From the IMG/VR virus record IMGVR_UViG_3300002161_000012, positions 8,187-37,951 of that record: a stretch of 29,765 nucleotides of DNA. One strand, 5' to 3'. A program made the translations under genes and the position numbers. Position 1 is the stretch's first letter. Each line of letters begins with the position of its first letter. Below are positions 1 through 29,765 of this stretch, piece by piece. Source of the stretch: a virus. A model generated the notes under the pieces. It was not told the origin of the DNA and searched no databases. It saw only the letters and a program-made list of their open reading frames with translations.

Positions 1-407
1 TCAACCAAAGTGTTTGTATCAAAACTCAAAGTAACTGAAACGTCGTCACCCCAAGCACCTTTTGAAGATGCTTGCAAAGTAAACAAAGTTGATGATCCAG
101 AAGCACCAGTTACTGTACCTGTGTACGCAACTGTAGATGCAACGGCGGTGGTGTCAATTACACGTGAAACATAAGCGTCACGACCACCGTTTGCAAAGTA
201 ATGGTAAACAGCATAACCAAGGTCGTAACCTTGTGCCAATTCACCAAACTTTGCCTTGTAGTCATTCCACGAGGTAATGAGGGTTGGAACAGCAGGACCA
301 CGCTCTGCGGTACCGACAAATGCGGCAGCCGTTGTAGCGGTGCGTGGGCTGATGTTGCTTGTAAATGGAGTCTCACGTACGTAGACTCCTGGGCGTTCGT
401 ATGCCAT
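1..407 (-). CDS. Contractile tail sheath protein, N-terminal part
   Basis: This is the N-terminal 135 codons of a tail sheath subunit; the rest lies beyond the left edge of the window. The protein begins MAYERPGVYVRE, the hallmark opening of sheath proteins, where a 'PGVY..E' strand is involved in subunit-to-subunit linking. It continues with a segment containing AAFVGTAERGP and SWNDYKAKFGE, then a stretch ending in YHYFANGG, all typical of sheath domain I (AFVG..rGp, s..~f...FG, v..fF.NGG). The start at 407 has a good ribosome site (AGGAG, five bases upstream). Sheath subunits polymerise around the tail tube and contract to drive it through the host envelope. This gene is the main evidence for myovirus morphology. 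It follows four neck genes, the usual order. Confidence is high despite truncation. Confidence 0.93.
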   Translation of the reverse strand, partial: MAYERPGVYVRETPFTSNISPRTATTAAAFVGTAERGPAVPTLITSWNDYKAKFGELAQGYDLGYAVYHYFANGGRDAYVSRVIDTTAVASTVAYTGTVTGASGSSTLFTLQASSKGAWGDDVSVTLSFDTNTLV

Positions 408-444
408 TTTTACTCCTAAATCAAAGGTGACAGGGTTTCAATAA

Positions 445-1080
445 TTAATTCGTCTGTTCAAGTGTAGTTGATACAGACGTTACTTTCTTGAGGCCGATTA
501 GTGCAGACGTTGGTAGTTCCGACGTCATTTGTAGTGTGTATACCTTACGGAAGATACGCTTTCTGTAGCCCGCTTCAGGGTCAAGAAGGTCTGCTGTAGA
601 CCAATCTAGTAGGTCCAAACGACGAGAGGTTCCGTCTGCCTCAATGTTGATTGAACTGTACCTAAAGGGGATAACTGTAGTTAACATCTGGGTGGCTATT
701 TGTCGGTCATGTATGGCGCTTCTTGTAAACGTAGAAACTTGATATAAAAGATCTATTGGGGTAAACTCAGTAGTTTTGTATGAGTCAAATCCTTCAATAT
801 TTGGGGAACTAGCGGAAGAGGTGCTAGGCCAATAGTCAATATTGTTGGGATGCCCCGTACGGTGAGTATCTAAGAAGTTCTCAGAATGCTGACGGTTCTT
901 TGCATGCACAATGTCAATTAGTTCAATTGTGATGAAAGGGTAGTAGCGTTCTGTTTCACCTTCTGGGTATCGGAAGAACACTTGAACTGGGCGTGAGGCA
1001 TCACGGTCGTCACTGACGGTAAGACCTGTAAACAACTTTTTGATTGCCTCGTCTTCGGCAAAGAGGAACCCAGTCTTCAT
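445..1080 (-). CDS. Putative neck / tail terminator protein (211 aa)
   Basis: I do not recognise the family with certainty. The protein starts MKTGFLFAEDEAIKKLF and has a motif RYPEGETERYYPFITIELIDI near residues 38-58, an arrangement I associate with neck or tail-completion proteins of contractile phages. It has no signal peptide, membrane helix or cysteine cluster. It sits immediately before the sheath gene in transcription order and overlaps the gene before it by four bases (ATGA), which suggests translational coupling. By position it could be the tail terminator that caps the tube and sheath and joins the tail to the head. The gene assignment is strong; the role is inferred from position. 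Confidence 0.6.
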   Translation of the reverse strand: MKTGFLFAEDEAIKKLFTGLTVSDDRDASRPVQVFFRYPEGETERYYPFITIELIDIVHAKNRQHSENFLDTHRTGHPNNIDYWPSTSSASSPNIEGFDSYKTTEFTPIDLLYQVSTFTRSAIHDRQIATQMLTTVIPFRYSSINIEADGTSRRLDLLDWSTADLLDPEAGYRKRIFRKVYTLQMTSELPTSALIGLKKVTSVSTTLEQTN

Positions 1081-1457
1081 ACTTTTAAGCCTTTACTGAT
1101 TACCTTTTCAATGGTCTTTGTCATAGCGTCAGCGTCACGAACCACAGATTTGCGCAAGAGTGCCCGTGCTGTAGAGGTAGGTCCGCCGTACTCTGCTTCA
1201 ACGACCTCAGCCCCTGATGCCGTAACTTCAAACCTATTATTGTTAACGTTGTACGTGACTGACACATCAGCAGAAATACCTTGATCTGCATAGGTACGTC
1301 GTAACCTGTCTTCCTCTTCTTGAGCGGCGGCATATAAAGCCGATGCTACGAGTTTGGGAAAGTTGAGCGTAGTAGACATCATGTTCTTAAGAACCCAAGG
1401 TTCTCCAGATATAAAGTCACTAGAACTTGAGGGTATAGGGGCATCAAAGCCAGGCAT
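1077..1457 (-). CDS. Putative head-tail joining protein, HK97-gp10-like (126 aa)
   Basis: A small alpha/beta protein. The middle segment (VSVTYNVNNNRFEVTASG, about residues 65-82) reads as two strands. It is followed by VVEAEYGGPTSTARALLRKS, which resembles the 'vEyG....r' region of HK97-gp10-like head-tail joining proteins, and by an amphipathic C-terminal helix. The start at 1457 is preceded by a strong AAGGAG ribosome site. Its stop overlaps the next start by four bases. Its place between the connector genes and the sheath fits a neck role. The fold match is by eye only, so the family is tentative. Confidence 0.5.
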   Translation of the reverse strand: MPGFDAPIPSSSSDFISGEPWVLKNMMSTTLNFPKLVASALYAAAQEEEDRLRRTYADQGISADVSVTYNVNNNRFEVTASGAEVVEAEYGGPTSTARALLRKSVVRDADAMTKTIEKVISKGLKV

Positions 1458-1520
1458 TGGCTTCTCCTTAAGTTCTAGGCGTTGGACCTCTTGGCGCTCA
1501 CCAAGATTGCTTTAAGTTTA

Positions 1521-2057
1521 TCAAATACTAGGCAACGCTGTAGGCCAAGGAAGGTTTTGCACACCCATTGCGGTTGGACCTGGGTCAAAAGGCATTTCTT
1601 GGTTGATGTAAACCTCAATACCTTCAACGACTACAAGGACGTCATCACGTAAGCGTCCACGAACACGGTATGTAGCAAGACTAAAATAACGACCGTCATA
1701 CAAGAACATATCGTTTAGATGCTTCTGGTATTCAAAAGGATCGGTCACCCCAGCGGTTCTAAAGTCCTCAATGGATGCCACAAAGTTAGTGAGTTCCACA
1801 GGCTGACGACCTTCAGGAATGGCTCGTTTCTGGTCTTCAGTTTCCGTAATCATCAATACGGGAATAGTCACACCCGACTTGTACTTGCGTCCGTTAGGTC
1901 CTGCTATGCCTTCGTCGTATACGTCATCGTATAGTGACCCAGCGCTGGCTGGAGTAGTGGCTGTTAGGTATTCAAACCAGACCACCGTCTCACCATAGTT
2001 TCTGGTGTATTCACGGTAATGGCGGCGAATACTATTTAGTTCACGCCGAAGATCCAT
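1521..2057 (-). CDS. Putative neck / connector protein (178 aa)
   Basis: The protein starts MDLRRELNSIRRHYREYTRNYGETVVWFEY, a charged helix followed by beta-rich sequence (KSGVTIPVLMITETED, DVLVVVEGIEVYINQE). It has no recognisable catalytic motif. The start overlaps the stop of the preceding gene by one base (TAATG). A 63-base gap to the next gene contains a weak 5-bp inverted repeat (cttgg/ccaag, 1490-1505). It lies in the cluster of head-completion genes between capsid and sheath, so a connector or stopper function is plausible. I cannot name the family. Confidence 0.5.
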   Translation of the reverse strand: MDLRRELNSIRRHYREYTRNYGETVVWFEYLTATTPASAGSLYDDVYDEGIAGPNGRKYKSGVTIPVLMITETEDQKRAIPEGRQPVELTNFVASIEDFRTAGVTDPFEYQKHLNDMFLYDGRYFSLATYRVRGRLRDDVLVVVEGIEVYINQEMPFDPGPTAMGVQNLPWPTALPSI

Positions 2058-2869
2058 TAGATGTATGTGTTATTCGTGTAGCCCGTTGGGGGATCCATGT
2101 CAATGTATACATCTTCACGCAACTTATCCAGTGGGTCTTCCTCAAGTTGAATAACTTCTTTGTCTTGATTTGGGAAGATGCGCTCAATTGGACCGTACTC
2201 ACCAAGTTCTTTAGCCTTAAAGATTGGTACATAACGGTTAGTTGTGCGGGATACACGGCGTAGATTAAATATTTCAATTCTGTCAACACCAATGTTAAGC
2301 GCACGAGCCTGTGACTGATACTGACCAGTCCAATAGGCAAGGAGGCTTTGTACCATGCGGAAACGCTGGCTGGCTGGGATATGAATGGACTCAGAGGTCA
2401 TAACGTCAATGTCACGGCTGAACTCAGACATCAAAGCACCTAGGGCTTCTACGATGGTGCCAATACCAATCGTTTCAATGATAAGCGCAGACATGTTCTC
2501 AAGAGGTATTTCAAGACTGAAAGTGTGCTGAGAAATAGCCTGCTTGGCATAGAACTCAAGGTCTTGTGGGGACACCCATTCGTAGTGGTACCCCTCAACC
2601 ATAATCTTTGCTCCTGATGCAGGGGTAGAAGCAAGGCGGAGAATGCCGTTACGGCTGTCTAGTGAATACTGAGACGATGTTAGTTCAGTTACAGAAGCAC
2701 CAACGTTTGTGGCAATCCACATGGTGCTGGTGTCAATGTTAGGCTGACCTAACTCGTAGGTACGCCCAACAGCGTCAAAAGAGACCTGAAAGAACTTTGG
2801 AAAGTCCCGCAAGTAGTTTCTGGCTACCGTGGTAACCTCATCCATGATCTGCTGTGAGTAGATAGCCAT
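2057..2869 (-). CDS. Putative head-tail adaptor / neck protein (270 aa)
   Basis: The protein opens with MAIYSQQIMDEVTTVARNYLRDFPKFFQ and moves into a beta-rich segment. The middle (about residues 90-200) is strongly helical and the last 70 residues are charged and loop-rich (FNLRRVSRTTNRYVPIF, then EDPLDKLREDVYIDMDPP). The length and layout resemble large neck proteins of contractile-tailed phages that bind below the portal, but no signature motif confirms it. The ribosome site at the start is weak. It is followed by a TAATG overlap with the next gene, placing it in the same coupled neck operon. Confidence 0.5.
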   Translation of the reverse strand: MAIYSQQIMDEVTTVARNYLRDFPKFFQVSFDAVGRTYELGQPNIDTSTMWIATNVGASVTELTSSQYSLDSRNGILRLASTPASGAKIMVEGYHYEWVSPQDLEFYAKQAISQHTFSLEIPLENMSALIIETIGIGTIVEALGALMSEFSRDIDVMTSESIHIPASQRFRMVQSLLAYWTGQYQSQARALNIGVDRIEIFNLRRVSRTTNRYVPIFKAKELGEYGPIERIFPNQDKEVIQLEEDPLDKLREDVYIDMDPPTGYTNNTYI

Positions 2870-2888
2870 GCTTACAGTTTACTTCAAA

Positions 2889-3044
2889 TTACTGATCGCC
2901 TGAGCCTGCGCCAGGGACAGTGTCTCTGTAGGGCTGATTTACCTCTGGTTGTTGTTCTCTGTGGCGATGGGACATAACGCCCAACACTCTGGTGATGTCG
3001 GCAACGGTGCCCGTTGGTTTAGGGATAGGACGTTCAGTTGTCAT
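2889..3044 (-). CDS. Small unknown protein (51 aa)
   Basis: A short gene that is easy to miss. It starts MTTERPIPKPTGTVADITRVLG and ends VPGAGSGDQ. The start at 3044 has a good ribosome site (GGAGAA, a few bases upstream), and its ATG overlaps the TGA of the preceding gene (ATGA, 3041-3044). It fills what would otherwise be a 170-base gap in a compact operon. It is proline- and charge-rich with one predicted helix (ADITRVLGVMSHRHREQQ). The function is unknown. Position suggests a minor virion or assembly protein. The gene call rests on coupling, ribosome site and gap filling. Confidence 0.6.
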   Translation of the reverse strand: MTTERPIPKPTGTVADITRVLGVMSHRHREQQPEVNQPYRDTVPGAGSGDQ

Positions 3045-3346
3045 TTATTCTCCATCACCTGTCTGTATTGGGGCCAAGGACCAGATATAAAAGAAATGTA
3101 TTGGGTTGCTGAAGATATGTAGGCATTGATTTTTGGAGAATGAAAGTTCATTTTCATCTCAAAGGCATCAAGTTGATCTTTAAAAGCAGACGCCATCCCT
3201 TGTTGAATAGCCTTATATAAATCATTTAAAAAGTTAGGATTAGCGTAGGCAATATCTAAAAGCACAGGAATATCCTGAAGGGTTACTAACTGGTCTTTCC
3301 ACTTAGTAATTGGACCAACCGTTGTTTCAATAATCTCGTAATCCAT
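3041..3346 (-). CDS. Unknown protein in the neck region (about 101 aa)
   Basis: The protein starts MDYEIIETTVGPITKWKDQLVTLQD and is mostly helical, with PVLLDIAYANPNFLNDLYKAIQQG and a methionine-rich stretch FEMKMNF. I recognise no family. The frame is open upstream to 3415, but that extension reads against the zinc-ribbon gene at 3349-3501. Two starts are realistic: ATG at 3355, which overlaps the stop of that gene and sits only two bases from AGGA, and ATG at 3346, eleven bases from AGGA. I chose 3346, but the 5' end is uncertain by three codons. It is coupled to the following 51-aa gene by an ATGA overlap. Confidence 0.6.
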   Translation of the reverse strand: MDYEIIETTVGPITKWKDQLVTLQDIPVLLDIAYANPNFLNDLYKAIQQGMASAFKDQLDAFEMKMNFHSPKINAYISSATQYISFISGPWPQYRQVMENK

Positions 3347-3348
3347 AT

Positions 3349-3501
3349 TTACCATTTTCCTATTGGGCACTTTGACCCTTTGAGTTGTGCTTTTACTTTC
3401 ATGAAGCAACCACATTCTTTACAAGTAAAGGTGGGTTTGAATAACCTTGGGCATTCTTTACAGATGTCCAAACGTTCTTCTGCTGTTAGTTGTGTTTCCA
3501 T
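3349..3501 (-). CDS. Small zinc-ribbon protein (50 aa), DUF6171-like
   Basis: The protein opens METQLTAEERLDICKECPRL and continues with TCKECGCFMKVKAQLKGSKCP, ending GKW. It has two CxxC knuckles (CKEC near residue 14 and CKECGC near residue 28) and a further Cys before the C-terminal PIGKW. This pattern matches the small zinc-binding proteins grouped as DUF6171, common in phage structural regions and of unknown function. The ATG at 3501 lies two bases after the stop of the preceding gene, whose last codons (TTT GGA TAA) supply a GGA ribosome site. The stop overlaps the alternative start of the next gene. Zinc binding is inferred from cysteine spacing. Confidence 0.75.
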   Translation of the reverse strand: METQLTAEERLDICKECPRLFKPTFTCKECGCFMKVKAQLKGSKCPIGKW

Positions 3502-3503
3502 TT

Positions 3504-4517
3504 TTATCCAAAGTAGTAGAAGTCATCAATTCGTGAACCCTGATTACGTGAAGCAGGTGCCAATATAATACCGTGGTTATCCGCTACAAGTGGGCTAACC
3601 GCTGTGTGGCTAAACGAAACATTTAAACCGTTACGAACACCACTAAGTGTCAACTGGTTTTCGTTAGTTACAACAGACAAAGTATTAATGTAAGTACCGT
3701 CAGTTAAGTCAGTACCATGCTCTTGTGTAGCAACAACAGACACGGTTCCCGCAACCTTTTTGATCAATTTCATTGTGTACGTATACGTAGTGGTGTTGGC
3801 AGTAGCAAGAGTTGCAGCGTACGTGTAATCAGTTGTAAGGGTTCCATAAACAGGACCGCAACCTGGGGCTTGGTACGTGTACGGAGGGCACCAAAACACT
3901 GGATAATAATAACAAAGGTCTCCGTCTTTATAAGACCCCCCTGAACCAAGACAGTTACCAACACCAGGAACTACGTCTAGATAACAATTCCCATCAGACG
4001 CAAGGTAACCATCACATGGCTGGCAGTTGTCGTTACAGGTACAGTCACCACTAGCGGCGTCAATGGTGTAGTCATAGGCATGGTTGTTTACACAACCATC
4101 TCCGTTTGTGTAAAAACGAATGTATTGTTCAGTTACTGTGTTGTAGCAGGTAGTTCCTGAAAGGTAACCACCTTGAGGGCATGTGTAGTAAGAATAAGAA
4201 CCAGTAGTCGTAGTGCTGTCACTAACTAATGCCCACCAGTTATTGGTGTCTTGCACCCAGAAGGCAACACCAAACCCAGCCTTGTTATCTCCGTTAGTTG
4301 CCCGTAAAGACACATTGTATTTTTGAGAGTCAAAAGTTGCTATTGGGTATAAAGAAGCAGAGGTAGCGGTGTAGGCAGTGTTGGTATCAATTACCCAATC
4401 ACCCGTAATCTCAGTCCATTCAACATCTGTAGTGCTAAGGCTAGACGTGTTAGCACGGTTAAATGTTTCTAAGAAAGGGTTTACTGACCTAGACGATTCA
4501 ACGATTCCTGGAATCAT
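3504..4517 (-). CDS. Virion surface protein: beta-sandwich split by a 12-cysteine insertion (337 aa)
   Basis: Residues 13-105 look like the first half of a concanavalin/LamG-type jelly-roll (FNRANTSSLS, WTEITGDWVID, GFGVAFWVQDTNNWWALVSDS). Residues 235-337 read as the second half, ending in RNQGSRIDDFYYFG, a common jelly-roll end. Between them is an insertion of about 110 residues with twelve cysteines, at 113, 124, 142, 159, 161, 165, 168, 178, 189, 202, 210 and 220; no cysteine lies elsewhere. Parts repeat a pattern C..GGYLSGTTCY, C.GYLASDGNCY, CLGSGGSYKDGDLCY. The even count suggests disulfides or metal sites. The gene lies between capsid and neck genes, so a head fibre or decoration protein that binds glycans is my inference. 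There is no clear ribosome site before the start; it may be coupled to the gene six bases upstream. Confidence 0.7.
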   Translation of the reverse strand: MIPGIVESSRSVNPFLETFNRANTSSLSTTDVEWTEITGDWVIDTNTAYTATSASLYPIATFDSQKYNVSLRATNGDNKAGFGVAFWVQDTNNWWALVSDSTTTTGSYSYYTCPQGGYLSGTTCYNTVTEQYIRFYTNGDGCVNNHAYDYTIDAASGDCTCNDNCQPCDGYLASDGNCYLDVVPGVGNCLGSGGSYKDGDLCYYYPVFWCPPYTYQAPGCGPVYGTLTTDYTYAATLATANTTTYTYTMKLIKKVAGTVSVVATQEHGTDLTDGTYINTLSVVTNENQLTLSGVRNGLNVSFSHTAVSPLVADNHGIILAPASRNQGSRIDDFYYFG

Positions 4518-4523
4518 CAGAGG

Positions 4524-5696
4524 CTACGCAGTCAAGTTGCCGATAAGAACCCACGTGTTGGTACCACGATTAATCAAAGTGGCCCCAGCCCATTGCGCTT
4601 TTAGTGTTCTTTTGTTACCTTCTGCACTCACAGTAACACCTGTGTCACCTTGAATAGTGACACGGTAGGTGTTAGAGGAGGTTTGAAGAAGGTCAATATG
4701 ATCACCGTCAGCAAAACCAGTTCCTGGAACGGTTACGGTAATGTCTGCACTAGTTGCACTTAACTCCACCAACTTACCTACATCAGAAGTAGACACTGTG
4801 TAGTTTCCAGTAGTTGTTGAACGAGTAGAGTTAAAACCTGCACGTGGCGCTCCAGTAGCAAGTTTGGCAACAGTGATGGCACCATCAGCAATCTTTCCAG
4901 TCGCCACAGATGTGTTGTCTAATGCAGACCCTGGGATGTTTGTAAGAGATGCGCCTGATCCTGAGAAGGTAGTTGCCGTAATAGTTCCTGCTGTAAAGTT
5001 ACCGCTACCATCACGTTGTACTAAAGCATTAGCCGTATTGGCTGAAGCCATTGCTACGTATGTAGCGAGGTTTACCCATGATGAAGCACCAGTCTTTACG
5101 TAGATCTGTGATTGACCATTATTTGACGGGCTAGTCGTGTTTAAATAAACATCTCCAACATTTCCAAGACTGCCTGCTGGTGCACCGCTTGCAGAACGGG
5201 TTAGAGAAGTAAGATCAAAAATGCGCTTATCTACAAGGAGTTCAGTGGTGTAGGTGGTGTTAAAAGTGTTCTTTACATACACCGCATACAGCGGGATTTG
5301 AGTGTCTGGAAGCGTTGGGAATACTGGGTTTGTACTACTTGCAGTACCTGATACTACGGCGTATTGAAAGGTACCACCGTTGTTATAAGCAACAATTAAA
5401 TCAAAGCGAGCATCGCTGTTAACCTCAGCAAGGGGGACGATAACTGTGCCACTAGCGATAGTGCTATACACTCCATCAATGCGAACCTCTGAAGCAGCAA
5501 GTACTACGTTGAGATAAGCGGGCGTAGGGTTACCTGACGCCGTTGTAACAGAGGTATAGCCACCACCACTAAGTACCGCATCACGGCGGTCAGATAATGA
5601 CGAGAAGTCAAGTGAGTCTGGTTCTGCTTGATCCAGCGATGCAATGATCCCACCAACTGCATAGTCGGTTGCATTGGGGACTGTAAAACCAGCCAT
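4524..5696 (-). CDS. Fibre-like virion protein between capsid and neck genes (390 aa)
   Basis: The N-terminal half (to about residue 170) is a beta-rich domain with RFDLIVAYNNGGTFQYAVVSG and TQIPLYAVYVKN, a pattern seen in baseplate- or head-attached fibre N-termini. The middle carries the classic fibre linker: VGDVYLNTTSPSNNGQSQIYVKT, NALVQRDGSGNFTAGTITA, SGSGASLTNIPGSALDN and VATGKIADGAITVAKLATG. The last 90 residues form a beta domain with ITVTVPGTGFADGDHIDLLQ and end NTWVLIGNLTA. The start at 5696 has a good GAGG ribosome site. It is placed right after the capsid gene and one small protein, unlike the main fibre cluster beyond 17900, so it may be a head fibre. The virion-fibre call is firm; the site of attachment is inferred. 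Confidence 0.75.
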   Translation of the reverse strand: MAGFTVPNATDYAVGGIIASLDQAEPDSLDFSSLSDRRDAVLSGGGYTSVTTASGNPTPAYLNVVLAASEVRIDGVYSTIASGTVIVPLAEVNSDARFDLIVAYNNGGTFQYAVVSGTASSTNPVFPTLPDTQIPLYAVYVKNTFNTTYTTELLVDKRIFDLTSLTRSASGAPAGSLGNVGDVYLNTTSPSNNGQSQIYVKTGASSWVNLATYVAMASANTANALVQRDGSGNFTAGTITATTFSGSGASLTNIPGSALDNTSVATGKIADGAITVAKLATGAPRAGFNSTRSTTTGNYTVSTSDVGKLVELSATSADITVTVPGTGFADGDHIDLLQTSSNTYRVTIQGDTGVTVSAEGNKRTLKAQWAGATLINRGTNTWVLIGNLTA

Positions 5697-5704
5697 TATT
5701 TACC

Positions 5705-5941
5705 TCAGAGAGTGTCGTAGATATTTCCGCTTTTGCGCAAATAATTGTAGAGGTCACGTGGAAGTGTGTAGCGTGAACCATCCTCAAAATTAAATGAATG
5801 CTGTCCCCAGAACATCGTCCATGTACCCTTCACACGGGCACTGATCGTGTCACTGTTAACAACAGTTGGCTGTACTTCTACAGCAGGTGCTTCGTCTGCT
5901 TCCACAGGTTCAGCAAAGATATTGGCTTTTTTTATTGCCAT
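5705..5941 (-). CDS. Small conserved-looking phage protein (78 aa)
   Basis: The protein starts MAIKKANIFAEPVEADEAPAV, with an acidic, alanine- and valine-rich N-terminal third that is probably flexible. A compact C-terminal domain follows with RVKGTWTMFWGQHSFNFEDG and LPRDLYNYLRKSGNIYDTL. The C-terminal part resembles short proteins found next to capsid genes in other phages, but I know no assigned function. The start is preceded by AGGAG. It is the first gene after the terminator-like hairpin downstream of the major capsid gene, so its expression may depend on readthrough. A capsid-cement or head-completion role is possible but unsupported. Confidence 0.6.
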   Translation of the reverse strand: MAIKKANIFAEPVEADEAPAVEVQPTVVNSDTISARVKGTWTMFWGQHSFNFEDGSRYTLPRDLYNYLRKSGNIYDTL

Positions 5942-5977
5942 TACATTCTCCTAGTTGTTTGAGTTAATTATGAGATA

Positions 5978-6001
5978 AAGGGCGGGGTTTCCCCCGCCCT
6001 T
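5978..6001 (-). terminator. Terminator-like hairpin after the major capsid gene
   Basis: A perfect 10-bp stem (aagggcgggg, 5978-5987, with ccccgccctt, 5992-6001) encloses a four-base loop. It lies in the gap between the stop of the capsid gene and the next gene. In the direction of transcription the stem ends in TTT and is followed by ATCTCATAATTAA, a weak U-tract. It could partly stop transcription so that capsid message exceeds the message for later genes, or stabilise the 3' end of that message. It is the strongest hairpin I found in the window. Confidence 0.65.
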
Positions 6002-6030
6002 ACACTCTACTTCATTTTTCTTCTAAGAAA

Positions 6031-7119
6031 TTAGAAGGAGTCGTTGATTGCTCCACCCTTGGTGTTGATCAATACTCGGGATTCGTGTGTAAGAACACCG
6101 AAGCCCCAGATTGCGTACCAAGCGAGACCATGCTCACGACCGAAGTCAATTACGCCACCGTCACGGAGTTCAACTGGCAGGGCAATTGCCTGACCGAATG
6201 CGTTGTCACCGATCATCATTGCGCTGTACGAAGTTTCAGTTGGATCCTGGTAACCAGCGGTTCCTGGAGCCAAGTCAACAATGTCCGTACCGCCCTTGAG
6301 TACTTGGGTGGTTTCAATGAACACTACGTCGTAAATACGACCGATTTCACCGAGCATGAAGTTTCCTGGAGCGGCATACTTCGTTACTTCAATGAACTCA
6401 GGCCAGTCACGGAGTGAACGTGCCTGTGCTGGGTGTACGAAGCAAACATAAGTGTCGCCAAGACGTGGGATGTTTTGACCTGCAAGTACTTCAACAGCGT
6501 CCTTAATGGTTGCTGGTGAGAGGTAGCCAGGAGCCGAAGCCGAACCTGCTGCCGAGTACTCGTAAGGAGCAATTGATCCACGGGTTGAACCGTTGGTCTT
6601 GCGACCAAAGACTACGTTTGGAGCAACTGCGGCACCGCCACCGAATGGAACGCCAGTGCTGTACAGCGTGTTGCGTGCCTGAACGTCCATGGACTGTGCC
6701 ATGTGACGACCGAGCAAGCGGCTGGACGATGCCATAACGTCATCAAACGAAGCGTTCAAGAGAAGTTCGGTTACTGCAACCGACTTACCTTGTTCTTTAA
6801 CGGTGATTTGGATCTGGGAAGCCGAGAGAGCCGATGGTTCCATGCGGACGCCTTCAACCAATTCTGAACCGTTAGCATCAACCGAAAGGTTGTTGTAACG
6901 CATGAAGTTAACAGTGAGACCTGGCATCACGCCGAGTTCGGTCTTCTTCACTGCGAACTGTTCAAAACGGAGTACTGGCATTGCTTGGAACAAGATTTCC
7001 TTGGACCAGATTTGCTGAATTGCGGGTGAAAGTGTTGAGTCACTTGAGTAACCAGTGGTCGTAATTGACCCTAGGTTTGCTCCTGTAACCGCACCACCTG
7101 TTGGGGCTGGAAAAGCCAT
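6031..7119 (-). CDS. Major capsid protein, N4-gp56-like family (362 aa)
   Basis: This protein builds the phage head. Diagnostic features of the N4-gp56-type capsid family are present: an N-terminal arm with SPAIQQIWSKEILFQA, then VLRFEQFAVKKTELGVMPG, VNFMRYNNLSVDANGSELVEG and a segment ending QGKSVAVTELLLNASFDD. The later part has YVCFVHPAQARSLRDWPEF, NFMLGEIGRIYDVVFIETTQ and a C-terminal WYAIWGFGVLTHESRVLINT. The usual family length is about 300-400 residues. A strong AGGAGG ribosome site precedes the start. It follows the portal and coiled-coil scaffold genes, the standard head-assembly order. No separate pro-region is evident. Confidence is high for function, good for family. Confidence 0.93.
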   Translation of the reverse strand: MAFPAPTGGAVTGANLGSITTTGYSSDSTLSPAIQQIWSKEILFQAMPVLRFEQFAVKKTELGVMPGLTVNFMRYNNLSVDANGSELVEGVRMEPSALSASQIQITVKEQGKSVAVTELLLNASFDDVMASSSRLLGRHMAQSMDVQARNTLYSTGVPFGGGAAVAPNVVFGRKTNGSTRGSIAPYEYSAAGSASAPGYLSPATIKDAVEVLAGQNIPRLGDTYVCFVHPAQARSLRDWPEFIEVTKYAAPGNFMLGEIGRIYDVVFIETTQVLKGGTDIVDLAPGTAGYQDPTETSYSAMMIGDNAFGQAIALPVELRDGGVIDFGREHGLAWYAIWGFGVLTHESRVLINTKGGAINDSF

Positions 7120-7124
7120 GTTCT

Positions 7125-7140
7125 AATCCTCCTAAGGATT
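7125..7140 (-). promoter_or_regulatory. Strong ribosome site of the capsid gene inside a small hairpin
   Basis: On the coding strand the sequence AATCCTTAGGAGGATT lies just before the capsid ATG. It contains a full AGGAGG ribosome site six bases before the start. The outer bases AATCC and GGATT can pair across a six-base loop, partly covering the site. The strength of the site fits a highly made capsid protein. Whether the 5-bp stem matters is unknown. Confidence 0.5.
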
Positions 7141-7157
7141 AATGGTTGTTATAGGTT

Positions 7158-7955
7158 TTAGAACCTACCCCTATTGGGGCGGGCATTAAGTAGCCGATCA
7201 CGCATTTTCGCATACTGATCCATTGTCATGTTACGGATGTCATCCGCATTCAACTGTTGGTATTCCGTCTGAGTTTCCATTGGCCCTACAGAGGGAGCCG
7301 TTACTGGCACCCCTCTCAAACGACTTTGCTGTTGCGCCGTCGCTTGTTGGATTGATTCAATAATAGCAGCACTTCGGTCACGAAGTACACTAATGGATGT
7401 TTCAATCTCGTCTTCCGAATTACCAGACACTAGGTCTATTAATTCTGGAATGATCGCTTCTTGTTCCTCTGCCAACCTACGGTTGCGGTAGGACCCAAGT
7501 TCTTGAAGACGGCGCTCTTTTTCAATGATCGCCTCTTGTGCTTGACGCTGTGCTTCAATCTCGTCAAAGCGGCGCTTGTAGTCTCCGTCAATCTCTTGCA
7601 GTTTCTGGTTGAATTCCTCTTCACGCTTGGCAAGGAGGTCCTTGGCGCTGAGTTCTTCAATCTCCCGTTGACGCAGGATGTCGGCTTCTTTACTAGCACG
7701 CTCCTCTGCTTCTTTGCGGGCGGCTTCACGCTCTGCGGCGATCTGGCTCATCTGCTCTTCCATAGTCCTTACACGGGTGTCGGCTTCTTCAATCCGCTTG
7801 TAGAGTTTGTCTTTCTCCTGCTTGCGGATCTGTTCCACGTCATCTTCCGTGAAGATCTTGCTGTTCTTAGTAGCGTTCTCTACAAACTTCTCCACTGCTG
7901 GAGCGTCTACAGGAACGGTAATGATGTCCCCTTCGGGACCTACGTTCTTTGCCAT
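7158..7955 (-). CDS. Capsid scaffolding protein, long coiled coil (265 aa)
   Basis: Residues 38 to about 160 are almost uninterrupted charged coiled coil (for example DDVEQIRKQEKDKLYKRIEEA and EEEFNQKLQEIDGDYKRRFDE). A helical segment with IIPELIDLVSG follows, then a glutamine-rich stretch, and the last 60 residues end in a basic tail, NARPNRGRF. Scaffolds of tailed phages typically have this layout, with the basic C-terminal tail contacting the capsid shell. The gene lies directly between portal and major capsid genes, the canonical position. A good AAGGAT ribosome site precedes the start. A short 5-bp inverted repeat (7153-7166) overlaps the stop codon. No protease domain is fused to it. 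Confidence 0.85.
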   Translation of the reverse strand: MAKNVGPEGDIITVPVDAPAVEKFVENATKNSKIFTEDDVEQIRKQEKDKLYKRIEEADTRVRTMEEQMSQIAAEREAARKEAEERASKEADILRQREIEELSAKDLLAKREEEFNQKLQEIDGDYKRRFDEIEAQRQAQEAIIEKERRLQELGSYRNRRLAEEQEAIIPELIDLVSGNSEDEIETSISVLRDRSAAIIESIQQATAQQQSRLRGVPVTAPSVGPMETQTEYQQLNADDIRNMTMDQYAKMRDRLLNARPNRGRF

Positions 7956-8006
7956 ATGTCTTATCCTTATAGGTTGTTTGGCGGTTAATAACTGTTTTTC
8001 TAAACC

Positions 8007-9704
8007 TTAATTGTCTTCGTCTGGGTTACGGCGCTGGGCGAACCTTGCTCCGTATGCCCGTGAAACTAATTTGTTTACTATCTCTTCTTCAATTGGTGGA
8101 ATACCTCCACCAACACCTGGTAATGGAGAGTTACCATCACTAGATGATGTTACATTACCACTTCCAGAAGGAGCAGGTGCGGGAGACGCACCCTCTGGTC
8201 CTGCAATCATTCCTGTAGCAAGCATGATGGCTTGCTGAATCTGTGCGTTCATCATGTCAAGAGCACCTTGGTCCAAGGCGTCATTTTGCAACTCTTCAAA
8301 GATTTCAAGCATCTTTTCGTTCGGGAACTCTTCGCCCAACAAGGCAAGGGCGCCACGCTTGGACTCAAGACCCAAAGCCATCTTGGCTTGAACTTCATTG
8401 AGTTTGATGAGTTGGTCAACAGGCAGTGGTTCAGGCCAGTGCACCGTTGTTTTGTAAGTGACAGGGTCAGCAGGATCCAACTGTGGGAGTTGATCTGGCT
8501 CTGGTTCAGCCGCAAGCAATGGGTTATACGACAAATACTCAGGCTGGAAAATAGCAACCGTGCGAATGATGATTTCGTTAATACGCTCAAGACCCTTTGT
8601 AAAGTGAATCTTTTTCATCATAAAACGGTTCATCATTGGCTGATATTGGATAGCCAAAGCAACACCTGAAGTGTTAGATACTGGCTGGAATTGACCAAGA
8701 GCAGTCTCAGGCACACCAGTGATTTCGTGCATGGTGCGCTTCAAGAAAGTGATGTATTCCAAAGCGCCAGCCATCTCACCACGTGATTCAAGGTTGAACA
8801 CGTTTGCGTCCTTAGGAAGACCAGCCCAAACCTTTTTAGGACCACGCTCTAGTTGTGAAGCCTTAGCGCCAGTAATAATGGTTACAGGAGCGGCGTGATA
8901 GTTAATGATGTCTGAGACTTCAACCATCTTCTCGTTGAGTTCACGGTTGAGAGGGATGATGTCCCAAATGTCCGACTGACCCCAAGGTGACGAAGAGATT
9001 GATGTGTTTGGAATATGTACAACAGGGATAGTTCCAAGAACGTTTTCGTATTGGTCAACTAATTCGTCGTTAATAAATTGCTGGACAGTGTCGTCAGTAA
9101 GGATCTCAGTAAATGTATAAACTTGACGAGTTCCTTCTGGTGATGTCCCCCAGAAGCGATACTTAAGTTTAAAACGAATCAAACGGTCACGGTCATGCGG
9201 GTGGTACTCAGGGAAACAGTGTGCTGGGTTTAAAGGAATAACACGCACACGACCTTCATGTGGAATACCTACGCTGTCAACAAATGGTTCTTCGTAAGCA
9301 ACTTTAACGAACACATCACCAGTTACCGAAGCAAGTTGACCCATTTCCCAAAGCACATAATGTTTGTTGTTATCTTGATCCCAAACTTTATGGAGCAAGT
9401 GTGGGGTGATAGCACCGTTTTGCTCAGGTACTTTAAACTGAACGCCCTTACCAAAACAGAAGTTGGTGATGTAGTCCGACATGGTACGGACATAGTTCAT
9501 GTAGAACTGTGACTCGCCCATCTCACGGCGGTATGACCAGTGGTGACCTAGGTACCACGCCCAAGCCGCAGAATAACGGTTTAGACGTGGTCCATGAACT
9601 TCAAACTCTTCGTCTGCAAGTTCAACCAATCCAAGCGGAGAGATAGCAACTGTGAGGTCACTTGAAGATGCACGATACGAGGGTGACCAAAAATCAATAG
9701 CCAT
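8007..9704 (-). CDS. Portal protein (565 aa)
   Basis: The portal forms the ring at one capsid vertex through which DNA is packaged and released. The N-terminal region has YSAAWAWYLGHHWSYRRE and YVRTMSDYITNFCFGKGV, the helix-rich opening of SPP1-type portals. The centre has PVVHIPNTSISSSPWGQSD and WDIIPLNRELNEKMVEVSDI, the usual 'ipNt....~G.sdl..i..l...ln' core. It is followed by HEITGVPETALGQFQPVSN, matching the conserved 'tgvP...lg....~SG.AL' motif. The C-terminal 65 residues are proline-, glycine- and serine-rich, then charged. The length is typical. It precedes scaffold and capsid genes as expected; the terminase lies further upstream. Confidence 0.92.
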   Translation of the reverse strand: MAIDFWSPSYRASSSDLTVAISPLGLVELADEEFEVHGPRLNRYSAAWAWYLGHHWSYRREMGESQFYMNYVRTMSDYITNFCFGKGVQFKVPEQNGAITPHLLHKVWDQDNNKHYVLWEMGQLASVTGDVFVKVAYEEPFVDSVGIPHEGRVRVIPLNPAHCFPEYHPHDRDRLIRFKLKYRFWGTSPEGTRQVYTFTEILTDDTVQQFINDELVDQYENVLGTIPVVHIPNTSISSSPWGQSDIWDIIPLNRELNEKMVEVSDIINYHAAPVTIITGAKASQLERGPKKVWAGLPKDANVFNLESRGEMAGALEYITFLKRTMHEITGVPETALGQFQPVSNTSGVALAIQYQPMMNRFMMKKIHFTKGLERINEIIIRTVAIFQPEYLSYNPLLAAEPEPDQLPQLDPADPVTYKTTVHWPEPLPVDQLIKLNEVQAKMALGLESKRGALALLGEEFPNEKMLEIFEELQNDALDQGALDMMNAQIQQAIMLATGMIAGPEGASPAPAPSGSGNVTSSSDGNSPLPGVGGGIPPIEEEIVNKLVSRAYGARFAQRRNPDEDN

Positions 9705-9743
9705 TAGTTATATCTTTCCACAAAAAAGGAGGATATGAATATC

Positions 9744-10025
9744 TTACTTCTTTTTTGGAGCGGCTTTCTTTGCTGCGGATTTAACAGGTGCTGGTTCTGC
9801 TTTAGCAGGGGCGGCGGCAATTGCTTGTTCAGCAACCTTGAGAAGCAATGTGGTGTTTGCAGGACCAATTTTGGTTGATACCAGCGAAATACCAGTAGCA
9901 ACAAAAGGCAACAGCAATGCAACCAATTCAGTTGAGATGCTGTACTTTGCGGCGGCAAACGTTAGGATACCGAGGGCGGCACCTTTAATAGCGGCATCTG
10001 CATGGGCGGTCTTTAATTGACTCAT
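9744..10025 (-). CDS. Putative holin-like membrane protein with basic tail (93 aa)
   Basis: Residues 11-30 (AAIKGAALGILTFAAAKYSI) and 34-53 (ELVALLLPFVATGISLVSTK) form two hydrophobic segments. A short helix follows, and then an alanine/proline/lysine-rich tail ending in PKKK. Two short membrane helices with a basic C-terminus in a protein under 100 residues is a common holin layout. The start has an ideal AAGGAG ribosome site. It lies between the Ntn-hydrolase and portal genes, far from the endolysin at 17009-17791, so a lysis role rests on topology alone. It might also be a membrane-anchored virion or assembly protein. Confidence 0.6.
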   Translation of the reverse strand: MSQLKTAHADAAIKGAALGILTFAAAKYSISTELVALLLPFVATGISLVSTKIGPANTTLLLKVAEQAIAAAPAKAEPAPVKSAAKKAAPKKK

Positions 10026-10052
10026 AAGTCTCCTTGATTAGGTTCAAAGAGA

Positions 10053-10685
10053 TTATACCGTTTTACGGGTTCTAATGCTTTCTTGACCTTGTACGTAGGT
10101 TTGGTATGGGGGACCCGTGTAGGGGTCAAACCGAGCCGCAATATTGAGAGCCTTGAGGGCGCTGGTCTTAGCCTGCTGGGCTGTCCATTTCTTTTTATTC
10201 ATCATGACTTGTAAAGCACCTAGGGCATAGTGGGCACCAGATCCAATAGCGTAGATACCACTGGCTTCAGATGACCACGCATAGTCTCCATCAACCATAT
10301 AGATAACACCATTGACCACAACAAGAATGTTGGATCCCTGCTCGGCAATATGCTCTTTGTTTTCGTTGAGGTCAGGTATTGAGTAACCCTGAGCGTCAAA
10401 ACATTCACGTAACGCAGGAATGAACTTGGCAGTAAAGAACTGATCTAGTTTTTTACCTTTTAAGTTTGGTGGAACTGCTGGGGGCTGAAAGACATGATGC
10501 AAGATATTGATTGCACGCACATCCCCAGCCGCACCTAACAAGTACTTTCCGTTAGTGGCAACTTTGCTGGAGCCTTCACGAAGTGTTCCAGTTTGAGCAA
10601 GACCATCGGAGAACACGGTGGAGATACGTGAGTCAACACATACCACAGCAAAGCCGTCACCTTGAATTCCAACAATCGTTGTCAT
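10053..10685 (-). CDS. Ntn-hydrolase of HslV / proteasome-beta type (210 aa)
   Basis: The protein starts MTTIVGIQGDGFAVVCVDSR. Removal of Met would expose Thr2 as the catalytic nucleophile, and Asp18 then falls at the Asp17 position of HslV and proteasome subunits. Lys41 in GSSKVATNGKYLLGAAGDV fits the catalytic lysine after a seven-residue insertion. The motif YAIGSGAHYALGAL (residues 145-158) matches the conserved GSG...A region with the assisting serine. The length is slightly above HslV (about 175). No partner ATPase is seen in the window. It sits among head genes and no standard prohead protease is recognisable here, so capsid-maturation protease is one hypothesis; processing of host proteins is another. 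It overlaps the phosphoesterase gene by one base (TAATG). Confidence 0.82.
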   Translation of the reverse strand: MTTIVGIQGDGFAVVCVDSRISTVFSDGLAQTGTLREGSSKVATNGKYLLGAAGDVRAINILHHVFQPPAVPPNLKGKKLDQFFTAKFIPALRECFDAQGYSIPDLNENKEHIAEQGSNILVVVNGVIYMVDGDYAWSSEASGIYAIGSGAHYALGALQVMMNKKKWTAQQAKTSALKALNIAARFDPYTGPPYQTYVQGQESIRTRKTV

Positions 10686-11839
10686 TAGTCTGCTTGGTAT
10701 TCTTTACCTTGGTACATGCCCCAACCGTTGTAAATTGGAATTACATCGTAAGAGAAACGATGCTGATTATCGTCTTCATAACGAACAATACCCAAGCCTT
10801 GTTGCCAATTTTCATGGCGAGTAAGCGGACGTCCGTCAAGATCTACCCCACCTTTTGTGCTGGGTATGGCGCCGTCAATCCGAGCAAGACAACCAGGTGA
10901 AGCAGCCATGATGGTGCGTGGACCATCAAAGTCTTCACGTGTTTTAAATGCTGTTTCAATGCGATGAATATGCCCATAGATAACGCTTGTCTTTTCATTG
11001 TTGAGATAGATGTGCGCCGTTGATCCTGAGGACTTAACACGATCGCCGTGGATGATTCGCAGTTTCTCATTGACCCAATAATCTGATGCTGGATAACCTG
11101 GCTTGTAAATTACATTGAAGTCATCCATACGACAGAGGTATGGAACACTCAAAACAGGCCATGATTCTGGGGTGTTTCCCTTACGCAAACCATAAGCGGC
11201 TGATGCGTTAACTAAAAGATATTTAGGCATACGCTCTTCGTGGTTACCAGCAAGCCATACGATTTCTGCATCAGGAGCCGCCGCACGCATTTGTGCACAG
11301 AACACTGTTGCACGATCAATTGATGCTTGCGTTGTCTGTGCATACGCAGGGTATGTCAAGTACTTACCCATCTCAGGGAAGTCAAGGTTGTCACCAACAC
11401 AAATGACTGTGTCAGGGTTCATCTCTTCAATGATCTTGAGTGCAACATCAAGTGCCTTCTCATCATGAGTTGGTTCTAATGTGCCATCACGACCACGGTA
11501 GTAACCAATCTGAATGTCAGGAACAACAACACATATTTTAAACTCAGATGCTTTTTTTACTTTTGCTTTAGGTACTGGCATTTTAATTGCAGGACCTTGT
11601 TGTACAACAGGCCACTCTGGACCAGTTTCCCACTTAGGTGAAAACTGAATTGCGGCGAGATCATGAATATGTGCTTCACCGTCTGAGTCTTTTGACATTG
11701 CTTGGTACAACTTGACACGTTTGATGTCACCAATTTCGTTGATGTCAATGTTCTTGCTCTCAAGCATTTCAACTAACTTGCCAAGCAACTTAGTCTTATC
11801 TTGTGGTGTTGTTGTTAATGCTTTTGCTAATTCACTCAT
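10685..11839 (-). CDS. Calcineurin-like metallophosphoesterase (384 aa)
   Basis: From the chosen start the metal-binding motifs are in order: PDIQIGYY (Asp108, with Gln110 where most relatives have His), GDNLDF (150-153), GNHEER (Asn199, His200), IHGDRV (His264) and YGHIHR (His290, His292). The first 95 residues are a separate helical and linker region. The family hydrolyses phosphomono- or phosphodiesters with two metal ions; the substrate here is unknown. The frame is open nine codons further upstream, but the ATG at 11839 has a perfect AAGGAGG site six bases away and overlaps the previous stop (ATGA), so I use it. Placement in the head operon suggests DNA end handling or packaging, which is inference. 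Confidence 0.85.
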   Translation of the reverse strand: MSELAKALTTTPQDKTKLLGKLVEMLESKNIDINEIGDIKRVKLYQAMSKDSDGEAHIHDLAAIQFSPKWETGPEWPVVQQGPAIKMPVPKAKVKKASEFKICVVVPDIQIGYYRGRDGTLEPTHDEKALDVALKIIEEMNPDTVICVGDNLDFPEMGKYLTYPAYAQTTQASIDRATVFCAQMRAAAPDAEIVWLAGNHEERMPKYLLVNASAAYGLRKGNTPESWPVLSVPYLCRMDDFNVIYKPGYPASDYWVNEKLRIIHGDRVKSSGSTAHIYLNNEKTSVIYGHIHRIETAFKTREDFDGPRTIMAASPGCLARIDGAIPSTKGGVDLDGRPLTRHENWQQGLGIVRYEDDNQHRFSYDVIPIYNGWGMYQGKEYQAD

Positions 11840-12135
11840 TGTGCGCCTCCTTGGTAACAGCAACACTCTTTGTTGACGTGGCGCTGGATTGTACTAATAC
11901 TCACGTTGTAACCATGTTGACGCATGACCTTAGTAAGCCATGATGCACTGTAGGTTTTGCTTTTTCCTAAACCGTTATCCTCACGAATGAGTCCAATGGC
12001 TTGGTCTATGGCGTCCTGTTCTTCAGGAGTCATTTTCATTTTAGTACGGGTGAACTTACATGTATCAGACGAAGTGTTATCCCTCGGGCTGAGTAGGTCC
12101 GCCAGTAAACTTGATTTCTGGTCTTCTTGTTTCAC
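11836..12135 (-). CDS. Small helix-turn-helix-like protein (99 aa)
   Basis: The C-terminal third (residues 36-90) reads as a helical DNA-binding domain: MTPEEQDAIDQAIGLIRE, then YSASWLTKVMRQHGYNVSI and STIQRHVNKE, the 'w...l...g..vs..ti.rh' pattern of small phage HTH proteins. The first 35 residues are polar and probably disordered. An unusual CCC triplet lies near the C-terminus. The start is GTG with a good AGGA site four bases upstream. It is coupled to the phosphoesterase by an ATGA overlap and is first after a 74-base gap. It may be a regulator or a small terminase-type DNA-recognition protein; the evidence does not separate these. Confidence 0.6.
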   Translation of the reverse strand: MKQEDQKSSLLADLLSPRDNTSSDTCKFTRTKMKMTPEEQDAIDQAIGLIREDNGLGKSKTYSASWLTKVMRQHGYNVSISTIQRHVNKECCCYQGGAQ

Positions 12136-12209
12136 AAGTTCCTAACCTTTTATAATTCAGGATTACGGTCAGGAACATCCTATCACCCTATTCACGGGTG
12201 TGCCTAGCA
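12136..12209 (-). promoter_or_regulatory. Intergenic gap with a possible -10 element and weak hairpin
   Basis: This is one of the two longest non-coding gaps. In the coding direction it contains CACCC/GGGTG arms (12184-12188 and 12196-12200) with no following U-tract, and then GAATTATAAAAGG close to the next gene, in which TATAAA could be a -10 element. I find no convincing -35 box at the right spacing. A promoter for the head operon is possible but weakly supported. Confidence 0.25.
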
Positions 12210-12446
12210 TCACTTCTTGGCGTCTAGGTGCCAATCAATGTGATTGTCAAGACGCTCAGAAACAGATTGGACTTTGTCGCCCACGTTCTCAACACTACGT
12301 CTTACAGTTTTTAAATGAAGCATGACCATTCCGTGGTCATTGCGGTTTTCTTTACGAAGTTCTTTTAGTTGTTTAATCCCTGCTCCAATGGCTCCAGCAA
12401 GGGTGGTAATGAGAGTGGCAATGATGAGTGCCCATGCATCTGTCAT
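12210..12446 (-). CDS. One-helix membrane protein with coiled-coil tail (78 aa), holin-like
   Basis: Residues 5-24 (WALIIATLITTLAGAIGAGI) are a single membrane helix. It is followed by a highly charged coiled coil (KQLKELRKENRNDHG, VENVGDKVQSVSERLDNHID). This layout is shared by small actinophage lysis-region proteins, including those called DUF2746, and by some single-pass holins or spanin-like helpers. It starts two bases after the stop of the previous gene, without a clear ribosome site. Together with the two-helix protein at 9744-10025 it gives this phage two candidate lysis membrane proteins, neither beside the endolysin. The membrane topology is clear; the role is not. Confidence 0.6.
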   Translation of the reverse strand: MTDAWALIIATLITTLAGAIGAGIKQLKELRKENRNDHGMVMLHLKTVRRSVENVGDKVQSVSERLDNHIDWHLDAKK

Positions 12447-12448
12447 GA

Positions 12449-13207
12449 TTAATCAACGATTCCTCTCTGGCGGCGCCAGTTTACCCAGCCGATGGCTTGT
12501 GCTTGATGCGGGAGTATGCCAAGGTGACCAGCGGCATTAAGGTGTGCTTGAACAAATGTGTTGTATCTAGTAGGTGTTTGTAAACCACGATCTTCACTAC
12601 CGAGCACACGACCTACCGTGATGTCATGGGCGTGGCGATCAATTGTTACGCCTCTAGCGTCATCTGGGTTAACAATGTTTCTAAAGAAATTACCAGTTTT
12701 TCTATCCATTGGTAAGTGTTGTTCTGGGTCTACAGAACCTTCAAGAACCTCACGAGCCTGACGTACCTGTCTTCCCGTTACAAAACCACCACTAGCAGTT
12801 CCTGTATCCCTTAATTGACGTGCCATCCGTTGGTTGTCATTCCAACCAACTTGTGCACTCAATATTGCAATAGCGCCAGCCCCACGGCGCACATCGCCAT
12901 TGCCAATTTCAGTTGCAAAGTCGTGAGCACGCTTGTACCAATCCATACCAGACTTAACGTCTTCTGGACTAGCGGTTTTTACTGCATGTGTAACGTTGTG
13001 AACCATGCGACTAAATTGATTTGGGTGTAATTTATCCATACGGGAACCCAAGTCATTATTTGGATCCCAAGCCCCAATGTTTTTACTTCCTTTTTTTGGA
13101 AGTACTCGCTTATAGCCATGGGCAACAGGGTCAAAAGCACGACCAGTTGGAAGAGTTAATTCACCAGCGTTTTCTGGTACGTATAGTTCTCCGCCATCTT
13201 TAGCCAT
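12449..13207 (-). CDS. DUF7178-like phage protein (252 aa)
   Basis: The core is residues 84-240: WYKRAHDFATEIG, then GAGAIAILSAQVGWNDNQRMA, KTGNFFRNIVNPDD and ARGVTIDRHAHDITVGR. I associate this combination (an 'aG.iA.lSp...W..N' helix, a KxxxFfrNi helix and an invariant-looking VTIDRH) with phage proteins grouped as DUF7178, of unknown function. The order of helices and the Asp in VTIDRH recall helix-hairpin-helix DNA glycosylases, but the hairpin itself is not obvious, so I do not call it an enzyme. The first 60 residues are low-complexity. The start overlaps the previous stop by one base (TAATG). Confidence 0.55.
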   Translation of the reverse strand: MAKDGGELYVPENAGELTLPTGRAFDPVAHGYKRVLPKKGSKNIGAWDPNNDLGSRMDKLHPNQFSRMVHNVTHAVKTASPEDVKSGMDWYKRAHDFATEIGNGDVRRGAGAIAILSAQVGWNDNQRMARQLRDTGTASGGFVTGRQVRQAREVLEGSVDPEQHLPMDRKTGNFFRNIVNPDDARGVTIDRHAHDITVGRVLGSEDRGLQTPTRYNTFVQAHLNAAGHLGILPHQAQAIGWVNWRRQRGIVD

Positions 13208-13665
13208 TAGATACCATCCTCATTCTGTGGATTGGACTCTACGTAAGCACGGGTTCCTTGGGCACGACGACGCATAGGGTCTTGTGGGCGGTGGTTCATA
13301 CGAACACCTGTAGAAGTTTTGTTTAAGTTAGATCGCATTGGCTTAAACAAGTCAAGTGCATCGGCGTAACCTACGCCAAGACCTGACATATTGCGACGCA
13401 TATCAATCCCACCCTTAGGACCAGGTGTAGGACCAACCATTGGGTTTCGGTCGCCCGTCCCGTAATCAGGACGACGGTACTGTTGCTGTGATTCGTGGAA
13501 GTGTTGCTTACGGGATTTCATTGCTCCCGTAAAGAATCCAGCACCAGCATAAACCTGTCCAATGCCGATCCCTGAACTGGTATTAGTAGGGGGAGTCCCT
13601 AGACTCCCCCCACCATCAACAGCATTGTCAGTTGTGCTGGCGCCTGCATCGGCGCCGCCTTCCAT
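13207..13665 (-). CDS. Low-complexity unknown protein (152 aa)
   Basis: The protein is rich in Gly, Ser, Asn, Arg and Pro and mostly looks disordered. The N-terminal 35 residues are acidic and glycine-rich, a short hydrophobic piece IGIGQVYAGAGFFTGAM follows, and the rest is basic (YRRPDYGTGDRNP, DPMRRRAQGTRAYVE). It has no cysteine and no known motif. It lies between the terminase block and the DUF7178-like gene and is coupled to both by very short spacing. It may be a minor virion or DNA-associated protein. Gene reality is supported by position in the compact operon, not by homology. Confidence 0.5.
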   Translation of the reverse strand: MEGGADAGASTTDNAVDGGGSLGTPPTNTSSGIGIGQVYAGAGFFTGAMKSRKQHFHESQQQYRRPDYGTGDRNPMVGPTPGPKGGIDMRRNMSGLGVGYADALDLFKPMRSNLNKTSTGVRMNHRPQDPMRRRAQGTRAYVESNPQNEDGI

Positions 13666-13667
13666 AA

Positions 13668-14069
13668 CTAGTCGTTAACGACTGTTGGGTTCATGCGGTT
13701 CATATGACCGCCGCTGTTGTACTCGTATTCAAACGATGGCATTCCATCGCCAGCCATTGAGCCTTGAACGAATTCGCTCAAAACCGTTGGGGCTTCAATC
13801 CATGAAGCCGAACCTACGTGAGCACGCTCACGCATTGTCTCTTCTGGGTACTTGTAAAACATTTCAGGGTTGTTGTGGTTCTGACGACCTGGAGCCGATG
13901 TCGGATCAAAGTATGCGCCACGAGCAAAGTCGTTTGGCACGTCGGTGTCAGTAGCGACACCTTCTTCAAAGCGAAGCGGTCCACGGTTACCTGGAATGCT
14001 TGGCGCCATTGAACGCTCAAAAACGTTCGGTGAGCGCTCTGGGAATTGTGGTGCTGGTGCTACGTTCAC
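13668..14069 (-). CDS. Unknown proline/asparagine-rich protein (133 aa)
   Basis: The protein begins MNVAPAPQFPERSPNVFER from a GTG codon with a strong GGAGG site seven bases upstream, which decides the start. The sequence is polar, with few hydrophobic stretches, and has segments such as DFARGAYFDPTSAPG and ASWIEAPTVLSEFVQGSMA, the latter probably a helix. It is the first gene after the large terminase. No family is recognised. Its 3' end contains a 12-bp perfect palindrome (gtcgttaacgac, 13671-13682) that encodes Val-Val-Asn-Asp. Confidence 0.5.
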   Translation of the reverse strand: MNVAPAPQFPERSPNVFERSMAPSIPGNRGPLRFEEGVATDTDVPNDFARGAYFDPTSAPGRQNHNNPEMFYKYPEETMRERAHVGSASWIEAPTVLSEFVQGSMAGDGMPSFEYEYNSGGHMNRMNPTVVND

Positions 14070-14114
14070 GTAAGCCTCCGTAATAGGGGTTTTATTCTTG
14101 TTACTAGATTAGCA

Positions 14115-15677
14115 TCATTTAAAGAATGGATTTTCTGCCACCTGTATTTGAGGCAAAGTATCGTGTAGTGTCATAGAGCAAGCAATAGCCAGAGAGTCTG
14201 GATAGTCATCAAAAGCGCCTTTTTCCTCAGGAGCAGCCGCCAGCATATATGGACCACGGTAGATCTTTTCAAGGTCATTCATCTGCTGATTAAAGCGTTT
14301 CCATCCACGAGTACGGCGAGCCTTTGAGTGCCCTGGAATTATTAATTGTTCTCTCTGAATCAACTCGGTAAGATGTACCCATCTTTCGTGTTGGGTCTTA
14401 GAGTCTGAGGACACGGCAATAACTTCAATATCGGGCAAAAGGATTTGCATACGCTCGGCTACAGCGCCACCAACACCCTGAGAGTCAATACCAATTCTCA
14501 GAGGGTCATAGTTACGCAAGAAGTCAATAATCTGGAAGTACTGCTGTTCCCATTCCTCGTTGTTGATTTCCAACCAGTTGAGGACACGGTGCTCATGGAA
14601 GCCGAATGGATCTGGGTGATCCCAGTCCACCCAACAAACAGTCACTACGGTGGAGTCATTAGAGCGGGCAACGTCAATACCGACCACAACGGGTGTTCTC
14701 CACCATTGCTTTACAAGGGCCATAGAGGGGTCGTAGAGCCTCTCTAAGCGCTCTTCGGTGACAAACATACCTTTGTCCAGCACCCAGTGGTTTTCATATG
14801 ACATTCTGAACTCGTCAGAATCTTCACCAATACGCAGTTTCTCTTTAGCGATGAACTTGGCATAGTTAGGGTTGTACTTGGCGGCGACTCGCCAGTCATA
14901 CTCAAAGTGACATGGGCGGAACTTACGACCACCATTGACGGTGCGTCGCTTGTTGTATTGGATCATCTTGTAGAAATAAGACTTGTTACGGGTAGCCGTT
15001 CCTGTTAGGCAAATGCTTCCGTTGTTAAACGCCAACATCGGCTTAATTGATTTGGCAATCATGTACTCGTCGGCTTCCTGAGCCTCGTCAATGAGCACGA
15101 AGTGATAAGTCTTTGATTCAATCTTTGCTTTTGGGTTACAGGTCTGCATACGGCAAAGTGAACCAGAATGCTTCAAGGTGATAATGCGACCCTTACCACG
15201 AGAACCACCTGATGTTGCTTTGTCACCAATCTCTGGATCAAGGAGGAATTCAATTGCGTGGTCACTTGTTAGTTTGCTAACGATACGACTGAATACAGTA
15301 TCTGCTTGGTCTTCAACTGGGGCGAACACACCACACCAGAATCCCTTTTCAAACTTTTCTAGCCATGTTGGATATACCCTTGCCAATTTAGGCAAGATAA
15401 CCATAAGTGATGCCATGACGTTAGACAACACTTCCGATTTACCTGACTGGCGTGTGGCAACTACCGTCATTTCTTCACCGTCACCAAGGATGACAGATTC
15501 AATTAAGCGATAGGCAATAGGAATCTGATACGGGAACAATTCCACATTACAGAACTCCTCGGTAAACACAATAATGCGTTTAACCAATTCGTCTATGAAT
15601 TCGGCGGACGTTTCGTCCAGTTCCTCGGCTATGTCCTCCGCTAAGAGGTTTTCGTCTAGTTCGTCGTCTGTGAGCAC
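14115..15677 (-). CDS. terL: Terminase large subunit (520 aa)
   Basis: This is the DNA-packaging motor: an ATPase followed by a nuclease that cuts the concatemer. The Walker A motif is ATRQSGKS (residues 74-81), Walker B is VLIDEA (194-199, Asp197 and Glu198), and the coupling motif is LTGTAT (224-229). The nuclease acidic residues are Asp335 in VVGIDVARSNDST, Asp398 in RIGIDSQGVGG and Asp491/Asp494 in DDYPDSLA. All expected catalytic positions are present and the length is typical. The start is a GTG (an in-frame stop lies eight codons upstream) with a poor ribosome site. The candidate small subunit is not adjacent in a recognisable form; genes at 11836 and 15696 are possibilities. Confidence 0.96.
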   Translation of the reverse strand: MLTDDELDENLLAEDIAEELDETSAEFIDELVKRIIVFTEEFCNVELFPYQIPIAYRLIESVILGDGEEMTVVATRQSGKSEVLSNVMASLMVILPKLARVYPTWLEKFEKGFWCGVFAPVEDQADTVFSRIVSKLTSDHAIEFLLDPEIGDKATSGGSRGKGRIITLKHSGSLCRMQTCNPKAKIESKTYHFVLIDEAQEADEYMIAKSIKPMLAFNNGSICLTGTATRNKSYFYKMIQYNKRRTVNGGRKFRPCHFEYDWRVAAKYNPNYAKFIAKEKLRIGEDSDEFRMSYENHWVLDKGMFVTEERLERLYDPSMALVKQWWRTPVVVGIDVARSNDSTVVTVCWVDWDHPDPFGFHEHRVLNWLEINNEEWEQQYFQIIDFLRNYDPLRIGIDSQGVGGAVAERMQILLPDIEVIAVSSDSKTQHERWVHLTELIQREQLIIPGHSKARRTRGWKRFNQQMNDLEKIYRGPYMLAAAPEEKGAFDDYPDSLAIACSMTLHDTLPQIQVAENPFFK

Positions 15678-15695
15678 AGACCAATCATAGACTAA

Positions 15696-15986
15696 TTAGT
15701 AGTCGGTGTTGTCAAACTTCAGTTGAAGTTGGTTGTCGTTGTGGGCAAATGCACGTGATGGGCGCAGTTCTGAGATCAATGCGGCGGCATCTTCAATAAT
15801 CATGATGAGGGTTTTGATGTCCACAAGGGTTCCTTCTTCTACGTCCACATTTGGAGAAGGGATAAAGACCTTAGGGGAGTACCCCTCGGTTACAAGAAAC
15901 AGGTCGTGGACGGCGTTAGTTAGGCGACGCTTATCGCTGTTTTCAAGGTTGGTGATTAGTGCTTTGGTTGTTGTGTTGTTTGACAT
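15696..15986 (-). CDS. Small unknown protein upstream of the terminase (96 aa)
   Basis: From the ATG at 15986 the protein is MSNNTTTKALITNLENSDKR, followed by RLTNAVHDLFLVTEGYSP, then a loop (FIPSPNVDVEEG), a helix LVDIKTLIMIIEDAAALISEL and a polar end. The frame is open twelve codons further to a TTG at 16022, which would overlap the preceding gene; I prefer the ATG. It sits just before the large terminase, where small terminase subunits often lie, and its helical content is compatible. However, no HTH motif is visible, so the function remains unknown. Confidence 0.5.
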   Translation of the reverse strand: MSNNTTTKALITNLENSDKRRLTNAVHDLFLVTEGYSPKVFIPSPNVDVEEGTLVDIKTLIMIIEDAAALISELRPSRAFAHNDNQLQLKFDNTDY

Positions 15987-16005
15987 AAATCCGATGGTAT
16001 CAGTA

Positions 16006-16239
16006 CTAACGCTGATCGTCAACCCTTTGTTGTAACTCTGCCCAAATTGCAGAAAGTGCTTCTATTGCCTCAGTCACTTCTGCTTCTGGTCCGCCATGAA
16101 AGCGCCAACGATCAAATGATGCGCCAAGGTTCATGATGCTGGTATCAAACCATTGAAGTAAAGAAGAACGGTCAAGATTCTTGATCCGTTTTGGAATGAT
16201 TGTTTCTTCTTTCTTTTCTTCTTTCTTAAAGAATGCCAT
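16006..16239 (-). CDS. Small charged unknown protein (77 aa)
   Basis: The protein starts MAFFKKEEKKEETIIPKRIK, with a strongly charged N-terminus. A helical part follows with SSLLQWFDTSIMNLGASFDRW and EVTEAIEALSAIWAELQQRVD. I chose ATG 16239 because it overlaps the previous stop (TGATG), though two further codons are open upstream. The C-terminal half, with W..~~hgg and regular alanine/leucine spacing, resembles short helical phage proteins of unknown role. There is no membrane segment. Confidence 0.5.
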   Translation of the reverse strand: MAFFKKEEKKEETIIPKRIKNLDRSSLLQWFDTSIMNLGASFDRWRFHGGPEAEVTEAIEALSAIWAELQQRVDDQR

Positions 16240-16538
16240 CACCACAATCCAATCTCACTAGCAGGGGTATTCATCTCACGTCCACCAACTGCTTTTAAGA
16301 TACCCGCAGTTTCATCAGAAACCTTGACCTTTTTACAACGTCCTATTTGTACAGTGTGTTTTTTAGTACGGATCTGTATCCCTTTACCGTGTCGCCAAGG
16401 AGGGTCAGTCTCATGCATAAACCCTGTGCAAATACGAGGGGTTCTTGAATCTACAAAGTCTCTAGTGATCCAGTAAATAGAGAAGAAACTGTGGACTTTG
16501 TTTAAACTAAATATCCGTAAAATACGTGGAAATTTCAT
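16239..16538 (-). CDS. Small basic unknown protein (99 aa)
   Basis: From ATG 16538 the protein is basic and beta-rich, with a central HETDPPWRHGKGIQIRTKKH and then VQIGRCKKVKVSDETAGILKAVGGREM. The segment WRHGKGIQIR...VQIG.CK seems familiar from small hypothetical proteins of other phages, but I cannot name a family. The frame is open back to 16622, yet that extension would lie inside the KTSC gene. The chosen start still overlaps that gene by 32 bases, so the 5' end is uncertain. The start is preceded by AGGG nine bases away. Confidence 0.5.
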   Translation of the reverse strand: MKFPRILRIFSLNKVHSFFSIYWITRDFVDSRTPRICTGFMHETDPPWRHGKGIQIRTKKHTVQIGRCKKVKVSDETAGILKAVGGREMNTPASEIGLW

Positions 16539-17004
16539 CACTTGTAGCCCTGCTGTATGGAAACTTGTTGAGAACGGAATTAATATACTGCCCTTTTGAT
16601 GGAGACGCCGCAAATGATTCATAAACCTGCTGTGGAACGTTCATGTACTTCCATGGTGTTCCACCACTGTCTTTGTACTTCCAGAAGCGTACAAATAAGG
16701 TACCGTAACGCTGACCAGCCATAATGGATCCAGCACCTGTGGTTCTGCGATCTTCGTCTGACAGATCTTCTGTGTTGTAGGTTACAAACTTGTATCCGCT
16801 AACACGACTGCTTTCGTTAGTGGCGTGGTTGTTTCCAGGAACCCATGGAATCTCCACCATCTGATTGGCTTCAGAGCGAGCCAAGTTGTCCTCACGCATG
16901 CGCTTGCGTTCGTTTTCAATGTTGGCAGTACCTGAGTACAGAGTCAGTGCAGCGTTAATTCGCTGCCTACCTGATCCGCTTAAACCTCTGGGGCGTGGTG
17001 CCAT
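16507..17004 (-). CDS. KTSC-domain protein (165 aa)
   Basis: The C-terminal part (about residues 99-150) fits the KTSC domain: GTLFVRFWKYKDSG, then WKYMNVPQQVYESFAASPSKG and YINSVLNKFPY, matching the 'Y.Y..VP..vy..~..a.S.G.~~n..i...y' pattern. KTSC domains occur alone or fused in phage and bacterial proteins; a role in nucleic-acid or lysis contexts has been suggested but is not settled. The N-terminal 60 residues are basic and glycine-rich and probably disordered. It directly follows the endolysin gene, four bases after its stop. Domain call good, function unknown. Confidence 0.7.
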   Translation of the reverse strand: MAPRPRGLSGSGRQRINAALTLYSGTANIENERKRMREDNLARSEANQMVEIPWVPGNNHATNESSRVSGYKFVTYNTEDLSDEDRRTTGAGSIMAGQRYGTLFVRFWKYKDSGGTPWKYMNVPQQVYESFAASPSKGQYINSVLNKFPYSRATSDEISTYFTDI

Positions 17005-17008
17005 TTAT

Positions 17009-17791
17009 TTATTTTAGTCCTAAAAGTTCTTTTACTTTTGGACCAGGGAAGAAGTCAGGCTTTAGACCATTGGCAATTTTAAAAGCCTTGATTGCCTCGT
17101 CGGTTGCTGAGTCTTTTTGACCGTTAATTTCACCATTGTAGAAACCTTTTGCCTTGAGCGCTTCTTGTAGTTTCTTGATGTCGTCTCCGCCTGCGGCAGG
17201 AGCGGCGGCTGGGGCATTACCTACTGGGGCAACTACGCCGTTAGCGTCCATCCATGCTTTAACCGATGCAGGGATATTGTCTCCGCAGACATAACGCAAG
17301 TGCCATGGTTCGCTTGGAACAACTTCCCATGAAAAACCAAACTCTTTAACGTTTGCAATAAGCCAGTTGAGACGCTTTGGCTCTGATGCTGAATGAACGT
17401 CAACCGCCAAGCCGAGGTTATGCTGTGATTTACCAGGTGTAGCCAACATCGCCATACCCTTCTTGAGATACCAAGTCTTACCTTCAAAGGTTTTGGTGCT
17501 GGTTCCATCCACTTTGTCAAGTGTGTAGCGAGTAAGAAATCCCTTTTTTTGGCTTTCGTAATCTCTGTATGTGTCGCCGCTGGAAGTCGGTTTTAATTCA
17601 ACGCCTTCAGCCTTGGCTTTTTCAACCATTGCTGTCCATGCGCATGCGGCGATCCAATGCATCTTTCCGCCACCAGGAACTGCTTTGAGAAGGTTGGCAG
17701 GGAGTTTTCCTGGCTCAATACCTTTAAGGTCTTTTGGAAGAACTACTGGAACAATGTAATCCCATGCAAGTTTGCCCATGATTTCCACCAT
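17009..17791 (-). CDS. Endolysin: M15 (VanY/D,D-carboxypeptidase-like) peptidase plus peptidoglycan-binding domain (260 aa)
   Basis: Residues 45-170 form an M15 zinc peptidase. The zinc ligands are His124 and Asp131 in SQHNLGLAVDVHS and His164 in EPWHLRYV, with Glu161 as catalytic base. YRDYESQKKGF (75-85) matches the conserved Y.~...Q..~f motif. An Ala/Pro-rich linker (187-203) leads to a PG_binding_1-type domain (204-260: IKKLQEALKAKGFYNGEING, then ATDEAIKAFKIANGL). The enzyme would cleave peptide cross-links or stems of the host wall at lysis. There is no signal peptide, so release needs a holin. Two starts are possible, ATG 17791 and ATG 17779; neither ribosome site decides. The preceding 96-base gap is the longest in the window. 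Confidence 0.9.
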   Translation of the reverse strand: MVEIMGKLAWDYIVPVVLPKDLKGIEPGKLPANLLKAVPGGGKMHWIAACAWTAMVEKAKAEGVELKPTSSGDTYRDYESQKKGFLTRYTLDKVDGTSTKTFEGKTWYLKKGMAMLATPGKSQHNLGLAVDVHSASEPKRLNWLIANVKEFGFSWEVVPSEPWHLRYVCGDNIPASVKAWMDANGVVAPVGNAPAAAPAAGGDDIKKLQEALKAKGFYNGEINGQKDSATDEAIKAFKIANGLKPDFFPGPKVKELLGLK

Positions 17792-17839
17792 CTTTCCTGT
17801 TAAATACAGCGTTGTCTTGGCACCATTTTACACCATAAT

Positions 17840-17857
17840 GCCAGTATTGCTACTGGC
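17840..17857 (-). promoter_or_regulatory. Inverted repeat in the gap before the endolysin gene
   Basis: A perfect 7-bp inverted repeat (gccagta, ttgc loop, tactggc) lies in the 96-base gap between the oxygenase and endolysin genes. No U-tract follows in the coding direction, so it is a poor terminator. About ten bases further on is TAAAAT, which could be a -10 element, but no -35 box is clear. It could be an operator, a weak terminator or part of a late promoter; the sequence does not decide. Confidence 0.35.
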
Positions 17858-17887
17858 ACAAAGGTTACCCAGCGACTGTAACGCCTT

Positions 17888-18457
17888 TTATATGCCAGTA
17901 ATATTTATATTCAATACACAGCGTTTTGTAGAAATTAAAGGCAATTGGGCAGAATGGGGGACATCCGAATTAAAAACAACTAAACAGTTTTCTTTTGGTG
18001 TTTGCCTATGGATGATGTTTTTGTTTTCGTAGAATAATGTATCACCGTCAGAGTCGTTAAAATAATAAAGACCAGTAAAACCATTATTCATATCTGTATG
18101 TATTTGCGGTTCAACCTGTTTGCCTACATTCAAAGTTAAATTAAGTTTTAATCTAATTAGTTGATAACTGGTTAAACCAAGTGCGTCAACCATTCCATAA
18201 ACAATTGGCTGAAACAAAGATAAATAGTTTGATTGACTATCTATTGAATAGGCAATATGAGTAAAACCATGTAACTCTATTGGATACTTTTTGTTTGGTT
18301 CATTTTCTAAATGACCTGAATCATGAAAATACCAATCAAAGTTATTGCCTAGAACAATGTCTTTAACAACTTTGAAATGGGTATCACCGAGTAAATTGTT
18401 TATGAATAGTGGGTTATTAGTTACAACACCATCAGTAATTTGTGCAAAATGTGCCAT
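17888..18457 (-). CDS. 2-oxoglutarate/Fe(II)-dependent oxygenase with a MAHFA start (189 aa)
   Basis: The prolyl-hydroxylase-like core has the iron ligands His120 and Asp122 in PQIHTDMNNG and His168 in NSDVPHSAQ. Arg179 in STKRCVLNINI is the 2-oxoglutarate-binding arginine, and LYYFNDSDGDTLFYE is the typical central 'Y.N...G.T' stretch. Such oxygenases are frequent in aquatic phages and may hydroxylate virion proteins or host surface targets; the substrate is unknown. The ATG at 18457 (TAATG overlap with the previous gene) gives the start MAHFAQITDGVV, the opening of the MAHFA small virion proteins. The frame is open ten codons upstream, but that would sit inside the adhesin gene. Base composition is visibly more AT-rich than its neighbours. 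Confidence 0.85.
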   Translation of the reverse strand: MAHFAQITDGVVTNNPLFINNLLGDTHFKVVKDIVLGNNFDWYFHDSGHLENEPNKKYPIELHGFTHIAYSIDSQSNYLSLFQPIVYGMVDALGLTSYQLIRLKLNLTLNVGKQVEPQIHTDMNNGFTGLYYFNDSDGDTLFYENKNIIHRQTPKENCLVVFNSDVPHSAQLPLISTKRCVLNINITGI

Positions 18458-18458
18458 T
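18443..18458 (-). repeat. 16-bp repeat at the MAHFA start, copy 2
   Basis: The coding-strand sequence AATGGCACATTTTGCA is identical to 21618-21633. It covers the start codon and first codons of the oxygenase gene. Just upstream both copies also share AGTATTACTTT at the end of the glycine-rich gene. It marks a likely recombination junction. Confidence 0.75.
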
Positions 18459-19386
18459 AAAAAGTAATACTCCCCGAACCAGTCCAAGTATAAACACGAT
18501 ATCCAGAACGAGATGTTGTATTGATTGTTGGAGAACCAGTAGTTGCAACAGCAGCATCAAAATCTAATGGATAGGCAACAATGACCACACCACTTCCGCC
18601 CGATTGACCATTTGTTGTCAAATGCAAATATCGGGAGCCACCGCCACCGCCACCGCCCGTGTTTGACGAACCTGCTGTTGGTGTCCATGCTCCTGAACCA
18701 CCGCCACCTGCGCCTCCAGCACCGCCACTACCAAACTCTAAGAAGTTTCCTGCTCCGCCTCCGCCGCCTCGGAATGTAGCGGTTCCGTCTATGGATGACG
18801 AACTACCATTACCACCAGCACCACCGTTTTCACCTTGGTTGTTTTGACCAACTGCTCCAGCACCGCCACCGCCACCGCCAGCCCGTGAACGCCCATTGAT
18901 TACACCCGCTCCAGAACCACCATTGTTACCTTGTGACGGACTTACTGATGGTGTGTTACCTGCACCACCGTTTGAACCATTACCATGACCACCTCCACCT
19001 GAACCACCAGCAATAGTTCCACCGCCACCGCCACCAGCAGATGAAATAGATGAAAATACAGACGCAGTTCCACTTCCACCGTTTCCAAGTGAGCCTGAAG
19101 AACCACCGCCGCCACCGCCAACAGTGACAGTTAGTGCAACACCAGCAGAAACAGCAAAAGATGCTGAAGTGCGATAACCGCCCGCACCACCTCCACCACC
19201 ACCGTCTGTGCCGCCGCCTCCACCGCCACCGCCAACAACAAGGTATTCAACGCTAGATGGAGGATTTGGACCACCACCAGACCAGTAAGCAGCAACCTGA
19301 GCCGTGTTACCACGGCTACTACGTGGAGCCAATGACCCACCACTAATGGCTTTACCACCAGATGTGCTTTTTAAAATAGAAGGCAC
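18457..19386 (-). CDS. Glycine-rich adhesin-like protein, module copy 2 (309 aa)
   Basis: Residues 1-45 are a short unique N-terminus (MPSILKSTSGGKAISGGSLA). The glycine-rich domain begins with VEYLVVGGGG, runs through many polyglycine tracts separated by short strands (GGYRTSASFAVSAG, VALTVTVGGGG) and closes with [11 protein letters not shown]. The C-terminal 40 residues end SRSGYRVYTWTGSGSITF. This is the phage 'glycine-rich domain' type seen in receptor-binding adhesins. By analogy with T4-like gp38 adhesins, polyglycine-II packing is possible, with variable loops contacting the receptor. The start is GTG, with an AAGGGG site five bases before it. The closest paralogue in the window is at 21644-22573. 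Confidence 0.8.
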   Translation of the reverse strand: MPSILKSTSGGKAISGGSLAPRSSRGNTAQVAAYWSGGGPNPPSSVEYLVVGGGGGGGGTDGGGGGGAGGYRTSASFAVSAGVALTVTVGGGGGGSSGSLGNGGSGTASVFSSISSAGGGGGGTIAGGSGGGGHGNGSNGGAGNTPSVSPSQGNNGGSGAGVINGRSRAGGGGGGAGAVGQNNQGENGGAGGNGSSSSIDGTATFRGGGGGAGNFLEFGSGGAGGAGGGGSGAWTPTAGSSNTGGGGGGGSRYLHLTTNGQSGGSGVVIVAYPLDFDAAVATTGSPTINTTSRSGYRVYTWTGSGSITF

Positions 19387-19395
19387 AAAGACCCC

Positions 19396-19767
19396 TTACG
19401 CTGTGATGCGGTTAACGTACCCGTGAATCACAATTTCGTTTGCTGTTCCAGCAAAAGCACGAACGACCTTAGCGGTTGCGTTACCCTGCAACAAAAGACC
19501 TGGAACAATTAGGTAAAGACCGTTCTCAGCCTTAACCGTGTATTCAATGTTTCCGTTTGGTTCAGTTGCTTCGCCCCACTCAATCGTCAACTTAATGTCC
19601 GATGTGTGAGTATTAACTGCGTACAACCAGATCTCATCAATCGTGGTAGCAGTTGACGACGCTGTGTGTATTGCTGTACCAGCAGTTGCGGTTGCGGCTA
19701 CAAGGATGCCCAAACCAGTTCCCGTTGTACCTGCTGGTTGTAGCGCTAACTTAGTAAATGTTGCCAT
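19396..19767 (-). CDS. Small beta-sandwich virion protein, module copy 2 (123 aa)
   Basis: The protein is almost all beta strand: IDEIWLYAVNTHTSDIKLTIEW, YLIVPGLLLQGNATAKVVRAF and NEIVIHGYVNRITA. It has no cysteine and no catalytic motif. The proteins at 22573-22926 and 27081-27419 share its layout (an 'i..i~~.N.....~~~l.i' strand pair, then a 'p....l~.G..l.~' edge and a final strand), so I take them as a paralogous or analogous family. The start has AGGAG five bases upstream. It always sits just before a glycine-rich adhesin gene, suggesting a spacer or trimer-capping virion protein. Confidence 0.65.
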   Translation of the reverse strand: MATFTKLALQPAGTTGTGLGILVAATATAGTAIHTASSTATTIDEIWLYAVNTHTSDIKLTIEWGEATEPNGNIEYTVKAENGLYLIVPGLLLQGNATAKVVRAFAGTANEIVIHGYVNRITA

Positions 19768-19775
19768 TATTGCTC

Positions 19776-20033
19776 CTAACTAAAAACTTGAGAACTGATG
19801 ACCGCTTGGTCAGTATCATAGACCGCATTGGTACCGTTAGTACCGTTGGTTCCGTTAGCACCAGCCGCCCCAGCAATACCGCCATAAGCAAGACTAGTCC
19901 ATGCGGTTAGACCATCACCGATCTTAAACTGGTCGGTATCTGTTTCAATACCCATTTCACCTTCAGCAAGTGTTGGGTTGGCACTAGTCCATGCGGATGC
20001 AGTACCACGGCGAAATTGAATCTGTACAGCCAT
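19776..20033 (-). CDS. Mtd-N-like small virion protein, module copy 2 (85 aa)
   Basis: The first 50 residues match the N-terminal domain of the phage major tropism determinant type: MAVQIQFRRGTASAWTSANP, LAEGEMGIETDTDQFKIGDG and TAWTSLAYGG. A short collagen-like GTNGTNGTN stretch follows, then a short tail. In other phages this domain anchors receptor-binding proteins to the tail tip; here it is a stand-alone short protein. The start lacks a clear ribosome site. The paralogue is at 22930-23160. No reverse transcriptase or variable-repeat pair is present, so the diversity-generating role of Mtd is not implied. Confidence 0.75.
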   Translation of the reverse strand: MAVQIQFRRGTASAWTSANPTLAEGEMGIETDTDQFKIGDGLTAWTSLAYGGIAGAAGANGTNGTNGTNAVYDTDQAVISSQVFS

Positions 20034-20055
20034 AGGGTACTAGTTTACCTTAGAG

Positions 20056-21267
20056 TTACCAAGTGATTGAACCAGTTGACAAGAAGACGTACGTTTTATA
20101 ACCGTTTGCGTTAGTCATTGTTACACCACTTCCTGTAGTTAAAGCAGTTGGGTATGTTGATGAGGTTCTAATCACAACTGCTCCTGAACCACCTGCTCCA
20201 CCGTTACCAGTAGAGTGGCCTCCACCACCACCACCTCCACCAGTGTTTGCGCCACCAGCGCCACCAGGATAGTTAGTATCACTGTTTGTACCACCAGTAC
20301 CAGCAGCACCTACGTTACGTCCCCCAGTACCACCTGCTCCAGGACTTGTAGTTGCTTTTGCACCGCCACCGCCACCGCCTAAACCACCGTTACCACCAGG
20401 CATTGCTCCTGTATAACCAGAGCCACCACCACCGCCACCGTAGTAAAAACCATCAATAGGGTTAATAACACCAGCGCCACCATTTCCTGGAGTAGACCCT
20501 GACACGACTGTGGCTCCGTTTGCTCCTGCTCCAGCGCCTCCACCACCAGCATAGTTAAGACCATCGGCACCAATACCATTACCACCAGTTCTTCCACCGT
20601 AGGCAGTTCCTGTGGCACCTGCTGGGATTGTGTCTATCGTTCCAGTTTGTCCTGCTGTCCTTACACCGTCTGAAGAACCACCTGCACCGTTAGCACCACC
20701 AGTAGCATTAGCATTATTAAAATAAGATGATGCACTTCTGTTCCAACCTGCTCCACCACCTTTACAAGTAGCACCTGCAAAAGAAGAAGAAGCCCCAATA
20801 CTTCCACCAGTATCAGTACCTTGACCACTGCTTATTGTTCCAGCACCACCAGCACCAACTGTAACTGTGTAAGTGTTTCCGTAAACTAGTGAACTAGAAC
20901 TTACGTACATAGCACCACCGCCACCAGCGCCACCAGTTAGTGACGTTCCAGCACCACCGCCACCAGCAGCAATGAAGTACTCAGTAGTAATAGAATTATT
21001 AAAAATAACGCCATTTGACCAGTTTGTACCCGTGTATATTCTCAGTAGGTTAGTATCTGTTTCGTAAATACTTTGCCCTGTATTAGGGGTTGCAGGGCGA
21101 GTAGTACTAGTGCAAACAGTAATACCACCAGCACCAGCCGCAATCTTTGCAGACGTTACCGCACCATCGGCTAGTTTTGCCGTGGTAATTGAACCGTCAG
21201 TTACAGCACCAAGGTTGTACTTGGTTTTGTTTTCTGCGAATTGAAGTTCAAAATCAAGTGGGTCCAT
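20056..21267 (-). CDS. Glycine-rich adhesin-like protein with fibre N-terminus (403 aa)
   Basis: The N-terminus has a fibre linker (SITTAKLADGAVTSAKIAAG) and then the shared module ITVCTSTTRPATPNTGQSIYETDTN, ending IYTGTNWSNG. The glycine-rich domain begins at TEYFIAAGGGG, and the chain ends SGAVVIRTSS, NGYKTYVFLSTGSITW. It is the longest of six glycine-rich paralogues. Its N-terminal module matches those at 23372, 25172 and 26104 more than the two 309-aa copies. The start overlaps the previous stop by one base (TAATG). It lies between the two copies of the four-gene module. Confidence 0.8.
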   Translation of the reverse strand: MDPLDFELQFAENKTKYNLGAVTDGSITTAKLADGAVTSAKIAAGAGGITVCTSTTRPATPNTGQSIYETDTNLLRIYTGTNWSNGVIFNNSITTEYFIAAGGGGAGTSLTGGAGGGGAMYVSSSSLVYGNTYTVTVGAGGAGTISSGQGTDTGGSIGASSSFAGATCKGGGAGWNRSASSYFNNANATGGANGAGGSSDGVRTAGQTGTIDTIPAGATGTAYGGRTGGNGIGADGLNYAGGGGAGAGANGATVVSGSTPGNGGAGVINPIDGFYYGGGGGGSGYTGAMPGGNGGLGGGGGGAKATTSPGAGGTGGRNVGAAGTGGTNSDTNYPGGAGGANTGGGGGGGGHSTGNGGAGGSGAVVIRTSSTYPTALTTGSGVTMTNANGYKTYVFLSTGSITW

Positions 21268-21632
21268 TACGCAGGAAGTGTTACTTCATCCCATTCTTGG
21301 TTTGCTTCATCCCAGGTGTAGAAACCTTCTGTTGGGCGAGCAACTGGTGCTTCCCATTCAGTGGTTTCTTCGTTAAGTGACCATGATGGGTAAGGCTTTG
21401 GGGCGATGTAAGCATCCAAATCTGATCGGTAGGTGTAACCAATACCTGCGTAACGAGCACGCATGTTGCCGTTGTATGAGGTCTGCTTCCATGTTCCACC
21501 AAGAAGGTTGCGACAGAATTCAGCGCCTACGGCTTCTGATTCGTTGCCCTCTGAGTCCTTACAATCATCGTTAGATACTACGATTACTCGCAATACGATG
21601 TTGTCTTCACCAAGTTCTGCAAAATGTGCCAT
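21267..21632 (-). CDS. MAHFA-type small virion protein, module copy 1 (121 aa)
   Basis: The protein starts MAHFAELGEDNIVLRVIVVSN and has DCKDSEGNE, then EFCRNLLGGTWKQTSYNGNMR and YAGIGYTYRSDLDAYIAPKPYPSWSL. The rest is tryptophan-rich (EEPVARPTEGFYTWDE-type pattern). Proteins of this family are widespread in cyanophages and other aquatic phages, often near tail fibres; their function is not established. The start has AGGAG eight bases upstream. The stop overlaps the next gene by one base (TAATG). Its 5' end shares 16 identical bases with the oxygenase gene at 18457. Confidence 0.8.
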   Translation of the reverse strand: MAHFAELGEDNIVLRVIVVSNDDCKDSEGNESEAVGAEFCRNLLGGTWKQTSYNGNMRARYAGIGYTYRSDLDAYIAPKPYPSWSLNEETTEWEAPVARPTEGFYTWDEANQEWDEVTLPA

Positions 21633-21633
21633 T
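21618..21633 (-). repeat. 16-bp repeat at the MAHFA start, copy 1
   Basis: The coding-strand sequence AATGGCACATTTTGCA is identical to that at 18443-18458. Here an AGGAG ribosome site and a gap separate it from the end of the glycine-rich gene, whereas in the other copy the two genes overlap. Confidence 0.75.
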
Positions 21634-21643
21634 TAAGTTTCTC

Positions 21644-22573
21644 CTAGAAAGTAATACTGCCAGACGCAGTAAACGTGTATACATGATAGCCTGAACGAGA
21701 CACCGAACTGTATGTTGGTGAACCTGTTGTAGCAGTTGCGGTTGAAAATGTTGATGGGTAAGCAATAATCACTACTCCTGAACCGCCAGCAGCACCAGCA
21801 GGTTGAGATGCACCTCCACCACCACCAGTATTAGCAGTTCCAGCAGAGCCAGAAACACCACCTGCTCCACCTCCACCAGAACCTCCACCAGAACCAAACC
21901 ATTGAACCAATGGTTCAATTCCGTTTCCTCCTCCACCACCAGCACGAGTTACAGAAGTTCCAGTAATTGATGATGCAACACCTGCACCGCCACTACCTGC
22001 TCCACCACTTGATGAATTACCTCCTACAGCACCTGCGCCACCGCCACCTGCGCCAATCCATCTGCCTTGTCCAATTGCGTAGTATTGACCGCTACCACCG
22101 TTATTTCCTTGACCAGCCGTTCCAGTACCAGCAACAGAAGCACCGCCACCACCGCCACCGCCACCTGAACCACCCTGACCAGTATTATTGTTTCCGTAAG
22201 CACCGCCTCCTCCACCAGTACTTGTTATGGTGCTGAAAGCAGAGTTTCCTCCAGCACCACCATTACCTTTTGAAGTAACAGAACCTCCACCACCAACAGT
22301 AACGGTTATTGGGACACCAGCAGAAACAGCAAAACCAGACGCAGTTCTATATCCACCCGCTCCACCACCGCCACCTGCGGCTCCACCATTACCTTCGGCT
22401 CCTGCTCCTCCACCACCACCAGCAATAACAAGATATTCAACAGTGGGTGTAGTTAAACTAGGCCAATTAATAGCCCCACGTTCACGTTGAGCATCACGGA
22501 TAGCCCAAATACCAGATGCAGAGGAGGGATTTACTGTTCCTTTTGGACCAATAATGCTTCCATTAGAGCGCAT
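21644..22573 (-). CDS. Glycine-rich adhesin-like protein, module copy 1 (309 aa)
   Basis: Residues 1-40 are unique (MRSNGSIIGPKGTVNPSSAS). The glycine-rich domain starts TVEYLVIAGGGGG and has GGYRTASGFAVSAGVPITVTV, nearly the same as GGYRTSASFAVSAG in the copy at 18457-19386. It closes with GSGVVIIAYPS, and the end is SRSGYHVYTFTASGSITF. The same length (309 aa) and shared C-terminal pattern make it the direct paralogue of that copy. The variable polyglycine middle would be the part that differs in receptor specificity. The start overlaps the previous stop by one base (TAATG). Confidence 0.8.
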   Translation of the reverse strand: MRSNGSIIGPKGTVNPSSASGIWAIRDAQRERGAINWPSLTTPTVEYLVIAGGGGGAGAEGNGGAAGGGGGAGGYRTASGFAVSAGVPITVTVGGGGSVTSKGNGGAGGNSAFSTITSTGGGGGAYGNNNTGQGGSGGGGGGGGASVAGTGTAGQGNNGGSGQYYAIGQGRWIGAGGGGAGAVGGNSSSGGAGSGGAGVASSITGTSVTRAGGGGGNGIEPLVQWFGSGGGSGGGGAGGVSGSAGTANTGGGGGASQPAGAAGGSGVVIIAYPSTFSTATATTGSPTYSSVSRSGYHVYTFTASGSITF

Positions 22574-22926
22574 TAACTAATTTCCTCGTAACTACATACT
22601 GCTTCAAGGTCAGAGTTAGCACTTGCGGTAAGGCGCAGTTCATCGCCTTCTTCTAAATAAATAGATTTACTAATAACATCAAGTGTTGCATCTGCTGGGA
22701 CTGAGACAGTGTGGGCAATCTCATAGGAAACAGAAGAACGATGAAGGGCAACAGAAATTTCAGCCGCCGCCGCACCATCAACGTTGGCTATATACAAAGC
22801 ATTGACTTTAAACACTTTGCCCGAAGCGGCAGAATTAGTCACAATAGCGGTAGCAGAGGTAGTCACCTGTTGTACTGCGGTCTTACCAATGATGGTTGTT
22901 ACGTTAACAATATTAGGTGCCGCCAT
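22573..22926 (-). CDS. Small beta-sandwich virion protein, module copy 1 (117 aa)
   Basis: The strand-rich sequence includes VFKVNALYIANVDGAAAAEIS, HTVSVPADATLDVISKSIYL and EEGDELRLTASANSDLEAVC. Proteins of this look (a strand with 'lyiaN.dg..', then 'v....tl.v~~k...l..gd.l') are common in phage tail regions. It parallels the protein at 19396-19767 in size, position and strand order. A strong GGAGG ribosome site precedes the start, so it may be made in larger amounts than its coupled neighbours. Confidence 0.65.
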   Translation of the reverse strand: MAAPNIVNVTTIIGKTAVQQVTTSATAIVTNSAASGKVFKVNALYIANVDGAAAAEISVALHRSSVSYEIAHTVSVPADATLDVISKSIYLEEGDELRLTASANSDLEAVCSYEEIS

Positions 22927-22929
22927 AAA

Positions 22930-23160
22930 CTATCCTCCAAAAACTATAGCCATAGCAATGGCTTTACCTGTAGATGCTTTACTGTTTACTTCAGTAGGGG
23001 TTGCAGTGGCATAAGCCAAAGAAGCCCATGCCGTAGAACCATTTCCAACTTTCATTTTATTTGTGTCAGATTCAACGGCTAATTCACCAGCCGCAAGAAT
23101 AGGGTTAGTTGCAGTCCACTCAGAAGCAGTACCTCTACGAATTTGAATTTGGTAATACAT
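22930..23160 (-). CDS. Mtd-N-like small virion protein, module copy 1 (76 aa)
   Basis: [40 protein letters not shown] and TAWASLAYATATPTEVN match the Mtd N-terminal domain pattern. The last residues KASTGKAIAMAIVFGG match a frequent C-terminus of small phage tail proteins. Unlike the copy at 19776 it has no collagen-like stretch. The start overlaps the stop of the previous gene (TGATG). A tail-tip anchor or adaptor for the adhesins is inferred. Confidence 0.75.
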   Translation of the reverse strand: MYYQIQIRRGTASEWTATNPILAAGELAVESDTNKMKVGNGSTAWASLAYATATPTEVNSKASTGKAIAMAIVFGG

Positions 23161-23372
23161 CAGGTAACCGTTCCTGCGTCAACAGGCCCCATAACAAAGA
23201 ATTGAAGTGTATTAGGTCTACCACCATCTAATGCAGTAGTACTTGGCTCAATAGTAATCTCTGTATTAGAGGTAACCAAAAGCCAAGCAGAACCATCATA
23301 CCTCCATGTCTTACCACCAGAATTAAATATCTGATTAGTTGTAGGAGAATTGGGAAAATCTATAGCAGGCAT
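23160..23372 (-). CDS. Small tail-region protein with a 'TWRYDGSAW' module (70 aa)
   Basis: The first half, [28 protein letters not shown], is a short beta module also found as the N-terminus of larger fibres (compare [20 protein letters not shown] in the protein at 23372-24508). Here it stands nearly alone, followed by a 35-residue tail ending [11 protein letters not shown]. It may be a truncated fibre or an independent small virion protein. It overlaps both neighbours by one base. The gene is well supported by position and module, the role is not known. Confidence 0.6.
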
Positions 23373-24508
23373 TATGCGATCACCAAACTTCCTGATGCTG
23401 TAAATGTACGAACTGTGTATGAACCAGAAGTTGTGGCGGTACCACCAGTAATGGTAAGACCAACACCGTCAGAGGTTAAATAACGAACTATAACAACGCC
23501 AGAACCACCAGCACCACCAGAAGGTGTTGCACCACCAAAACCTCCAGCGCCTCCGCCTCCGCCTCCTCTATTTGATGTTCCAGCAGTTCCAGCAGTTGCA
23601 CCACTGCCACCAGCACCACCTCCACCTGAGCCACCAGCACCACCTGTTGAACTTCCAGTGCCGCCACCGCCACCAGCGTAAGTAACTGATGAACCAGTTA
23701 TAGATGAAGATACACCGACACCGCCAGCGCCGCCAATAGAGTTGCCAGTTCTTGTTTCACCTACTGCTCCAGCACCGCCACCGCCAGCATAACTACCGCT
23801 TATGCTATTGCCACCAGCAAAACCTTGCGATGAAGTTCCTGCGCCACCCGTAGTGGTTATGTTGTTTGCACCACCACCTGAACCACCGATATTAGGTGTA
23901 TTTAATCCCGCACCACGACCACCACCAGTTGAAGTTATAGAACCAAAAACACTATTTGAACCAACCGCATCAGAAGCACCACCACCACCAACGGTTACAC
24001 CATACGTTCCAGATGTCAAAACCAACGGCGACTCTATGGTTCCACCGCCACCAGATGCTTCTCCAGCGACTGATGAGCGGTAACCACCAGCACCACCGCC
24101 ACCACCGCTGTAAGTAGAACCATCTGTTTTTCCACCGCCACCGCCACCAGCAATAATGAGATATTCAACAGTTAAACCAGCAATGTGCTTGTACCCATTT
24201 GACCAAGCAGAACCTAACCATACCTTTAAAAGATTCGTGTCAGTTTCAAAAATCTGTTGTCCAGTAAACGGAGACCCTGGTTTAGTTGAAGACGTGCAAA
24301 TAGTTACGCCCGACAGAGTGGAAGCAAGTTTTGCCTGGGTTACAGCGTTTTCAGCAATCTTGGCTGTAGTAACGCCCAAGTCTTGTATCTGGGCCGTAAC
24401 AATCTTACCGCCAGTCATTTCCCATACAGAACCAGTCCATGTATAGGTACGGTTGTTTACTGTGTATTGATCGTTAACAGCAGGGGAAGCAGGGAAAGAG
24501 AATGCCAT
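23372..24508 (-). CDS. Glycine-rich adhesin-like protein (378 aa)
   Basis: Residues 1-30 carry a FPASP...[10 protein letters not shown] module, then a fibre linker ([20 protein letters not shown]). The shared module follows as [38 protein letters not shown]. The glycine-rich domain begins [14 protein letters not shown] and includes [20 protein letters not shown] and [12 protein letters not shown]. It ends [14 protein letters not shown] and [16 protein letters not shown]. Domain order is the same as in the proteins at 25172 and 26104. A receptor-binding or fibre-tip role is inferred from domain type and setting. Confidence 0.8.
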
Positions 24509-24515
24509 TGACTAC

Positions 24516-25172
24516 CTACTTGGCATACCCGTAAACAGAGATAGTGCCGCCAGTGATGGTTCCAGTTGAACAAGTCAATGTAAATGCCGTATATTGAGTT
24601 GCGTTATCCAAGAATCCAGCATAATCAAATCTGTACCATGTTGTTGTAGAACCAGTTGCCTGCGCCCTAACTATTGTTCGCTTTGCAAGGTTGGGGGACT
24701 CTAGTTCTATGCGTGAAGATATGGCGTTTGAGGTCGCATAACCAACATCAAAAAATGTTGCCGTGTTTGTGTTTGTTGCTACAACACCAGCAGAACTATA
24801 TTGTGCGTAGAAACCTGCATACGAGTAACCAGTAGCAGTTGAACCCAGTGTTAGACGCAAGTTGATATTGGTTGAACCAACACCACCAGAAACAAGAATT
24901 AAATAGTTGTCGTAGGTGCTGCTAAATACGTCTGCCACTTCAACGGTGGATACTGCGCTACCAATCGTTTGTGTTTTGATTAAGTCAAAGCCTACAGGGT
25001 TTGCCCGACTTGTTGACAGGAACACCCAACCCGTACCGTTCCATACCAAAGTCTTATCCGTGTCAGTCTCATAGATAACTTGACCGTCATATGGTGAAGC
25101 AGGGCGAGTCGTAGACGTACAAACACCAGGTTGCATAATTGAAGATGAGCCGATAACAGAACTAAGAGGCAT
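24516..25172 (-). CDS. Tail-region protein: shared N-module with a non-glycine-rich beta domain (218 aa)
   Basis: Residues 14-50 are the same module as in the glycine-rich proteins (QPGVCTSTTRPASPYDGQVI, YETDTDKTLVWNGTGWVFLS). The rest is different: a beta domain with LIKTQTIGSAVSTVEVADVF, STYDNYLILVSGGVGSTNIN, RIELESPNLAKRTIVRAQAT and an end GGTISVYGYAK. That C-terminal domain is common in phage tail proteins, with the pattern 'f...YDnY.i.......S....l...l'. The gene thus combines the anchoring module with another head domain. It is coupled to its neighbour by a TAATG overlap. Confidence 0.75.
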   Translation of the reverse strand: MPLSSVIGSSSIMQPGVCTSTTRPASPYDGQVIYETDTDKTLVWNGTGWVFLSTSRANPVGFDLIKTQTIGSAVSTVEVADVFSSTYDNYLILVSGGVGSTNINLRLTLGSTATGYSYAGFYAQYSSAGVVATNTNTATFFDVGYATSNAISSRIELESPNLAKRTIVRAQATGSTTTWYRFDYAGFLDNATQYTAFTLTCSTGTITGGTISVYGYAK

Positions 25173-26107
25173 TATGCAATTACCAAACTTCCTGAACTAG
25201 TAAACGTATGAACAGTATAAGAACCAGATGTTGTTTTAGTCCCACCACTGATATTAAAAATTACTGCTTCTGCTGTCAAATAACGAACAATAACCACACC
25301 AGACGCACCAGCGTATGTAGTTGCACCCAATCCAGCACCATCACCACCGTTACCTGTGTTAGCAGTAACAGCAACCATTCCAGTCCAACTATCACCACCA
25401 CCATCTCCACCTGTTGCGTAAGTAATAGATGAACCAGTAATAGAGTTCACCAAACCAACACCACCAGCAGCAAAACTAGATGCACCGTTCGTTGATGCGG
25501 CTCCAGCGCCACCTGCACCACCACCGCCACCTCCTGTAGCCGCACCACCGTATGCGGCTAAACCTGCACCACCAGCAAAACCTTGATTAGATACTCCTGT
25601 TCCTCCAGTGGTTGCGGAACCATACCCAGAACCACCACCACCAGAACCACCATTAGCACCCGAACCACCGCTATAGTTACCTGCACCACCTCCACCAGTA
25701 GAAGTGATTGTGTGGAATACAGAGTTAGTTCCAGAACCAGCAGTACCACCTGAAGCACCACCAGCACCTCCCGAACCAATAGTTACGGTGTACGTACCTG
25801 CACCCAAAACAAGTTGTGATTCTGCGGCAGTGTTTCCACCAGATGTACCCGTAGTCGTGCGGTAACCTCCAGCGCCTCCACCGCCTCCAACATCAAAACC
25901 ACCTCCACCGCCTCCTGCTACTACAAGGTAGTCAAGAGCAACTAATGTGCTGTGTTTTATACCATTTGACCACGAACTACCTAACCATACCTTTTGCAAA
26001 AACGTATCAGTTTCAAAAATCATCATGCCAATGTATGGGTTGGCAGGACGATTAGTAGAAGTACATACTCCTGGGCGCATGCCTTTATCTGATGCTGAAA
26101 TACTCAT
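25172..26107 (-). CDS. Glycine-rich adhesin-like protein (311 aa)
   Basis: A short leader (MSISASDKGMRPGVCTSTNR) runs into the shared module (PANPYIGMMIFETDTFLQKV, WLGSSWSNG). The glycine-rich domain follows, with LDYLVVAGGGGGG, GGYRTTTGTSGGNTAAESQL and GTYTVTIGSGG. The end is [12 protein letters not shown] and SYTVHTFTSSGSLVIA. It overlaps the preceding paralogue at 26104-27081 by four bases (ATGA), and the two are tandem neighbours. Compared with that copy the glycine domain has different spacer peptides, as expected for diversified receptor loops. Confidence 0.8.
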   Translation of the reverse strand: MSISASDKGMRPGVCTSTNRPANPYIGMMIFETDTFLQKVWLGSSWSNGIKHSTLVALDYLVVAGGGGGGFDVGGGGGAGGYRTTTGTSGGNTAAESQLVLGAGTYTVTIGSGGAGGASGGTAGSGTNSVFHTITSTGGGGAGNYSGGSGANGGSGGGGSGYGSATTGGTGVSNQGFAGGAGLAAYGGAATGGGGGGAGGAGAASTNGASSFAAGGVGLVNSITGSSITYATGGDGGGDSWTGMVAVTANTGNGGDGAGLGATTYAGASGVVIVRYLTAEAVIFNISGGTKTTSGSYTVHTFTSSGSLVIA

Positions 26108-27081
26108 GCGATCACCAAACTACCAGAGGCTGTAAACGTGTGAATCGTGTATGTACCTGCTGTGGTTTTTGTTCCACCAGTAATTGTAAAACCAGTTGCA
26201 TCGTTTGTTGTGTAACGACAAATTACAACGCCAGAACCACCAGCCTGACCTGTTGTGCTTGTTGCACCGCCACCACCACCTGTGTTCGCTGTTCCAGCCG
26301 TACCGCTTGAACCACCATTACCGCCACCACCCAAACCACCAGTACCAGGGGTTCTACCAGTTGAGTAGGCACCACCTCCACCACCACCTGCTCGGTATAT
26401 TGCCGTTCCGTTTATTGATGATTGAACACCAATACCACCATCACCAGATTTACCTGCGGCACAGTTGGCACCTACTGCTCCAGCACCGCCACCACCACCA
26501 GAGGTGTATTGCGTGTTGCCCGAACCAGTACCTCCAGCAAAACCTTGTCCTGCTGTTCCAGCCGCACCAGCAATGTAGTCACCACCACCACCAGAACCAC
26601 CAATGTTCGGTGCTGTGTTACCAATACCACCACCGCCACCACCTGTAGAAGTAATTGTATGAAAAACTGTATTTACTCCGTTAGTGCCTTTAGCGTCTGT
26701 CCCACCAGCACCACCAGCACCAATAGTCACGGCATACGTTCCTATTGACAAACCTAAAACAGATTCAATAGTTCCACCGCCACCACTTATTTCTCCAATA
26801 ACCGAACTTCTATAACCGCCAGCGCCACCACCACCACCAGATGCACCTAAACTAGTGTTAGATGAAGCAGCGCCACCACCGCCAGCAATAACCAAGTACT
26901 CAATAGCAAGAGTTATTGAATGCTTAAAACCGCTAGACCAACCAGTACCAAGCCAAGACCTAACAAGGTTGGTGTCGGTTTCAAAAATGGTTTGCCCTAC
27001 AAAAGGTGAAGCAGGGCGTGAAGTACTAGTGCAAACACCTGTTCTAATAGAACCAAGACCATAAGCAGAACTAAGAGCCAT
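26104..27081 (-). CDS. Glycine-rich adhesin-like protein (325 aa)
   Basis: The N-terminus is MALSSAYGLGSIRTGVCTST, then [20 protein letters not shown] and SWLGTGWSSG. The glycine-rich domain starts AIEYLVIAGGGG and has [20 protein letters not shown], almost the same as [20 protein letters not shown] in the protein at 23372. It ends GSGVVICRYTTND, TGGTKTTAGTYTIHTFTASG and SLVIA. It is the first of the six glycine-rich genes in transcription order. The start overlaps the previous stop by one base. Confidence 0.8.
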   Translation of the reverse strand: MALSSAYGLGSIRTGVCTSTSRPASPFVGQTIFETDTNLVRSWLGTGWSSGFKHSITLAIEYLVIAGGGGAASSNTSLGASGGGGGAGGYRSSVIGEISGGGGTIESVLGLSIGTYAVTIGAGGAGGTDAKGTNGVNTVFHTITSTGGGGGGIGNTAPNIGGSGGGGDYIAGAAGTAGQGFAGGTGSGNTQYTSGGGGGAGAVGANCAAGKSGDGGIGVQSSINGTAIYRAGGGGGGAYSTGRTPGTGGLGGGGNGGSSGTAGTANTGGGGGATSTTGQAGGSGVVICRYTTNDATGFTITGGTKTTAGTYTIHTFTASGSLVIA

Positions 27082-27419
27082 TAAGCGGTTTGCTTCTCCC
27101 AGCCAACGGCAGTTACCGTGACTTTAGCGGCGGTATCGGACAAACCTTGTAATGTCTCTCCTGCGTTTAAAACAATTGCTGTGTCAAAGACCATAAGATC
27201 GTTTGCGCCAATAGGTAGCGCAGACATGAGGCGGTTAGCCGCAGTGGCGGCTGAACCAATAGCCAACGTCACAGTACGGTCAATGGTGTCAGTGTTACAG
27301 ATAATAATCTGTTTAATGATGTCGGCATAACCAGTAGCGGCGGTAACAATCGTAGTTGTAGTTGTTCCTAATTGAACTGGGCCACCTAGTCGTGCTTCGT
27401 TTCTGTCTCCGATTGCCAT
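27081..27419 (-). CDS. Small beta-rich virion protein (112 aa)
   Basis: The protein opens MAIGDRNEARLGGPVQLGTT and has a beta pattern YADIIKQIIICNTDTIDRTV, TLAIGSA, then NDLMVFDTAIVLNAGETLQG and KVTVTAVGWEKQTA. It matches the general layout of the small beta proteins at 22573 and 19396 and likewise precedes a glycine-rich gene. It begins immediately after the stop of the previous gene, whose last codons provide an AGGAG ribosome site five bases from the ATG. Probable minor tail-fibre or spacer protein. Confidence 0.65.
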   Translation of the reverse strand: MAIGDRNEARLGGPVQLGTTTTTIVTAATGYADIIKQIIICNTDTIDRTVTLAIGSAATAANRLMSALPIGANDLMVFDTAIVLNAGETLQGLSDTAAKVTVTAVGWEKQTA

Positions 27420-28796
27420 TTACGCTCCTATAGCCATAGTTACTAGTGCTCCTTCAGATGAAGTATTTAAACCACCACCGCCTGCTGCAATTGTTGCCCA
27501 TTTTACTCCATAGGTTGCGGCTGGGTCAACGGTAAGAACTTGTCCTGTTGTTCCAACAGATAGTTTGGCGGCAGTGTTGTCGGCGCTACCAACAAACATG
27601 TCACCTTTAGCATCTAAAAGATTAAGTAAGTTGTTTACAGGTACAGCACCGACTTCTGTCCAAGCACTGCTGTAATAAATGTAAGTACCACCGTTAAGAG
27701 AATTAAACCAAACTTGTCCTGTTACGGGGCTGGATGGGGCGGTATCTGAAACAATCGCTGTAGGGGCAAGTCCACCAACTTCAACCCAGAATGAGTCATA
27801 GTAAACATAAGTACGAGTGGTATCTGACTCAAACCACAAGTCACCTGTAGTTGGTGATGCTGGTGGCGTTTCAGAAACGGTAACACTTGCGCCACCTCCA
27901 CCACTAGCAACTGAAGCCGCAGTCCATAGTGAGCCGTTGTATGTAAGAACATCCCCAACATTTGGTGATGGGATACTTACGTTGTGTAGTTCATCTAATT
28001 CGTACCCGTTTTGTGTAGCAACGTAAACAATACCGTTGTTGGTTGCACGGACTACAACACCTATGAATACAAGATGGTCTGGGGCGGTTGGTTTGGTTTT
28101 GGTAAACGCACCGTTTTCTCCAAGCCACAAAACATCACCAGCGGTATAACCAACAGACAAGTCAATGCCATCAACATAACCACGGGTAACAACTGGACCA
28201 TCATTGCTTGCTGTAATATTTGCGCCGACAAGACCAACGGTTTTAGAAGATGTAGCGTCAGAACTATTGTCTGCTCGTTTTACTGTGGCATGGTCACCAG
28301 TAGCGCCAAACAAATAAACAGCGGTACCAGTAGTAAGAGTTGTTGCTTCGGCATTACGAACATTAGAGACAACAGAAGAATAAGTGTTTACCCAGTTAGT
28401 TCCATCATATTCAAGGGTTTGAAATTCTTCTGGACTGGTAATAACAACATCAGTTAAACCGTCAAGGCTTGTGGCTCCACTAGGAGAAGTTGCGGCAACA
28501 AACTTAGTTCCATCAAACTTAAGAACTTGATCGGTTGTTGCACCCGTTGGGTCAATCTCAATACTGTCTACAAACAGAACAGGTGTTTTAAAAGTGTCAT
28601 CTGTTTGTAGTACATCAGCAGATGCACGGTATAGGTTTACGTCACCAGCAGATGCGCCAGAACCCCAAGTAAGACGACCACCCGCTTCAACTTTTAAGCG
28701 GGAAAAGGTATCTTGGTCAACATAGACGGTGACAGCATCAGAACCAGCAGAAGCAAGTTGCTTAACAGTAATAGGTACTGTGAATTTCTGTGCCAC
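27420..28796 (-). CDS. Tail fibre-like protein with repeated SP..GQ/W modules (458 aa)
   Basis: The N-terminal third has strand-rich fibre sequence (TVPITVKQLASAGSDAVTVY, FSRLKVEAGGRLTWGSGASA) and a fibre linker TSLDGLTDVVITSPEEFQTL with EYDGTNWVN. A middle domain has YLFGATGDHATVKRADNSSD, then GLVGANI and VLWLGENGAFTKTKP, a module known from phage fibre proteins. Two short repeats follow: PPASPTTGDLWFESDTTRTY with YYDSFWVEVG, and APSSPVTGQVWFNSLNGGTY with YYSSAWTEVG. The start is a GTG (in-frame stop six codons upstream) with poor spacing from the nearest ribosome site. Role: structural fibre bearing or preceding the adhesins. Confidence 0.8.
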   Translation of the reverse strand: MAQKFTVPITVKQLASAGSDAVTVYVDQDTFSRLKVEAGGRLTWGSGASAGDVNLYRASADVLQTDDTFKTPVLFVDSIEIDPTGATTDQVLKFDGTKFVAATSPSGATSLDGLTDVVITSPEEFQTLEYDGTNWVNTYSSVVSNVRNAEATTLTTGTAVYLFGATGDHATVKRADNSSDATSSKTVGLVGANITASNDGPVVTRGYVDGIDLSVGYTAGDVLWLGENGAFTKTKPTAPDHLVFIGVVVRATNNGIVYVATQNGYELDELHNVSIPSPNVGDVLTYNGSLWTAASVASGGGGASVTVSETPPASPTTGDLWFESDTTRTYVYYDSFWVEVGGLAPTAIVSDTAPSSPVTGQVWFNSLNGGTYIYYSSAWTEVGAVPVNNLLNLLDAKGDMFVGSADNTAAKLSVGTTGQVLTVDPAATYGVKWATIAAGGGGLNTSSEGALVTMAIGA

Positions 28797-28844
28797 GACC
28801 TCAATCGCTTCCTATGTTGTGACCCCTCAAGGTCTATTTAATGG

Positions 28845-29765
28845 TTAACCTACGACAACGATGGTGTAATCGTTAGCGGAAATTGTTCCATAGAGTACTA
28901 CAGAAAGCGTGTCTCCGTTAGAACGAGTTACATCACCAATTACCGTTGCGCCAGTTGCTACTTCGTAAATCTGTACGTTTACATCAGTTGTACCAAAGTT
29001 GTGAGTAACTGTGGTGGTTGAAACACCTGTAACGCTTGCGGCGCAACCTTGTTTTGCAATACGGGCAAGGGTTGAAGTTGAGGTTGTAACTGCACCAGCA
29101 GTCGTCTTAATACCCAGGTTTGTACGAGCACTTGCTGCGTCTGATGCACCAGTACCACCGTCTGCAACGGCAACGTCTGTACCATTCCAAACACCCGTGG
29201 TAATCGTGCCAAGGGTGGTGATGCTGGATTGACCAACATAACTAGAGGAAATGTCTACAGCGTCTGCGCTAACCGAGATACGGTTTGTAGTACCAACAAC
29301 ATTGAGGGTGTTACCAGTCTTGGTGAGACCGTCACCAGCAAAGATAGAACCAGCAACTGAGAACAAAGCCCATGTGAGACCCGTTACACCTACGTTGATG
29401 GTTCCGTTAGTTGTGAGAACCCAACCGCTGTCTGCGTTGAGTGTTCCTTCTTCTACGAAGGTAAACGCTCCAGGAGTTACTTCTGCGTTGGAGTCAAAGT
29501 CAGTTGCACGAACTGCGGCACCTGAAGCCTGAACAACGTAGATACCGTTCTCTGATGCGGTGCTCTGGTCTTTAACAAGAACACGATCACCAGCAACAAG
29601 TGTTACGTTGGTGTCAAGGGTGTCACCAGCCTCAAGGTCTGATGCAAGGTTGATTGGAGCAGTGGTTGCGGCACGTACCGAAGCCTTAACGTCAAGACCT
29701 GAACGAGCAGCGTCTACGTAAGACTTAGTTGCGGCATGGTCAGGGTCAGTTGGCGTACCAAACTT
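28845..29765 (-). CDS. Tail fibre protein, C-terminal part (306 codons visible)
   Basis: The frame is open to the right edge of the window, so the N-terminus is missing. The visible part starts with TDPDHAATKSYVDAARSGLD, then VKASVRAATTAPINLASDLE, LVAGDRVLVKDQSTASENGI and TFVEEGTLNADSGWVLTTNG. This is a very common fibre domain ('ATK.YVD....GLD.K.SVR.AT') found in many tailed phages. A linker region follows (FAGDGLTKTGNTLNVVGTTN, TTGVWNGTDVAVADGGTGA), and the end is a small beta domain, VTHNFGTTDVNVQIYEVATG to YTIVVVG. A methionine-like start near 29366 is an internal TTG, not the true start. Confidence 0.88.
   Translation of the reverse strand, partial: KFGTPTDPDHAATKSYVDAARSGLDVKASVRAATTAPINLASDLEAGDTLDTNVTLVAGDRVLVKDQSTASENGIYVVQASGAAVRATDFDSNAEVTPGAFTFVEEGTLNADSGWVLTTNGTINVGVTGLTWALFSVAGSIFAGDGLTKTGNTLNVVGTTNRISVSADAVDISSSYVGQSSITTLGTITTGVWNGTDVAVADGGTGASDAASARTNLGIKTTAGAVTTSTSTLARIAKQGCAASVTGVSTTTVTHNFGTTDVNVQIYEVATGATVIGDVTRSNGDTLSVVLYGTISANDYTIVVVG

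Follow-up and report, generated by a model that had tools for sequence, protein, structure and literature searches.

Phage tail gene clusters are subject to modular mosaicism and deletion fusions, and one gene in such a cluster raises the question of how a putative 2OG-Fe(II) oxygenase came to begin like a gene of another family. The window analyzed here is a 29,765-nucleotide stretch of DNA that spans positions 8187-37951 of a virus record 37,951 bases in length (IMGVR_UViG_3300002161_000012). The translation of the open reading frame opens with MAHFAQITDGVVTNNPLF (189 aa), and, as judged by sequence comparison, its start is the first ~13 codons of a different, widespread tail-region gene belonging to the MAHFA family (phrog_7759), the body of which is missing from the chimeric gene. 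The parts of this gene and the genes on both sides of it are as follows:

17888..18457 (-), chimeric gene, 189 aa: MAHFA start (codons 1-13) followed by a 2OG-Fe(II) oxygenase
18419..18457 (-), MAHFA-derived stub, MAHFAQITDGVVT, with 12/13 residues identical to a true MAHFA gene in the viral stretch L260
18404..18418 (-), junction zone, codons 14-18 (NNPLF), where MAHFA similarity stops and the oxygenase core starts
17891..18403 (-), oxygenase core, with Fe ligands and 2OG-binding Arg retained
18457..19386 (-), Gly-rich tail adhesin (PF21722), directly upstream of the chimera
17009..17791 (-), endolysin, downstream of the chimera; anchor for finding syntenic relatives

An assembly artefact joining two phages could produce such a gene, and the window does come from a metagenomic virus record. 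However, a second record of 75,020 bp is identical to the window over 8,567 bp spanning the junction, although the two may share reads, and both the open reading frame and the catalytic residues are intact, which makes an artefact extremely unlikely.

The oxygenase and its family

The phrog_274 profile covers residues 19-186 of the chimeric protein (E 1.3e-34), phage homologues of the oxygenase align mostly from residues 19-21 onward, and the match to PF13640 remains below its cut-off (22.1 vs 27 bits). The initial annotation had placed the takeover by oxygenase sequence after about 13 residues, which agrees with the phrog_274 match beginning at residue 19; the junction zone was placed by this match and by the oxygenase of L140, a relative described below, which aligns from ~residue 14-15. 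The MAHFA start is also not the N-terminus of the oxygenase family, since it is absent from all of the ~30 homologues inspected, which came from IMG/VR and from isolated phages. These proteins open near the first core strand ('M..IIDNFL'; residue ~17-19), whereas the window enzyme, instead of the usual short native N-terminus, has ~13 extra MAHFA residues.

The facial triad H-x-D...H (H120, D122, and H168) is invariant in both alignments examined, and the 2OG-binding R179 is invariant in the 14-sequence alignment and conserved at ≥90% in the 22-sequence alignment. The AlphaFold2 model of the oxygenase (pLDDT 87; shallow alignment, 22 sequences) adopts a double-stranded beta-helix fold. Its fold matches in the PDB are PHD2/EGLN1, Pseudomonas P4H (4j25), and PBCV-1 vCPH (5c5t) (Foldseek E ~1e-6, TM ~0.55-0.66), with which it shares the beta-helix but only 10-18% identity. 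Based on the modeled fold, the enzyme most likely hydroxylates the side chain of a protein or peptide. A PDB sequence search with the oxygenase profile gave no convincing relative, and a scan of genome contigs with the oxygenase found no relatives.

Cyanophages and pelagiphages encode several 2OG-Fe(II) oxygenases, often colocated, whose role is unsettled (PMC3037559, PMC9599517). With phrog_274, which comprises cyanophage and pelagiphage oxygenases, the window enzyme shares the whole core, the H-x-D...H motif and Arg, the size, and the clustering with other 2OG oxygenases; in contrast to the other members, it has a foreign 13-codon MAHFA start and an adhesin-coupled start, and it shows at most 40% identity to any other member found. 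The phrog_274 family is labeled 'DNA endonuclease V', and P-SSM4 denV (L208) and S-MbCM100 DenV (L210) are 2OG-Fe(II) oxygenases by motif despite that name; the label looks like a misannotation spread over cyanophage records. Such a label, like short identical gene starts, is easily over-read.

The MAHFA start and the shared 16-mer

A complete member of the MAHFA family is encoded elsewhere in the same cluster:

21267..21632 (-), complete MAHFA gene, 121 aa, phrog_7759, with its own spaced ribosome-binding site

The initial annotation had noticed that the oxygenase begins like this gene, and the 16-mer AATGGCACATTTTGCA is indeed present in exact form at 18443-18458(-) and 21618-21633(-); no further site in the window matches it, even with 3 mismatches allowed. 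The shared upstream DNA that it pointed out was found as well: AGTATTACTTT (18461-18471) is common to both loci because both upstream Gly-rich adhesins end in ..GSITF*, and the two regions comprising an adhesin end and a MAHFA start are 67% identical across 168 bp. The reading of the 16-bp identity as a junction did not hold. Given the same peptide, the probability of identical A-H-F-A codons is ~0.024 under the codon use of the window; the 16-mer is present in at least 120 viral stretches, where it starts MAHFA-family genes in nearly all cases (~3/120 look like chance matches), and the identity is therefore ordinary for the family. The switch to oxygenase sequence occurs at codons 13-18 (~18419-18404), outside the 16-mer. 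From these comparisons, we regard the 16 bp as a mark of shared ancestry of the start and not as a crossover point.

A profile built from MAHFA genes aligns to residues 1-15 of the chimeric protein (profile positions 1-16), scoring the stub at 10 bits, and to no further residues, which means that the chimeric gene is not a MAHFA gene. It resembles phrog_7759 in the first 13-15 residues, the place behind a Gly-rich adhesin, the TAATG overlap, and the embedded Shine-Dalgarno sequence described below, whereas the tryptophan-rich body of that family (QTSYN...RKNYAGIGYTYD...W) is completely absent. In a degenerate scan of IMG/VR viral contigs, MAHFAQITDG was found only in the window's own phage and in L260; in the latter, a Gly-rich adhesin gene is followed by a true MAHFA gene that opens with this peptide (MAHFAQITDGLVTTVIVVHNNE...QTSYN).

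The function of the MAHFA family was sought in several ways. Pfam gave nothing consistent, a PDB sequence search with the MAHFA profile gave no convincing relative, a fold search of the PDB gave nothing significant (best match, Pam3 fibre, E 0.8), and a fold search of a viral fold library gave only unnamed relatives at E < 0.001. Two unusual members were observed: on the minus strand of L048, a 285-aa protein consists of a full MAHFA domain followed by ~190 residues with no significant Pfam match, that is, a MAHFA C-terminal fusion; at L034:3723-3773, the reading frame opened by a MAHFA start terminates after 16 codons, representing a degenerate MAHFA gene.

It had been suggested that the shared start directs proteins to the virion or the adhesins, in which case the oxygenase would have retained its MAHFA start as a signal bringing it to the tail fibre, or to the machinery that assembles the fibre, for modification of the adhesins. 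The location of the gene within an adhesin cluster and the protein-hydroxylase-like fold predicted for the enzyme would fit such a role. The structural models argue against it, as residues 1-6 of the oxygenase model have pLDDT <50. The first hairpin of the MAHFA model (pLDDT 96) consists of strand 1 (residues 2-7) and a partner strand (12-19), which is truncated in the chimera, the stub ending inside this hairpin. Moreover, MAHFA has no demonstrated virion role, and a targeted scan covering 2.9 million contigs revealed no other oxygenase that starts like MAHFA: a pattern combining MAHFA with the P-W-[FY]-[FY] motif gave no match, and a looser form of it gave 37 stretches, with the oxygenase there only in the window's own phage. 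We consider targeting by the stub very unlikely; most likely, the stub is a translational leftover.

Translation start and the upstream adhesin

Two elements at the end of the adhesin gene bear on how the oxygenase may be translated:

18457..18459 (-), adhesin TAA stop, which shares one base with the chimera's ATG (TAATG)
18470..18474 (-), probable embedded Shine-Dalgarno sequence GGGAG in the last codons of the adhesin (GGG AGT), 12 nt before the ATG

The TAATG overlap was found in 54/112 loci with the MAHFA 16-mer, and in 49 of those 54 it follows a Gly-rich open reading frame. The Gly located five codons from the adhesin end is encoded by GGG in 25/34 overlapping junctions, compared with 2.1% for the remaining Gly codons of these genes and with 5/20 in spaced junctions (Fisher p 7e-4 for overlapping vs spaced, a value inflated by sequence relatedness). 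Followed by AGT or AGC, this codon gives GGGAG 12 nt 5' of the ATG. In the window adhesin, 3/106 Gly codons are GGG, one of them at this site. This pattern in the sequences suggests translational coupling of the oxygenase to the adhesin, via a Shine-Dalgarno sequence inside the adhesin coding sequence. More widely, in aquatic phages the last codons of an adhesin seem to double as the ribosome-binding site for the small tail-region gene that follows.

The gene copy at 21632 was considered as the source of the stub and rejected, since its junction is spaced and has its own ribosome-binding site, and since the two junctions differ in the key codon, which is GGC there and GGG at the overlapping junction of the oxygenase. 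Among the junctions of 48 relatives, another class was also seen, with endings like VVIRYKFK that often have AGG at a similar position.

One might go further and regard the adhesin end with its built-in Shine-Dalgarno sequence, together with the first MAHFA codons, as a portable translation-start module behind which cargo genes are repeatedly swapped, the oxygenase being one captured cargo. We found a single fusion of this kind, from which a general rule of cargo swapping does not follow, and we consider this idea doubtful.

Gene order in the adhesin-endolysin slot

The window endolysin (17009-17791) was used to fetch 80 relatives, and in those assigned to the slot groups the endolysin shows 88-93% aa identity to that of the window. 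The end of the slot on this side is marked by a further element:

17776..17835 (-), conserved endolysin leader, exactly where DNA similarity to relatives restarts

In L140, the slot contains adhesin-MAHFA-oxygenase (phrog_274)-endolysin, and the MAHFA gene shares 41 nt with the oxygenase gene, which is read in a different frame. The slot of L130 and L131 is adhesin-MAHFA-endolysin, with the oxygenase absent; that of L126 and L127, close relatives of the window phage, has a small gene and three different 2OG oxygenases in a row before the endolysin; and that of L128 and L129 has another oxygenase. The order adhesin-MAHFA-oxygenase occurs again in L213 and L214, which were found via the L140 oxygenase and have no match at the window's endolysin. 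In each of the 18 fetched loci with both genes, the two share a strand and MAHFA precedes the oxygenase. The window oxygenase is placed in the tree as sister to the L140 and L213 oxygenases (support 99/92, 40% identity).

Similarity at the DNA level was found on both sides of the oxygenase. On the endolysin side, it extends to L126-L131 and L140 as far as 17835. On the adhesin side, the adhesin-MAHFA joint of the window (18440-18554) is 78-79% identical to those of L140, L213, and L214 over 115 bp, ending at codon 6. The adhesin side bears on convergence, that is, a MAHFA-like start that arose either fortuitously or through shared selection acting on early codons, for which one could cite the shortness of the 13 residues and the low profile score of the stub. 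Convergence is barely credible given that the likeness continues upstream into the adhesin, that the same TAATG overlap and GGG-AGT are present, and that MAHFAQITDG otherwise occurs only in the one real MAHFA gene of L260.

Origin of the chimeric gene

We propose that the gene is probably a fusion of two former neighbors through a ~0.3 kb deletion. The ancestral slot would have been Gly-rich adhesin, MAHFA gene, 2OG-Fe(II) oxygenase, and endolysin, an order still present in L140. The deletion would have taken out nearly all of the MAHFA body as well as the native start of the oxygenase and placed the oxygenase core in frame behind MAHFA codon ~13, and the oxygenase would now be read from the MAHFA start of the lost gene, coupled to the adhesin. 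As in the modular mosaicism and deletion fusions of tail clusters, neighbors in a variable slot would have been joined or exchanged; the difference is that in the present case nothing but its translation start would be left of the lost gene. The locus would thus be a case of a phage enzyme gene changing its translation start through loss of a neighbor, with the likely ancestral order still found in relatives.

The principal alternative is the one put forward in the initial annotation, in which an oxygenase from elsewhere recombined through short homology into a resident MAHFA gene, of which the first 13 codons were kept. The MAHFA body is indeed missing, the slot is variable, with different oxygenases in L126-L129, and L130 and L131 have MAHFA there without an oxygenase. 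The AT-richness on which the proposal drew was also found: at 31.4% GC, the chimeric open reading frame is the lowest among the window genes, the others having 46.6 ± 3.2%. In L140, however, the MAHFA and oxygenase genes are equally AT-rich (35.8% and 36.6% GC, respectively); AT-richness is thus a property of the entire cassette and no sign that the oxygenase arrived later. Entry by way of the 16 bp did not stand, since native oxygenase genes have no MAHFA start and lack the 16-mer, which therefore could not have guided one in. Since a sister oxygenase and MAHFA already lie side by side in this slot, a deletion suffices and is better supported than an oxygenase incoming via short homology; we regard such a replacement as possible, though unlikely.

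Some observations weigh against the deletion. Because the two L140 genes are in different frames, the deletion must also have put them into a common frame, and an import in two steps would yield the same product. No microhomology is visible at the breakpoint. We also found no phage in which this oxygenase allele accompanies a complete MAHFA gene, as an intermediate would show; the oxygenase of L140, the nearest, is only 39-40% identical, and at this distance the deletion is inferred rather than seen. A limited literature search found no paper on this MAHFA-oxygenase fusion.

The region between the oxygenase and the endolysin

A strong hairpin, GUGCCAGUA-GCAA-UACUGGCAU (17838-17859; fold z -2.9), lies between the oxygenase and the endolysin leader and has no clear T-run. 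The leader itself, TGGTGTAAAATGGTGCCAAGACAACGCTGT...GGAAAGATGGTGG (17776-17835), is kept in relatives whose upstream genes otherwise differ, and is possibly a promoter or other regulatory element.
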